Shown one piece after another: positions 1 through 64,000 of a stretch of DNA of 64,000 nt. The notes beneath the pieces are model-generated. The model had not been told where the DNA came from, did no database searches, and saw only the letters and a program-made list of their open reading frames with translations. The first letter of the stretch is position 1. The number at the start of each line of letters is the position of its first letter. The stretch is from Nitratireductor sp. B36 (lineage in GTDB: Bacteria; Pseudomonadota; Alphaproteobacteria; Rhizobiales; Rhizobiaceae), in contig NZ_JACKZY010000003.1 of NCBI RefSeq assembly GCF_020833685.1, positions 124,001 to 188,000 of the forward strand, read 5' to 3'. The position numbers and the translations under genes are program-made.

Positions 1-2338
<2,338 letters not shown>

Positions 2339-2460
2339 TCAGGGCTTTTTTCCAAGTTTTGCAGCGATTTCGGCCTGGGGACGAAAACTATGACTGGGCA
2401 CCCTTTGCCTTTGGCACGAAACCGATTATGTAGCCTTTGAGAAATCGGAGACAGAGGCAA

Positions 2461-3435
2461 ATGGCCACCATCAGCCAGAAACCTAAGCTCATCACCATTT
2501 TCGGCGGCAACGGCTTTGTCGGCCGCCATCTGGTGCAGGCCCTCACAAAGCGCGGCCACCGGGTGCGCGTTGCATGCCGCAACCCCCATACAGCGATACA
2601 TCTGCAGCCGCTCGGCAATGTGGGTCAGGTGCAGGCCGTGCAGGCAAACCTGCGCAACCGCGCTTCGATTGACCGGGCTGTTGAAGGGGCAGACCACGTG
2701 ATCAATCTGGTCGGGATCCTCTATGAATCCGGCCGCCAGTCCTTTGACGCAGTTCAGCATTTTGGCGCCCGTGCCGTGGCGGAAGCCGCTCGTGCCGCAG
2801 GTGCGAAGCTGACCCATGGCTCAGCCATCGGCGCAGATCCGGAGTCCGAATCCGAGTATGCCCGCACCAAGGCGCTGGGTGAGAAGGCCGTGCTGGAAAC
2901 GGTCAAGGATGCGGTGATCATCCGCCCCTCCATCGTTTTCGGTCCGGAAGACGACTTTTTCAACCGCTTTGCCAACATGGCGCGGTTCTCGCCATTCCTG
3001 CCGCTCATTGGTGGTGGGGAAACGAAGTTCCAGCCCGTCTATGTGGGCGATGTGGCCGAAGCCTATGCGCGCTCTGTCGACGGCGATCTCCAAGGCGGCC
3101 AGATCTACGAGCTGGGTGGACCGGAAGTGCTCACCTTCCGTGAATGCCTTGAGGAGATGCTCGAAGCGACCTACCGCAAGCGCTGGTTCGTTTCTCTGCC
3201 CTGGTTCGTTGCGCGCATTCAGGCCCGCATTCTTGGCCTTCTGCCGAAGCCGCTGCTTACCCTCGATCAGGTGAAGCTTCTGAAGACCGACAATGTCGTC
3301 TCCGAAGAGGCGAAAGCGGCTGGCCGCACTTTGGACGGCCTTGGCATTCAGAAACACTCGCTGGCAGCCATCCTGCCCACATATCTGTGGCGCTATCGCC
3401 CTGCAGGCCAGTTCACCCGCAAGCAGTTCCTTTAA
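2461..3435 (+). CDS. NDUFA9-like NAD(P)-binding SDR protein (complex I subunit family)
   Basis: A 324-residue atypical (extended) short-chain dehydrogenase of the group annotated 'complex I NDUFA9 subunit family'. The N-terminus carries the Rossmann dinucleotide motif ITIFGGNGFVGRHL (glycines at 15, 18 and 21), with SIVFGPEDDFFNRFANM further on and a C-terminal QKHSLAAILPTYLWRYRP block typical of bacterial NDUFA9 homologues. The catalytic YxxxK of classical SDRs is replaced by a YARTK-like segment, so the protein may bind NAD(P)H structurally. The role in complex I is family inference only; no nuo genes are nearby. I chose ATG 2461 (MATISQKPK) because of GGAGACAGAGG just upstream; an in-frame ATG lies at 2437. 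The permease gene follows after 9 bp, suggesting co-transcription. Confidence 0.85.
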   Translation: MATISQKPKLITIFGGNGFVGRHLVQALTKRGHRVRVACRNPHTAIHLQPLGNVGQVQAVQANLRNRASIDRAVEGADHVINLVGILYESGRQSFDAVQHFGARAVAEAARAAGAKLTHGSAIGADPESESEYARTKALGEKAVLETVKDAVIIRPSIVFGPEDDFFNRFANMARFSPFLPLIGGGETKFQPVYVGDVAEAYARSVDGDLQGGQIYELGGPEVLTFRECLEEMLEATYRKRWFVSLPWFVARIQARILGLLPKPLLTLDQVKLLKTDNVVSEEAKAAGRTLDGLGIQKHSLAAILPTYLWRYRPAGQFTRKQFL

Positions 3436-3444
3436 GGCGGGTTC

Positions 3445-4212
3445 TTGGGCGGCTTCGAAACGCTTCTGCCGGAGACGCTGGGCGCAATCCCGGCGCTTCT
3501 TCTCGTCATCGCCAGCTTTTTCACCTCCGCGCTCACCGCCGCCTTTGGCGTGGGCGGCGGGGTGGCCATGCTGGCGCTGCTCGGTCTGTTTGTCCCCGTC
3601 GCTGCGCTGATCCCCGTCCATGGCGCCGTCCAGCTCGGCTCCAATACCGGTCGTGCCTGGCATCAGCGGGCGCATATCCGCTTTTCCATCGCCACGCCGT
3701 TCATTCTCGGCAGCCTGATCGGCGCTGCCGTGGGTGCCTATTTCGTGGTGCAATTGCCCGACGCGCTCCTGAAACTCGTTCTGGGCGTCTTCGTCATCGC
3801 TGTCACGTGGACGAAAATTCCAGGTGCCGCCCAGCTCAGCCATGCCGGCCTCGCTGCCGGAAGCGCGGTTCTCGCGCTTGCCACCATGTTTGTCGGCGCC
3901 ACCGGACCGCTGCTCTCGGCCTTTTTCGCGCAGATCATTCCCGACGATCGCAAGGCGCTGATCGCCACCCATGCCGCCGGCATGACGGTGCAGCACGCGC
4001 TCAAGGTGATCACCTTCGCCCTTGCCGGTTTCGCCTTCTGGCGCTGGCTACCCTTCATCGCGCTGATGATCGCTTCGGGTTATCTGGGCACGATCTATGG
4101 AACGCGCCTACTGGAAAAGTTGCCCGAAGAAACCTTCCGCCGCTGGTTCAAGATCGGCCTCACGCTTCTCGCGCTTGATCTCATCCGCCGGGGCGTGATG
4201 GGGATGGTATAG
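3445..4212 (+). CDS. TauE/SafE family permease (sulfite/organosulfur exporter type)
   Basis: A 255-residue polytopic inner-membrane protein, almost entirely hydrophobic, with about eight predicted helices in two similar halves. The family glycine-rich turn AAFGVGGGVAMLALLG appears at about residues 32-47 and a second copy-like segment ALATMFVGATGPLLSAFF in the second half. TauE/SafE proteins are thought to export sulfite, sulfonates or other organic anions; the substrate here cannot be read from sequence. The start is TTG at 3445, 9 bp after the preceding stop, with GGCGGG upstream; no ATG alternative keeps the first helix. The gene is probably co-transcribed with the NDUFA9-like gene. Downstream lies a long palindromic repeat. 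Confidence 0.85.
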   Translation: MGGFETLLPETLGAIPALLLVIASFFTSALTAAFGVGGGVAMLALLGLFVPVAALIPVHGAVQLGSNTGRAWHQRAHIRFSIATPFILGSLIGAAVGAYFVVQLPDALLKLVLGVFVIAVTWTKIPGAAQLSHAGLAAGSAVLALATMFVGATGPLLSAFFAQIIPDDRKALIATHAAGMTVQHALKVITFALAGFAFWRWLPFIALMIASGYLGTIYGTRLLEKLPEETFRRWFKIGLTLLALDLIRRGVMGMV

Positions 4213-4223
4213 AAACCTCCACA

Positions 4224-4370
4224 TTCGTCATCCTATGGCCTGACCATAGGATCCATGCCAGTGCGGTGGCGGCGTCACCGGCGTGGAAGTCGATGCGCCT
4301 TCTTTGAGAGGCTGCGCTTCATCCCTAACGTTCCGGCATGGATTCTCGGGCCAGGCCCGAGGATGACGAG
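4224..4370. repeat. Palindromic intergenic repeat with 36-bp imperfect inverted arms
   Basis: Arm 4224-4259 and the reverse complement of arm 4335-4370 align over 36 bases. Both start with CGTCATCCT and end with ATCCATGCC, and each arm itself holds a smaller hairpin (CCTATGGCCTGACCATAGG and CTCGGGCCAGGCCCGAG). The arms are separated by a 75-bp core. The structure fits a non-autonomous, extragenic palindromic element of the kind widely dispersed in alphaproteobacterial genomes. It fills the gap between the convergent permease and folC genes, so it may also serve as a transcription stop. Confidence 0.8.
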
Positions 4371-4386
4371 ACGAGAAGGGCCGGAA

Positions 4387-5730
4387 TCACCGCGGCGGGG
4401 TGCCGTTCTCGGCTAGGACCGCGCCGATCAGATAGAGCGAACCGCAGATCAGGATGCGCGGGGGTGGCTCGGTGCCGTCGCGGCCCGCATCGAGCGTATC
4501 CCGCAACAGTCTGAGCGCATTGGCCACCGAGTGGACCGGCTCGGCGGAAAGCCCCGCCTCCATGGCGCGCGCCGCCAGTTCGGCGTTGGGCACGCCGGCA
4601 TCGCTCGATTCCACCGGAACCGTATAGACATGGCGGGCCATGCCCTCGAAGGCACGGAAATAGCCGGTCTGGTCCTTGGTGTTGATCATGCCGGCAATCA
4701 GGAAGAGCGGCCGGGGCGAGCGGTCTTCCTCCGAAGCCAGCGCCTCGGAAATCGCCTCGCCGGCACCGGGATTGTGCCCGCCATCGATCCAGATCTCGGC
4801 CCCTTCCGGCCCAAGCTCCGACAGCGCGCCCTGTGGCAGACGCTGCAGACGGCCCGGCCAGACGACGCGTTCCATCGCCGCCTCGGCCGCCCGCAGGCCA
4901 ACGGGAAATCCCGCCGCCTTGACCGCGGCGATGGCCGCCGCCGCATTGGCGATCTGATGCCGGCCCGCAAGCTGTGGGAGCGACATGTCGAACAGGCCGT
5001 CATTGTCCTGATAGATCATGCGCCCGTTTTCCTCGAACGCCAGGAAATCCTCGCCATAGACCGTGAGCGGACAGGAAAGCCGCTCCGCCGTGTCAACAAG
5101 CACCTCGCGCGCCGCATCAAACGGTTGCTGACCGACAACCACCGGCGCGCCGCGCTTGATGATGCCGGCCTTCTCGGCGGCAATCAGCTCCACCCGGTCG
5201 CCCAGATAGGCCTCGTGATCGAGCGAGATCGGCATGATGAGGCTGGCCGCCGGATGAGGAATGACATTGGTCGCGTCAAACCTTCCACCAAGCCCAACCT
5301 CCACAATCGCCACATCCGCCGGATGCTCCGAAAAGAGCACAAACATCACCGCGGTCAGAATCTCGAACACGGTGATCTTTTCGCCGGCATTCGCCTCGGC
5401 AACCCGCGCCACCGCCTCGGCCAGAACCGCATCCTCCACCAGCTTTCCCCCGCCTTCCGCACCCAGCCGGTAGCGCTCGTGCCAGTTCACCAGATGCGGC
5501 GAGGTGTGGACATGAACGATCCGTCCCGACGCCTCCAGCACCGCACGCGCGAAGGCCGTGGCCGAGCCCTTGCCGTTCGTGCCCGCCACATGGATGACCG
5601 GCGGCATGTTCAGATGCGGGTTACCCAGCCGGTCGAGCAGGCGCGTGACACGCTCAAGCGACAGGTCGAAGCCCTTGGGATGGAGCGACAGAAGACGCTC
5701 GATTTCCCGCTCGGCGGAGAGAGTGGTCAT
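4387..5730 (-). CDS. folC: Bifunctional folylpolyglutamate synthase/dihydrofolate synthase
   Basis: FolC adds L-glutamate to dihydropteroate (making dihydrofolate) and to tetrahydrofolates, in the cytosol, using ATP. The 447-residue protein has the Mur-ligase-type P-loop AGTNGKGSATAF at residues 49-60, the HTSPHL segment typical of folate ligases and the EVGLGGRFDATN motif in the central domain; the C-terminal glutamate ligase domain is present (IDGGHNPGA). Length is normal. It is the last gene of the trpF-trpB-trpA-accD-folC run, 48 bp after accD, an order conserved in Hyphomicrobiales. The ATG at 5728-5730 has AGGA upstream. Confidence 0.96.
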   Translation of the reverse strand: MTTLSAEREIERLLSLHPKGFDLSLERVTRLLDRLGNPHLNMPPVIHVAGTNGKGSATAFARAVLEASGRIVHVHTSPHLVNWHERYRLGAEGGGKLVEDAVLAEAVARVAEANAGEKITVFEILTAVMFVLFSEHPADVAIVEVGLGGRFDATNVIPHPAASLIMPISLDHEAYLGDRVELIAAEKAGIIKRGAPVVVGQQPFDAAREVLVDTAERLSCPLTVYGEDFLAFEENGRMIYQDNDGLFDMSLPQLAGRHQIANAAAAIAAVKAAGFPVGLRAAEAAMERVVWPGRLQRLPQGALSELGPEGAEIWIDGGHNPGAGEAISEALASEEDRSPRPLFLIAGMINTKDQTGYFRAFEGMARHVYTVPVESSDAGVPNAELAARAMEAGLSAEPVHSVANALRLLRDTLDAGRDGTEPPPRILICGSLYLIGAVLAENGTPPR

Positions 5731-5778
5731 CAGGGTCCTGCCCGAAGGATGGTTATTCAGCCGGCAAAGCCTTGCAGC

Positions 5779-6735
5779 TCATGCCTTCGGCTGTTCGGAT
5801 GGCGCTTCGGCAGCCTCGACGGGAACCGGAGCTGTTTCGGCTTCTGTCGGAGACTCTTCTTCCACGACCTCGGGTGCAGCTTCGGCCTTCTCCTTCAGGA
5901 GGATTTTCAAAAGCCTGGCAATGGTCCCCTTCATCTCCAGCCGCGAAACAACCATGTCGACCATGCCATGGTCGCGCAGATATTCGGCGCGCTGGAAACC
6001 TTCCGGCAACTTCTCGCGGATGGTCTGTTCGATCACGCGCGGGCCGGCAAAGCCGATCAGCGCACCGGGCTCTGCAATATGCACATCGCCCAGCATGGCG
6101 TAGGAGGCCGTCACGCCGCCGGTGGTCGGGTTGGTGAGCACCACGATATAAGGTAGCCCCGCTTCCTTCAGCCGGTCCAGCGCAACCGTGGTGCGCGGCA
6201 GCTGCATCAGAGAGAGAATGCCTTCCTGCATGCGTGCGCCACCCGAGGCCGCATAGAGCACCAGCGGGAGCCTGCGCTCGACGGCAGTCTCAAACGCACG
6301 GACAATCGCTTCGCCGGCTGCCATGCCAAGGGAACCGCCCATGAAGGCGAAATCCTGAACCGTGGCCAATAGCTCAAGCCCCTGAACCCGGCCAACGCCG
6401 CTCAGCACGGCATCTTCCATGTTGGTCTTGGCCTTGGCATCGCGCAGGCGCTCGGTATAGCGGCGTTCATCGCGGAATTTCAGCGGGTCGGTGACGACCT
6501 TCGGGTTTTCCAGCGTTTCATACTCGCCATCGTCGAAGAAACTTTTCAGCCGCTCACGAGCTGAAATCTTCATGTGATGACCGGAGGAGGGAATGACCCA
6601 GAGATTGTCTTCCAGATCCTTGTGAAAGACCATCTCGCCGGTCTCGGGATCCTTGATCCAGAGGTTCTCCGGCATGTCCCGGCGACCGAGCATCGAGTTG
6701 ATCTTCGGCCTCACATAGCTGGTGATCCAGTTCAT
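5779..6735 (-). CDS. accD: Acetyl-CoA carboxylase carboxyltransferase subunit beta (zinc-finger cysteines absent)
   Basis: AccD and AccA transfer carboxyl from biotin-BCCP to acetyl-CoA, giving malonyl-CoA for fatty-acid synthesis. The 318-residue protein has the crotonase-like carboxyltransferase core with [19 protein letters not shown] and the oxyanion-region [17 protein letters not shown]. The N-terminal zinc ribbon found in E. coli is degenerate: where the family has CxxC...CxxC, this protein reads [10 protein letters not shown] and [10 protein letters not shown], so all four cysteine positions are D, T, I and S. The C-terminus has an acidic, Pro/Glu-rich tail after about residue 275. I chose ATG 6733-6735 ([13 protein letters not shown]), the conserved family start; an upstream in-frame codon adds 20 residues. 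It lies 43 bp after trpA. Confidence 0.96.
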
Positions 6736-6778
6736 TCCATATGCCTTTTCGTTTTTCCGCAATCCGAAGATGCGCCAA

Positions 6779-7618
6779 TTATCGGGCGGCAACAAGGCGC
6801 GCTTCGCGCACCCCGTCCGCCAGTCCCTTTACAAGGGTTGCCACGGCCTCGGCGGGGTCTTCGATCCGCTTGCCGTTGTCGTCGTAGCACTGGGCGATGG
6901 CCGCAACGATGGCACTGCCGACAACAACACCGTCCGCCGCCTCGCCAATCGCCTTGGCCTGACGCGCCGTCTTCACACCGAAGCCCACGCAGATCGGCAG
7001 ATCCGTGTGTTCCTTGATGCGGGCCACCGCTTCGGACACATTGTTCGTGTCCGGCAATGCCGATCCCGTCACACCCGTCATCGACACGTAATAGACAAAG
7101 CCCGAAGTGTTCTCCAGCACGGTCGGCAGACGCTCTTCATCCGTCGTCGGTGTGGCGAGACGAATGAAGTTCAGCCCCGCCTTGATCGCCGGAACGCAAA
7201 GCTCCTCATCCATCTCCGGCGGCAGATCGACGATGATCAGACCGTCAATGCCCGCTTCCTTGGCATCGGAGAGGAAGCGGTCCACCCCATAGATGTAGAT
7301 CGGGTTGTAATAGCCCATCATCACGATGGGCGTGTCGTCGTCACCTTCACGAAAGTCACGCGCCATCTGGAGCGTCTTCGCCAGCGTCTGCCCGCCTTTG
7401 AGCGCGCGCAGGCCGGCGGCCTGGATGGCCGGGCCATCGGCCATGGGGTCGGAGAAGGGCATGCCCAGTTCGATCACGTCGCTGCCCGCCGCAGGCAGCG
7501 CCTTCATGATCGAGAGCGAGGTCTCATAGTCCGGATCCCCGCCCATGAAATAGGTCACGAGTGCCGGGCGGTTTTCTTCCTTCAGCCGCGCGAAGCGGCG
7601 GTCAATGCGGGTGGTCAT
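6779..7618 (-). CDS. trpA: Tryptophan synthase alpha chain
   Basis: TrpA cleaves indole-3-glycerol phosphate to indole and glyceraldehyde-3-phosphate; indole is channelled to TrpB. This is a TIM-barrel protein of 279 residues, normal length. The catalytic pair is visible in [19 protein letters not shown] (Glu50 and Asp61), and the phosphate-binding segment [14 protein letters not shown] occurs near residue 217. The ATG at 7616-7618 has AGGA 6 bp upstream. Unusually, the gene is separated from trpB by an 80-residue reading frame and a 114-bp gap; trpB and trpA usually touch or overlap. Confidence 0.97.
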
Positions 7619-7732
7619 GATGGTCCTGGGTCCTCGTACATCCAGCGCGGCGCCCCCACGCCGTCTTGCAGTCCTTGCGGTTGCAGCGGCCTTATCGCTC
7701 GATCACGAACGCGGCAATGCAATGCGATCAGC

Positions 7733-7975
7733 CTATCCCTCGGCGTGCTCGCGGATTTCAATGGTGACAGTGAAGGCGTAGAAGCCATCGCGCTCGATCC
7801 GGCTTTTCGCTTCTTCGGGGTCGAAGGCGATACGCGGTTCGCCGTCATCGGCCACACGGGTCAGGAAGGCAAGGTTCTGGCTTGCCCTTATCCCCTTCGG
7901 GTTTTCCCTATCGTCGTCCTGGCGAATGGCCACGTAGTGGTGCTGGTTTTGCTTGGAGCGATAGATTTCGAACAT
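7733..7975 (-). CDS. Hypothetical 80-residue protein between trpB and trpA
   Basis: A small soluble protein starting MFEIYRSKQNQHHYVAIRQD, with no membrane segment or signal peptide. It is rich in charged residues and ends in a beta-rich, acidic stretch. The start ATG at 7973-7975 lies 3 bp after the trpB stop and has GGAG with 8-bp spacing inside the end of trpB. A GTG at 7979-7981 overlaps the trpB stop but sits too close to that Shine-Dalgarno sequence. Only the N-terminus (MFEIYRSK) recalls the DUF1508/YegP fold, and the match is too weak to name it. Placement and ribosome site argue that it is expressed with trpB. No function is assigned. Confidence 0.7.
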   Translation of the reverse strand: MFEIYRSKQNQHHYVAIRQDDDRENPKGIRASQNLAFLTRVADDGEPRIAFDPEEAKSRIERDGFYAFTVTIEIREHAEG

Positions 7976-7977
7976 GT

Positions 7978-9198
<1,221 letters not shown>

Positions 9199-9208
9199 GC
9201 CACTCTCC

Positions 9209-9874
9209 TCATGCCGGAGCCGCGTCCGCTTCAAGCGCCTGCCGGATGGCGGCGAAGAACTTGCGTATCAGTTCCGGGTCTTTCTCGCCGGGCGCGCTTT
9301 CAACGCCAGACGAAATGTCTATTCCGCGCGGCGACACGGCTTTCAGGGCCGCGCCGATATTGGCCGCGTTCAGGCCACCGGAAAGCATGTAATCCACGTT
9401 ATCGTCAAGGCCCGCCAGAAGCTGCCAGTCGAAGGAGACCCCATTGCCGCCGGGAAGCTCGGATCCTTTCGGCGGCTTGGCATCGAAAAGGAATCGGTCG
9501 GCTATGCCGCGATAGGGTGCGATGCGCTCCAAATCGGTCGCCTCGCGGATGGAGAAGGCCTTCATCACCGGCAATCCGTAGCGTGCCTTCACCTGCGCGA
9601 CCCGCCCCGGGCTTTCCGCGCCATGAAGCTGCAGCATGTCTGGTCTGACCGTCTTCACGATGGCATCCAGTCCCGCATCATCGGCATTCACCGTGACGGC
9701 AACAGCCTGTGCGCGCCCAAGCGCTGCTTTTCGCAAGTTTGCAGCCGTATCGGCCTCCACATGACGAGGGCTTTTCTCAAAGAAAATAAAGCCGATATGG
9801 CTCGCCCCGCCATCGAGTGCAGCTGCCATGGCGTCTTCGGTCTTCAGCCCGCAGATTTTCACGTCGAGTGTCAT
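9209..9874 (-). CDS. trpF: Phosphoribosylanthranilate isomerase
   Basis: TrpF catalyses the Amadori rearrangement of N-(5'-phosphoribosyl)anthranilate in tryptophan synthesis. It is a 221-residue TIM barrel with the catalytic cysteine in [10 protein letters not shown] (Cys8), the QLHGAESP strand and the catalytic aspartate/phosphate segment in [13 protein letters not shown]. It is the first gene of the trpFBA-accD-folC run. The ATG at 9872-9874 has no clear Shine-Dalgarno sequence, so initiation may be weak or leaderless. The upstream intergenic region is largely occupied by a MITE-like repeat, which is where the promoter would be expected. Confidence 0.96.
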
Positions 9875-9930
9875 AACAGGGAAGTCGCACGAAATGGTGG
9901 CGGAGTCGAGGCTGGAGGCGGTCGCGCCAG

Positions 9931-10069
9931 GCGCCCTCGCCCTTCGACAAGCTCAGGATGAGGGCTACTTCAGCGTAGCCGCACAAAACGACTGAAGAAA
10001 CACGCCAGCATCTCAACAGCCCTCATCCTGAGCTTCTTGAGCTTGTCGAAAGGCGAAGGGCGAGGGCGC
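9931..10069. repeat. MITE-like inverted repeat, copy 1
   Basis: A 139-bp element beginning GCGCCCTCGCCCTTCGACAA and ending in the inverse of that sequence. The terminal inverted arms enclose a roughly 65-bp core (CTACTTCAGCGTAGCCGC...). It is nearly identical to the copy at 10426-10562 over the arms and the core. This copy differs by a short insertion in the right arm, where GAGCTTCTTGAGCTTGTCGAA carries a duplicated GAGCTT unit plus AGGCGA. It lies between the divergent trpF and GIY-YIG genes. No coding capacity and no clear target-site duplication were seen. Confidence 0.88.
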
Positions 10070-10133
10070 TTGACTCTGTGGTTGGAATGAAATGCAATTT
10101 TAAAGTGCATTTTGCGTTCTAGCGGAAAGCGCG

Positions 10134-10463
10134 ATGGAAGCCACGGTCTACATCCTGCGTTGCGCGGATGGCTCTTACTACACCGGATTGACCAGGCAGC
10201 CGGTTGAAGCGCGTGTGTGGGAGCATAATGCGGGCATCCTTGATGGCTACACAAAGCCTCGTCGTCCGGTGGAGTTGGTGTTCACTGAAACCTATGACCG
10301 GATTCTCGATGCAATTGCCCGGGAGCGGCAGATCAGGGGCTGGTCTAGGACCAAGAAGGAAGCGCTGATTGCGCTTGACTATGAAGCGTTGCCGGAACTG
10401 TCACGGAGCGGTCGGGGAGATTCCAGTGCCAAGCGCCCTCGCCCTTCGACAAGCTCAGGATGA
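10134..10463 (+). CDS. GIY-YIG nuclease superfamily protein with repeat-derived C-terminus
   Basis: A 109-residue single-domain member of the UPF0213/YhbQ-like GIY-YIG group. The signature appears as VYILRCADGSYYTGLTRQP, with catalytic-type Tyr in the YIL and YTG strands, an Arg in ARVWEHN and the conserved Glu in ETYDRILDAIARERQIR. Such small stand-alone proteins are proposed DNA nucleases; no substrate is established here. The last residues (KRPRPSTSSG) and the stop codon are encoded by the inverted repeat beginning at 10426, so the native C-terminus has been replaced or extended by repeat insertion. The gene lies between two copies of that repeat, 64 bp from copy 1 and inside copy 2. Confidence 0.85.
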   Translation: MEATVYILRCADGSYYTGLTRQPVEARVWEHNAGILDGYTKPRRPVELVFTETYDRILDAIARERQIRGWSRTKKEALIALDYEALPELSRSGRGDSSAKRPRPSTSSG

Positions 10464-10562
10464 GGGCTACTTCAGCATCGCCGCACGAAGCGACTGAAGA
10501 AACACGCCAGCATCTTAACAGCCCTCATCCTGAGCTTGTCGAAGGGCGAGGGCGCCTGGCAC
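10426..10562. repeat. MITE-like inverted repeat, copy 2
   Basis: A 137-bp element starting GTGCCAAGCGCCCTCGCCCT. The first 43 bases match the reverse complement of the last 43 with a single A/G mismatch. The core is CTACTTCAGC...AGCATCTTAAC, nearly identical to copy 1 at 9931-10069. Its left end overlaps the 3' end of the GIY-YIG gene and supplies its stop codon. Arms of this length would fold into a strong hairpin in RNA and could also end transcription of that gene. Confidence 0.9.
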
Positions 10563-10624
10563 CAGCATCTCAATAGCAATCAGGCAAACCTGCCCTCAGA
10601 GACAGACCCGGCAAAGCCCGCCCG

Positions 10625-11389
10625 TCACTCGAAACCGATGGCCTGCAGGGCGGTGCCGTTGCGCTTCAGCCAGTCCCTGCAGCGATCGGTTTCAGGGCAG
10701 AGCTCGCGACAGAGCTTCCAGAAGCGGGCTCCGTGGTTCATCTCTTTCAGATGCGCGACCTCATGGGCGACCAGATAGTCGATCACCAGCGGCGGGGCCA
10801 TCATGATGCGCCAGGAAAAGGAGAGCGCACCGTCGGAGGTGCATGACCCCCAGCGGCTCTTCGTGTCGCGGAAGCGGATGGCGCGGGCGCGTTTGCCGAT
10901 TGATGCTGTATGCTTTGCCACCAGCGCCTCGATGTCGCGCTTGGCCTCGCGCTTCAGGAGATCGGCGACCCGGCGCGGCAGGCGTTCCCCATCACCCGGT
11001 ACAATGAGCACAGGGACACCTTCCTCAGTGACAAGCCGCGCGGCACCCCGACCCGCAGGATCGTGCACGATGAGATGCGGCACACCACGCACAGGGATCT
11101 TGATGCCCGGCCGGACCAGAGGACGCTCAGGAAGTTTTCTCAGCTTTTCCTCAAGCCAGCCGGTGTGGCGGTCGAGAAACTCTTCCACCTCGCGTGAGCG
11201 GGAAAGGCCCGGCGGCACTGTAACCCGCAGGCCACGCCCTCCCGGCTCGATGCGAAGGGTGAGACGCCTTGCTCTGGCATTCTCGATGATGCGCAGTGGG
11301 AGTTCCCGCCCGGCCACGCGATGCATGCGCTCTGCCGGAGGAGCCACAACCTTGAGGCCGATCATCTTGTTGAGGAAACCAAGCGCCAT
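10625..11389 (-). CDS. YgjP-type (DUF45) M48-like zinc metallopeptidase
   Basis: A 254-residue predicted zinc metallopeptidase of the YgjP/SprT-like group. The C-terminal domain holds HEVAH (residues 209-213) with a third ligand in NHGARFW (His219), and the family motif DTKSRWGSCTSDG lies just before it. The N-terminal part (residues 1-110) is a beta-rich accessory domain. No signal peptide is present, so the protein is cytosolic; substrates of this family are largely unknown. The ATG at 11387-11389 lacks a recognisable Shine-Dalgarno sequence, so it may be leaderless; a second in-frame ATG lies at 11365. It stands alone downstream of the DUF2852 gene on the same strand. Confidence 0.88.
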   Translation of the reverse strand: MALGFLNKMIGLKVVAPPAERMHRVAGRELPLRIIENARARRLTLRIEPGGRGLRVTVPPGLSRSREVEEFLDRHTGWLEEKLRKLPERPLVRPGIKIPVRGVPHLIVHDPAGRGAARLVTEEGVPVLIVPGDGERLPRRVADLLKREAKRDIEALVAKHTASIGKRARAIRFRDTKSRWGSCTSDGALSFSWRIMMAPPLVIDYLVAHEVAHLKEMNHGARFWKLCRELCPETDRCRDWLKRNGTALQAIGFE

Positions 11390-11431
11390 GGGGGAAGGAT
11401 AAGCGATTCGTGGAAAAATATGCGCAAAGAA

Positions 11432-11458
11432 AACGGCATCTCGATGAGATGCCGTTTC
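11432..11458 (-). terminator. Stem-loop terminator downstream of the DUF2852 gene
   Basis: A perfect 12-bp stem (AAACGGCATCTC / GAGATGCCGTTT) with a 3-base loop, followed on the minus strand by TCTTTG. It starts 25 bp after the stop of the DUF2852 gene and before the metallopeptidase gene, separating the two transcripts. Confidence 0.7.
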
Positions 11459-11483
11459 AACCGTTTACCTGTTGCCCACCGGA

Positions 11484-11915
11484 TCAGGCCTCGTCGGTCA
11501 CATCGGGGACGGACTTGCCGCGTCCCGATTTGCGACCCTTGTTGCGTTCGTTCATGAAACGATCGAACTCTTCCTGATCCTTGGCCCGGCGCAGCTCGCG
11601 CATGTAATCGTCGAACTCGTCACGCATCTCGTCGAGCTTGCGGCGTTCCTCGGCGAGGCGCTCCAGCTCTTTCGTGCGCCAGTCGTCAAAGGCGACGTTG
11701 CCTGTAAACGAATGGCGTTTTGATGCACGCCGGCAGCCGGCGAAGACTTCATCGGTTTTTCGGTTCACGTCCTTCTTGAACTCCCCGAGCCGGTCACCCC
11801 ACAGAATGTAGGCGAGCATGGCGAGGCCGAGCGGCCAGAACACCATGAAACCCACCACCATCAGAGCAATCGTCGCAGGCGTCCAGGCAGGACGGATAAG
11901 CGCAGAATTTGTCAT
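11484..11915 (-). CDS. DUF2852 membrane protein
   Basis: A 143-residue protein of the alphaproteobacterial DUF2852 family. One strongly hydrophobic N-terminal segment (ATIALMVVGFMVFWPLGLAM, about residues 11-36) anchors it in the inner membrane. It is followed by a charged region that should form a coiled coil (TKELERLAEERRKLDEMRDE, about residues 78-97) and a basic/acidic tail. No enzyme motif is seen and the function is unknown. I chose ATG 11913-11915 (MTNSALIRPAW), preceded by AAGGAA; an upstream in-frame ATG adds 10 residues. A strong stem-loop follows the stop. Confidence 0.85.
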   Translation of the reverse strand: MTNSALIRPAWTPATIALMVVGFMVFWPLGLAMLAYILWGDRLGEFKKDVNRKTDEVFAGCRRASKRHSFTGNVAFDDWRTKELERLAEERRKLDEMRDEFDDYMRELRRAKDQEEFDRFMNERNKGRKSGRGKSVPDVTDEA

Positions 11916-12078
11916 GGTCACCCGTTCCTTTCCTTGAACATGCAACCCCCGGGAAGCTGCATGGTTTCGAGATGGGGGCTCAATTTTCGAGATTCAAGGA
12001 AATGATAAACGAGATTCGCGCAAACCCATGATTTTGCAGCATTTATTTGCACGTTTGTGCGCCATTCCGGCATTCCGC

Positions 12079-12852
12079 CTAAACGGAACGCTCGATCAAA
12101 CCTTCCAGTGACCGCAAGATCAGGGCAATGTCCTGCGGCCTGGAAAGCCGGTGATCGCCATCGCCGATCAAAGACAGGGTGACGTCATCTGCCGGCAGAT
12201 GCTCGGTCAGCCTCATGGCATGGGTGAAGGGCACGTCGGGATCGGCCTTGCCCTGGAGGATGTGAACCGGGCAATGCGTGTCGAGAATGCCATCGAGCAC
12301 CCGGTTGCGCTCTCCGTCCTCAAACAGCGCGCGCGTATAGATGTAGGGCTCGTCGGAATATTCCGAGGGCTCCTCCATATAGCCTTGTTCTTCGAGCTGT
12401 CGGCGATTGGCAGCGGTAAGTTTCGGCTCCACCAACTCGCTGGTGAAATCGGGAGCAGGGGCCAGAAGCAGCAGGCCAGCCAGTCTTGCGCTCTCGCCGG
12501 CCCGGTTCAGTTCCTGCGCCATGCGGAGCGCGATCCAGGCCCCCATGGACGATCCGACAAGGATCTGCGGCCCTTCGGTAAAAGCCCGGAAGACACCGAG
12601 GCTCTGCTCCAGCCAAAGCGAAATCGTGCCATCCTTGAATGCGCCGCCGGATTCGCCATGACCGGAATAATCATGCCGCAAGAAAGCGTGACCCTTTTCG
12701 GCGGCCCATCCATCCAGTGCCTCGGCCTTGGTGCCGAGCATGTCGGATTTGTAGCCGCCCAGCCAGACGACGCCCGGTGCGCGGCCCTCGCGTTGCCGGT
12801 ATGCGATCTGCGTATCGCCGATCGTCAGAAAGCTCGCCTTCGCCTCACTCAT
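12079..12852 (-). CDS. Alpha/beta hydrolase, ABHD10-like
   Basis: A 257-residue cytosolic serine hydrolase. The nucleophile elbow is GSSMGAW (Ser102), the oxyanion/strand-3 segment is [11 protein letters not shown], the acid lies near GKADPDVPF and the catalytic histidine in GDGDHRLSR. This arrangement matches the ABHD10 acyl-protein thioesterase group; the physiological substrate is unknown. I chose ATG 12850-12852 ([10 protein letters not shown]) because GGGAG lies 7 bp upstream; an upstream ATG at 12900 adds 16 residues. It diverges from infC across 177 bp that contain a TTGACA promoter element for infC. Confidence 0.85.
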
Positions 12853-12943
12853 CAACTGTCTCCCATGCCGGAACCAATGGTCGATCACGCGCTTTCCCAT
12901 TCAGGCAGAACGAGAAACGTGATTCTTTTGCCCTTATATGCTA

Positions 12944-12973
12944 TTGACACTTCGCCTGCCGAGACGACATACG
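12944..12973 (+). promoter_or_regulatory. Candidate sigma-70 promoter for infC
   Basis: TTGACA at 12944-12949 is an exact -35 hexamer; 18 bp further is CATACG (12968-12973), a weak -10. It lies about 57 bp before the infC start. The -35 is convincing and the -10 is not, so the assignment is tentative. Confidence 0.4.
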
Positions 12974-13029
12974 CCTCGTCTCAAAGGCAAAGCCGAAACA
13001 AGTGGTTCAACAATCAGGAGATCACGACC

Positions 13030-13572
13030 ATTCGCAGACCATTCAAAGCGCCGCCTCAGAAAGTAGAAGGCCCGCGCGCAAACCGCGACATCCGGGTTCC
13101 CCAGATTCAGCTGATCGACGACGAAGGCAACAACCGCGGCGTTCTCGACACGGAAGAAGCCCTGCGTCTTGCCGAGGAAGCGGGTCTGGACCTGGTAGAG
13201 GTGGCTTCCAACGCCAAGCCGCCCGTTTGCAAGATCACCGATCTTGGCAAGATGAAATATCAGAGCCAGAAGAAGGCTGCCGAGGCGCGCAAGAAGCAGA
13301 AGACCATCGAGATCAAGGAGATCAAGATGCGTCCGAACATCGACACCCATGACTATGAGGTGAAGATGAAGGCCGTGCGCCGCTTCTTCGAGGCTGGCGA
13401 CAAGGTCAAGCTGACGCTGCGTTTCCGCGGCCGCGAGATGGCGCATATGGAACTCGGCATGCAGCTCCTCAACCGGGTCAAGGAAGAGGTCGAGCCCATC
13501 GCAAAGGTGGAAGCCGAGCCGAAGCTCGAAGGCCGCCAGATGATGATGGTTCTGGCGCCGCGCACGACCTGA
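13030..13572 (+). CDS. infC: Translation initiation factor IF-3 (ATT start)
   Basis: IF-3 binds the 30S subunit, keeps subunits apart and checks start-codon fidelity. The protein is 180 residues, the normal length. The N-domain reads [20 protein letters not shown] and the C-domain carries [11 protein letters not shown]-type and [14 protein letters not shown] motifs. No ATG, GTG or TTG fits: the conserved N-terminus (RRPFKAP) is preceded by ATT at 13030-13032, with AGGAG 9 bp upstream. An ATT start in infC is the classical basis of IF-3 autoregulation in E. coli. The open frame continues far upstream, but that part runs antisense through the hydrolase gene. A terminator follows at 13614. Confidence 0.95.
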
Positions 13573-13613
13573 TTGGCACTGCGCCCGTAAAGACGCACAC
13601 CAACACGACAACA

Positions 13614-13641
13614 AGCCGGGGCTCGCTCCGGCTTTTTCTTT
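13614..13641 (+). terminator. Rho-independent terminator after infC
   Basis: AGCCGG (13614-13619) pairs with CCGGCT (13628-13633) around an 8-base loop, followed directly by TTTTTCTTT. It lies 41 bp after the infC stop, so infC is not simply co-transcribed with rpmI-rplT. Confidence 0.85.
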
Positions 13642-13733
13642 CGCAAATGCGCCGCATTCTGTCCCTAAGCGCCATTCCCTGTCAGTTTTGAAAAAGCCTG
13701 ATACTGGGGCGCAACATCATCCGGGATGCGAGA

Positions 13734-14369
13734 ATGTCGATCCACCAAATCGCGCTGGGGCAATTCCAGCGTCTGCGTATCGCGAGCTTCTGGCTCATCG
13801 CTGCACTGCTTTGCGGCTTCGTTCTCTTCTTTCACTCGGGCTGGGCGCACTATCAACCACTCGGCATCGATATCGAGGAAATCATCGAAATCACGGGGCT
13901 CGGCCTGATCGGCATCGCCATCGCGGGCCGGCTCTGGTGCACACTTTATATTGGCGGGCGCAAGGCTGCGGAACTCGTCGAGGACGGCCCCTATTCCATA
14001 ACCCGAAACCCGCTCTACCTCTTTTCTACGATAGGCGCGATGGGGGTAGGTGCGCAAACCGGGAGCATGGTGGTTGCAGTGATCTGCGGCGTTCTGGCGG
14101 CCTTTATCCTCAGCATTACCACGCGCCGGGAAGAACACCACCTGCGCGAAACCTTCGGCGAGGCGTATGACGCCTACCTGGCGCGCGTGCCGGCCTTCAT
14201 CCCGAACCCGAAGCTCTTCCACGATCCAAAGACACTGACCATTCTGCCCGAGCGGCTTTATGGCACGCTGCGGGACGGGCTGATCTTCTTCCTGGCCATG
14301 CCGGCCTTCGAGCTGGTGGAGTATGTCCAGGATCTCGGATTGCTGCCCATACTCTTCCGTCTCTACTGA
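13734..14369 (+). CDS. Isoprenylcysteine carboxyl methyltransferase-family membrane protein
   Basis: A 211-residue inner-membrane protein with about five hydrophobic segments. Its C-terminal half holds the ICMT/phospholipid methyltransferase signature: LVEDGPYSITRNPLYLFSTI at about residues 82-101, followed by REEHHLRETFGEAYDAYLAR, the usual SAM-binding stretch with the conserved Glu-Glu/His and Tyr. Members methylate lipids or small molecules at the membrane; a substrate cannot be named. ATG 13734 is the most plausible start (GGGATGCGAGA just upstream). The gene sits between the infC terminator and the rpmI promoter, so it interrupts the usual infC-rpmI-rplT order. Confidence 0.82.
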   Translation: MSIHQIALGQFQRLRIASFWLIAALLCGFVLFFHSGWAHYQPLGIDIEEIIEITGLGLIGIAIAGRLWCTLYIGGRKAAELVEDGPYSITRNPLYLFSTIGAMGVGAQTGSMVVAVICGVLAAFILSITTRREEHHLRETFGEAYDAYLARVPAFIPNPKLFHDPKTLTILPERLYGTLRDGLIFFLAMPAFELVEYVQDLGLLPILFRLY

Positions 14370-14399
14370 GCCGGCGCCGCCACGCGGTCAAAACAGGAG

Positions 14400-14428
14400 T
14401 TGCGCAAACGGCCCGCCGCCGCTATAAG
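14400..14428 (+). promoter_or_regulatory. Candidate promoter for rpmI-rplT
   Basis: TTGCGC (14400-14405), a 17-bp spacer and TATAAG (14423-14428). The -10 differs from consensus by one base and the spacing is ideal. It would give a leader of about 130 nt before rpmI, long enough for the ribosomal-protein autoregulation known for this operon in other bacteria, though no L20-binding structure is demonstrated here. Confidence 0.5.
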
Positions 14429-14567
14429 GCCGCGTTCCTGGACCGGCCGGCAGGGCATGCCGTGGCGGTCCTTAATGCTGAAATGCGCATGCGCGATACT
14501 GTGGAAGCCGATGCCAACTGGCGCGCTTTTCCGCAGACCGGCGCAGGCGAAAGAACGGAGAAGCAAA

Positions 14568-14768
14568 ATGCCCAAGATGAAGACGAAGTCTTCTGTCAAG
14601 AAGCGGTTCAAGGTAACCGCCACCGGCAAGGTGAAAGTCGCAGCCGCTGGCAAGCGCCACGGCATGATCAAGCGTTCCAACAAGTTCATCCGCGACGCCC
14701 GCGGCACGATGGTTCTTTCCGATCCCGATACGAAGATCGTGAAGAAGTTCATGCCCTACGGCCTGTGA
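14568..14768 (+). CDS. rpmI: 50S ribosomal protein L35
   Basis: A 66-residue, highly basic ribosomal protein. Family features are clear: [20 protein letters not shown] at the start, [11 protein letters not shown] in the middle and the VKKFMPYGL end. GGAG lies 8 bp before the ATG at 14568. It is followed by rplT after 37 bp and is expected to be co-transcribed with it. An upstream in-frame extension exists but encodes no L35-like sequence. Confidence 0.97.
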
Positions 14769-14805
14769 TCGCAGGAACCCGGAACAGATTTAAGGAGATC
14801 ATGTC

Positions 14806-15207
14806 ATGGCACGCGTAAAGAGGGGCGTTACCGCCCACGCCAAGCACAAGAAGGTCATGAAAGCCGCCAAGGGTTTCTACGGCCGTCGCAAGAACACCAT
14901 TCGCATCGCCAAGCAGGCGGTCGAAAAGTCGATGCAATACGCCTACCGCGATCGCAAGGCCCGCAAGCGCAATTTCCGCGCTCTGTGGATCCAGCGCATC
15001 AACGCCGGCGCACGCGAACACGGCCTGACCTATGGCCGCTTCATCGACGGCCTCAACAAGGCCGGCATCGAGATCGATCGCAAGGTGCTGGCCGACATGG
15101 CCGTGCATGAGCCGCAGGCCTTCGCCGCTCTGGTGAAGAAGTCCAAGGAAGCGCTCGTGTACCTCAAGGACACCACCCCGAATGCTTTTGAAAGCGCTGT
15201 CGCTTAA
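14806..15207 (+). CDS. rplT: 50S ribosomal protein L20
   Basis: A 133-residue basic protein that binds 23S rRNA early in 50S assembly. Conserved segments are [34 protein letters not shown] and the C-terminal [17 protein letters not shown] strong AAGGAG lies 8 bp before the ATG. It is the second gene of the rpmI-rplT unit and is followed at 15248 by a good hairpin-T terminator. Confidence 0.98.
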
Positions 15208-15247
15208 GGCTGGCGCTTCCCGAAGCAAACAGGTTTAATTCGGGAAA

Positions 15248-15279
15248 CCCGCGCTGGCAGGGCTGGCGCGGGTTTTTCT
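15248..15279 (+). terminator. Rho-independent terminator after rplT
   Basis: CCCGCGC (15248-15254) pairs with GCGCGGG (15266-15272), then TTTTTCTTT. Its T-tract ends only 5 bp before the ATG of the next gene at 15285. The downstream kinase-like-pheS-pheT unit must therefore depend on read-through or on an internal promoter. Confidence 0.85.
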
Positions 15280-15284
15280 TTGCG

Positions 15285-16181
15285 ATGATGACCATGGACA
15301 ACCAGACGAGACACGAGCAGGACGTCCTTTCGCCGGAGGCGACGGCGGCGCTGCTGCGCCTGCTCATCACCGGTGAGCATCAGCGTGTTTCATCAACCGT
15401 GCTGGATGGACATACCGTCTGGATAAAACGCTATGACGTGGAGCGGCAGCCGATCGCCCAATGGCTGCATGGGGCACTGACGCCGCTGATGCCTGCCGCC
15501 TTCCTGCGCGCCTCCCCAAGCACGAACACCGCGTCCGCCATCGAGCGTGAAGTGCGCAAGCTCGATGCCTTCCGCAAGGCAGGGCTGCCGACGGCGAAAC
15601 TGCTGTTCCGCAACGACCGGGTTCTGGTGCTCTCGAATGTCGCTCCCATCGCCCAGAGCGAGCTCGATATGCTGGCGCGTCATGGCGAGGACGGCGCCCA
15701 TGACGGGCTTCTGGTGCAGGCGGCGGAGGCCCTATGCAAAGCACATCACCTCGGCCTGTGCCATGGCAGACCACATCCGCGCGACATGTTCATCACCGGC
15801 GACGGCCGCTGGGGCTTTGTCGACTTCGAAGAAGAGCCCGAAGCCGCTATGCCGCTGGCGACGGCCCAGGCGCGCGATGTGTGGCTTCTGTTCCTGCAGA
15901 TCTGCATGCAGGCAAAACTGATCGATACGCCGCAAAGAGCGTTCGACGCCTATTTCGCCGAGCCTCCCCGAATCGTGGCGGACGAGTTGCGACGTATCAT
16001 TCGTTTTTTTGCGCCGCTCATCCCCCTTCTTGGTGCAATCGAGCACCGGGGGCTTGGCAGCGACGGCAAGCGCGTGTTGAAAGCAACACGGTTCTTGAAA
16101 TCGGCTCTCGGCAACACGGTGGAGATTCCCACTGACAAGAGCCAGAACGACATCAAACCCAAAAGGGGCTACGAGGCATGA
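15285..16181 (+). CDS. Kinase-fold protein (Kdo/InaA-like) between rplT and pheS
   Basis: A 298-residue soluble protein with features of the protein-kinase-like/lipopolysaccharide-kinase fold. It has a VWIKRYD strand with the ATP-type lysine (about residue 48), a [11 protein letters not shown] catalytic-loop-like segment (HGxxHxxD, about residue 160) and [11 protein letters not shown] in the DFG position. The usual catalytic Asn after the Asp is Phe, so activity is uncertain. The stop overlaps the pheS start by 4 bp (ATGA), indicating translational coupling. No Shine-Dalgarno sequence is visible at ATG 15285; an in-frame ATG also lies at 15294. The substrate is unknown. Confidence 0.75.
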
Positions 16182-17263
16182 GCGAACTCGAGGAACTGGA
16201 AAAGACCATTGCCGGGCAGATCGAAGCTGCCGCCGACGAGCAGGAGATCGAGGCCGTGCGCGTCGCCACGCTCGGCAAGAAGGGCTCGGTCTCGCAGATG
16301 CTGAAGACGCTCGGCTCCATGTCTCCGGAAGAGCGGCAGGTGATGGGCCCCGCAATCAACGGGCTGAAGGCCCGCGTTACCGAAGCCCTCACGGCACGGC
16401 GCGACGCACTGCGCAATGCCGCCATCGACGCAAGGCTCGAGCGCGAAAAAGTGGATGTCACCCTGCCCGTGCGGCGGCCACCCGCCGAGCGCGGCCGCAT
16501 TCATCCGATCAGCCAGGTGATTGACGAGATCACCGCCATCTTCGCCGATATGGGTTTTTCCATTGCCGAAGGGCCGGACATCGAGACCGACTATTACAAT
16601 TTCACGGCGCTGAACTTCCCTGAAGGCCACCCGGCCCGCGAGATGCACGACACCTTCTTCTTCCCGCCGGATGAGAAGGGTGAGCGCAAGCTTCTGCGCA
16701 CGCACACCTCGCCGGTGCAGATCCACACGATGGAGACGCAGGAACCGCCGATCCGCATCGTCATTCCCGGCAAGACCTACCGGCAGGATTCGGACGCGAC
16801 CCATTCGCCCATGTTCCACCAGCTCGAAGGGCTGGTGATCGACAAGGCGGCCAATGTCGCCAATATGAAGTGGGTCTTGCAGGAGTTCTGCAAGGCGTTT
16901 TTCGAGGTGCCGCAGCTCAACATGCGCTTCCGCCCCTCCTTCTTTCCTTTCACTGAGCCGAGCCTTGAAGTGGACATCCAATGCGACCGCTCGCAGCCCG
17001 GCGAAGTGCGCTTCGGCGAGGGCAATGACTGGATGGAGATTCTCGGCTGCGGCATGGTGCACCCCAATGTGCTGCGCGCCTGCAATCTCGATCCTGACGA
17101 ATATCAGGGCTTTGCCTGGGGCATGGGCATCGACCGCATCGCCACGCTGAAATACGGCATGCCGGACCTGCGCGACTATTTCGACGCCGATGTGCGCTGG
17201 ATCGAGCATTACGGCTTCCGCCCGCTGGACCTGCCGACGCTGTTCGGCGGATTGAGCGCCTAA
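16178..17263 (+). CDS. pheS: Phenylalanine-tRNA ligase alpha subunit
   Basis: PheS is the catalytic subunit of the (alpha-beta)2 enzyme that charges tRNA-Phe. The 361-residue protein has the N-terminal tRNA-binding coiled coil (residues 1-85) and class II motifs: motif 2 around [11 protein letters not shown] and motif 3 [19 protein letters not shown]. The start ATG lies in the ATGA overlap with the kinase-like gene. pheT follows after 12 bp. Length and order are standard. Confidence 0.98.
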
Positions 17264-17275
17264 GGAGATAGATCA

Positions 17276-19681
17276 ATGAAATTCACGCTCTCCTGGCTCA
17301 AGGAGCACCTTGAGACTGACGCCACGCTCGACGAGATCGTCGAAAAGCTCACCATGATCGGCCTCGAGGTCGAGGAGGTGGACGACAAGGCATCGCTGAA
17401 ACCCTTCGTGATCGCAAAGGTTCTGACTGCTGAGCAGCATCCCGATGCCGACCGGCTGCGCGTGCTTTCCGTCGACGCGGGCGACGGCAAGCCGGTGCAG
17501 GTGGTTTGCGGTGCGCCCAATGCACGGGCCGGCCTCGTCGGCGCGTTTGCAGCGCCCGGCACCTATGTGCCCGGCATCGACGTCACACTCTCGGTCGGCA
17601 AGATCCGCGGCGTGGAAAGCCATGGCATGATGTGCTCGGAACGCGAGTTGCAGATGTCGGATGAGCATGACGGCATCATCGACCTGCCCGAAGACGCCCC
17701 TGTCGGCACCTCCTTCGCGAGCTGGGCGAAGCTCGACGATCCGGTGATCGAGATCGGCCTGACGCCGAACCGGCCAGACTGCACCGGCGTTCACGGCATT
17801 GCGCGCGATCTTGCGGCGGCGGGCCTTGGCACCCTGAAAAATGCACCCATCGCCCCAGTGGCGGGCAAGGGCGCATGCCCTGTCGACCTGACCATCGAAG
17901 CGCCGGAGCTCTGCCCCGGTTTCGCGCTGCGGCTCGTGCGCGGTGTGGAGAACGGCACCTCGCCCAAATGGATGCAGCAGCGCCTGACGGCCATCGGCCT
18001 GCGCCCGATCAATGCGCTGGTCGACATCACCAACTATGTGACCTTCGACCGGGGCCGCCCGCTCCACGTCTTTGATGCCGCCAAGGTGAAAGGCAATCTC
18101 ACCGTACGCCGCGCCAAGGATGGCGAGACCGTTCAGGCGCTCGACGAGCGCGAATACAAGCTGACGCCGGAAATGTGCGTCATTGCCGACGAAAACGGCG
18201 TTGAGTCCATTGCCGGCATCATGGGTGGCGAGCATTCGGGCTGCGATGAGAACACCACGGATGTGCTGATCGAATCCGCCCTATGGGATGCGATGAACAT
18301 TGCCCGCACGGGCCGCGACCTCGGCATCATCACCGATGCGCGCTATCGCTTCGAGCGTGGCGTCGACCCGGAGATGATGGAACCCGGCCTTGAGCTTGCC
18401 ACGCAGCTCGTTCTCGACCTGTGCGGCGGCGAGCCGACCGAAAGCCGCGTGGTTGGATACAAAGGCTATGAGCCACGCAGCATCACCTTCCCGGTAAACG
18501 AGGTGAAGCGCCTGACCGGCCTTGAGGTTTCAAGCACTGAGAGCAAAGACATTCTCAACCGCCTCGGCTTCACCTCCACCGGCGATGGCGAGGTGCTGGA
18601 CGTGTCCGTGCCGTCCTGGCGTCCGGACGTCGACGGCAAGGCCGATCTGGTGGAAGAGGTGATGCGCATTCACGGTGTCAACGAAATCGCGCCGCAGCCC
18701 CTGCCCTCCCCTGGCGCGGTCAACGGCCAGATCCTCACCGTGTTGCAGAACCGCACCCGCCAGGCGCGGCGCGCTCTGGCCGTGCGCGGCATGTTGGAGG
18801 CGGTCACCTGGACCTTCATCGACGAGACCCAGGCAAAGCTGTTCGGCGGCGGGAACGCTTCCCTCAAGCTTTCCAACCCGATTGCCGCTTCCATGTCGGA
18901 CATGCGCCCCTCATTGCTGCCGGGCCTTATCGCAGCCGCCCAGCGCAACGCCGCGCGTGGCTATGCCGATGTGGCGTTGTTCGAGGTGTCGAGCACCTAT
19001 GAGAACGACAGCTATGAAGGCCAGCGCCGCGTGGCCGGCGGCATTCGGCGCGGCACAGCGGTGATGGACGGCGCGGGACGGCACTGGTCGGGCAACAGCG
19101 CCTCCGTCAGCGTGTTCGATGCCAAGGCCGATGCGCTGGCGGCCCTTGAGGCGGCCGGCGCGCCGGTGGACAAGCTGCAAATCGTGGCGGGCGGCCCCGA
19201 CTGGTATCACCCCGGTCGCTCGGGAACGATCCGTCTTGGGCCGAAAATCGTGTTCGCCGCATTCGGCGAAATCCACCCACGCACGCTGGAAGCGCTGGAT
19301 GCCGAAGGACCGATCTGCGGTTTCGAGGTGTTTCTCGACGCGATCCCCGAGCCGAAGGCAAAGGCCACACGCACCAAGCCACGTTTGGAGCTTTCGCCCT
19401 TCCAGCTCGTGCGCCGCGACTTTGCGTTCGTTGTCGATAAGGCTGTGGAAGCTGCAACCATCGAGCGCGCGGCACTGGCGGCCGACAAGAAGCTCGTCAC
19501 CGGTGTGCGCGTCTTCGACATTTTCGAGGGTGCTTCGCTTGGCGAGGACAAGAAGTCCGTTGCCATCGAAGTCTCGATCCAGCCGCGCGACAAGACGCTG
19601 ACGGATGAAGAGCTCGAAGCCATCGCCGGCCGTATCGTCGCCAATGTCGGCAAGCAGACCGGCGGCACGCTGCGGGGGTAG
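17276..19681 (+). CDS. pheT: Phenylalanine-tRNA ligase beta subunit
   Basis: PheT provides editing, tRNA binding and structural support for PheS. At 801 residues it has normal length. Visible blocks are the N-terminal EMAP-type tRNA-binding domain ([14 protein letters not shown], about residues 75-90), the B3/B4 editing region ([16 protein letters not shown]), the B5 domain and a C-terminal ferredoxin-like anticodon-binding domain ([20 protein letters not shown]). The ATG at 17276 has AAGGAG upstream. The gene converges on the RhuM gene with only 6 bp between the stops and no obvious terminator. Confidence 0.98.
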
Positions 19682-19687
19682 GTTCGT

Positions 19688-20704
19688 TCAGCGCCGCCCT
19701 TTCGGCAACTGCTTAGCTTCGCGGACGAGTGCAGCAATGTGCTCGTCCGCTTTCTTGTGGCGCTCAATCTTTTGTTGTTTGGAAAACCGCTCCAATTCCG
19801 CGCGCGCATGATCCTTTGCGCCTTCCGCGCTCACACTGCCGCCCGATCGCAGGACGGCCCGGCCAAGGTTTGCGAGCTGTTGGTCGAGAAGCCGCGTTGC
19901 ATCCTCCATGACAACCAATCGGCCCAGCTTGGCCTGATCATCGAAAATATCCAGAAGGATCGTGGTCAGGCGGTTGAGCTCACTGATTTCGGCCTCGGCA
20001 AGATAATTCTTGGAGACGGTCACGTCCCGTTTGCGGATCGTGTCTCCCGGCCAGCTTTGCAACCCCATATTCTCGAGGCGATGATCAGCGCGCGCCATCA
20101 CCACTTCCGACGGTGTCTGCGAAACAACCGCATGGATCAGCTTGGCCTGCGTTTTCTGAAAGAAGCTCTGCGCTGTTGCGGCGCTGCCATCATAGTCCTG
20201 ACAGAGTGCGCAAATGGCTTGCAGTTCACGATAGACGTTGGCCTCATCCGAGCGAATGTCGCGGATGATCTCCCGCAATTCGGCGATGCGGTCGCGCTCC
20301 TGCTTGAGACGCGCTGAATCCACCACAAAGCCGCTGCGCGCAAACTGAACGAGAATCCCGGTTGCCCAGCGCCGGAAAAGGGTCGCCTGCGCGGAGGAGA
20401 CGCGGTAGCCAACCGAAATGATCATGTCGAGGCTGTAAAGGAGTGGCGGCCGACCTGTACTTGTGTGCATTTTTTGCACAGAAGTCTCTTCGTCGAGTTC
20501 TCCTTCCTCCAAAATGTTTGCAATATGTTTGGTGATGACGCTTCGCTCACGCCCAAAAAGCCGCGCAATCTGTTCCTGCGTCATCCAGAGCGTTTCGCTC
20601 TCATAGCGAATGTCGAGCCGCAGCCCCTTTTCACCATCGTAGATCAGAAACCGGTCTCCGGTTTCCGCATCTTCTACAAGATGGACGGGTTCATCCGCTG
20701 TCAT
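19688..20704 (-). CDS. RhuM family protein
   Basis: A 338-residue member of the virulence-associated RhuM family, first named from Salmonella pathogenicity island 3. The N-terminal half carries a helix-turn-helix-like segment (MTQEQIARLFGRERSVITKH, about residues 42-61), the family motif STGRPPLLYSLDMIISVGYR and QATLFRRWA. The C-terminal half is helical and charged. Biochemical function is unknown. I chose ATG 20702-20704 (MTADEPVHLV) with GGAGAGG upstream; an upstream start adds 30 unrelated residues. RhuM genes are scattered accessory genes in bacteria, and here one stands alone between pheT and an oxidoreductase, which suggests acquisition by transfer. Confidence 0.88.
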   Translation of the reverse strand: MTADEPVHLVEDAETGDRFLIYDGEKGLRLDIRYESETLWMTQEQIARLFGRERSVITKHIANILEEGELDEETSVQKMHTSTGRPPLLYSLDMIISVGYRVSSAQATLFRRWATGILVQFARSGFVVDSARLKQERDRIAELREIIRDIRSDEANVYRELQAICALCQDYDGSAATAQSFFQKTQAKLIHAVVSQTPSEVVMARADHRLENMGLQSWPGDTIRKRDVTVSKNYLAEAEISELNRLTTILLDIFDDQAKLGRLVVMEDATRLLDQQLANLGRAVLRSGGSVSAEGAKDHARAELERFSKQQKIERHKKADEHIAALVREAKQLPKGRR

Positions 20705-20783
20705 GCGCCTCTCCAGGGGTTTCCAGAACATTAGCAGAACAAACTGGCGCGCGAAACCGTGCCGGTTTTCTATCCCCGGCATA

Positions 20784-20874
20784 GAGCGGATCACCGTTTC
20801 ATGGAAACGCTGCTCCGCTCAATCCTTCACCCTCTTCCCGCATTTGTGCGGACGTCAGGTGATTCCACCTGACG
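20784..20874. repeat. Pair of extragenic palindromes upstream of the oxidoreductase gene
   Basis: Two hairpins lie in the gap between the divergent RhuM and oxidoreductase genes. The first, 20784-20820, has GAGCGG/CCGCTC outside and CGTTTC/GAAACG inside, with an ATG loop. The second, 20853-20874, is a perfect 9-bp inverted repeat, CGTCAGGTG/CACCTGACG, with loop ATTC. The second is followed by GCAAAATGCTCTA, as in palindromic repeats common in Hyphomicrobiales intergenic DNA. They could also be regulatory sites. Confidence 0.6.
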
Positions 20875-20920
20875 GCAAAATGCTCTATGTGTTTGCCTGC
20901 GCAAAACAGGAGGAAAGTGC

Positions 20921-21910
20921 ATGTTCCGTTGGGGCGTTCTTTCGACGGCCAGGATTGGTCGCGAGCAGGTTATTCCGCAGATTCAGGATTCGGAAAATGG
21001 CGTCGTCACGGCGATCGCCAGCCGTGATTCGTCGAAGGCGCAGGCCGTGGCGAACCGCTTCGGTATCCCCAACGTGTTTTCTTCCTACGACGCACTCCTC
21101 GCCTCGCCCGATGTGGATGGCGTCTATATTCCCTTGCCGACCTCCGACCATGTTGCCTGGGCGATCAAGGCGGCGGATGCCGGCAAGCATGTTCTGGTGG
21201 AAAAGCCGCTGGCGCTCGACGCCAAGGACATTGCCCGCGTGATCGAGGCGCGCGACCGCAACAATGTCGTCGTGTCGGAAGCCTTCATGGTCACCTATCA
21301 CCCGCAATGGCACAAGGTGCGCGACCTGATTGCTGAAGGCGCCATCGGGCGGCTGCGGCATGTGCAGGGCGTGTTCTGCTATCACAATGTCGATCCCGAC
21401 AACATGCGCAACAAGCCGGAGCTTGGCGGCGGCGGCCTGCCGGACATCGGCGTTTATCCGACAGTGACCACGCGCTTCGCCACCTGTCTGGAGCCCGAGC
21501 GCGTGCAGGCGGTTGTGGAGCGCGACCCCACCTTCGGCACCGACATCTATTCAAGCGTCAAGGCCGATTTCGGAACGTTCGAACTCAGCTTCTACGTGTC
21601 GACGCAGATGGCGCTGCGCCAGAGCATGGTGTTTCACGGCGACAGGGGCTTCATCGAGGTCAATGCGCCCTTCAACACCCCGGACTATGGCGACACGCGC
21701 CTGACGGTCTTCAGCGCCGATCACAACAGTGCCAACGTCTACCGTTTCCCACGCGCACGCCAGTATCGCTTGCAGGCGGAGGCCATCGTACGGGCGGCAC
21801 AGGGCGACACGGATGCAACGGTCTTCACACTTGAAGATTCGGTCAAGAACCAGAAGCTGATCGATGCGATCTTCCGTGCCGGCGCGCATGACGGCTGGGA
21901 AATCGTTTAG
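20921..21910 (+). CDS. Gfo/Idh/MocA family NAD(P)-dependent oxidoreductase
   Basis: A 329-residue two-domain dehydrogenase. The N-terminal Rossmann domain reads [18 protein letters not shown], with the family [10 protein letters not shown] motif (catalytic-type Lys at about residue 95) and [11 protein letters not shown]. The C-terminal alpha/beta domain includes [12 protein letters not shown] with the conserved Asp and Tyr. Substrates of this family are usually sugars, inositols or their derivatives; nothing nearby indicates which. AGGAGG lies 7 bp before the ATG at 20921. The gene is monocistronic in appearance and converges on the cell-wall hydrolase gene 14 bp away. Confidence 0.9.
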
Positions 21911-21924
21911 GGACCAGCATCCGT

Positions 21925-22548
21925 TCAAACGGGTCCGCCGCGCTTTCTTGCAAAAAAGATGTGGCGGCCTATGCGCCCAAGCTTTTGAAGACGCCGCGCC
22001 CATCCCGGGCGTACATAGCTGGCATGGTAATGCGTAGCCGTGCCCAAGGCATGCAGATCGGCATCGGCCAGGGCCGCTTCCCGAGCGCAGTCGGCAACGC
22101 ATCTTTGAATGGCCGCAGCAATCTCCCGGGCGCGTCTCCAGGGCTTCTCCTCCCTCGGAAGAAGCGCCACGCCGGTGCATGTGAAGGAGAACTGGCAGCG
22201 ATAGGGCCTGTGTGCGTTCTGAAACACCACTCCACATATGGTGTTTGGAAAGGATTTCGAACGAACCCGGTTCACAATGACCATGGCAACCGCCTTCTGA
22301 CCGTCTACGGGTTCGCCACGCGCCTCGTGATAAACCGCTGCTGAAAGGCAGGTCATCTCAGCCTCTCTGATAAAGGACGGTAGCACGGGATTGAATGTGG
22401 AGCGCTGATGCGAATGGGATTCCTCACCGATCAGCTCGGTTATCGTCCTGAAAGTAGAGGGGAAAATCGTGTCAGGCTCCCAAGCCGGGATCGACTGAAG
22501 TAGAGATGAAGCGTACAATCCCCCGAACAAAAGACTTTCTGCAAACAT
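21925..22548 (-). CDS. SleB-type cell wall hydrolase
   Basis: A 207-residue protein with an N-terminal hydrophobic stretch (FAESLLFGGLYASSLLQS) that could act as a signal or anchor, followed by a SleB/CwlJ hydrolase domain. The catalytic glutamate is in CLSAAVYHEARGEP (about residue 74) and the fold continues with KAVAMVIVNRVRSKSFPNT and a conserved QFSFTC cysteine region. In alphaproteobacteria such proteins are presumed peptidoglycan hydrolases. I chose ATG 22546-22548 because ACAGGAG lies 5 bp upstream; further upstream in-frame starts have no such site. The gene diverges from dnaK. Confidence 0.88.
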   Translation of the reverse strand: MFAESLLFGGLYASSLLQSIPAWEPDTIFPSTFRTITELIGEESHSHQRSTFNPVLPSFIREAEMTCLSAAVYHEARGEPVDGQKAVAMVIVNRVRSKSFPNTICGVVFQNAHRPYRCQFSFTCTGVALLPREEKPWRRAREIAAAIQRCVADCAREAALADADLHALGTATHYHASYVRPGWARRLQKLGRIGRHIFFARKRGGPV

Positions 22549-22899
22549 TGAGACTCCTGTGAATACCATTTCGGTACCACCGCCCCTCAGGCCCCTGTTG
22601 CAGACCACTCTCACAACCTATGCGTGAAGACAAATTGGCTTTGCTTCAAATCCGGATAGGAAGGTTTACCTTTCGTCAGGGAGACGCCCCCGGGAAGCAC
22701 TTCTGCGGAAAACGGGATGGGTTCGACCAAAATCGAGGCAAATCCCGCCTTGCGTTGCAAAAATAGCGTTCTTATATACGCCCCGAAGCTGTTCGGCGCG
22801 TTTCGTCCAGGGATGCTGCCGCAGCAAATTCGTGTGAACAGGGGCTGTCATCTGGAACGCCGGAATGGGTCCTGACAGTCTGCTTAGCGGAGAGAAGAC
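22549..22899. other. Intergenic region between the cell wall hydrolase gene and dnaK
   Basis: A 351-bp non-coding region. It holds the likely heat-shock promoter of dnaK at 22749-22777, a leader of about 115 nt before dnaK, and an AGCGGAGAGAAG ribosome-binding region directly before the dnaK ATG. The hydrolase promoter should lie in its left part, but no convincing hexamer pair was seen. No small ORF or RNA gene was recognised. Confidence 0.7.
22749..22777 (+). promoter_or_regulatory. Sigma-32 (RpoH)-type heat-shock promoter of dnaK
   Basis: CTTG at 22749-22752, an 18-bp spacer and CTTATAT at 22771-22777. This matches the alphaproteobacterial RpoH pattern CTTG-N17/18-CYTATNT exactly in its fixed positions. 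It lies about 120 bp upstream of the dnaK ATG. The family pattern is established; use of this copy is inferred. Confidence 0.7.
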
Positions 22900-24813
<1,914 letters not shown>

Positions 24814-24837
24814 ACGCCCTGACAGAACGACCAGGAA

Positions 24838-24866
24838 AGCCCGGGATTTGCGTCCCGGGCTTTTTC
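24838..24866 (+). terminator. Rho-independent terminator after dnaK
   Basis: AGCCCGGG (24838-24845) pairs with CCCGGGCT (24854-24861) around an 8-base loop, then TTTTTC. It sits 24 bp after the dnaK stop, so dnaJ is likely transcribed mainly from another promoter or by read-through. Confidence 0.92.
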
Positions 24867-24939
24867 ATATCTTCTTAAACCTCCTCCCAATAGACTTGCC
24901 GGCAAAATAAATACTGCGGATTGGCCATTGGGGAGGCTG

Positions 24940-26046
24940 ATGATCCGGTACCGGCTGTTCGAGATATGGCGCTTCGTCGCTGCGCTGCTTATCATGCTGT
25001 ACCACTTCGGGCATTTCGCGCCCGGTGACGGGCTTGCAGTGAAAAACGAACTGGCGCCCCTCAGGCCGTTGCTCGACATGTTCTTCATCATATCGGGCTT
25101 CCTGATCTTTGCGCGGTATGGAGACCAGGTCAGGGATGCGAAGAGTTACGGCATCTATCTCTACAAGCGGCTGATCCGCCTTTACCCGCTTCATCTGGCC
25201 ACGCTTTCCTATTTTGTAATGATCGGGCTTCTTGTCTCTGTGGGCGTCTTGCGCACCGGTGGAGAACCGCAGCTCTACGACTGGAGCGCGCTACCTTCGA
25301 ACCTCCTGCTCATCCAGGCCTGGGGTGTTGAAGACAGGCTGACTTTCAATTTTGTCTCCTGGTCGCTTTCTGCGGAGTGGTTTGCCTATCTTCTGCTGCC
25401 CGTGATCCTTTTCGCCTATCGCCGCTCAGGGCTTGCCGGCCTCTTCGTCCTGCTTGTTGCCTGCTATGCGGTGCTTGAGCTGATGGTGCACACCGGCGTG
25501 ATGCCGTTTGAAAGCTGGGTCATGGCCGATACCTGGGGAGCGTACCGCACCTTCGCCGATTTTGTTCTGGGCGCCCTGCTCGCGGTTCTCGTGCGCCGCT
25601 CTGCCCTGACGGCTTCAGCGCGATGGCCCGCCTGGGCAGCCATCCTGCTTGCCTGCGCCTCCATGGTGCTGCAGCTGAACATCTATGTGACGCTGCTTCT
25701 GCTGGCGGTCGCGGTCTTCCTGGCAGGTCTTGTGGAACGCAACGATCCTGAACGGTACAGCTATCCGGCCTTCCTGCGCCCGGCCGCTGCGGTCTCGTTC
25801 GGTGTTTATCTCTGGCACCCGGTTACCGAGAGCCTCTTTTATTCCTATCTTTGGAGCCATCACATTCAGTCGCATTCCATTGCGCTTTTCTTTGGCTATA
25901 CGGGCTTTGTGATGCTGGTGACGGTAATCGTCGCCATGGCGTCTTTCCGCTTCTTCGAAAACACGCTGTCCGGATACCTCTTGCGCGCCGCCGGCCTTGC
26001 ACGAACCGGCCCCGCCCCGGCCAGGCCCGCAGCCGAGACAAACTGA
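24940..26046 (+). CDS. Acyltransferase 3 family membrane protein
   Basis: A 368-residue polytopic membrane protein with about ten hydrophobic segments. It has the acyltransferase-3 signature: RLFEIWRFVAALLIMLYHFG with the catalytic-type histidine (about residue 22), followed by FFIISGFLIF and an arginine-rich cytoplasmic loop YLYKRLIRLYPLH. The C-terminal YLWHPVTE motif is typical. Members O-acetylate polysaccharides or lipids at the inner membrane; the acceptor is unknown. I chose ATG 24940; a TTG at 24928 is in frame and the GGGGAGG between them fits neither start perfectly. It separates dnaK from dnaJ. Confidence 0.85.
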   Translation: MIRYRLFEIWRFVAALLIMLYHFGHFAPGDGLAVKNELAPLRPLLDMFFIISGFLIFARYGDQVRDAKSYGIYLYKRLIRLYPLHLATLSYFVMIGLLVSVGVLRTGGEPQLYDWSALPSNLLLIQAWGVEDRLTFNFVSWSLSAEWFAYLLLPVILFAYRRSGLAGLFVLLVACYAVLELMVHTGVMPFESWVMADTWGAYRTFADFVLGALLAVLVRRSALTASARWPAWAAILLACASMVLQLNIYVTLLLLAVAVFLAGLVERNDPERYSYPAFLRPAAAVSFGVYLWHPVTESLFYSYLWSHHIQSHSIALFFGYTGFVMLVTVIVAMASFRFFENTLSGYLLRAAGLARTGPAPARPAAETN

Positions 26047-26201
26047 AAACGGCTCCATGCAGCCAAATGGAACCTCTGTCTCGTTCCCATGGCTGGCAAT
26101 CTCATGAAAACTATGGCATTCGCTGTCGCAAATACCTAAATAACGGACACTGATCGGGGGAACAGTGTTCGCTCCAAACAGACTATGCGGGACTCTCATT
26201 C

Positions 26202-27326
26202 ATGAAGGCAGATTTTTACGAGACGCTCAGCGTGTCGAGAAACGCCGACGAGAAGGAACTTAAGAGCGCTTTTCGCAAGCTCGCCATGCGGTATCATCCT
26301 GACCGCAATCCGGGCGACGAAGAGGCCGAACAGAAGTTCAAGGAAGTCAACGAAGCCTACGAGACGCTGCGCGATCCTCAGAAACGGGCGGCCTACGACC
26401 AGTTCGGCCACGCCGCTTTCGAGAATGGTGGCATGGGCGCGCGGGGCGGGTTTGGCGGTGGTGGCGGATTCGCCGATATTTTCGAAGACATCTTCGGCGA
26501 CATGATGGGTGGTGGTGGCCGCCGCCGCGGTGGCCGCCAACACGGCGCGGATTTGCGCTTCAATATGGAAATCACGCTTGAGGAAGCCTTTACCGGCAAA
26601 ACCGGGCAAATCCGGGTGCCGACGGCTGTGGCCTGCGATGATTGTGCCGGTAGTGGTGCCAAGCCCGGCACTTCGCCGACGCAGTGTCAGATGTGCCATG
26701 GTTCCGGACGGGTACGCGCCGCCCAGGGATTCTTTTCCATTGAACGCACCTGTCCGACCTGTCAGGGGCGCGGCGAAACCATTTCCGACCCCTGTCCGAA
26801 ATGCTCCGGGCAGGGGCGCGTGGCCGAGGAGCGGTCGCTCTCGGTCAACATTCCCGCCGGCATCGAAGACGGCACGCGCATCCGCCTCGCAGGTGAAGGC
26901 GAAGCTGGGCTGCGTGGTGGGCCGGCTGGCGACCTCTACATTTTCCTTTCCGTCAAGCCGCATGAGTTCTTCCAGCGCGACGGTGCCGATCTCTACTGCA
27001 AGGTACCAATTTCAATGACCACGGCTGCGCTTGGCGGCGCGTTCGAGGTCACCACGCTCGATGGGACACAAACCCGCGTCAAAGTGCCTGAAGGCACGCA
27101 GAATGGGCGACAGTTCCGCCTCAGCGGGAAAGGCATGCCTATTCTGCGCCAGCCCAAGGTTGGCGATCTTTACATTCAGGTGGCCGTAGAAACGCCGCAA
27201 AACCTGACCAAGAAGCAGCGGGAGCTTCTGGAGGAGTTCGAGAATATATCTTCCAAGGAAAACAGCCCTCAATCGGCCGGTTTCTTTTCGCGGATGAAAG
27301 ACTTTTTCGAATCCTTCGGTGAGTAG
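26202..27326 (+). CDS. dnaJ: Co-chaperone DnaJ (Hsp40, type I)
   Basis: DnaJ delivers substrates to DnaK and stimulates its ATPase. The 374-residue protein has the J domain with HPD at residues 32-34 ([10 protein letters not shown]), a Gly/Phe-rich linker ([20 protein letters not shown]), four zinc-finger CxxCxGxG units ([32 protein letters not shown]) and the C-terminal substrate-binding domain. It is complete. The ribosome-binding site is weak (GGGAC). It is separated from dnaK by a terminator and an acyltransferase gene, while pmtA follows after about 110 bp. Confidence 0.98.
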
Positions 27327-27436
27327 CCAAAGCGTGCTAAGAGGAACCACCGGGTCGGTTGCCCGGTTACTCCTGTGCGGTCACGCATCGCGGAGGCTGC
27401 ACGGAGATCGGGAACATGAAGGAGGACGCCGGAAAG

Positions 27437-28054
27437 ATGAGCAAGGGCTTGGATATGCGCAAGGCCATCGCGGATCGCTTTGGAGAAGAGCTGCGTTTTT
27501 TTCGCGGCTGGATCGAGCAGCCCAAGGCCGTCGGCTCCATCATTCCAACCAGCGGCGTGACAGCCCGACGTATGGCATCTGTCATCAACACCGATTCCGG
27601 TCTCCCGGTTCTCGAGGTGGGGCCCGGTACGGGCGTCATCACCAAGGCCATCCTGGCCCATGGGGTAAAGCCCGACCAACTCTACGCAGTCGAATACTCT
27701 CCGGATTTCGTCAAGCATTTGCGCGAAGCCTATCCCGGAGTGCACGTCATTCAGGGCGATGCTTTCAACCTCGACCAGACGTTGACGGAGGCTCTGGGCG
27801 ACGAGGCCCCGCGGATCTTCGACAGTGTCATTTCCGGCGTGCCGCTGCTCAATTTCCCTGTTGAAGCGCGCATCGCCTATCTCGATAGCCTTTTGGACCG
27901 CATTCCTGAAGGGCGCCCCGTGATCCAGCTCACCTATGGACCGAAATCGCCGATCCCGCCCGGGCAGGGCAACTATACGGTCGAGCATTTCGATTTCGTG
28001 CTGCGCAATATTCCACCGACACAGCTGTGGGTGTACCGCCGCGGCAGGCATTAA
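27437..28054 (+). CDS. pmtA: Phosphatidylethanolamine N-methyltransferase
   Basis: PmtA uses SAM to methylate phosphatidylethanolamine stepwise toward phosphatidylcholine, a major membrane lipid in rhizobia. The 205-residue protein has the SAM-binding motif VLEVGPGTGVITKAIL (about residues 63-78), the second-strand acidic residue in YAVEYSPDF and the family stretch ISGVPLLNFPVEARIAYL. It resembles the Rhizobium/Sinorhizobium PmtA type. I chose ATG 27437 (MSKGLDMRK), preceded by AAGGAGG at 11 bp; ATG 27416 is also in frame with GGAG 9 bp upstream. Position downstream of dnaJ and upstream of pyrF is conserved in the order. Confidence 0.9.
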   Translation: MSKGLDMRKAIADRFGEELRFFRGWIEQPKAVGSIIPTSGVTARRMASVINTDSGLPVLEVGPGTGVITKAILAHGVKPDQLYAVEYSPDFVKHLREAYPGVHVIQGDAFNLDQTLTEALGDEAPRIFDSVISGVPLLNFPVEARIAYLDSLLDRIPEGRPVIQLTYGPKSPIPPGQGNYTVEHFDFVLRNIPPTQLWVYRRGRH

Positions 28055-28119
28055 GGTCAGCACCTATCAATCCTCGATGACATTGGTTATACGGCTCTCT
28101 CAAAAGGGAGCTGTGACCA

Positions 28120-28719
28120 ATGACCCCAACGATTCTGGTGTTCGCGGGCTCAATCCGAACCGGCGCCTTTAGCGGCAAAACTGCCGACGCTGCCATGAAG
28201 GAACTGGCGCAGCAGGGCGCCGAGGTGACACGTATCTCGCTGGCGGATTATCCGCTTCCCATCATGGACCAGGATCTGGAGAAGGAAAAAGGCATTCCTG
28301 AGAATGCCTACAGGCTCGGCCGGTTGATCGCCGCCCATGATGGTGTTCTGATCGCCAGCCCGGAATACAACGCCTCTATCCCTCCTCTGCTCAAGAATAC
28401 AGTCGACTGGATAAGCCGAATCTCGAAGGACGGTGGAAAACCGTTGCGCCCCTGGACTGGAAAGCCGGTCGGGCTCTGCTCTTCTTCGGATGGAAATTTC
28501 GCCGGCATTCGCGGGCTCTATCACCTGCGCGCAGTGCTGATGAACTGCAAGGCTGACATCATCACCCAACAATGCTCGGTCGCCCGGGCACAGGATGCCT
28601 TCGACGAGAATGGCAACTTCAAGGATGACCGCACGCGCGGAATGATGGAAGCCGTGTGCAGCAACCTGATCGAACGCGCGAGATTGACATCGATGAGATG
28701 TGGGAGCCTGACCTTATGA
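28120..28719 (+). CDS. NADPH-dependent FMN reductase (flavodoxin-like)
   Basis: A 199-residue flavodoxin-fold oxidoreductase. The FMN phosphate-binding loop is [13 protein letters not shown] (about residues 8-20), and the isoalloxazine-binding motif [18 protein letters not shown] occurs at about 80-97. Relatives reduce FMN, quinones, azo dyes or chromate; the natural substrate cannot be told. The stop overlaps the pyrF start by 4 bp (ATGA), so the two are translationally coupled. GGGAGCTGTGACCA precedes the ATG. Confidence 0.9.
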
Positions 28720-29411
28720 GCGAAGCAATGCGAGACCGTCTGATTGTTGGCCTGGATGTGCCAACCCTGACTGAAGCCGACAAAGTGGTCGCCGCGCTAG
28801 GCGATACCGTGTCCTTTTACAAGATTGGCCATCAGCTCGCCTTTGCCGGTGGATTGAGCTTTGCGCGGGAGCTGGCAGGCTCGGGCAAGAAAATCTTCCT
28901 CGACATGAAACTGCTCGACATCGACAACACAGTCGCCAAGGGCGTCGAGAACATCGCCCGAATGGGCATGACGATGCTGACGATCCACGCCTATCCGAAA
29001 GCAATGCGCGCGGCCGTGCAGGCGGCCGAGGGTTCAGGTCTGACCCTGCTCGGTGTGACGGTCCTCACATCCATGGACGATGCAGACCTCAAAGAGGCCG
29101 GCTATGCGCTAACGGCGCGTGAGCTGGTAAAGAAGCGCGTCGCGCAGGCGCGTGACGCGGGCATGGGCGGGATCGTCTGTGCACCCACCGAGGTGAATGA
29201 AATGCGCGATGTGGCAGGGCCCGGCATGGCGCTGGTGACGCCCGGCATCCGCCCGGCAGGCAGCGATCATGGCGATCAGAAGCGCGTGATGACGCCCGGC
29301 GATGCGATCCGTGCGGGAGGTTCCCATCTGGTGGTGGCCCGCCCGATCGTGGCATCCCCGGATCCGAAGGCTGCCGCTCAGTCCATTCTCGACGAGATGG
29401 CCGCAGCCTGA
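28716..29411 (+). CDS. pyrF: Orotidine 5'-phosphate decarboxylase
   Basis: PyrF converts OMP to UMP, the last step of de novo pyrimidine synthesis. It is a 231-residue TIM barrel with the catalytic Lys/Asp network in [16 protein letters not shown], the N-terminal LIVGLDVPT strand, and the phosphate-binding VTPGIRPAG and [10 protein letters not shown] segments. I chose ATG 28716 ([11 protein letters not shown]), which has GGGAG 10 bp upstream and overlaps the reductase stop. An upstream in-frame ATG at 28656 would overlap the reductase by 64 bp. Confidence 0.97.
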
Positions 29412-29448
29412 CAGAGTGGGCCGGACGCCGACAACGGAGGAGGAAACC

Positions 29449-29739
29449 ATGCCCAAAGGATACTGGATTGCCCATGTCGATGTACGCGACCCGGAGCGTT
29501 ACAAGGACTATGTGGCCACGGCCAAACCGGCCTTCGAGAAGTTCGGTGCCCGCTTCCTGGCGCGTGGCGGCGCATGGGAAGGGCTGGAAGGCACGGGGCG
29601 CGGGCGCAATGTCGTGATCGAATTTCCCTCACTGCAGGCAGCGCGCGATTGCTACAACTCGCCCGAATATCAGGCAGCAAAGGCGATCCGCACGACCGTA
29701 GCGGACGCGGACATGATCCTCGTTGAAGGCGCAGAGTAG
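29449..29739 (+). CDS. DUF1330 family protein
   Basis: A 96-residue dimeric alpha/beta barrel-type protein of the DUF1330 family. Conserved elements are the opening GYWIAHVDVRDPERYKDY, the ARGGAWEGLEG turn and the end segment SPEYQAAKAIR. Its biochemical role is unknown. GGAGGAGG precedes the ATG at 29449. It lies 37 bp after pyrF and is probably part of the pmtA-pyrF transcript; the following GNAT gene reads out of its 3' end. Confidence 0.9.
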   Translation: MPKGYWIAHVDVRDPERYKDYVATAKPAFEKFGARFLARGGAWEGLEGTGRGRNVVIEFPSLQAARDCYNSPEYQAAKAIRTTVADADMILVEGAE

Positions 29740-30298
29740 GCTGCGCGGAGGAGATAGAACCACGCTCGATCTGCCCGGAAAATATGCAATTCGGCCCTAT
29801 CGCAGGGCCGATGCCGCGCTTCTTCCAAAGGTGGAGGCGCGGGCAGCTGAACTTTTTGTCGCGTATGGTTATGCAGGCCTTGGCGCCATTCCGGCTCTCC
29901 CGGAAGATGCCTTCAACGCTATCGCGTCGGAGAACAGGACATTCGTTGCGGCGCATGAGGACGAGGGTGCAATAGGGTTCGCCATGTGCGGCCAGATCGG
30001 GTCATTTCTCCATTTGAAAGAGCTTTCCGTGGCGCCAGAGCACGGACGGCGGGGGTTGGGGAGCGCATTGCTTCATGCGGTGATCGCCGAAAGCGTTGCT
30101 CTCAAGCTGGACGGCGTGTCGCTCAGCACCTTTCGATCGGTGCCCTTCAATGCACCGTTCTACAAGCGCCACGGGTTTGTTGAAGAGCCTTTCTCTACCG
30201 CGAACGAAGCATTGAAAGAGCGCTTCATTGCAGAAACTCCCCCAGGAATTGCGGCAGACGACCGCCTTTTGATGGTGCGCCGCAGCAAGACCTTATGA
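29723..30298 (+). CDS. GNAT family N-acetyltransferase (start codon ambiguous)
   Basis: An acetyltransferase-fold protein of up to 191 residues. The acetyl-CoA pyrophosphate-binding motif is LSVAPEHGRRGLGSALL (motif A, R/Q-x-x-G-x-G/A type), and NAPFYKRHGFVEE is the motif B equivalent. The substrate is unknown. The only standard start that keeps the fold is TTG at 29723, overlapping the DUF1330 gene by 17 bp and with no good ribosome site. A strong GGAGGAG lies at 29747-29753 and places ACG at 29762 at 8-bp spacing, so the real start may be the ACG. Coordinates given use the TTG. Confidence 0.8.
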   Translation: MKAQSRLRGGDRTTLDLPGKYAIRPYRRADAALLPKVEARAAELFVAYGYAGLGAIPALPEDAFNAIASENRTFVAAHEDEGAIGFAMCGQIGSFLHLKELSVAPEHGRRGLGSALLHAVIAESVALKLDGVSLSTFRSVPFNAPFYKRHGFVEEPFSTANEALKERFIAETPPGIAADDRLLMVRRSKTL

Positions 30299-30379
30299 CC
30301 AGGAGATCGGATTACCTTTTTTAATTCAACGAATTAGAGCGGCCTCTGATTGACCAGTGGCCGGGAAAAAGCCCTTCTA

Positions 30380-30393
30380 TTGCAACGCAGCAA
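30380..30393. promoter_or_regulatory. Possible PhaR-type operator upstream of phaZ
   Basis: TTGC (30380-30383) and GCAA (30390-30393) form an inverted pair inside TTGCAACGCAGCAA, 107 bp before phaZ. TGC/GCA-rich inverted sites are bound by PhaR-type regulators of PHA genes in other alphaproteobacteria. The match is short and the assignment is speculative. Confidence 0.25.
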
Positions 30394-30499
30394 AAGTTGT
30401 TTACTCTGATCGGAAAGCAAACAAGCAAGGCCGCTGCGTTCCCTTCTCCTTTTTCACGGCAGTCTGGCCATAGCGAAGGTCCTCTCAGGAAACCTAGCA

Positions 30500-31813
30500 A
30501 TGTATTATCAGCTCTATGAATTCAACCACGCCGCGCTCCAGCCAGCACGGGCCTATGCCGATGCGGTTCGGCTCTTTTACAGCAATCCTTTGAACCCGGT
30601 TGCCAAGACCTATTTCGGACGAACTGTCGCTGCCGCAGCCGAAGTCTTCGAGCGCAGCACACGCCGCTACACGAAGCCCGAGTTCGGCCTGAAGGAAACA
30701 AACGTCAACGGCGTGAAGGTGAGTGTGCGCGAGCAGACCGTGTGGTCGCAGCCTTTCTGCGATGTCATACGGTTCAAGCGCGACCTCCCCAAGGGCGCAC
30801 ATCCGGGCCCGAAAATATTGATGGTCGCGCCGATGTCGGGCCACTATGCCACGCTGCTCCGCGGCACGGTGGAAACGATGCTTCCCTATGCGGATGTCTA
30901 CATCACGGACTGGGCGGACGCGCGCATGGTGCCGGTTTCCGACGGGCCGTTCGATCTCGATGACTACATCGATTACCTGATCGATATTTTCGACCATATG
31001 GGCCCAGACACGCATGTGATGGCGGTCTGCCAGCCTTCTGTTCCCGTGCTTGCAGCCATCGCTCTGATGGAAGCGCGCGGGGAGAAGAACGTGCCGGCCA
31101 GCATGACGCTGATGGGGGGGCCGATTGACACACGCAAGAACCCTACGGCTGTCAATGAACTGGCCGAGCAGAAAGACATTTCCTGGTTTCGCGACAATGT
31201 GATCATGCCGGTGCCGTGGCCCAATCCCGGCTTCATGCGACATGTTTACCCAGGCTTTCTGCAGCTTTCCGGCTTCATGAGCATGAACCTTGATCGCCAC
31301 ATCACGGCGCACAAGGACTTCTTCATGCACCTGGTGAAAAACGACGGTGACTCCGCCGAAAAGCACCGCGACTTCTATGACGAGTATCTTGCCGTCATGG
31401 ACCTGACGGCCGAGTTTTACCTGCAGACGGTCGAAACCGTTTTCATTCGCCACGACCTGCCACGCGGACAAATGCGGCATCGCGGTGAATTGGTGGATCC
31501 CGCCGCAATCCGCCGCGTGGCTCTTCTCACCGTGGAAGGCGAGAATGACGATATATCCGGCGTTGGGCAGACCAAGGCCGCGCATGATCTATGCGTCAAC
31601 ATCCCCGAAGACATGCGCCATCACTATATGCAGCCGGCGGTTGGCCATTATGGCGTTTTCAACGGTTCGCGCTTCCGCTCGGAAATTGCGCCGCGCATTC
31701 TTGATTTCATGCGCAGCAATCCTGCCGGCGGGCTGAAAACCACGGCGAAAGCGCCCACCGGCGTTTCCCGGAAAAAGGTTCAGAAACGACAAATTCGAGC
31801 GAAACAGCCCTGA
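30500..31813 (+). CDS. phaZ: Intracellular polyhydroxyalkanoate depolymerase
   Basis: PhaZ hydrolyses stored poly-3-hydroxybutyrate granules to hydroxybutyrate. The 437-residue alpha/beta hydrolase shows the lipase-box-like VMAVCQPSVP with a cysteine nucleophile at residue 177, as in the intracellular PhaZ1 type. The PMSGHYATLLRGT oxyanion region lies near residue 112, and VEGENDDISG and AVGHYGVFNGSRF hold the acid and histidine. No signal peptide is present, consistent with cytoplasmic granules. The C-terminal 30 residues are basic and low complexity. The ATG at 30500 has AGGAAA upstream. The gene is flanked by long intergenic regions and ends at a strong hairpin. Confidence 0.93.
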   Translation: MYYQLYEFNHAALQPARAYADAVRLFYSNPLNPVAKTYFGRTVAAAAEVFERSTRRYTKPEFGLKETNVNGVKVSVREQTVWSQPFCDVIRFKRDLPKGAHPGPKILMVAPMSGHYATLLRGTVETMLPYADVYITDWADARMVPVSDGPFDLDDYIDYLIDIFDHMGPDTHVMAVCQPSVPVLAAIALMEARGEKNVPASMTLMGGPIDTRKNPTAVNELAEQKDISWFRDNVIMPVPWPNPGFMRHVYPGFLQLSGFMSMNLDRHITAHKDFFMHLVKNDGDSAEKHRDFYDEYLAVMDLTAEFYLQTVETVFIRHDLPRGQMRHRGELVDPAAIRRVALLTVEGENDDISGVGQTKAAHDLCVNIPEDMRHHYMQPAVGHYGVFNGSRFRSEIAPRILDFMRSNPAGGLKTTAKAPTGVSRKKVQKRQIRAKQP

Positions 31814-31847
31814 AATTCTGGAAAACGGGTGCGTTTTCCGGAATTTC
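31812..31847 (+). terminator. Long stem-loop immediately after phaZ
   Basis: GAAATTCTGGAAAAC (31812-31826) pairs with GTTTTCCGGAATTTC (31833-31847) with one mismatch and a 6-base loop. The stem begins in the phaZ stop codon. There is no T-tract, so it may stabilise the mRNA end or be a dispersed palindromic element rather than a classical terminator. Confidence 0.5.
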
Positions 31848-32007
31848 CTGTCGCGTCGAAGCCCTTTGCACACCAGCAGCGTCGACCCATTCGATCCATC
31901 GTGCATTTCCGCAACAGAGCGGAAGAAACTGGCGCTGCTAGCCGGCGCTGGTAACCATAGCTGGGAAGATTGCCCGCCCGCCGATTGACATCAGGCCCTC
32001 ACGTTTC

Positions 32008-32023
32008 TTAACGTTTCGTTAAC
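32008..32023 (+). promoter_or_regulatory. Consensus CtrA box upstream of the C93-type protease gene
   Basis: TTAACGTTTCGTTAAC is an exact TTAA-N7-TTAAC match, the full CtrA-binding consensus. It lies 24 bp upstream of the ATG at 32047, overlapping where a promoter would be. Position this close to the start could mean activation of a short leader or repression. Confidence 0.7.
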
Positions 32024-32046
32024 GATAGAAACAAGCGGGGAGCGGC

Positions 32047-32664
32047 ATGATGGCTGCTTTGCGGGGGGTAATCCGCAACGGGTTTTTTGCGGGCCTGATT
32101 CTGGCGGGCGCCATGACGGCACCGGCCGGAGCAATGAACACAATGGAAACCGGCGGCTTCACGTCCCAGCCGATCGGCCACTACGAATTCTGCAAAGCCA
32201 ATCCTGTTGAATGCTCCATTCGCCTGCGTGATCGGGGACCGGAGCACATGACGAAAACGCTCTGGAAAACCATCAGCGCCGTCAACGAAGCGGTGAACCG
32301 GACGGTTCAGCCGATGAACGACATCGACATTTATGGCGCGGAAGAGGTCTGGACCTATCCCTCAACCGGGGTGGGCGACTGCGAGGACTATGTGCTCGAG
32401 AAGCGCCGTGAGTTGAAGCGCGCGGGGTTATCGCTCACAAATCTGTTGATCACGGTTGTCCGCAAACCCAATGGCGAGGGCCATGCTGTTCTCACCGTTC
32501 GCACGGACCGGGGCGATTTTGTGCTCGACAATTTGAATGACAGCGTGAAGTTGTGGAATGCCACCAATTACCGCTACCTGAAGCGGCAAGCCAGCAATCA
32601 CACGGGCCGCTGGGTGAGCCTGCGCGAAGGCAACAACCCGGTTGTCGGTGCGGTCAGCGAATAA
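32047..32664 (+). CDS. Transglutaminase-like cysteine protease (BTLCP, peptidase C93 type)
   Basis: A 205-residue exported protein. Residues 1-29 form a signal peptide (basic MMAALRGVIRNG, then FFAGLILAGAMTAPAGA). The mature part carries the transglutaminase-like triad: Cys112 in VGDCEDYVLEKR, His146 in GEGHAVLTVRT and Asp161 in FVLDNLND. In alphaproteobacteria and Pseudomonas this family includes LapG-like periplasmic proteases, but LapG partners (LapD, large adhesin) are not in the window. GGGGAG lies 5 bp before ATG 32047. A full CtrA box 24 bp upstream suggests cell-cycle control. Confidence 0.9.
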   Translation: MMAALRGVIRNGFFAGLILAGAMTAPAGAMNTMETGGFTSQPIGHYEFCKANPVECSIRLRDRGPEHMTKTLWKTISAVNEAVNRTVQPMNDIDIYGAEEVWTYPSTGVGDCEDYVLEKRRELKRAGLSLTNLLITVVRKPNGEGHAVLTVRTDRGDFVLDNLNDSVKLWNATNYRYLKRQASNHTGRWVSLREGNNPVVGAVSE

Positions 32665-32740
32665 GCGGATCAACGCTGCTCCCATCTTTGTCACAGTTGA
32701 TGGCCTATAGTTCCCAGACTTTCGCAGGAGGAAGTTCTGG

Positions 32741-33421
32741 ATGTATGGATTCTTGCCTTTGTCTGGCAGTCGGATGTGGTGCTTTCTGGTGGCGCTTCTG
32801 ATGGCGGCTGCCCCTCACAACGGCGCTTTCGCGCAAACACCTCTCGTCGCGGCTGCCGAAAGCGGCGATCTGCCGGCGCTGCAACGCGCGCTTCACGCCG
32901 GAGCACCCCTGGAGGAGCGCGACGCGCAGCAAAGAACCGCGCTGATGGCGGCCGTCCAGGCCAATCAGACAGATGCGGCCCGCCTGCTCATCGAAGCAGG
33001 AGCAGACGTCAATGCCCGCGACAGCATTCAAGACAGTCCTTATCTTCTGGCGGGCGCACGGGGCTATCTGGAAATTCTTCGTCTGACTCTCGAAAACGGA
33101 GCCAATCTGGAAAGCACCAACCGGTTCGGTGGCACTGCACTGATCCCCGCTGCCGAGCGTGGCCATGTGGAGACCGTGCGAACGCTGATCGCAGCGGGTG
33201 TGGATCTGGATCACGTAAACAAGCTGGGGTGGACGGCGTTGCTCGAAACCGTGATCCTCGGCGACGGGGGACCGGATCATGTCGCTGTTGCCCAACTGCT
33301 GGTCGATGCCGGCGCAGACACCGACATCCCCGACCGCACGGGCGTAACCGCGCTGCAGCATGCAAAGCGCGGCGGCTATGCGGAGATCGTTGCGATACTC
33401 GAAGCCGCTGGCGCGCGCTAG
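32741..33421 (+). CDS. Exported ankyrin-repeat protein
   Basis: A 226-residue protein with an N-terminal signal peptide (MWCFLVALLMAAAPHNGAFA) ending near residue 31, then about five ankyrin repeats of 33 residues covering the whole mature chain. Examples are QQRTALMAAVQANQTDAARL, GGTALIPAAERGHVETVR and TGVTALQHAKRGGYAEIV. It is expected in the periplasm, where ankyrin proteins serve as protein-binding scaffolds; the partner is unknown. AGGAGG lies 9 bp before ATG 32741; a second in-frame ATG is at 32774. Confidence 0.9.
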   Translation: MYGFLPLSGSRMWCFLVALLMAAAPHNGAFAQTPLVAAAESGDLPALQRALHAGAPLEERDAQQRTALMAAVQANQTDAARLLIEAGADVNARDSIQDSPYLLAGARGYLEILRLTLENGANLESTNRFGGTALIPAAERGHVETVRTLIAAGVDLDHVNKLGWTALLETVILGDGGPDHVAVAQLLVDAGADTDIPDRTGVTALQHAKRGGYAEIVAILEAAGAR

Positions 33422-33482
33422 ATCCGCGCACACATAATCCGGGCCCAGCAAAACCTGACGGTCGCACCCTCCGCTGTCATTC

Positions 33483-33536
33483 TTGACAACCCATAACTGG
33501 ATGGCTATGAATTTGACTTATAGCCGTCCAGTTATG
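33483..33536 (+). promoter_or_regulatory. Promoter with overlapping 17-bp inverted-repeat operator (ArsR gene)
   Basis: TTGACA (33483-33488), 17-bp spacer, TATGAA (33506-33511). Overlapping it, CATAACTGGATGGCTAT (33492-33508) and ATAGCCGTCCAGTTATG (33520-33536) are inverted repeats with one mismatch and an 11-bp centre. The -10 lies between and within the arms, so a bound repressor would block RNA polymerase. The ArsR-family gene begins 8 bp downstream, which suggests autoregulation. Confidence 0.8.
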
Positions 33537-33543
33537 AGTTGAA

Positions 33544-33867
33544 ATGCAACAAGCCCCCGACATTCTCTTTCGCACACTGGCCGACCCGACACGCCGTGCC
33601 ATATTCGAGCGTCTCTGCCGCGATGGCGACCTGACGGTCGGGGTGCTGACGGCCGGGGCCGGCGTCTCGCAGCCAGCGGTTTCCAAGCATCTTGGCGTGC
33701 TCAAGCGTGCGGGACTTGTGCATGACCGGCAGGAAGGCCGGCAGACCCGCTACAGCGCCCGCATTGAGGCGCTGGCCCCGCTCGTCGACTGGACGAAGCA
33801 GATGGGCGGTTTCTGGCAAAGCCGGTTCGACGATCTGGAAGACCTGCTCAACAGGATGGATCAATGA
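33544..33867 (+). CDS. ArsR family transcriptional regulator
   Basis: A 107-residue winged-helix regulator. The recognition helix region is SQPAVSKHLGVLKRAGL (about residues 43-59) after the typical LADPTRRAIFERL opening. No metal-binding ELCVCDL-type cysteines are present, so it is not a canonical arsenic sensor. It belongs to the subgroup paired with SRPBCC proteins (SdpR/AHSA1-linked). It overlaps the next gene by 4 bp (ATGA). The palindrome just upstream is the probable operator. Confidence 0.93.
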   Translation: MQQAPDILFRTLADPTRRAIFERLCRDGDLTVGVLTAGAGVSQPAVSKHLGVLKRAGLVHDRQEGRQTRYSARIEALAPLVDWTKQMGGFWQSRFDDLEDLLNRMDQ

Positions 33868-34274
33868 CAACTTCCGCAACCGAAACACGCTGCGTGGTGG
33901 TGGAGCGCGAGGTTCCGCATCCGCCCGAGAAAATCTGGCGCGCGCTGACGCAGCCACACCTGATTGCGGAATGGCTGATGAAGAACAATTTTGAAGCGCG
34001 GGAGGGGCACCGGTTCAGCCTAACCGCCAGCTGGGGCAAGGTAGACTGCGAGGTGCAAACGATAGAGCCGCATCGCGCTCTCACCTATGCCTGGAACACG
34101 AAAGACCTGCGCAGTGTCGTGAGATGGACACTTACCCCAACCGAAACCGGCACCCTGCTGCGCATGGAGCAGGAAGGGTTTCAACCCGGTCAGAAGCCCT
34201 ACTTCCAGGGTGCCACGGCTGCGTGGCCGCGCTTCATTGCAGCGCTCGAACGAGTGGTCGATCAGCTCGGCTGA
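33864..34274 (+). CDS. SRPBCC (AHSA1-like) domain protein
   Basis: A 136-residue single-domain START/Bet v1-like protein. The AHSA1 features are visible: EREVPHPPEKIWRALTQPHL at the N-terminus, the strand LTYAWNTKDLRSVVRWTL, and the C-terminal helix WPRFIAALERVVDQL. The fold binds hydrophobic ligands in a deep pocket; no ligand can be named. It is translationally coupled to the ArsR-family gene (ATGA overlap), a pairing seen in many bacteria in which the SRPBCC protein is under control of the regulator. Confidence 0.92.
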   Translation: MTTSATETRCVVVEREVPHPPEKIWRALTQPHLIAEWLMKNNFEAREGHRFSLTASWGKVDCEVQTIEPHRALTYAWNTKDLRSVVRWTLTPTETGTLLRMEQEGFQPGQKPYFQGATAAWPRFIAALERVVDQLG

Positions 34275-34331
34275 CGGCCCGATATGAGCTCAAGAAACGC
34301 AATCCGGAAAGCATGAGGAGGACACACGAGC

Positions 34332-34715
34332 GTGGCCGACACCGGAAAATCACCGCCTGAGCTGATCGATGAGAAGATTCAAGCGCTGGGCGACTGGCGC
34401 GGTGAAATGTTGTCACGGCTTCGAGGCCTGATCAAACAAGCGCTTCCCGATGTGGTGGAGGAGTGGAAATGGCGCGGCGTGCCGGTCTGGTATCACGACG
34501 GGATGATCTGCACCGGCGAGACCTACAAGAAGGCTGTGAAGATGACTTTTGCCAAGGGCGCTTCGCTTGAAGATCCTTCCGGTCTCTTCAACGCCAGCCT
34601 TGAAGGCAACACACGACGTGCCATCGATTTTCATGAAGGAGATACCATCAACGAAAGCGCGCTGACGGCACTCATTCAAAGCGCAGCCCGTCTCAACGCA
34701 TCAAAGCGCAAATAG
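34332..34715 (+). CDS. DUF1801 domain protein (first of two)
   Basis: A 127-residue DUF1801/YdhG-like protein with a frataxin-like alpha/beta fold. Conserved stretches are EEWKWRGVPVWYHDGMICTG and KAVKMTFAKGASLEDPSGLF. Function is unknown; YdhG relatives have been linked to iron chaperoning. The start is GTG 34332 with AGGAGG 10 bp upstream. It follows the SRPBCC gene by 57 bp and is probably co-transcribed. A second, divergent DUF1801 protein is encoded at 35022. Confidence 0.85.
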   Translation: MADTGKSPPELIDEKIQALGDWRGEMLSRLRGLIKQALPDVVEEWKWRGVPVWYHDGMICTGETYKKAVKMTFAKGASLEDPSGLFNASLEGNTRRAIDFHEGDTINESALTALIQSAARLNASKRK

Positions 34716-34727
34716 GAGGATCTGCGA

Positions 34728-34964
34728 ATGAGATGGCAAATCACATGGAATCTCCGGCTTCGGCAGATACATCGCTGGATCTCGATTGCATTCACGGTTG
34801 GCGTGATCATCAACACAGTCGTCGCCATGCGCGGGGCGGAACCAGCGGCTTGGGTTTACTTTCTGGCGGGCGGTCCGCTCCTTCTTCTTTTGATCACCGG
34901 GCTTTATCTGTTTGTCTTGCCCTACACAGCCAAGCACCGCGCCAAAGGTCGAGCCAGCGTCTAG
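34728..34964 (+). CDS. Small two-helix membrane protein
   Basis: A 78-residue hypothetical protein with a basic, amphipathic N-terminus (MRWQITWNLRLRQIHRWISI) and two transmembrane segments, IAFTVGVIINTVVAM and VYFLAGGPLLLLLITGLYLF, ending in a basic tail. AGGAGG lies 8 bp before the ATG at 34728, and the gene starts 12 bp after the first DUF1801 gene. The topology is likely N-in/C-in. No family was recognised with certainty. Confidence 0.8.
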   Translation: MRWQITWNLRLRQIHRWISIAFTVGVIINTVVAMRGAEPAAWVYFLAGGPLLLLLITGLYLFVLPYTAKHRAKGRASV

Positions 34965-35021
34965 CTTCGCCTGTCTGCAGCCATAACTGCGCCATCCGAG
35001 TCTCAAGCAGGAACCAAGCAA

Positions 35022-35465
35022 ATGGTAAAAAGCGCTTCAGACAAGACCGCCGGGCGCGAAGAGGTGCCACGCCTTCTCAGCGGCGGAAACCCGCAAATCC
35101 CCAAAGGTGACGGGGACGGCCCCGTCCAGGCCTATATTGCGGCGATGCCGGGCTGGAAACGTGAGGCGGGCCGTATGATAGACAGCTTGATCGTTCGCGA
35201 GCTTCCCGAAGTGCGCAAGGCGGTAAAGTGGAATTCACCACTCTACGGGATCGAAGGCCAAGGCTGGTTCCTCGGCCTTCACTGTTTTACGCGATACGTC
35301 AAAATCGCCTTCTTTCAAGGCGCTTCACTCAAGCCCCTCCCGCCCGTGGCATCCAAGGACGCCAACTCACGCTATCTTCACCTTCACGAGGATGAAGCGC
35401 TCGACGAGGCGCAATTCTCATCATGGATAGGGCAGGCATTCGCCCTGCCCGGCTGGAAGCCCTAG
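35022..35465 (+). CDS. DUF1801 domain protein (second of two)
   Basis: A 147-residue DUF1801/YdhG-like protein with a 35-residue basic N-terminal extension. Core motifs are AVKWNSPLYGIEGQGWFLGL and KIAFFQGASLKPLPP, recognisably parallel to the protein at 34332 but far from identical, so this is an old duplication or separate recruitment. The function is unknown. It follows the small membrane protein gene by 57 bp on the same strand and converges on the LysE-type gene. Confidence 0.85.
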   Translation: MVKSASDKTAGREEVPRLLSGGNPQIPKGDGDGPVQAYIAAMPGWKREAGRMIDSLIVRELPEVRKAVKWNSPLYGIEGQGWFLGLHCFTRYVKIAFFQGASLKPLPPVASKDANSRYLHLHEDEALDEAQFSSWIGQAFALPGWKP

Positions 35466-35522
35466 GTTGCTATCATCCTGGTCTCTACAAGTTCAGTAGC
35501 CGGCTTATTTTATACGAAAAGA

Positions 35523-36146
35523 TCAACGTTCCTGAAAAGCAAGCCGCGCGCCGAGCGCCAGATAGATTGTGCCTACGACACGCCCCTGCCAACGGGCGAT
35601 CGCTGGATTGCGTTGCAGCCATGAACCAACCCAACCAGCGGCAATCGCGATGAGTGAAGTGTAAGCCGCACTCATCAGGACGAACACGGATCCGAGTGTT
35701 GCAAGCTGGACGACGGCCGATCCCGTTGGCTGAACAAACTGGGGCAGAAAAGCGAGGAAAAACAGGGCCGTCTTCGGGTTTAGCACCTCAGCGTAGAGCG
35801 CCTGCCGAAAGGCCCGTGGGGCGGTCAGAGGCCGCACGGCTGGCAGATCGAAGCGGTCTGTTTTTTCAAGAAAGGCGCTGATGCCGAGATAAATCAGGTA
35901 CGCGACACCAGCATATTTCACAACGGCGAAAGCCAGTGCGGAGGTCATGAGAATAGCCGACAAACCAACCGTTGCCATGAGTGTGTGCACCAGGTCACCT
36001 GCTGCAATACCGAGCCCGGTGGCGATGCCGATACGACGGCCACCGGCGGCGGCGCGGGCCAGTGTCATCAGGACCGCGGGTCCGGGGATCAGAAACAACC
36101 CCAGGACAACCAAAGCGTAAGTCAGCAGGGTTCCGGTTTCGACCAT
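35523..36146 (-). CDS. LysE/RhtB family exporter
   Basis: A 207-residue inner-membrane transporter with about six hydrophobic segments. It has the LysE-family opening with FLIPGPAVLMTLARAAAGG (about residues 17-35), the GxxxGxxxGD-type motif GLGIAAGDLVHTLMA, and AEVLNPKTALFFLAFLPQF in the middle. Members export amino acids, such as homoserine, threonine or lysine, with proton exchange; the substrate here is unknown. GGGAG lies 8 bp before the ATG at 36144-36146. It stands alone between the DUF1801 cluster and YifB. Confidence 0.9.
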   Translation of the reverse strand: MVETGTLLTYALVVLGLFLIPGPAVLMTLARAAAGGRRIGIATGLGIAAGDLVHTLMATVGLSAILMTSALAFAVVKYAGVAYLIYLGISAFLEKTDRFDLPAVRPLTAPRAFRQALYAEVLNPKTALFFLAFLPQFVQPTGSAVVQLATLGSVFVLMSAAYTSLIAIAAGWVGSWLQRNPAIARWQGRVVGTIYLALGARLAFQER

Positions 36147-36361
36147 ATTTTCGCTCCCAAAAACGTTGTGCGCCTTACAGCAAATGCGAAAGACGCCTCA
36201 CCTGTTTGCCTTCTGACCACCGAGCGTGACAAAGATGCCATCATCCGGTTGTGCGCGTCCCGACGCCATCCAGCGATGAAATCGACTATGCGAGCGTTTT
36301 GAAACTCGCGCAATCCTGCCCCGTGCACGTCCCTTGCGTAGGCGCTATGTCAGGCTCCGGT

Positions 36362-37897
36362 TCAAGCTGCATGCTCCCTTGCCTGCCCCGTCATGCGATA
36401 GGAGATCGCTTCGGCAATGTGCGGTCGCGCAACATCTTCGGCACCATCAAGATCGGCGAGAGTGCGGGCGACCTTGAGCACCCGGTGATAAGCACGGGCA
36501 GAGAAGCCGAGCTTTTCACTCGCATCACGGATCAAGCTGGTGCAATCGGCATCCAACGCAACGACATCTTCCATGAGAGCCGCGGAGCAGGATGCATTGG
36601 TCGTCCACGCGGGAAGGCCGAGCGCGACATAGCGGGCTTGCTGTTTTTGCCGGGCGAAACCCACCCGTTCTGCGACAACGGCGCTCGTTTCGGCCCGCTC
36701 TGCTCCGCCGATCAGATCGCCGGCTGATACGGCGGGCACCTCGATGCGCAGATCAATACGGTCGAGCAGCGGGCCCGAAATGCGCGCTTGATAATCCGAG
36801 ACGCAGCGCGGCCCACGCCGGCAGCGATGACCGGGCTCGCCTGCCATACCGCATCGACACGGATTCATGGCGGCGACAAGCTGGATGCGGGCCGGATAGC
36901 TGACACGATGGTTTGCACGAGCAATCACGCATTCCGCTGTCTCCAGGGGTTGGCGCAGAGAATCCAGCACCTGGGGCGAGAATTCCGGCAATTCATCGAG
37001 AAACAGAACGCCGTGATGAGACAGCGATGCTTCTCCCGGTCTTGCCTTCAGCCCACCGCCCACGATGGCAGCCATGGAGGCTGAATGATGAGGTGCTCGG
37101 AAGGGGCGCCGGTCCGACAACTTCCCATCCGCCAGTTCCCCCGCGATGGAAGCGATCATCGACACCTCCAGGAGCTCGCGCGGCGACAGCGGAGGGAGAA
37201 TGGACGGCAAGCGCTGCGCCAGCATGGATTTGCCCGCTCCGGGCGGCCCGATCATCAGGAGGTTGTGCCCTCCGGCAGCCGCCACTTCGAGTGACCGCTT
37301 GGCCGCTTCCTGCCCACGGATATCAGCAAGGTCAGGCACCGAAGCCGGCGGAGGATAGAGCGCAGGTTCGGGCCGATTCATCACCTGGGTGCCACGGAAA
37401 TGATTAGCGAGCGCGATCAGGCTGCGCGGTGCGAGAATATCGATGTCTGCACCCGCCCAGGCCGCCTCGGCCCCACAGGCATGGGGACAGATCAGGCCGC
37501 GCTCCATGGCGTTTGCGCCAATGGCGGCCGGCAACACACCATTGACCGCGGCGATGGTGCCGTCGAGTGACAACTCACCGAGAACGACATAGCCTGACAG
37601 CGCATCCGACGGGACAGCGCCAAGCGCCGCCATCAGGCCGAGGGCGATGGGGAGATCATAATGGCTCCCTTCCTTCGGCAAATCAGCGGGTGCGAGATTG
37701 ATCGTCACTTTCTTGGGCGGCATCGACAGGCCGGACGCATGCAGTGCTGCCTGCACGCGCTCCCGGCTTTCCGCGACCGCCTTGTCGGCAAGCCCGACGA
37801 TCTGCATTCCCATCTTGCCCGGCGCGATCATGACCTGCACGTCGACAGGAACGGCCTCCACCCCTTGAAAGGCGACGGTGCAGACATGCGAAACCAT
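36362..37897 (-). CDS. YifB family Mg-chelatase-like AAA ATPase (ComM-type)
   Basis: A 511-residue AAA+ protein of the YifB/ComM family, which promotes branch migration during natural transformation and recombination in species where it was studied. It has an N-terminal Lon-protease-like domain (residues 1-170), Walker A GPPGAGKSMLAQRL (about residue 218), Walker B GVLFLDELPEFSPQVLDSLR and a C-terminal Mg-chelatase helical domain (SARAYHRVLKVARTLADLDG). Two cysteine clusters, MNPCRCG and RCRRGPRCV, form the family's zinc-like insertion. The length is normal. Confidence 0.93.
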   Translation of the reverse strand: MVSHVCTVAFQGVEAVPVDVQVMIAPGKMGMQIVGLADKAVAESRERVQAALHASGLSMPPKKVTINLAPADLPKEGSHYDLPIALGLMAALGAVPSDALSGYVVLGELSLDGTIAAVNGVLPAAIGANAMERGLICPHACGAEAAWAGADIDILAPRSLIALANHFRGTQVMNRPEPALYPPPASVPDLADIRGQEAAKRSLEVAAAGGHNLLMIGPPGAGKSMLAQRLPSILPPLSPRELLEVSMIASIAGELADGKLSDRRPFRAPHHSASMAAIVGGGLKARPGEASLSHHGVLFLDELPEFSPQVLDSLRQPLETAECVIARANHRVSYPARIQLVAAMNPCRCGMAGEPGHRCRRGPRCVSDYQARISGPLLDRIDLRIEVPAVSAGDLIGGAERAETSAVVAERVGFARQKQQARYVALGLPAWTTNASCSAALMEDVVALDADCTSLIRDASEKLGFSARAYHRVLKVARTLADLDGAEDVARPHIAEAISYRMTGQAREHAA

Positions 37898-38151
37898 GCG
37901 CTTCCCCCACTCCCTGGAGCGCTCTCAGGGCAAATGGCCACGCACCTGCAAGACGCCCAAAATAGAATTGAGCGATCACATGCGCAGTTCCGGAATACAG
38001 CCAGAACAAGAAATACGATCGCCCCACAACCGCATTGAAGCAGCTTGCGGCGACCAGATCAAGAACATTTCAGGAACGAGAAATCGCTATGGTTGTCTTC
38101 CGATTGCAAATGGTTGTGTTTGAGGAACGCACGATTCGTCTTGCGGGATTA

Positions 38152-39096
38152 TCAACGGGCCCGACGGGCCTCGACCGCGTCCCAGAACAAGGCTGCGATA
38201 TCGGCCCCGCCAAAACGCTTCACTTCCCTTACGCCTGTCGGTGACGTGACATTGATTTCCGTCAACCAGTCGCCGATCACGTCAATGCCGACAAGGGTGA
38301 AGCCGCGTTCACGCAGGGACGGGCCGATGCGCGCGCAAATCTCACGTTCGCGATCTGTCAGCTCCGCATGCTCGGCGCGCCCGCCCACATGCATGTTTGA
38401 ACGGGAATCATGCTCGGCGGGAACCCGGTTGATGGCGCCCACGGGCTCGCCCTCGATAAGGATGATCCGCTTGTCGCCCCCTCTTACCTCTTTCAGATAA
38501 CGCTGAACGATGAAGGGTTCGCGAAACGCTCCCATGAACATTTCCAACAGCGAGGCGAGATTTCGGTCGCCCTCCTTGAGATGAAAGATGCCGGCACCAC
38601 CATTGCCATAGAGCGGCTTGACGATGATGTCGCCGTGCTTCTTGCGGAAATCGTCGACCTCGCGCGTATCCCGCGTGATGAGCGTTTCGGGCATCAGATC
38701 CGCGAACTCGGTGACAAAGATCTTTTCGGGACTGTTGCGCACCCAGGAGGGATCGTTGACGACCAATGTCTCGGGGTGAATCCGGTCAAGGATGTGGGTG
38801 GTGGTGATGTAGTTCATGTCGAAGGGCGGGTCCTGACGCAAAAGAACCACGTCCATCTTCGACAGATTGAGCCGCTGCGGCTCGCCCAGTGTGAAATGAT
38901 CGCCCTTGATATCGCGCACTTCCAGCGCTTCCGCCCAGGCGATGACCTTGCCATCGACCATGGAAAGCTTGTCCGGCGTGTAGTGCCAGAGCGCATGGCC
39001 CCTAGCCTGCGCTTCCAGCGCGAGCGCAAAGCTCGTGTCGCCGGCAATCGAAACGGTGGAAATATGGTCCATCTGGACCGCGATTTTGAGGGGCAT
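38152..39096 (-). CDS. gshB: Glutathione synthetase
   Basis: GshB joins gamma-glutamylcysteine and glycine with ATP to form glutathione in the cytosol. The 314-residue ATP-grasp enzyme opens [20 protein letters not shown] and shows [20 protein letters not shown], the glycine-rich loop [14 protein letters not shown], and [17 protein letters not shown] with metal-binding Glu/Asn at the C-terminus. I chose ATG 39094-39096, preceded by CGGAG; an upstream in-frame extension of 76 residues shows no GshB similarity. gshA is not in the window. Confidence 0.96.
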
Positions 39097-39482
39097 GAAA
39101 TAAACTCCGGCGGGACTTAGGCAGCACGCATTCAACATTCGCACTTTGGCCGCCCAGGCCGCTAGAGCAAATATTGGAAACACGATGCCACTGGCAGCTT
39201 TATGTTTCCTGGGATGGGACCCGGGGTGGAATTTATGTATTTGACATCCGATCTCAAGGTGCTGGCAAACAGCCCGCGACGTCAAACTCCATCCACCAAT
39301 GTCAGCAGATGACGGCGCGGACACCCGCGTGTCAAGACAGAGCGTCGACCCATGTGCGACGCCGCTCTCAGACCGAGCAAAACCAAGTGCGCATTGTGGG
39401 TGTATTGGATACGATTCCTAAACAATTTAGGTCCATGGTTCGGCCCATGTGATCAAAAAATCGCCAAAGCAACGGAGTTTCG
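39097..39482. other. Intergenic region between gshB and the GGDEF-EAL gene
   Basis: A 386-bp non-coding stretch shared by two divergent genes. The right part contains a 15-bp palindrome, CCTAAACAATTTAGG at 39417-39431, 52 bp before the GGDEF-EAL gene. CTCCGG just upstream of gshB is its ribosome site on the minus strand. No clear -35/-10 pair, RNA gene or conserved small ORF was recognised. Confidence 0.55.
39417..39431. promoter_or_regulatory. Palindrome CCTAAA-N3-TTTAGG upstream of the GGDEF-EAL gene
   Basis: A perfect 6-bp inverted repeat with a 3-base centre, AT-rich against a GC-rich background, located 52 bp before the start of the GGDEF-EAL gene. It looks like a dimeric-regulator site; the regulator is unknown. 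Confidence 0.4.
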
Positions 39483-40838
39483 ATGCAGCCGGCGCCCGCA
39501 CCTGAACGGACGATAACGGCAGACCAGTCCGATTTTGCCTTCACCGATGCGTTGACGGGCCTTGGAAACATGCGCCGGTTCTTCGACAAGATTGATCGAC
39601 TGATCGAGGAGCGCGCCGACGATCCCGCACCCTTCGCCATCGGCGTTCTCGACCTTGACGGCTTCAAACCAATCAATGACCTCTTCGGCCGCGCGGCCGG
39701 CGATGAAATCCTGCAACAGGTCGCCATGCGGCTCCGGGCGGCGATGGATGGCAATTCCACCGTGACACGGATCGGCGCCGATGAATTCGCGTTTCTGTTT
39801 CCCCTCGTCTTCAGCGAAGAAACCGCCCGCGAGAAAACAAGGCTGCTGATTGAAATTCTCTCCGCCCCCTATGACGTGGGTCAGCGCACGGCGCGGCTCT
39901 CGGCTTCGGCCGGCTGCTCGCTCTACTATTCCGAAGAGGAAACAAGCGAGGTTCTGCTCAACAAGGCCGAAACCGCGCTCTATCAGGCAAAACGCACCGG
40001 GCGCGGGGCTGTGGTGGTCTACACCCGCGAGATGGAAGAAGCCGCCAAGCGGGTGACCCATATCGAACAGGCATTGCGACGCGCCGTTGCTGCGGGAGAG
40101 GTGGAGCCGCACTTCCAGCCGATCGTCGATCTTGAAACGCGCCGCACTGTCGGCTTCGAGACACTGGCCCGATGGACAGACCGGGATCTGGGACCCGTCT
40201 CCCCCGGTATTTTCATCCCCATCGCCGAAGAGCGCGGCATTATCGGCCAGCTTTCTCAGCTCGTCCTTCGCAAGGCCACCGAGGCCGCGCGCGACTGGCC
40301 GAAAGACCTGTTTCTGTCCTTCAATCTCTCGCCATCACAGCTCGTGGACCACAATACGGGCCTGCAGATCCTCTCCATACTGGAGCGGACGGGCTTCGAC
40401 CCACGGCGGCTGGAAATCGAAATCACCGAAACCGGCCTTATGAACGACCCTGCTTCGGCCCGCCGCATCGTGGAAGATCTGCGCCGTGTCGGGATCCGCG
40501 TTTCGCTGGATGATTTCGGGACCGGCCAGTCGAGCCTGGGGCGGCTTCGCGAGTTTCACTTCGACAAGCTGAAGATCGACCGCGCCTTCGTTTCTTCCAT
40601 TCTGGAAGATCGTCCGTCCGAACACATCATCCGCGCTATTCTCGCCATGTGCGAAGGGTTGGGGATGGATGTGGTGGCCGAAGGCATCGAGGCGGAGGCC
40701 CAGGCCGACCGCCTGGTGCAATTCGGCTGCGCAGGCGGGCAGGGCTTTCTCTTCGGCCGTCCCTGCAACGCCGACGAGACGCTGGGCTATCTTCGCCAGA
40801 ACAGTTGGTTCCCCGCGCAACGCAAACGCATCATCTGA
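39483..40838 (+). CDS. GGDEF-EAL protein (c-di-GMP phosphodiesterase likely; degenerate GADEF)
   Basis: A 451-residue soluble protein without a sensor domain or membrane segment. Residues 15-175 form a GGDEF domain whose signature is GADEF, with the second glycine lost, so cyclase activity is doubtful. Residues 195-445 are an EAL domain with the catalytic set intact: FETLARW (EAL as ETL), FNLSPSQL, EITETG, DDFGTGQSS, KIDRAFV, EGIEAEAQ and GGQGFLFGRP. It is therefore probably a phosphodiesterase, possibly with a GTP-binding regulatory GGDEF domain. ATG 39483 is preceded by CGGAG. It converges on the RlpA-like gene. Confidence 0.9.
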   Translation: MQPAPAPERTITADQSDFAFTDALTGLGNMRRFFDKIDRLIEERADDPAPFAIGVLDLDGFKPINDLFGRAAGDEILQQVAMRLRAAMDGNSTVTRIGADEFAFLFPLVFSEETAREKTRLLIEILSAPYDVGQRTARLSASAGCSLYYSEEETSEVLLNKAETALYQAKRTGRGAVVVYTREMEEAAKRVTHIEQALRRAVAAGEVEPHFQPIVDLETRRTVGFETLARWTDRDLGPVSPGIFIPIAEERGIIGQLSQLVLRKATEAARDWPKDLFLSFNLSPSQLVDHNTGLQILSILERTGFDPRRLEIEITETGLMNDPASARRIVEDLRRVGIRVSLDDFGTGQSSLGRLREFHFDKLKIDRAFVSSILEDRPSEHIIRAILAMCEGLGMDVVAEGIEAEAQADRLVQFGCAGGQGFLFGRPCNADETLGYLRQNSWFPAQRKRII

Positions 40839-40857
40839 GCAAGCTGGAGCAACCGGT

Positions 40858-41214
40858 TCAGCTTCTTTGCAGGCAGACCCTCGTATGGCCGGCCCGGATG
40901 AAGCCAAGCTTGGCAGCCGCAGCCTTCGACAGATCAAGGATCCGGCCGCGAACAAACGGTCCGCGATCGTTGATCCGCACGACGACGCTGCGTCCATTTC
41001 TCTTATTGGTCACCCGCAGTTTCGTGCCGAAGGGCAGGGTGCGATGCGCCGCGGTCATCGCCGCCGGGTTCATCCGCTCGCCAGAGGCTGTCTTTGAGGT
41101 GAGGGCGTACCAAGAGGCGCCACCGCACTGCGCAAAGGCTGGCACGGTCACCACAGCCAAGAGCAGGGCGGCTGCCGGCGTGATCACCACGCTGCGGGAA
41201 AGTCGCTTATGCAT
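40858..41214 (-). CDS. RlpA-like double-psi beta-barrel exported protein
   Basis: A 118-residue exported protein. Residues 1-28 are a signal peptide ([19 protein letters not shown] to AFA). The mature part is a single DPBB domain of the RlpA type: [29 protein letters not shown], and [20 protein letters not shown] with the catalytic-type Asp. RlpA proteins are septal lytic transglycosylases acting on denuded glycans; this one lacks a SPOR domain and a clear lipobox, so its location and activity are uncertain. I chose ATG 41212-41214 with CAGGA upstream. Confidence 0.9.
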
Positions 41215-41304
41215 ATAATCGTCCTGGATTGCGTTGCGGGGCAAAAGGCCCCTTCAAGCGTTTCGCGGAATGGTTAAGGCGATCCACAGGATGGATTTCA
41301 CCCA

Positions 41305-41345
41305 ATTCCGGATGAAAAACCGGAAAACAATGTTTCCGGGAAGCG
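41305..41345. repeat. Extragenic palindrome
   Basis: Contains CCGGAAA (41320-41326) pairing with TTTCCGG (41333-41339) within a larger interrupted palindrome that includes AATTCCGGATGAAAAACCGG. There is no T-tract. It resembles dispersed intergenic palindromes of Hyphomicrobiales and lies between the divergent RlpA-like and diguanylate cyclase genes. Confidence 0.5.
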
Positions 41346-41404
41346 CCTTACCCGCCAAATGAGGCGATGAAGGGGCGTTGTCCCAGCCGGTGGAACCCTC
41401 GCCC

Positions 41405-41420
41405 TTAACGTTGGGGTAAC
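41405..41420 (+). promoter_or_regulatory. Near-consensus CtrA box upstream of the diguanylate cyclase gene
   Basis: TTAACGTTGGGGTAAC matches TTAA-N7-TTAAC except for G in place of the first T of the second half-site. It lies 24 bp before ATG 41444, the same distance as the consensus box before the C93-type protease gene. Confidence 0.45.
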
Positions 41421-41443
41421 GGGCGGCTGATATCCGCCGAACC

Positions 41444-42223
41444 ATGAAACCGGTTCTGCTCAAAGCTGCGATCGCGACGCTTCTTTCCATCATCGCCTCA
41501 CTGGCGATCTCCTGGGTGGCGATCCGCCTGACCGGCGGTTCCATGAATTGGTTTGGCGTCTTCATGAGCACGCTGTGCCCGCTGCTGATCGCATTCCCGG
41601 CCAGCGCCTTCACGTTCTACCAGAATCACAGGATTGCGCTGGCGCATCAGGAACTCGAGGCTGCCCACCGCGAACTCGCAGGCCTCTATCGCAGGCTTGC
41701 CGCATCCGCACGCATCGATGACATGACCGGACTGCTCAATCGGAACACCTTCATCGAGGAGCTGAACCAGGCAGGACGGCAGGGCGCAGGCGGCGTCTTG
41801 CTCATCATCGATGCCGACGACTTCAAGGGCATCAACGACACGCACGGACATCTGACCGGGGACCGTGCGCTCGCCGCAATCGCGACTGTCATTCAGGGCT
41901 TGTTTGGCGCGGAAGGCATTGCCGGGCGGATCGGCGGCGAGGAGTTCGGCGTGTTTTTGAAAGGCGCGTCCCTTTCCCGCGGCAGAGCAGTTGCCGAACG
42001 TTTGCGGCGAAGTGTCGAGCGGATCGAAGTCCGGACGGTACAAGGCGGGACAGCCCGACTCAGTGTCAGCATCGGGGTGTCATTCGTGGAGGCGGGTGCG
42101 GACTTTTCCACGCTGATGGCAATCGCCGACGAACTGCTTTACGCAGCGAAGGGGCGAGGCCGCAACCAGGTGTGCGCGCCAGACCCGGAGACGGTGACCG
42201 TACAGCTGCGCACGGCTTCCTGA
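41444..42223 (+). CDS. Membrane-anchored diguanylate cyclase (GGDEF)
   Basis: A 259-residue protein with two N-terminal transmembrane helices (residues 5-27 and 38-60), a short coiled-coil linker (LAHQELEAAHRELAGLYRRL) and a GGDEF domain from about residue 85. The active site is RIGGEEFG, and the GTP-binding DDMTGLLNRNTF and DADDFKGINDTHGH motifs are intact. The RxxD inhibitory site expected just before the signature is absent (FGAEGIAG), so product inhibition at this site is not expected. It makes c-di-GMP from two GTP. A CtrA-like box precedes it. Confidence 0.92.
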   Translation: MKPVLLKAAIATLLSIIASLAISWVAIRLTGGSMNWFGVFMSTLCPLLIAFPASAFTFYQNHRIALAHQELEAAHRELAGLYRRLAASARIDDMTGLLNRNTFIEELNQAGRQGAGGVLLIIDADDFKGINDTHGHLTGDRALAAIATVIQGLFGAEGIAGRIGGEEFGVFLKGASLSRGRAVAERLRRSVERIEVRTVQGGTARLSVSIGVSFVEAGADFSTLMAIADELLYAAKGRGRNQVCAPDPETVTVQLRTAS

Positions 42224-42302
42224 AGGCCCAGCCTCACCCAAATGAAAAGCGCTGCGGAAACGATCACGCAGCGCCGGAAAATACACATTCGATATGAAAG
42301 AA

Positions 42303-42387
42303 TGGTGCCCAGGAGAGGACTCGAACCTCCACGCCTCGCGGCACACGGACCTGAACCGTGCGCGTCTACCAATTCCGCCACCTGGGC
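42303..42387 (-). tRNA. tRNA-Leu (CAG anticodon)
   Basis: On the minus strand an 85-nt cloverleaf begins GCCCAGGTGGCGGAATTGGT and ends CCTGGGCACCA with encoded CCA. The 7-bp acceptor stem is GCCCAGG/CCTGGGC. The D-loop contains GGTAGACGC, the anticodon stem-loop is CACGG-TTCAGGT-CCGTG (anticodon CAG), and a long class II variable arm and GGTTCGAGTCC T-arm follow. All features fit tRNA-Leu reading CUG. Confidence 0.97.
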
Positions 42388-42494
42388 AGGTGTGCGATGC
42401 CGATGTAAGGGCCAAGCCCGTCCGTGTCAACGCGGATTCTTGTTGTTTGTCAGGAAAATGACAAAGCCCGACACCGTGGACTTTCACGAAAGCG

Positions 42495-42522
42495 GGCAGG
42501 GGTGCCGTGGAGCCGCCCTGCC
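42495..42522 (-). terminator. Stem-loop downstream of gpmA
   Basis: GGCAGGG (42495-42501) pairs with CCCTGCC (42516-42522), beginning 8 bp after the gpmA stop on the minus strand. A second hairpin with GCCCG/CGGGC arms follows at about 42467-42497, then TTTGTCATTTTCC. There is no long T-run, so termination is plausible but not certain. Confidence 0.4.
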
Positions 42523-42530
42523 GTCATGGA

Positions 42531-43151
42531 TCAATCTTCCAGAACCTCTTTCGACGCCACGGTCGAATCAGCGTTGAGCTTGTAGACAATGGGAACGCCG
42601 GTGGCGATTTCCATCTTCACGATCTCCTCGCCTGAAAGACCGTCGAGCGCCATGACGAGGGCGCGCAGCGAATTGCCATGGGCGGCCACCAGAACCGTCT
42701 CGCCGCGCAGCACATGCGGCAGGATCTCGTGCAGGAAATAGGGCCAAACGCGTGCGCCCGTGTCCTTCAGGCTCTCGCCACCGGGGGGTGGCGTGTCGTA
42801 GGAACGGCGCCAGATATGCACCTGCTCCTCACCCCATTTGGCGCGTGCATCGTCCTTGTTGAGGCCCGAAAGATCGCCATAGTCGCGCTCATTGAGCGCC
42901 TGATCCCGGATGGTCTCCAGATCCTCCATCCCGAGCTCTTTGAGGATGTGGTCGTTGGTGACCTGCGCGCGCGAGAGGACCGAGGTGTAGGCGATGTCCG
43001 GCTTGAAGCCACGGGCCTTCAGCCGGCGTCCGGCATCCTTTGCTTCCTCATGGCCTTTCTCGGTGAGGCCCGGATCGCGCCAGCCGGTGAACAGGTTCTT
43101 CAGGTTCCATTCGCTCTGACCGTGACGAACGAGAATGAGGGTGCCGGACAT
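42531..43151 (-). CDS. gpmA: 2,3-bisphosphoglycerate-dependent phosphoglycerate mutase
   Basis: GpmA interconverts 3- and 2-phosphoglycerate in glycolysis and gluconeogenesis. The 206-residue enzyme has the phosphohistidine motif [10 protein letters not shown] (His at about residue 9), the catalytic-Glu segment [14 protein letters not shown] and the second histidine in [13 protein letters not shown]. It is shorter than E. coli GpmA (250), as is usual in alphaproteobacteria. I chose ATG 43149-43151, with AAGGA 7 bp upstream. It follows dapB by 32 bp on the same strand. Confidence 0.97.
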
Positions 43152-43183
43152 GGTGCGTTCCTTGTTGCTTCGTGGTGGAAGGT

Positions 43184-43996
43184 TCAGTTGAGCCCGAGCA
43201 CATCGAGCATGGAATAGAGGCCGGGCTTGCGGCCATGGGCCCAAAGGGCGGCCTTTGCCGCCCCATGGGCGAAGATGCCACGATCCTCAGCCTGATGCGA
43301 AAGCGTGATGCGCTCACCGGCACCAGCCAGAATGACCGAGTGTTCGCCGACAACGGAACCGCCGCGCAGCGTGGCAAAGCCGATCGTGCCTTCCTCGCGC
43401 GGGCCGGTCTGCCCGTCGCGCACACGCACACTCTTTTCCGCAAGCGCGATTTCGCGACCCTTTGCAGCGGCCTCGCCAAGAAGCAGAGCCGTGCCGGAGG
43501 GGGCATCGACCTTGTGACGATGGTGCATCTCCAGGACCTCGATGTCGAAATCGGACGCCTCCAGCGCGCGGGCGGCCTTTTCGACCAGTACGGCGAGAAG
43601 GTTCACTCCAAGGCTCATATTGCCTGATTTCACGATGGTGGCGTGGTGGGAAGCGGCCTTGATCTTCGCTTCGTGTTCCGGTGCGAAGCCCGTTGTGCCG
43701 ATCACATGGACAATCTGCGCCTGAGCGGCATAGCCGGCAAACTCCACGCTGGAGTCCGGCGCGGTGAAATCCAGCACGCCATCGGCCTTCGCGAAGGCTG
43801 CCAGCGGGTCATCGGTGATGGCGACATCGATCGTGCCGATGCCGGCAAGCTCACCCGCATCGCGGCCAAGGAACGGAGAACCCGGACGCTCCACGGCGGC
43901 TGCCACACGCAACCCCTCCATGGCATGCACGGTGCGGATGAGCGTCTGCCCCATGCGGCCGGCCGCGCCGACGATGACAAGCCCCATATCGCTCAT
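43184..43996 (-). CDS. dapB: 4-hydroxy-tetrahydrodipicolinate reductase
   Basis: DapB reduces the dihydrodipicolinate precursor in lysine and meso-diaminopimelate synthesis, using NAD(P)H. The 270-residue protein has the dinucleotide loop [13 protein letters not shown], the GTTGF turn and the catalytic motif [15 protein letters not shown] with the proton-donor histidine and lysine. The length is standard. Its start overlaps the stop of the ABC transporter gene by 4 bp (ATGA), so the transporter, dapB and gpmA form one unit. Confidence 0.97.
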
Positions 43997-45813
43997 GTGT
44001 TCTGCTCCTGCGGCTCTGATGCGGTGGTGTTGGCGAGCAGGTTCTCGCCCTTCTGGCTTTGCATTCGGTGGAAGCGTGCATAGATGCCATGTGGCTTGGC
44101 GAGGAGGCTCTCATGGGTGCCTTCCTCAACCAGATGCCCTTCTTCCAGAACGATGATGCGGTCGGAATTGACCACGGTGGAGAGCCGATGTGCGATGACG
44201 AGCGTGGTGCGGCTTTCCATGATGCCTTCCAGCGCCTGCTGGACCCGGGCCTCGGACTCGTTGTCGAGTGCGGAGGTCGCCTCGTCGAGGAGAAGGATCG
44301 GCGCGTCGCGCACGATGGCCCGGGCAATGGAGATGCGCTGACGCTGGCCGCCGGAAAGATTGGCGCCATTCTCGCCCACCAGCGTGTCATAACCTTTTGC
44401 CTGCTGGCGGATGAACTCGTCGGCAAAGGCAAGTCTTGCTGCTTCCTCCACCTCCGCGTCGGTTGCGTCCGGGCGGCCATAACGGATGTTGTCGCGGATT
44501 GTGCCCTCGAACAGATAAGGCTGCTGCGACACATAGGCGATGGCATTGCGCAGCGAGCTCTTGGTGACGGACGAAATATCTTGCCCGTCAATCTCGATCT
44601 TGCCGCCATCGAGATCGTAGAAACGCTGGAGAAGCGCAAAGAGCGTGGACTTGCCGGCACCCGACGGGCCCACGATGGCCGTGGTTTCACCCGCCTTTGC
44701 AACAAAGCTGACGCCGTGCAGAACGGGCAGATCGTCACCATAGGAAAAGGCGACCTTGTCGAAGGTGACCGTGCCCTCACTGACCGAAAGCGTGCCTGCC
44801 CCCGGCGCATCGCGTTGCTGCGGCTCGGTGTCGAGGATCTCGTAGATCATGCGCGCATTGACCAGCGCGCGTTCCAGATTGACCTGGACGCGGGCAAGCT
44901 TGCGCACGGGATCATAGGCCAGAAGCAGAGCGGTGATGAAGGCGAAAACGGACCCCGGCGGCTGCGCGCTGACGGATGCGCGCCAAGCGGCATAGCCTAT
45001 CACGCCGGCAATCGCCAGGCCGGCCAGAAGCTCGGTGATGGGGCCAAGCCGCTCGGAGACGCGGGCGATCTTGTTGGAGCGGTCCTCGGCATAGGAAATC
45101 AGCCCTGACATTTTGTCCGAAAGCTGCTTCTCCATGGTGAAGGCCTTGATGATGGCGATGCCCTGAACCGATTCCTGCATGGCTCCCAGCAAGCGGGAGT
45201 TCACATCGACGGCCTCACGCGTGACGCGGCGCAGGCGGCGCATCAGATAATTGACCGAATAGATGAGCGGCGGGCCAATGACCAAAGCGATGACCGAGAG
45301 CAGGGGGTCCTGCATCACCATGACAGCCACGAGACCGATAAGCGTGACCAGATCTCGGGCAATGGAAGCGACCGTCATGTTGAGCAGGTCGCGGATGCCC
45401 GTCACGTTCTGGCTGATCTGAGCGGCAAGCTGGCCGGAACGCGTGGTGGTGAAATAATCGATGCCAAGCCGCATGAGATGATCGAACATGCGCTGCTGGT
45501 AGCGGGCGACGATGTTGTTGCCGATCTTTGCCAGCATGACCGACTGGCCATAGGTGGCGAAACCGCGGATGGCGAAGGCAGCCACGATGGCGCCGCAAAT
45601 CCAGCCGACCAGTTCCCAGCGCTGGCGATAGAACACCTCGTCGATGATGTCGCGCATGATCCAAGCGCTGAAAGCGGTGGTCGCGGCGATGGCCAACATG
45701 CAGGCAATCGCGATCGCATAATGGCCGATATAGTCGCGACCGTTTTCCGCGAAGATGCGGCGAATGACAGGAAGAACGTCTCCCACATCCGCCTTGTTCT
45801 TTCCAAGCTTCAA
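43993..45813 (-). CDS. MsbA-like ABC exporter (fused permease/ATPase)
   Basis: A 606-residue type IV ABC half-transporter that should work as a homodimer. The N-terminal half has six transmembrane helices with an ABC exporter loop ([19 protein letters not shown]). The C-terminal ATPase has Walker [17 protein letters not shown]-loop [11 protein letters not shown], signature [14 protein letters not shown], Walker [13 protein letters not shown] and the H-loop IAHRLSTV. It resembles lipid/multidrug exporters (MsbA, LmrA); the substrate is unknown. The start is TTG 45811-45813 with AGGAACGG 9 bp upstream. It overlaps dapB by 4 bp. Confidence 0.92.
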
Positions 45814-45930
45814 AACATCCGTTCCTGTTCAGCCAAGCGGCCGGGCGTGAGCGGCCGCACTTTTTCAGCAACAGGCTATGCCCGTTCGACCGCGCTCATG
45901 CAACGGTGAATCCTGCCCCGGCAGCCGCTT

Positions 45931-46959
45931 TCATGCGGTCTTCCAGCGCCGCCCCTGGGTTTCGATTCCGAAACGAACGGGTGTGCGGGCATAGGCGGCG
46001 AGGCCAACAAGAGCAGCTTTTGGGTGCGTGATGACGTAGACAGGAATGTCCTTTACCAGAGCTCCGTGCGGTGCCTTGTCTTCGAAAGCTGCTCGGAAAT
46101 GGCCGTTCTTGAGCGTCGGAACGATTTTCTGCGCGATGCCGCCGCTCAGATACACGCCGCCCCGCGCCATGAAGATGAGCGCCATGTCGCCGGCAAGCCG
46201 CCCCAGATAGGTGACAAAGAGATCAAGCGTCTCGACCGCCACGGGATCGGACCCTTCGAGACCGGCGCTGCTGATCTCCGCAGGTGTCTCGTGAACCGGC
46301 TTCTTGCCGTCGGCAGCATTGATTGCACGGTAGAGATTCACCATGCCGCGCCCGCACAGGATCTGCTCAGCGGCAACGCGACCCTCAATACGCTCCAGAT
46401 GCGGAAAAATCTCGAGATCGCGCTCGGAGCGCGGACCCATATCGACGTGCCCGCCTTCGCCCGGCACCGGAAACCAGGTGTGCTGCGCGTGAACCAGGCC
46501 GGCCATGCCAAGCCCTGTTCCGGGTCCAAGGACCACGCGACTGCCGGTGGCTTCCGACCTCCCGGGACAGACCATTTCCAGATTGTCGTCGTCGAGCGCG
46601 ACCACAGCCAGCGCCTGGGCTTCGAAATCATTGATGACGATGATGTCGCTAAAACCCATCGTCTCCATCATCTTCCGCGGACGCACGACCCAGTCGCAGT
46701 TGGTCAGGTCGATCTCATCGCCCTCGACCGGACCAGCCACCGCCAGCACCGCCGATTGCGGGATGATGGAGGTGCGGTCGAGGATGGCGCTCTGGATGGC
46801 TTCGTCGATGGTCGCGAAGTCCGCGGTTTGCACCACCGGAAATGTTTTCGGCTCGGCGTTGGAGTCCACCAGGATGGCGAAGCGCGCATTGGTGCCGCCA
46901 ATGTCGCCGATCAGGACGGGAAATCGCAGGGCTGTATCGTTCTCATTCTTGAAATGCAT
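45931..46959 (-). CDS. glk: Glucokinase
   Basis: Glk phosphorylates glucose with ATP for entry into the Entner-Doudoroff pathway. The 342-residue protein is of the proteobacterial Glk family: the phosphate-1 motif is [13 protein letters not shown], then [11 protein letters not shown] (catalytic Asp), [12 protein letters not shown] and [14 protein letters not shown]. The length is normal. I chose ATG 46957-46959 ([10 protein letters not shown]) without a strong ribosome site; an upstream in-frame start adds 10 residues. A consensus CtrA-type site lies 39 bp upstream on the same strand. Confidence 0.95.
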
Positions 46960-46997
46960 GGCACAGACTCTGACGATTTGCCGCTTCAAAGATAGGG

Positions 46998-47013
46998 GTT
47001 AAAGCGGAATTAA
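46998..47013 (-). promoter_or_regulatory. CtrA-type site upstream of glk
   Basis: On the minus strand TTAATTCCGCTTTAAC is an exact TTAA-N7-TTAAC match. A third TTAA follows at 47019-47022. The site is 39 bp upstream of the glk start. Three TTAA words close together could be a real site or an AT-rich chance cluster. Confidence 0.45.
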
Positions 47014-47087
47014 ATCGGTTAAAGACGGAACGCAAGCGCGCCGACAGCAAAAAGTCTGCGCGCCTGCCGCATCCGTGCCGATTGGTT

Positions 47088-48131
47088 TTACTGAAACCCG
47101 GGCCTATTGGTCGGTCGGGGAACCCGTGCGGGCGGCATCGCCGACAGGACACTGGCAGGGCTGGCGGGCTGGTAGCCGAGTACAGGCAGATCAGCCGCTG
47201 CAGCCTGCGGAACTCCCCCCTGACCGGCCACCGTCACCGCAGCTTCGGAATCCGGACTGGGTGCATCGAGGACAGCCCGACAGGCGGAGGGCAGAGCCGC
47301 CATGGTCATCACGTCCCGGGCTTTGGGCTTGGCGGGGCCCTTCGCCGGCCTCCATGGTTCATCTGTGAACCACCATGCAAGTGAATCATCGCACCCTTCA
47401 CTGCGAGGGGGCGGGCTTTGCGGTTTGCAGCCGGTGGAGCCAGCCGGGCAACCGATGCGGACATGAAAATGGTAGTGATGCCCCCAGAATGGCCTGATCT
47501 TGCTCAGCCAGGAGCGATCACCGCGCACGGTATCGCAAAGCTTCTTCTTGATACCCGGATGAACGAGAATTCGCTCGACTTCGGAATAACTTGCCGCGCG
47601 ACGCAAAACCGCTTCGTGGGCGGGAGACCATTTTTTGTCGTCGACGTAGAGGGAATCGTTCTTCAGCATCGAGACGGCGCTGATGCGTTCGCGATCCGTC
47701 ACACTCATGCGCTGGGCTGGCATCGGGGTGAACCAGATATCGGCATCCAGCCCGATCTGATGCGACGCATGACCGGAAAGCATGGGACCGCCGCGCGGCT
47801 GCGAAATGTCCCCGACGAGAAGCCCGCGCCAGCCGTCCTGCGCGGCTTCTCTCGACAAACGCTCCAGCAGTGAGATCAAGGCAGGATGCCCCCAACGACG
47901 GTTGCGCGAGAGGCGCATGGCCTGCCAGTGCGGCCCATCAGGTGCAATTGCAACGCCGCCCGAAAAACAGCCCTTGGAGTAAAAACCATAGGCTGCCGGC
48001 CGTGTGGCGGCCGGGAGTTTCTTGGCTCCAAAAAGCTCCTTGGCGAGAGGTTCGGCCTGAACGGAGGCAATTGTGGTGCAAAGGCCAAGCATGGCCAGGG
48101 CCACCAATTTGAAAGTCCGTTGGAATCGCAT
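47088..48131 (-). CDS. mepA: Penicillin-insensitive murein endopeptidase
   Basis: MepA cleaves D-Ala-mDAP crosslinks of peptidoglycan in the periplasm and belongs to the LAS zinc metallopeptidases. The 347-residue protein has a signal peptide (MRFQRTFKLVALAMLGLCTT... ending near VQAEP), the zinc ligands in SGHASHQIGLDADIW (His and Asp), and HHYHFHVRIGCP with the third ligand. Paired cysteines typical of the family are present. The C-terminal 90 residues are Pro/Ala-rich and disordered-looking, longer than E. coli MepA (274). Confidence 0.94.
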   Translation of the reverse strand: MRFQRTFKLVALAMLGLCTTIASVQAEPLAKELFGAKKLPAATRPAAYGFYSKGCFSGGVAIAPDGPHWQAMRLSRNRRWGHPALISLLERLSREAAQDGWRGLLVGDISQPRGGPMLSGHASHQIGLDADIWFTPMPAQRMSVTDRERISAVSMLKNDSLYVDDKKWSPAHEAVLRRAASYSEVERILVHPGIKKKLCDTVRGDRSWLSKIRPFWGHHYHFHVRIGCPAGSTGCKPQSPPPRSEGCDDSLAWWFTDEPWRPAKGPAKPKARDVMTMAALPSACRAVLDAPSPDSEAAVTVAGQGGVPQAAAADLPVLGYQPASPASVLSAMPPARVPRPTNRPGFQ

Positions 48132-48204
48132 CGCTTCCTCGTTGTCAGCCCACCCGCGCGATCATCGAATCATAACATGCTTGCCATTCGCTTACCGCAT
48201 TCGT

Positions 48205-49089
48205 TTACGAATCCGCTTCACGCCAGCTTCCGTCTGCCCACATGGTTTCGAGCGCGGCGCGATACTCGGGATGCCGCATCCGGTAGCCCGTGCCTTTGAG
48301 CCGCGCATTCGAAACACGTTTGCACTCGCCATAGAACGACCGCCCCATGGGAGAGAGGTCCGCGTCTTCAAATGATACTTCTGGCGGTGGCTCGCGGTCT
48401 GCCAGAGCGGCAGCATGGGCCACCACGTCCTGTGGAGGCGATGGCGCATCATCGGTCACGTTGAAGATGCCCGTCTCGAAACGGCGTGCAAGATGCGCCG
48501 TTGCGCCGGCGATGTCGTCCACGTGAATGCGATTGAACACCTGGCCCGGTTTGACGATGCGGCGTGCCTTTCCCGCTTCGAGACTGCAGAACGCATTGCG
48601 CCCCGGCCCGTAAATCCCGGACAGGCGGATGATGGCGACGGGCAGATTGAGCTCTGCGCCAAGTCTCATCCAGTCGTTCTCTGCGACCAGCCTCTGCTTC
48701 GAACGGTCGGAGACCGGGTCGCAGGTTGCGGTTTCATCCACCCATGCTCCGCCATGATCTCCGTAAACGCCGACTGTTGAGAGATAGCCGATCCATTTGA
48801 GCGAGGGCATGGCCCGGGAGATGATTTCGCGCCCGGCAGCCAGTACGGGATCGCCTTCAGCGTCCGGTGCTATGCTGACGATGAGATGCGTGGTGGAGGC
48901 CAGCGCATCTTTCGCTTCGGCAGGAATGGTGCCCTGAAACAAGTAGGGCACGATGCCCGCGCGCTTCAGGCCATCGGTTTTTTCGGCACTTCGCGTGGTG
49001 CCGGCCACGAAGGCCGCTTCACCAGACACCTCGCGGGCGATGGCCCGACCGGAATAGCCTGCGCCGAAGATGAAGAATCGCTTGGTCAT
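48205..49089 (-). CDS. SDR family NAD-dependent epimerase/dehydratase-like protein
   Basis: A 294-residue atypical SDR (YeeZ/SDR a5-like). The dinucleotide-binding motif is [14 protein letters not shown], close to the N-terminus; a [13 protein letters not shown] segment holds a Ser/Tyr pair, but the usual YxxxK is not clear (QRLVAEN). It is cytosolic and its substrate is unknown. I chose ATG 49087-49089 (MTKRFFIF), which overlaps the queG stop by 4 bp (ATGA) and shows translational coupling. It is the third gene of the GST-queG-SDR run. Confidence 0.87.
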
Positions 49090-50216
49090 GATGGCCCGTC
49101 CCATTCAGCCTGTACCTGCGTGTCGCTCTCCTGCGGGCGCAATCGCGTTTCAATCGCTGCGAACGCCTTTTCATCCAGGAGCCGGGAAAGCGCCCAGACC
49201 GCGGCGCCGCGCACCAGAGGTGAGCCATCTTCGGCGAGGCGCTCGCATGGGTCAACAAGACTGGCTTCGCCGGAATTGCCCGCCGCGATCAGCACATTTC
49301 GGATGAAACGGTCGCGGCCAATGCGCTTGACCGGTGAGCCGGAGAAGAAGGCGCGAAAGCCGGCATCGTCCAGCTCCAGAAGCGAGGACAGCGGCGGCTC
49401 CTTCAGATCCTCGCGGGCCTGAAGCTTCGCCTCGGCGGCGCCTTGAGCAAACTTGTTCCACGGGCAGGCGGCGAGACAATCGTCGCAGCCATAGATGCGG
49501 TTGCCCATGGGGATGCGGAATTCGCGCGGGATCGGCCCCTTGTTCTCGATGGTGAGATAGGAGATGCAGCGCCGCGCATCGATCTGGTAGGGCGCGGGAA
49601 ACGCGCTGGTCGGGCAGATGTCGAGGCAGGCACGGCAGGAGCCGCAATGGTCGCGCTCCGGCGCATCCGGGGCAAGCTCTGCGGTGGTGAAGACGGAACC
49701 GAGAAACAGCCAGGAACCGAATTCACGGCTCACCAGATTGGTGTGCTTGCCCTGCCAACCAAGGCCGGCCTCGCGAGCGAGCGGCTTTTCCATCACTGGC
49801 GCGGTGTCGACGAAAACCTTCACATCCTCGCCGGTGCGGGCGGCGAGTTTGCCGGCAAGCTGTTTCAGCCTGCCTTTGATCACATCGTGATAATCGCGGT
49901 TACGCGCATACACGGAGATCGCCGCCCGGTCCCGACGCTCCAGGATCTCAAGCGGGTTTTCGTCCGGGCCGTAGTTCATGCCCAGCATGATGACAGAGCG
50001 CGCCTGCGGCCACAGATCGCGCGGATGGGCGCGGCGGTCCGCCGTTTCCTCCATCCATTGCATGCTGCCGTGCCGGCCTTCCTTGAGGAAATGGCCAAGC
50101 TCGGCCGCCCGCGAGGGGGCACGCTCCGCCGAAGCCACGGCGACGGCATCGAAGCCCAGCGCGCGCGCCTCCCTTTCGACGAACGCGCGAAGCCTGTCGG
50201 CCTGCGCGGGTTTCAT
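49086..50216 (-). CDS. queG: Epoxyqueuosine reductase
   Basis: QueG carries out the last step in queuosine tRNA modification, reducing epoxyqueuosine with cobalamin and two [4Fe-4S] clusters. The 376-residue protein has the two ferredoxin-type motifs [16 protein letters not shown] and [15 protein letters not shown], the catalytic Asp/cobalamin region [20 protein letters not shown] and a C-terminal HEAT-like tail ([12 protein letters not shown]). The length is standard. Its start overlaps the GST stop by 1 bp (TGATG) and its stop overlaps the SDR start. Confidence 0.96.
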
Positions 50217-50908
50217 CAGAAATCCAGATCCGCGTAGTGAGAGACGGGGGAAAGCCCGCGCACGCGGTCAGCCAGAATGGAGCGGAAAGAGGGGCGCGAT
50301 TTCATGCGGGTGTACCAGTCTCGCGCCGCCGGATAATCATTCCATTCGATTTCACCCAGATAATCCAGAACCGAGATCGTGGCGCCTGCCGCGAGGTCAG
50401 CATAGGAGAGACGTTTGCCGGCCATCCAGTCGCGTGTACCGGCCAGCCAGTTGGTGTATTTCATGTGCTGGCGCACATTGGTGCGGGCGGCTCGGATGGC
50501 TGCTGAATCCGGCGAACCGCCACCTTCCGAGCCAGCCATCTGCGGCTTGAGGGCGCGCTCGCGCACCAGATGCCGGGTGACATCGGCATCAGCCTTGACG
50601 AGATACCAGTCAACCAGACGGCGGATTTCCGCGCGGTCGACAGAATCTTCCGCCATCAACCGCTTTTCGCGTTTGAGCGCACCACGTGTCTCGTCGAGAT
50701 ACTCGGCGATGACCGTGGCGCCGACAATGGGATGATCGCCCTCGGCCAGAAGCACGGGAATGGTTCCGGCCGGATTGAGCGTGAGAAACTCCTCGCGCCG
50801 CGTCCATGGGCGTTCCTCGATGAGGGCGAGTTCCTCGCCATATTCGCCAAAGGAAAGCCGGATGAAACGGCAGGAAGCGTAGAGGGGATGATGAAACAGG
50901 GTCAGCAT
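50216..50908 (-). CDS. Glutathione S-transferase family protein
   Basis: A 230-residue two-domain GST. The N-terminal thioredoxin-like domain reads [20 protein letters not shown] with [25 protein letters not shown], where Glu/Ser bind glutathione. The helical C-terminal domain includes [19 protein letters not shown], the conserved N-capping box. The substrate is not evident. I chose ATG 50906-50908; an upstream in-frame start adds 12 residues. It heads the GST-queG-SDR unit, all genes touching. Confidence 0.92.
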
Positions 50909-51047
50909 GCGGTCGCTTCTAACGGAAGGCTCTGGCCATTTCATGGCCTTGGCGGTAATTCTTCAATTACCTGATTCTGCAAGTACTCCCTTCTGCTATA
51001 GGGGGAGACGTATCTGCTGACAAGCAAGCCATGATTGAGGAGCTAAC

Positions 51048-51854
51048 ATGACGGATCAGACCATCGTGGGGGCCCTCCTTCTTGGCGTCCTCGAAGGACT
51101 GACGGAGTTCATTCCCGTCTCCTCGACCGGGCACATTCTTCTCGCGGGCCACTTTCTCGGTTTTGAATCCACCGGCAAGGCCTTCGAGGTTCTGATTCAG
51201 CTCGGCGCCATTCTGGCGATCCTCAGCGTCTATGCGGCGCGCCTCTGGCAGATGCTCATCGACCTGCCGCGCGATCCGGCCACGCGGCGCTTCGTCATCG
51301 GCATTCTGATCGCCTTTCTGCCGGCTGCAGTGATTGGCGTTCTGGCCTACAAGATCATCAAGACCGTGTTCTTTGAAACACCGCTTCTGATCTGCGTGAT
51401 GCTGATTCTGGGCGGCTTTGTGTTGCTTTGGGTGGATCGCCGGGCAACGAAACCGCGCTATCACGACATCACGAAATTCCCGCTCTCCATGTATCTTGGC
51501 ATCGGTCTGTTCCAGTGCCTTTCAATGATCCCGGGCACCTCGCGCTCGGGCGCGACGATCGTCGGCGGGCTCTTGATGGGCGCAGACAAGCGCTCGGCGG
51601 CGGAGTTTTCCTTCTTCCTCGCCATGCCGACCATGACCGGCGCTTTCGCCTATGATCTTTACAAGAATTACGATCTTCTCTCGGCAGCCGATGTGAAGAT
51701 CATCGCCATCGGCTTCATCGCCGCCTTCTTTGCCGCGCTTATGGTGGTGCGCTGGCTGCTTGGCTACGTATCGCGGCGCGGCTATGCGCTGTTTGGCTGG
51801 TGGCGGCTGCTCGTGGGCAGTGTCGGGCTGATCGCGCTGCTTGTGTGGGGTTGA
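51048..51854 (+). CDS. uppP: Undecaprenyl-diphosphatase
   Basis: UppP (BacA) dephosphorylates undecaprenyl pyrophosphate so that the lipid carrier can be reused in peptidoglycan and O-antigen synthesis. The 268-residue membrane protein has about eight helices and the two signature motifs: [17 protein letters not shown] (about residues 16-32) and [17 protein letters not shown] (about 163-179), which form the active site. GAGGAG precedes the ATG. It is alone on the plus strand, divergent from GST, and is followed by a MITE-like repeat. Confidence 0.97.
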
Positions 51855-51922
51855 GCCTGCCGAAATCGAAGTGTGGAATCCGGTTTTCAGATTGTTCCGC
51901 CTCGATTTTATGGCAGCGGTGT

Positions 51923-52049
51923 GGTGCGTGGTTCGACAAGCTCACCATGAGGGAAGTGGAGCATCGCGGAAAAGCCTGCTTCGGTGAGGTTACGGACGGG
52001 AACTGCAATCATCTACCTCCCTCATGGTGAGCTTGTCGAACCACGCACC
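51923..52049. repeat. MITE-like inverted repeat, third (divergent) copy
   Basis: Perfect 31-bp terminal inverted repeats: 51923-51953 (starting GGTGCGTGGTTCGACAAGCT) and 52019-52049, around a 65-bp core. The arm shares GTTCGACAAGCTCA..ATGAGGG with the two copies near 10 kb, but uses ACC in place of GG at the centre and has an unrelated core. It lies between the convergent uppP and trxA genes. No ORF is inside. Confidence 0.85.
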
Positions 52050-52103
52050 CCATCAATGCCATGGCGGCGCGTCCACATGAACACAGATCACCCATCCAAC
52101 AAA

Positions 52104-52126
52104 AAACCCGGCGCGAGGCCGGGTTT
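52104..52126 (-). terminator. Bidirectional rho-independent terminator after trxA
   Basis: AAACCCGGC (52104-52112) pairs with GCCGGGTTT (52118-52126) around a 5-base loop, with A- and T-tracts on both sides. Placed 24 bp after the trxA stop on the minus strand; it could also stop transcription from uppP. Confidence 0.9.
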
Positions 52127-52149
52127 TTCATGTCTCTGCAGGCGGCGTT

Positions 52150-52473
52150 TTAGGCAACGGCACCGTTGATCCACGCCGAAAGCGCCGTCTTGGGTGCGGC
52201 GCCGACCTTCATGTCGGCCACTTCGCCGCCCTTGAACATCATGAGGGTCGGGATCGAGCGCACGCCATACTGCGCGGCCAGTTCCGGGTTCTCGTCGATG
52301 TTCACCTTGGCGATCTTGACCTTGCCACCGAGCTCGGCGGCGATCTCGTCCAGCGCGGGCGCGATCATCTTGCACGGGCCACACCACTCGGCCCAGAAGT
52401 CGACAACCACGGGCTCGGACGCCTGCAGCACGTCGGACTGGAAATTGTTCTTGTCCGCCTTCACGGTGGCCAT
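52150..52473 (-). CDS. trxA: Thioredoxin
   Basis: Thioredoxin 1 reduces protein disulfides using electrons from thioredoxin reductase. The 107-residue protein has the active site [14 protein letters not shown] (Cys at about residues 32 and 35), the cis-Pro in [12 protein letters not shown] and the family length. I chose ATG 52471-52473 with AAGGAG 7 bp upstream; further upstream in-frame sequence is unrelated. It is 74 bp downstream of addA and ends in a strong terminator. Confidence 0.98.
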
Positions 52474-52547
52474 GGGAATTCTCCTTATCGGCAAATCTGT
52501 CACACCACATGTGGGGGTGGCGCGGGGTCGCGTCAAGCTCTGTTGTG

Positions 52548-55500
52548 TCACGCTCCCGTGAGTCGTTCAAGCGCCTCTGCCAGACGATCCTCGGGCACCG
52601 GCAGCAGAACCGGCGTTTCGGTGAACAGAAGCGCGGCCTCGACCCTGCGGCCGGGATATAGCGGTTTCAGGAGCTCCGCATAGAGCGCAAGCTGCGCGAC
52701 ATAGGCGGCGGGTGCTTCTTCCAGCGATTTTGGCGCGGGGCGGTTGGTCTTGTAATCGACGATCAGAACCGCCTCATCGGTAACAGCCAGACGATCGATC
52801 TTGCCGGAGACGGCGTGGCGGCGCTTGCCAAGCGTGAGCTCGCCCATGACGGAAACTTCGGCGCGGGACCCAGGCGCGAAGATGGGCGCGAAGCGCGTGT
52901 CCTCGAGGATCGCGCGCACCGAGTGCCAGACGGCCTGCCGCTCTTCGCTGCTCCAGGTGCCGCCCACACGGTCGAGATATCGACCGGTTGCCGCCTCACG
53001 CTCCTCCTGCGGGCACTCGGGCAGCAATTGCAGAAGCTTGTGAACCGCCAGACCGCGCTGGATGGCAAAGCCCGGCTTGCGCGCCTCGTCGAGAACCGGG
53101 GAGAGGGGAGAGGGGACCGGCTCGTAATCAGCTTCGATCAGAGCGCCAGCACGCGACGGCGAGAGCGGGCGCGGCAGGTCGACCGGCATGGGCGGCGGCG
53201 TGAGCAGGGCTTCGGGAAGCGCGGTTTCGGGCGCGGTCTCAGCGGGTTTCTCCGCCTCAGGCTTCACCGCCGGGGCATCGCTCACACGATAGCGATAGAC
53301 CGGTGCGCAGATTTCCGGGCTTGTCCGTTCCTCCACCCGGTCGGCCCCGGAAAGCGCGGCGCGCACAACATTGAGCCAGGTCAATTCCTGAGGTTCGCGC
53401 TGGCCATGATAGCCGCAGACGATGAGGCGGTCCTCGGCACGCGTCATGCCCACATAGAGGAGTCGGCGATATTCCTCCTCCGCCTTGATCTTCGCGTCGG
53501 CTTCAAAGGTGGCCGCCACCGTGTTGGAAACATCCTTGCCGGCGCGCCAGAGGAAACCCTTGCCCTTCCAGCCTTCGCCGCGCGGCGCGAAGGGCATGAG
53601 CTTGGGCAGATGCTGGGAGACGAAGGGCGCGCTGCCCGGATCGACCAGAAACACCACCGGCGCTTCGAGCCCCTTGGCGGCGTGAACCGTCATGATGCGC
53701 AGCTCGTCGCGCGTCTGGTCCATCTCGCGCTTGATTTCCGGCGCCTGCCCTTCAAGCGCCGAAAGCAGCGCTTCAAGCCCGTTCAGCCCCGCGCGCTCGC
53801 CGGCGAGTGCGAAGGAGAGGAACTCGTCGAGAATGTCGTTTGCCTCATGGCCAAGCCGGGCAACGAAAAGCCGACGCGCGCCCTCCCGCTCGCGGGTGCC
53901 CGTGAGAAGGCCCGCATAAAACTCGAAAGCCGGCTTGAACGCCGCCTCGTTCTGCCAGTTCTGCAGGGTCTCGACCATGCCGGCCACTGCCGGATCTTCC
54001 AGCGCCTGCGCGCGCATGGCGTCGAACAGCGGCACGGCGTGCCCGCGGTTCCAGGCCAGACGGAAGAGGCGTTCCTCATCCATGCCGAAGAGCGGGCTTT
54101 TCAGCACTGCTGCCAGCGAGAGGTCGTCATGCGGCTGGAGCAGGAAACGGCCAAGGGCAATCAGGTCCTGCACGGCGATGTGTGCGGTGAGCCGCAGGCG
54201 GTCCGCGCCGGCGACATCTATGTGACGGTTTTTCAGGCTGCGCGAGAGCGCGTGCACGAAACGGTCGCGCTTGCGCACGAGCACAAGCACATCGCCCGCC
54301 GTGAGGCGTTTGCCGGTGCCTTCGATGATCTCGCCATTGCGGATCCAGTCCTCGACGGTCTGTGCGATGGTTTCGGCCAGCCGCACGGCGGGTGCGGAGG
54401 CGTGGTCGATGGCTTCCGTCCAGTCTTCCGGCTCGTCCACCGCGACCGGCGCGATGGGCGACCAGACTTCCACATAGCCGGGCTGGCCCGCGCGAACGGC
54501 CAGATGTTCGATCGGCTCGGGATCGTGCGTCAGCCCCTGTGCCACATCGGCTTTCGAGAACACGAGATCAGCGGCGCGCAGCACATCCTCCGTGGAGCGG
54601 AAGGAATAGCGCAGGCGCAGGCGCTCGAAACGGCGCTCGACCTCGCGCACCTTTTTTTCAAAAGCGCGGCCGCTCTCGCCGAAGGCAGCCGGCTCCGCAC
54701 CCTGAAACGAATAGATGGACTGTTTTTCATCGCCCACGGCGAAGATGGTGCGCAGGAGGCCCTCGCGCGCACTTTCGCCGGCAAAGAACTCTTCCGCCAA
54801 AAGGCGCACGATCTGCCACTGCTCGGGGCTCGTGTCCTGCGCTTCGTCTATCAGCACATGGTCGATGCCCTTGTCGAGCTTGTACTGAACCCATGGCCCG
54901 GCATCGGCACGGGCCAGAAGCCGGATGGTGCGCATGATGAGATCGTTGAAATCGAGAAAGCCACGCGCGCGTTTCAGACGCTCATAGCGGGCGATCATGC
55001 CATCGGCGATGACAAGGGCCGCACGCGTTGCCTCCAGCATGCGGAAAAGCGCCACGCGGTCGGCGGCATTGCGGATTGCCTCCGCCGCCTCGCCATAGCG
55101 CTCCACAATGTCGGGCAGGGCAGTGCGCAGCGCCTTTTTGAACGTGCTTTCGCCATAGACGCCGCCATCGGCCTTCAAAAAGCCCTTGCGCAGATGGTCG
55201 AGCCGGCGCAGCGGGTCCGCCTCCTCGAAGGCGCGGCTGGCATCGGGCACGATGCTCTTCAAAACCGTTTTGGCGTCGACGGCCTCAGCCTCGGCCACGA
55301 AGGCACGAAACGCACCGGCATCGAAGCCCGGAAGCGGCCAGATGGAGGCGGCAATCGATGCTGCCGTGTCATCGGGTGCGAAATCGAATTCCTCGAACAG
55401 GGCGCTGTAGGGCACCGGGTCGTTGCCGATTTCATCGATAAAGGCGCGCAAGCCGTCGCGGCGGGCGATGATCTCGGACAGGAGCTCCTGCAAGCCGCTC

Positions 55501-56072
55501 TCGCCGCCGCGCTCCAGCACCTCGGCAAAGGCTTCGGCCAGCGCGCCATCCTCGCCAGCGGCACCGGACAGGAGATCGCGCCGCGCCTCGGCAAGAAGCG
55601 CCTCCTCCATCTGCGTGTCGAGCAGCTCGAAATGGCCGGCAATGTTTGCCTCCAGCGGGAACTGGTGCAGGATCGCCTCGCAGAAGGCGTGGATCGTCTG
55701 GATTTTCAGACCGCCCGGCGTTTCGAGCGCGCGGGCGAAAAGCCGCCGCGCGCGGGCGAGCTTCTCGCGGTTGGGCTCCTTGCCCTCCATCCTTGCGATC
55801 ACATCGGACAGTGCCTCGTCGGGCAGGAGGCTCCAGCCGGCAAGGTCGCGGAACACGCGGTTGGCCATGTTGGCAGCGGCAGCGCGCGTGTAGGTGAGGC
55901 AGAGGATCTTGGAAGGGTCCGCCCCCTGCAAGAGAAGCCGGATCACGCGCTGGGCAAGCACATGGGTCTTGCCGGAGCCCGCATTGGCCGAGACCCAGGC
56001 CGATGTGGCGGGATCGGCTGCAAGCGACTGCGCCTTGATCGTGTCCTCGGGGATCAAGGGAAACTTTTTCAT
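52548..56072 (-). CDS. addA: Double-strand break repair helicase-nuclease AddA
   Basis: AddA is the UvrD-type helicase and nuclease subunit of AddAB, which processes broken DNA ends for RecA. The 1174-residue protein has Walker [17 protein letters not shown] (residues 28-43), Walker B with [20 protein letters not shown], helicase motif [16 protein letters not shown] and a C-terminal PD-(D/E)xK nuclease motif GKIDRLAV...[10 protein letters not shown] chose ATG 56070-56072, which overlaps the addB stop by 4 bp (ATGA). It is the last gene before trxA in the minus-strand run. Confidence 0.97.
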
Positions 56073-59000
56073 TCGTCCCCTCCGCTTTCGCCCGCATCGC
56101 CACCGGCAGACCATTCGAGCACACGCGCCAGATGATCGTAATCGCCATCCACATCGCCCTCGCGGAAGGGCAGGACGCGCGAGCGATAGCCCGTCTCAGG
56201 CTTGTGATAATGGGCGAGAAGCTGCCCCAGCCGCTCCCATGCCTCTTCGGCCATGCCGGGCGCGGTCTTGTCGCTGTCCTTCATGCGAAGGATGGATTCA
56301 GGCACCACCTCGCCATTGGCCTTGAGCCGCACATAGGCAAGGTCGCCGGGCTCGGCGGGATCGATATCGGCGAACGCGCCGCGCTGAAGCAGCGCCGCTT
56401 CCAGCGCAAGCTGCGGGGAAAGAAGCGTGTGCGCCTGCCGGCGCGACGGCGAGGCGCCGGTCTTGTAGTCGAGGATTTCGGCGCTGCCATCGGCGCGGAT
56501 GTCGATGCGGTCGGCGCGGCCTGAAAGGGTGAGGCCGAGCTTTGCCACCTCGATGGCCGAGGCGCGAATTTCGGCATGGCGCCTTGCAATGCCTTCGGCG
56601 CGACCGCGCTCCCATTCGACGACGGAGGCCGCCGTGCGCTCGAAGCGCGGCCACCAGACCGTTGCCACATCCTGCGGGAGACCGGCTTCGGCAAAAAGCT
56701 CGCGGCCAATGGCGATCAGCCTGTCGAGCGCGTCGGGGGCAGTCGGATCCTCCACCTCCTTGATGAAGCGCTCCAGAACATCGTGAAAGAGATTGCCGCG
56801 TTCCGCGGCACCCGGATCGCGGATCAGCGGGTCGAGCGCGACAAGCGCCAGAATGCGTTTGGCATAGACGGCATAGGGATCGCGCCGCAGCGTCTCGATC
56901 TCGGTGATGGAGAAGCGCGTGGGGCGCGCCTCGACCGGCGGCGCAGGCTCGGGCCGGGGGGCGAAATCCTCGTCGGGCCTGTCGTCCAGAAGGCGCGCCC
57001 ATGCGACCAGCTCCCGGCCGCGGGCACGCATGGTTTCGGCGACTTCTTTGCCAGCAAAAGCCGTGAGGCGCTGCAGCCAGCGCGAAGCGACAGCCGGCGC
57101 ATCGCCGGCGCGGGCGGCGCGTGTCAGCACCACATTCTTCGTGCCCATCGCCATCATAAAATCATGCGCGGCCTGGCCGATGCGGCGCTCCGGCGGCTCC
57201 AGCGAAAGCTCGGCCTTCATCAGGCGCGACATGAAGCGGTCGGAGGAGGGAATGGCAGGCCAGGTGCCTTCATTCATGCCGCCCAGAACCATCGTGTCGA
57301 CATGCAGAAGCCGCGCTTCGAGCGTGCCCCAGATGGCCACGCGCCTGTCTGCGCCCATGGTGGGTTTCACCACCTCGGTGGCGATGAGCGCGTCAAAGAC
57401 CGCCGGCCACTCGGCGGCATCGAAGGGCAGGGTGGTTTGCGAACCCACCAGACCGCGCAGGAAGGCGGCCATGGCCTGTCCGCGCTCGCCGTCATAGTAG
57501 TTGGTGAGGCTGCCATCTTCGGACCGGCCCAGCGCTTCGAGAACTTCGACTGTCTTGCGCGCCATCTCGGGCACGCCGATGCCCGATTGCCCGCGAAGCG
57601 CAGCCAGTGGGCGCAGCGCCTCGACCAGGGCACCGAGCACGGCGCGCGCTTCGGCCAGTGCGGCGTCGTTGACACGCGGGAACCAGAAGGGCTTGCGCGT
57701 GTCGCGTTCAATCGCTCCCCAGCGTGTTTCAAACAGAGCATCGAGCGTGGTGATATCCGGCCGGCCCGTGCCACCGCGCAGCGCCACGAGCTCGATGGTC
57801 TCGGCGGCGCGGCGCACGCTGGCGCGCTTCAGCCCCAGCCGGAGCAATGGGTGCTTGAGGAGGGCGACCATGGCGATGGGTTCGCCGGGGCGGAACACGG
57901 TTTCGAGCAGCAGCCGTGCCAGCGTTGCCGGCGGGGTTTCGGCGAGCGGCGTGCCGCCGGAATCATCCGCCTCGATCCCGAAGCGACGCAGCTCCACCGC
58001 GACACGGCGCGCCAGACCGCGATCGGGTGTGACGAGTGCCGCCGTGGCGTTCTCGTCGGTCAAGGCAAGGCGCAGCGCAACGGCTATCGACAGCGCTTCC
58101 TCACGCTCGTTTGCGGTCTCGACCAGGGTCACGCCGGAAAGCGCGTCCCCTTCTGTCGCATCGGCTGCAAGCGCCTGATTTTCGAGCCAGGCATCCGTGG
58201 TTTCGGCAGGACGCAGGGTTTCGCTGACCAGTGCGCGGCGCAGGGCAAGCGGTGGGGCAGGCTCGCCAAGCTCGACCACCTCATCACGGGTGATGCCGAT
58301 GGCGGAAAGCAGCTTCTTCAGCCCTGCCTGCGGGTGGCCGAAGGCGGATGGCTCGTCCGCATCACCCACCGCCTCCCAGGCCCGTGCGTCGAGCCGCGTG
58401 TCGAGACCCGGCAAGACCACGGCACCGTTTTCCAGCCCGGCGATCGTCGCCAGAAGCCGCGCTGTCGCCGGAATGGAGCCGGTGGAGCCGGCAGCGATGA
58501 CCGGGCCTTTGTGTGCATGAACCTTGAGGCGTGCGGCCTCTGCCGCCAGCATCGCGTTTCGATGCGCGGCGGGGTTGGAACGGTCGAGTTCCTCCAGCAG
58601 TTTTGGCCAATGGGCGGTGACGATCTGCAGGAATTCGAGCGTCACCTGCCACCAATGCGCCAGCGCATCGGGCGCGAGGCTGGCGAGCTTCGTCCAGTCG
58701 GCTTCCTCGGTTTCGATCTCGTCCATCAGGCCGGCGAGATCGCGCGCGAGCCAGATGGAATCCGACGCCGAAGCCGGCACCACGACACCTTCCTCAAACA
58801 ATGCCGCCACATGGCCGGGCAGCCGCGCCTTCCACGCCTGCACGAGCGGTGCCAGCAGCAGGATGCGATCCAGCGCCTCTATCGGCGGGGCGAGATCGAG
58901 CGCGGAGGCGCCTTCCGTATCGAACAGCGCGGCCTCCTCATCGAACTCGCCCAACGGGCGAATGACGGGCAGGATGGCGGACTGGCCGTCGAGCTTTCGA

Positions 59001-59194
59001 AGCAGGACATCGCGCAGGGCGCGGGCGGCGCGGCGGGTCGGCAGATAGATGGTGACATCGGCCAGCGCCAGCGGATCGCCCGTGTGCCGAAAACCCGGCA
59101 CGAGCCTGCCTTCAAACAGGGCTTCGACAAGCGTCTCCAGAAAGCCGACGCCGGGGGGAATGGAAAAGACGCGGCTGGTCTCTTTAGCCGACAT
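56069..59194 (-). CDS. addB: Double-strand break repair protein AddB
   Basis: AddB is the second nuclease subunit of AddAB, with an inactive helicase-like N-terminal half that binds DNA and recombination hotspots. The 1041-residue protein has the C-terminal PD-(D/E)xK motif LSGRADRIDIRADGSAEILD followed by YKTG (about residue 935). The Fe-S cysteines of Firmicutes AddB are absent, as is typical of the alphaproteobacterial type. I chose ATG 59192-59194; the preceding GTG at 59197 would sit on its ribosome site (GGGAAG). It overlaps murU by 11 bp and addA by 4 bp. Confidence 0.96.
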   Translation of the reverse strand: MSAKETSRVFSIPPGVGFLETLVEALFEGRLVPGFRHTGDPLALADVTIYLPTRRAARALRDVLLRKLDGQSAILPVIRPLGEFDEEAALFDTEGASALDLAPPIEALDRILLLAPLVQAWKARLPGHVAALFEEGVVVPASASDSIWLARDLAGLMDEIETEEADWTKLASLAPDALAHWWQVTLEFLQIVTAHWPKLLEELDRSNPAAHRNAMLAAEAARLKVHAHKGPVIAAGSTGSIPATARLLATIAGLENGAVVLPGLDTRLDARAWEAVGDADEPSAFGHPQAGLKKLLSAIGITRDEVVELGEPAPPLALRRALVSETLRPAETTDAWLENQALAADATEGDALSGVTLVETANEREEALSIAVALRLALTDENATAALVTPDRGLARRVAVELRRFGIEADDSGGTPLAETPPATLARLLLETVFRPGEPIAMVALLKHPLLRLGLKRASVRRAAETIELVALRGGTGRPDITTLDALFETRWGAIERDTRKPFWFPRVNDAALAEARAVLGALVEALRPLAALRGQSGIGVPEMARKTVEVLEALGRSEDGSLTNYYDGERGQAMAAFLRGLVGSQTTLPFDAAEWPAVFDALIATEVVKPTMGADRRVAIWGTLEARLLHVDTMVLGGMNEGTWPAIPSSDRFMSRLMKAELSLEPPERRIGQAAHDFMMAMGTKNVVLTRAARAGDAPAVASRWLQRLTAFAGKEVAETMRARGRELVAWARLLDDRPDEDFAPRPEPAPPVEARPTRFSITEIETLRRDPYAVYAKRILALVALDPLIRDPGAAERGNLFHDVLERFIKEVEDPTAPDALDRLIAIGRELFAEAGLPQDVATVWWPRFERTAASVVEWERGRAEGIARRHAEIRASAIEVAKLGLTLSGRADRIDIRADGSAEILDYKTGASPSRRQAHTLLSPQLALEAALLQRGAFADIDPAEPGDLAYVRLKANGEVVPESILRMKDSDKTAPGMAEEAWERLGQLLAHYHKPETGYRSRVLPFREGDVDGDYDHLARVLEWSAGGDAGESGGDE

Positions 59195-59921
59195 CACTCT
59201 TCCCGGCGTGCTTCATCACCACCGCTTCGGCAGGGGCGATGGCGTCCGGCGTGCCGACGGTGATCCACGCGCCGTCCATCCTCATACCGAAAAGCCGGCC
59301 CTTGGCCTCGGCGGCATCGAAATAGGCGTTGAGAGACTGTGGTTCGTTGCCGGCACCGGCAAAGATGCGCGGGTGAAGCACGATCGCGCCGGCATAGATG
59401 ACGCCGCCTTCCACGCCGCGATCACGGGTGAGGCGGCCTTGTGCATCCATTCGGTAATCGGTCGAGCCGGAATGACCCGTCGCCTGTTCGGTGTCTGCAA
59501 CCATGAGGAGAATATCCATGGTCTCAGGCTCCCAGGCAAGGGCCATGCGCTCGAGATTGGACGTGCCAGATTCAAGCCAGAACGTATCGGCATTGAGAAT
59601 GAAGAAGGGCGCATCACCAAGATGCGGGAGAGCGCGGATGACGCCACCGGCCGAATCCAGAAGCTCTGCGCGTTCATCGGAAATGACGATCTTCGGCGCG
59701 GTGCGGCCTGCCAGATGCGCTTCCATCTGGTCGGCGAGGTAATGCACGTTCACCACGGCCGTTTCGACCCCGACACGCTCCAGCATGTCGAGCGCCCTGT
59801 CGATCAGCGTGCGTCCGGCGACCTTCACCAGCGGTTTGGGCATGGTGTCGGTGATGGGGCGCATGCGCTTACCGAGCCCGGCGGCCAGCACCATCGCCTT
59901 CTTCGGGACTGTTCCGCTCAT
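59184..59921 (-). CDS. murU: N-acetylmuramate alpha-1-phosphate uridylyltransferase
   Basis: MurU converts MurNAc-1-phosphate and UTP to UDP-MurNAc, the second step of the AmgK-MurU peptidoglycan recycling route known from Pseudomonas. The 245-residue nucleotidyltransferase has MVLAAGLGKRMRPITDTMPK near the N-terminus, the metal-binding LNADTFW and the EGGVIYAG and VGTPDAI segments. It directly follows the AmgK domain-bearing gene with a 4-bp overlap and overlaps addB by 11 bp. The pairing with AmgK supports MurU over other sugar nucleotidyltransferases. Confidence 0.9.
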   Translation of the reverse strand: MSGTVPKKAMVLAAGLGKRMRPITDTMPKPLVKVAGRTLIDRALDMLERVGVETAVVNVHYLADQMEAHLAGRTAPKIVISDERAELLDSAGGVIRALPHLGDAPFFILNADTFWLESGTSNLERMALAWEPETMDILLMVADTEQATGHSGSTDYRMDAQGRLTRDRGVEGGVIYAGAIVLHPRIFAGAGNEPQSLNAYFDAAEAKGRLFGMRMDGAWITVGTPDAIAPAEAVVMKHAGKSDVG

Positions 59922-61426
59922 GCCTCGTCTCCGCTCAGGAAGCCGGCCTCTTCATAGAATGTGCGCAGCTCGTCCAGCACGGGATGGCCCATGGCGCGGC
60001 GAAGATAGGCGCGGATGCGCGGCAGGTGCTTGATGTAGAAAGGCTTGTGATCGCGCTGCTCCAGCCGCACGAAGGTGCCGAGCAGCTTGGAATTGCGCTG
60101 GGTGGCGCAGATCGCATAGGCCTCGTCGAACGCTTCGCGATCGAACGGCCCCTGCTCGGCGCGGGCAGCGCAATAAGCCTCCACCACAGCGCGTTCCAGC
60201 GCTTCGGGCATGGTCACGCGGGCATCGAGCGCCAATGAGGCGACGTCATAGGCTGCCGGCCCGCACACCGCATCCTGCAAATCGATCAGCCCCAGCCGGT
60301 CGAACCCTTCGCGCTCCGCCCGCCAGATCAGGTTTGGCGAATGAAAATCGCGAAGGACGAGATTTTTCTCGAAGTCTTCAAGGCGTGCGAAGAGCCGGTT
60401 CCAGCGTTCCATATAGCCCGCGCGCTCCGCATCGTTTGCGGGACGTCCGGCCATGAAGGGCATGTACCAGTCCGTTAAGAGGCTCACCTCGATGCCGAGC
60501 GCCTCGCGATCATAAGGCGGCAGTTCGTGAACGAGTTGATCGGTGACCGGCATCTCTTTCGGCCAGGCATCACGGTGGAGGGCTGCCAGCAGGCGCGCCG
60601 CCGCCACATAGCGTTCGGCCACCGGCTCACCTTCGGGCGAGAGAAACGGCGCTTCGCCCAGATGCTCTGTGAGGAGTAGCCCCGTTTCCAGATCCTGCGC
60701 ATAAACCTCATAGGCCGAGAAGCCGCGGGCGCGGATGGCGTTTGCCATGGCAACGGAGGCGGCGACGGACTGCGCCAGGTGCGCGATGCGGCTATAGGGA
60801 CGCCCGCACTCAAGCAGCGGCTCATCACGGCGCTCCGGCGCATTCATCAGGATACGGCGGGCGCCCGTGCGTGTCGTCACGGTCTCATAGGCCCGCAGTG
60901 AAGCATCGCCCAGAAGGAAGGCGCGATGGGCGCTCAGCTCGCCGGAATTGTTGAGGAAATCGCGAATGGCGAAGCTGCGCTCGAGCCGAAGCATCGCTTC
61001 CTCGGGCCCCGCCACCACCGCAAGCCGCCCTTCACCGCTGTCGTGCAGCTCAATGCGGATCGCATCAGCAAAGCGCTCGCCAGCACACTCGGGCCATTCG
61101 ACAAGTGCAACGCCATCGTCCGCCATCTCGAACAGGCCGAGCTCTTCCAGCTCGTCGGGATCGGCCAGCCGATAGAGATCGAAATGATGCACGGGGATGC
61201 GCGCTTCGTAGCTCTGCACCAGCGTGAAGGTGGGGCTTGGCACCTCCAGCTCCGGATTGTCGGCCAAGGCGCGGATGATGGAGCGGGCAAGTGTCGTCTT
61301 GCCGGCACCGAGATCGCCCTTCAGGGCCAGAATATCGCCGGGCCGCAGCGCCACGGCGATATCCTCGCCGAAAAGCGTGGTTGCGTCTTCATCCGGCAGG
61401 AAGCGTTCCAGAACGCGTGCTGTCAT
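59918..61426 (-). CDS. TsaE-AmgK fusion (tRNA t6A ATPase plus MurNAc/GlcNAc anomeric kinase)
   Basis: A 502-residue two-domain protein. Residues 1-150 are TsaE, the P-loop ATPase needed for t6A37 tRNA modification: Walker A GDLGAGKTTLARSI (about 38-51), VPSPTFTLVQSYE, HHFDLYRL and VALVEWPE. Residues 155-502 are an aminoglycoside-phosphotransferase-like kinase matching AmgK, which phosphorylates MurNAc at C1: RDFHSPNLIW is the catalytic loop and LIDLQDAVCGPAAYDVASL the metal-binding region. The fusion is recurrent in alphaproteobacteria. Overlap with murU (ATGA) ties the kinase to peptidoglycan recycling. It is followed upstream by divL after 9 bp. Confidence 0.93.
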   Translation of the reverse strand: MTARVLERFLPDEDATTLFGEDIAVALRPGDILALKGDLGAGKTTLARSIIRALADNPELEVPSPTFTLVQSYEARIPVHHFDLYRLADPDELEELGLFEMADDGVALVEWPECAGERFADAIRIELHDSGEGRLAVVAGPEEAMLRLERSFAIRDFLNNSGELSAHRAFLLGDASLRAYETVTTRTGARRILMNAPERRDEPLLECGRPYSRIAHLAQSVAASVAMANAIRARGFSAYEVYAQDLETGLLLTEHLGEAPFLSPEGEPVAERYVAAARLLAALHRDAWPKEMPVTDQLVHELPPYDREALGIEVSLLTDWYMPFMAGRPANDAERAGYMERWNRLFARLEDFEKNLVLRDFHSPNLIWRAEREGFDRLGLIDLQDAVCGPAAYDVASLALDARVTMPEALERAVVEAYCAARAEQGPFDREAFDEAYAICATQRNSKLLGTFVRLEQRDHKPFYIKHLPRIRAYLRRAMGHPVLDELRTFYEEAGFLSGDEA

Positions 61427-61435
61427 ACGGTTTGG

Positions 61436-63958
61436 CTACTCTGCGGCGACCCGCGCCTGTGTCGGCGCGGAGGGGAACCGGCAGGTTACCGTGGTTCCGC
61501 GCCCTTCGCCCGTGTCGATGTGGACCGAGCCGCCATGCAGCTCAACGAAGCTCTTGACGATGGAGAGGCCAAGCCCCGCACCACGCCTGCGCCCGCCATT
61601 AACATGCGGCTCGAAACGTTTGAAGATGGTTTCCAACACATCGGGTGCCATGCCCGGCCCATCATCATGCACGCTGAATTCCACCGCATCGTCATATTGC
61701 CGCGCAGAAAGCCGGATCGTGCTGTGCTCGGGCGCATAATTGGCCGCATTGGAAAGCAGATTGAAGAGCACCTGACGCACGCGGTTTTCGTCTGCATGGA
61801 AAACGAGCGCGGCATCGTCCATTTGCACGTCGAGCCGGATCTGGTGTTCGCGCAGGCGCTCCGATATGAGCCCGGCCGCAGCCTCGACCATGTCGCCGAC
61901 CCTTACCTCGCCGATTTCCAGTTCCATGATGCCGGCGTCAACCGTCGCAAGGTCGAGAATGTCATTCACGACAGTGAGGAGCACGGAGGAGGAGGACCCT
62001 ATGTGATCCAGGTACTCACGCTGCTTCTGATTGAGCGGACCCGTTTCCGGAAGGTTCAGGAGCTCGGTAAAGCCAATAATGTTCGTCAGCGGTGAACGCA
62101 GCTCATAGGAGACATGCTGCACGAAATCGTTCTTGAGCTTGTCTGCCTTCTGCAGCGCATCGTTCTTCTCCTTCAATGCGCGTTCCACGTTCACGCTGTC
62201 GGTCATGTCGACAAAGGTGATCATCACCTGGCCGTTGGGCAGCGGAATCGTGGCATGGCTCAATACCGACCCGTTAGAGAGCTCCACCTGACCATGCTGG
62301 CTGCGCCGCTCGTCATCGAAGCCAGTGACAGAGGCAACAAAATTGTGCCACGGGCTGTCCTTGGCCAGTGGGTCGCACACCGCACGGATGTCGGCAATAT
62401 GTGCCTCGGGCGTGACAAGCTGGTCAGGCAGGTTCCAGATGCGCTGGAAAGCCGGATTGGACAAGCGCAGGCGTCCATCCGGGCCGAACACCGCGACGCC
62501 CTCGGTGAGATTGTCCAACGTTTCGCCTTGAACGCGCATCGCCGCATTGTAGCGGCTCTCGAGATCGAACTTCTCCGTCAAATTCTCGAAAACCCAGGTC
62601 ACGCCACCCTTGGGCTGCGGATTGGCGATCACGCGGATCGTGCGTCCGTCGGGCAGGTGCCACCAGTGTTCCTGCGGTTTCATGCTGCGATAGGCGGACA
62701 GGAGCCCTTCCTTCCAGCGCCGCCATTCGGGCTGTTCGGCCAGCGTACCTTCGCTGCGTAGCCGGTCGAGCAGCAGAGCATTGTCGGGTCTGCTTTCGAG
62801 GAAAGGGGTATCGAGATCCCAAAGCTTCTGGAACGACTGGTTGAAGAAGCGCAGCTTCTGGTTCTCGTCGAAGATCGCCACCGCCGTTGTGAGCTGGTCG
62901 AGTGTGTCGGAATGACTCTGGACCGTGCTTTCAAATTCCCGGCGGATCGTTTCCACTTCGCTGATGTCCGCCGCGATGCCTGCCGAGCCATGACCGCCAG
63001 CATAATCGGTAACCGCAAAAACGCGCCGCTCGCCATGAACAACGGCGGACAGGGATTGCCGGAACACCTCATTGGCTTCGCGATGACGGCTGATGATTTC
63101 CTCCCGCGCCGACATGGGCAGGAACTCGACCTGTTCGCGCAGAACGGCATCACTCGTGGGGGCATCCACCGCACCGGTGAACGCACGGTTGACCCAGGCC
63201 AGTTGTCCGGCCTTGTCGCGGAGCCAGAACGGCATGTCGAGCGCGTCGAGCAGGCCCAGAAGCGTGGCACGCTCAGACAAGAGATTGTCCTGCTCAAGCT
63301 GAAGACGTGCATGTTCTTCACGCACGCCGGCAAGCGAGACGAACCGTAGAACCGTGTGCTGGGCAGATTTCCGCCCCTGAGCCTCCAGCATCGTGCCGGA
63401 TCTCGTTTCGATGGTCAGGTCGAAATTCTCTCCGGTCTCGCGCAGGGTGGCGAGTGCGCGGTCGAGAGCGGAGGCGGACCGCGGCATCATCCAACGTCCA
63501 AATGCCAGGAACGCGGAGCGCTCATCCGGCGCACCGCACCCAGGCGCAAGATCGCCCACAATCGCCGGCTTGTCCGAGCCGCCGCCCCAGACGACCGCGC
63601 GTTGATCCTTCAGATTGAGAAGAGCCTCGGAGCGGCCGAGTGCCCCGCTCAGCTCTGCGATCCGTGCACGGAGTTCAAGATTTTCAGAAGCAATGCGGGC
63701 GCGCTGACGGATCAACCAGATGGCAGAGAGAAATGCTGCGCCCATGACACCGGCAAAGACGGCGATCTGAATGACTTCGAGAGCGGTGACCGAAACGCCC
63801 GGCGCAAGCTGCGCAGCCGCCTGCGCGGCGGCCACGGTTGGCACGGCCACGCCCGTCGTCAGCGTCAGCAACCGCATCAGTCCCCGCACGATGCCCACTT
63901 TGCGCTGTCGGCCCTTAGGGCCCGTAGATCCGCCGTTCAGCGGGTCCAGCCCCGGCAT
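61436..63958 (-). CDS. divL: DivL-like pseudo-histidine kinase (His replaced by Tyr)
   Basis: An 840-residue protein with an N-terminal hydrophobic stretch (LTLTTGVAVPTVAAAQ), a transmembrane helix (about residues 58-85), PAS-like domains across about residues 230-590, then a HisKA-like helix and an HATPase domain. The phosphoacceptor box reads FVQHVSYELRSPLTNIIGF: Tyr618 (codon 62105-62107, TAT) stands where histidine kinases have His, as in Caulobacter DivL. ATP-binding motifs are present (NLLSNAANYAP, DDGPGMAP, GAGLGLSIV). DivL acts allosterically on CckA to control CtrA phosphorylation. I chose ATG 63956-63958 (AAGGA upstream); TTG 63991 is in frame, and the frame continues past the window edge. 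Confidence 0.92.
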   Translation of the reverse strand: MPGLDPLNGGSTGPKGRQRKVGIVRGLMRLLTLTTGVAVPTVAAAQAAAQLAPGVSVTALEVIQIAVFAGVMGAAFLSAIWLIRQRARIASENLELRARIAELSGALGRSEALLNLKDQRAVVWGGGSDKPAIVGDLAPGCGAPDERSAFLAFGRWMMPRSASALDRALATLRETGENFDLTIETRSGTMLEAQGRKSAQHTVLRFVSLAGVREEHARLQLEQDNLLSERATLLGLLDALDMPFWLRDKAGQLAWVNRAFTGAVDAPTSDAVLREQVEFLPMSAREEIISRHREANEVFRQSLSAVVHGERRVFAVTDYAGGHGSAGIAADISEVETIRREFESTVQSHSDTLDQLTTAVAIFDENQKLRFFNQSFQKLWDLDTPFLESRPDNALLLDRLRSEGTLAEQPEWRRWKEGLLSAYRSMKPQEHWWHLPDGRTIRVIANPQPKGGVTWVFENLTEKFDLESRYNAAMRVQGETLDNLTEGVAVFGPDGRLRLSNPAFQRIWNLPDQLVTPEAHIADIRAVCDPLAKDSPWHNFVASVTGFDDERRSQHGQVELSNGSVLSHATIPLPNGQVMITFVDMTDSVNVERALKEKNDALQKADKLKNDFVQHVSYELRSPLTNIIGFTELLNLPETGPLNQKQREYLDHIGSSSSVLLTVVNDILDLATVDAGIMELEIGEVRVGDMVEAAAGLISERLREHQIRLDVQMDDAALVFHADENRVRQVLFNLLSNAANYAPEHSTIRLSARQYDDAVEFSVHDDGPGMAPDVLETIFKRFEPHVNGGRRRGAGLGLSIVKSFVELHGGSVHIDTGEGRGTTVTCRFPSAPTQARVAAE

Positions 63959-64000
63959 GTCTTGTTCCTTCTCCGCCGCATGATCTGGCAAGACCGCCCC

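Follow-up and report, generated by a model that had tools for sequence, protein, structure and literature searches.

A DivL ortholog with tyrosine at the phosphoacceptor position and its gene neighborhood in Nitratireductor sp. B36

The DNA analyzed here, referred to as the window, is a stretch of 64,000 nucleotides from Nitratireductor sp. B36 (contig NZ_JACKZY010000003.1, positions 124,001 to 188,000). It carries close to its end a gene for a PAS-rich protein with HisKA and ATPase domains, which we name divL, followed downstream by a fused tsaE-amgK-like gene and by murU-, addB-, addA- and thioredoxin-like genes on the same strand (Table 1). The divL frame opens with an ATG at 63958 and ends with a TAG stop at 61436-61438; an alternative TTG start 33 bases upstream of the ATG would give a protein of 851 aa. 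The codon 62107..62105 reads TAT and encodes residue 618, located inside the H-box (FVQHVSYELRSPLTNI). The ATP-binding boxes are all intact (N, NLLSNA; G1, DDGPG; F, IFKRFE; G2, GAGLGLS). Pfam detected two PAS_7 stretches and additional weaker PAS matches. An AlphaFold model of low quality (pLDDT 53, pTM 0.28) suggests some four PAS-like units and, at the N-terminus, a long helix, and judging from an N-terminal anchor read by eye the protein is probably membrane-anchored. The only tRNA gene detected in the window encodes tRNA-Leu (cag) and is located at 42303-42387.

Table 1. Features of the divL locus, in window coordinates.
Feature	Position	Strand	Description	Basis
divL	61436..63958	minus	840 aa, PAS-rich pseudo-histidine kinase	ORF, Pfam, best PDB match 4q20 DivL, tree
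TAT codon	62105..62107	minus	Tyr618, equivalent to C. crescentus DivL Tyr550	sequence; alignment to 4q20
HisKA (DHp) domain	61931..62134	minus	residues 609-676	Pfam PF00512, E 4.9e-16
HATPase_c (CA) domain	61469..61792	minus	residues 723-830	Pfam PF02518, E 1.5e-28
PAS_7 domain	62564..62902	minus	residues 353-465	Pfam PF12860, E 7.3e-27, the stronger of two stretches
tsaE-amgK-like fused gene	59918..61426	minus	502 aa	Pfam TsaE 11-130, APH 171-423; TIGR00150 over cut-off, both AmgK models under
murU-like gene	59184..59921	minus	sugar-1-phosphate nucleotidyltransferase	Pfam NTP_transferase, NTP_transf_3; NF045697 235 bits, under cut-off of 370
addB-like ORF	56069..59197	minus		ORF; named by eye and Brucella gene order
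addA-like ORF	52548..56114	minus		ORF; named by eye and Brucella gene order
thioredoxin-like ORF	52150..52551	minus	WAEWCGPCK	ORF; read by eye

The genes of this block are tightly packed: 9 bases separate divL from tsaE-amgK, tsaE-amgK overlaps murU by 4 bases and murU overlaps addB. The models for AmgK stayed under their curated cut-offs (186 of 500 and 100 of 550 bits), as did those for MurU (235 of 370 and 150 of 250 bits); both proteins are homologs of these enzymes with a putative function in AmgK-MurU recycling. A terminator-like hairpin of 13 pairs followed by five T is located downstream of ahcY on the minus strand, about 100 bases past the window end (L101:7664-7697). Of the 52 ahcY-divL intervals scanned, that of the Brucella locus L043 included, 31 carry a hairpin of this kind, with 0.7 expected from single-base shuffles, many of these loci being close relatives and thus not independent. 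The general terminator scan detected two terminator-like sites with 1.9 expected, therefore the case for this terminator rests on its place and its conservation. No sigma-70-like promoter was detected from the end of divL to ahcY (0.6 expected). Since the genes abut or overlap and the terminator-like hairpin separates them from ahcY, divL would head the unit divL-tsaE/amgK-murU-addB-addA-trxA.

To identify the gene, its protein was compared with solved structures. The best match was DivL of Caulobacter crescentus (4q20, 141.6 bits; runner-up 107.9), and in the alignment Tyr618, Arg621 and Ala671 correspond to Tyr550, Arg553 and Ala601 of that protein. Arginine was present at the Arg621 column in all 81 Tyr-type rows of our alignment. 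A careful tree was calculated from the kinase region of 95 sequences with the acceptor column omitted; it separated 86 DivL rows, including the window protein and 4q20, from nine ordinary kinases at 100/100, with a bootstrap that had not fully settled. This tree did not contain 17 of the 112 rows of a quick tree, namely ten long-branch DivL rows and seven kinases encoded by neighboring genes. With all 112 rows, as in the quick tree, the DivL label requires two changes instead of one: the ordinary kinases are split over two positions, and the DivL row of G071 groups with the long branch of the neighboring kinases. The genome of strain B36 contains a single full-length DivL match (1881.7 bits), the next of the 27 matches reaching 135 bits; the seven other kinases compared (out of the 26 further matches) all have histidine at the aligned acceptor position. 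A gene-position study assigns two divL homologs to many Rhizobiales genomes (PMC8116508); one was detected here. A Nitratireductor record encodes a DivL 99% identical to that of the window, and a scan of a contig database returned nine loci, eight of which are DivL.

These data also bear on the possibility that the protein is an ordinary PAS sensor kinase, unrelated to DivL, that lost its histidine independently. The best 25 of the 80 NCBIfam matches would agree with such an origin: they are other kinases and signaling proteins, all below their cut-offs, and a DivL model is not among them. Against it, the careful tree groups the window protein with 85 other DivL rows, among them C. crescentus DivL, the tyrosine is present in every order locus fetched (see below) and the gene neighbors are the same throughout the order sample. 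Independent loss of the histidine in an ordinary kinase was rejected on the careful tree, and we regard this origin as highly improbable. A pseudogene or a sequencing error was rejected in view of the open frame and of the tyrosine in the 58 other order loci fetched. The gene is almost certainly a DivL ortholog, a PAS-rich pseudo-histidine kinase without the usual histidine phosphoacceptor. A preliminary description of this DNA had already read it as DivL, with tyrosine in place of the HisKA histidine and intact ATPase motifs, and had proposed alignment with Caulobacter and Sinorhizobium DivL and with ordinary PAS kinases; a phylogeny placing it among canonical kinases with independent histidine loss would have counted against it. 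The tyrosine codon and the motifs were confirmed and the identity is supported, the strand (minus) having gone unstated.

The partners of DivL are encoded in the same genome. ChpT was detected with PF10090 over its cut-off. DivK and CtrA were found with 79% and 83% identity, respectively, to query sequences that we take to represent these proteins; the only PDB match of the DivK protein at E 1e-20 is DivK 1m5t. For CckA the best PDB matches are 5idj, whose entry says only Histidine kinase, and 5idm, entered as Cell cycle histidine kinase CckA. That all four partners are encoded here supports the DivL assignment.

The window protein and C. crescentus DivL share a DHp-CA module preceded by PAS domains, the acceptor tyrosine in the motif VSYELR, and arginine and alanine at the positions that bind DivK~P (4q20; PMC4211667). 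They differ in length (840 aa versus 769, the last residue of the published constructs) and in Phe630, which occupies the position of Caulobacter Tyr562 and counts against the assignment. In the Caulobacter protein, mutants of R553 and A601 disturb DivK~P binding; the Y562A exchange disturbs it in vitro with mild effects in vivo (PMC4211667). By analogy, the kinase fold of the window protein would serve as a sensor that binds DivK~P on the DHp face around Tyr618, Arg621 and Ala671. Its PAS region would then shift CckA between the kinase and the phosphatase state, and the state of CckA would set the CtrA~P level through ChpT. From the published Caulobacter work we infer that the window DivL binds DivK~P, controls CckA and lacks autokinase activity; its intact ATPase motifs are compatible with nucleotide binding. 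Sinorhizobium meliloti DivL acts with CckA in the rhizobial CtrA pathway (PMC11500502), and DivL and CckA are also treated in a report on H. neptunium (PMC7200025).

Another reading makes the protein an active tyrosine kinase with Tyr618 as its autophosphorylation site. C. crescentus DivL was reportedly proposed to be a tyrosine kinase in a 1999 study, and the intact ATP-binding motifs would fit such an activity. This is contradicted by the Caulobacter data, since there DivL had no autokinase activity in vitro and bound an ATP analogue weakly, and its essential functions did not require a phosphorylated DHp domain (PMC4211667). The same source describes growth and shape defects for the Y550H variant, which has an autokinase activity stimulated by DivK~P. 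We therefore consider a tyrosine kinase very unlikely and retain the sensor role for the window DivL.

To determine how far the tyrosine and the gene order are conserved, 60 genomes of the order including the window's own were searched, and 59 loci were fetched. The genome left out (G015, 1.1 Mb) gave a weak kinase match only (E 1.2e-8); this member of the same family is probably without DivL. Tyrosine occupies the acceptor column in all 59 loci, the window's included, which is more than chance, and likewise in Brucella pseudogrignonensis (L043); one further member of the order, taken from the class sample (G129), has phenylalanine. In 57 of the 59 loci a tsaE gene follows divL in the same orientation at a distance of no more than 700 bases. 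In G003, where the divL frame is broken, tsaE lies at 1082 bases by one measure and at 13 by another, and in G053 the contig end is reached before tsaE can be assessed; hence tsaE is present in 58 of 58 assessable loci. The divL frame appears in pieces in two genomes of the same genus, G003 (L049) and G004 (L105). Wherever an AmgK-like domain was found in the order, it shares a single ORF with TsaE (56/56); in the class sample this fusion occurs in one of 26 loci, that of G129, which belongs to the same order. Upstream, a same-strand gene that we take to be ahcY, in line with the Brucella gene order, is present in 51 of the 59 loci, and murU was found in 53.

For the class, the DivL profile was searched in 123 genomes including the window's own, with a match at E 1e-40 in 98. 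From 68 genomes, 70 loci were fetched. The 29 matched genomes left out had best matches of at most 271.4 bits and may include short or diverged DivLs; the fetched genomes G165 and G105 scored below that value. Seven of the 70 loci were dropped: two ordinary kinases, placed so in the quick tree (L201, L202), a fragment with tyrosine (L204) and four DivL-like proteins in which the kinase region is missing (L196, L198, L199, L200). Among the remaining 63 loci, 13 have a same-strand tsaE no more than 700 bases away and 16 have it at 700-4000 bases, and five are cut by a contig end. The tsaE gene was not found in 29 within the fetched flank, which is mostly about 4 kb, and a very divergent TsaE might escape detection. 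In 12 loci roughly 1.2-2 kb separate divL from tsaE (L144, L146, L150, L151, L153, L154, L156, L158, L160, L173, L180, L195). The longest same-strand ORFs in these gaps vary by genome, and several appear to be shadow frames of a gene on the opposite strand; one ORF in the L180 gap appears glyoxalase-like by eye.

The neighborhood itself has been described before. In Brucella abortus, ahcY, divL, tsaE, a nucleotidyltransferase gene, addB, addA and trx-1 are co-transcribed within the 16-gene bvrR/bvrS operon, which is conserved in part of the class (PMC9491525). The order of these genes is the same as at our locus, a gene annotated as mannose-1-phosphate guanylyltransferase taking the place of murU; in Brucella only, predicted genes are listed in the ahcY-divL and addA-trx intervals. 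Co-transcription of the Brucella set was shown by RT-PCR, whereas in the window organism the terminator-like hairpin follows ahcY. No such hairpin was found in L043 of B. pseudogrignonensis, the only Brucella locus that was scanned, in agreement with the RT-PCR result from B. abortus. At least the divL-tsaE part of the Brucella block is present in nearly all order relatives searched. Orthology, sequence, conserved residues, the presence of the partner genes and gene order were established in this analysis.

The linkage of divL to tsaE, amgK and murU could reflect a functional coupling of cell cycle control with peptidoglycan recycling, as the preliminary description had suggested. Its DivL identity and the tsaE linkage stand, and the adjacency it had proposed to survey extends to all assessable order loci; together with murU in most loci and with abutting or overlapping genes that suggest joint expression, this speaks for a coupling. 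However, the block equally carries TsaE (t6A), AddAB-like and thioredoxin-like genes, and since it thus also contains tRNA modification, DNA repair and thioredoxin genes the argument for wall metabolism is weak. In addition, tsaE was not found in 29 of the 63 class loci (mostly about 4 kb of flank, divergent TsaE possibly missed), the AmgK and MurU matches are under their cut-offs, and order and co-transcription were already published (PMC9491525). Conserved order alone does not demonstrate a functional link. A special coupling of cell cycle and cell wall was rejected on the mixed content of the block and on the class loci in which tsaE was not found; we judge it unlikely, and this part of the earlier claim lacks specific support. 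What remains is an ordinary DivL in an ordinary location, its hallmark tyrosine and its neighborhood both already published for relatives.

Across the class the tyrosine is less uniform. Among the 63 DivL kinase regions of the class, 47 have tyrosine at the acceptor position and 16 another residue (three H, two each F, V and T, and one each C, S, G, Q, L, K and E). Strong divergence of the kinase region makes the column less sure for several of these 16, and boxes are broken in G114, G170, G167, G132 and G080. The minimum number of acceptor changes, counted without direction, is 15 for 15 non-Tyr rows in the quick tree and nine for nine in the careful tree. DivK was matched at E 1e-25 in 44 of the 47 Tyr-type genomes, in eight of the 16 non-Tyr genomes and in none of the three genomes in which the only DivL detected has no kinase region; the matches in G071 (53%), G167 (50%) and G061 (44%) are of weak identity. 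A DivK match is thus missing in 8/16 non-Tyr versus 3/47 Tyr genomes. This association is not significant when paired on the tree, where only two pairs lie on starred branches. The pattern fits two published reports in which DivK and the kinase domain of DivL are described as lost together (PMC2877005; PMC9430884). The latter source also mentions long DivLs with degenerate kinase domains in some Rhodobacterales and short DivLs in the remaining ones. Tyr550 is described as conserved in alphaproteobacterial DivL homologs, with alanine in Magnetospirillum magneticum as the exception (PMC4211667), and about 1% of sequenced histidine kinases carry a different acceptor residue (PMC5361649). In view of these published cases, departures from tyrosine are not wholly new.

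Histidine is present in three DivL orthologs, L176 (G100), L145 (G152) and L186 (G110), and all three genomes have kept DivK (74-76% identity). In G100, ahcY is located 193 bases upstream and tsaE, amgK and murU downstream; in G152 and G110 the standard neighbors are absent within the fetched flanks. G100 and G152 appear to have kept all four ATP-binding boxes (N, G1, F, G2); the G110 protein has a deviating N box, and its later boxes are unaligned. Neither a His-type DivL nor a TsaE-AmgK fusion beside divL is mentioned in the titles and abstract openings of the open-licence papers listed. One tentative and rather doubtful reading is that the DivL tyrosine is not fixed in the class and was replaced many times, often where DivK is gone, with histidine in three separate places of the tree where DivK is kept; these His forms may be working DivK kinases or phosphatases, in which case the change from kinase to pseudokinase could be undone.

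For the window, the outcome is one of annotation: the gene should be named divL. The hairpins suggest that the long operon known from Brucella is, in related genera, frequently interrupted behind ahcY. The variation of the acceptor residue across the class may be a less ordinary side result, and the only part that perhaps merits the time of specialists. The class survey lists DivLs that depart from tyrosine and offers modest help in understanding how a sensor arose from a histidine kinase; if the reading of the His forms is true, evolution could pass from kinase to pseudokinase and back, and natural variants would allow this to be tested.
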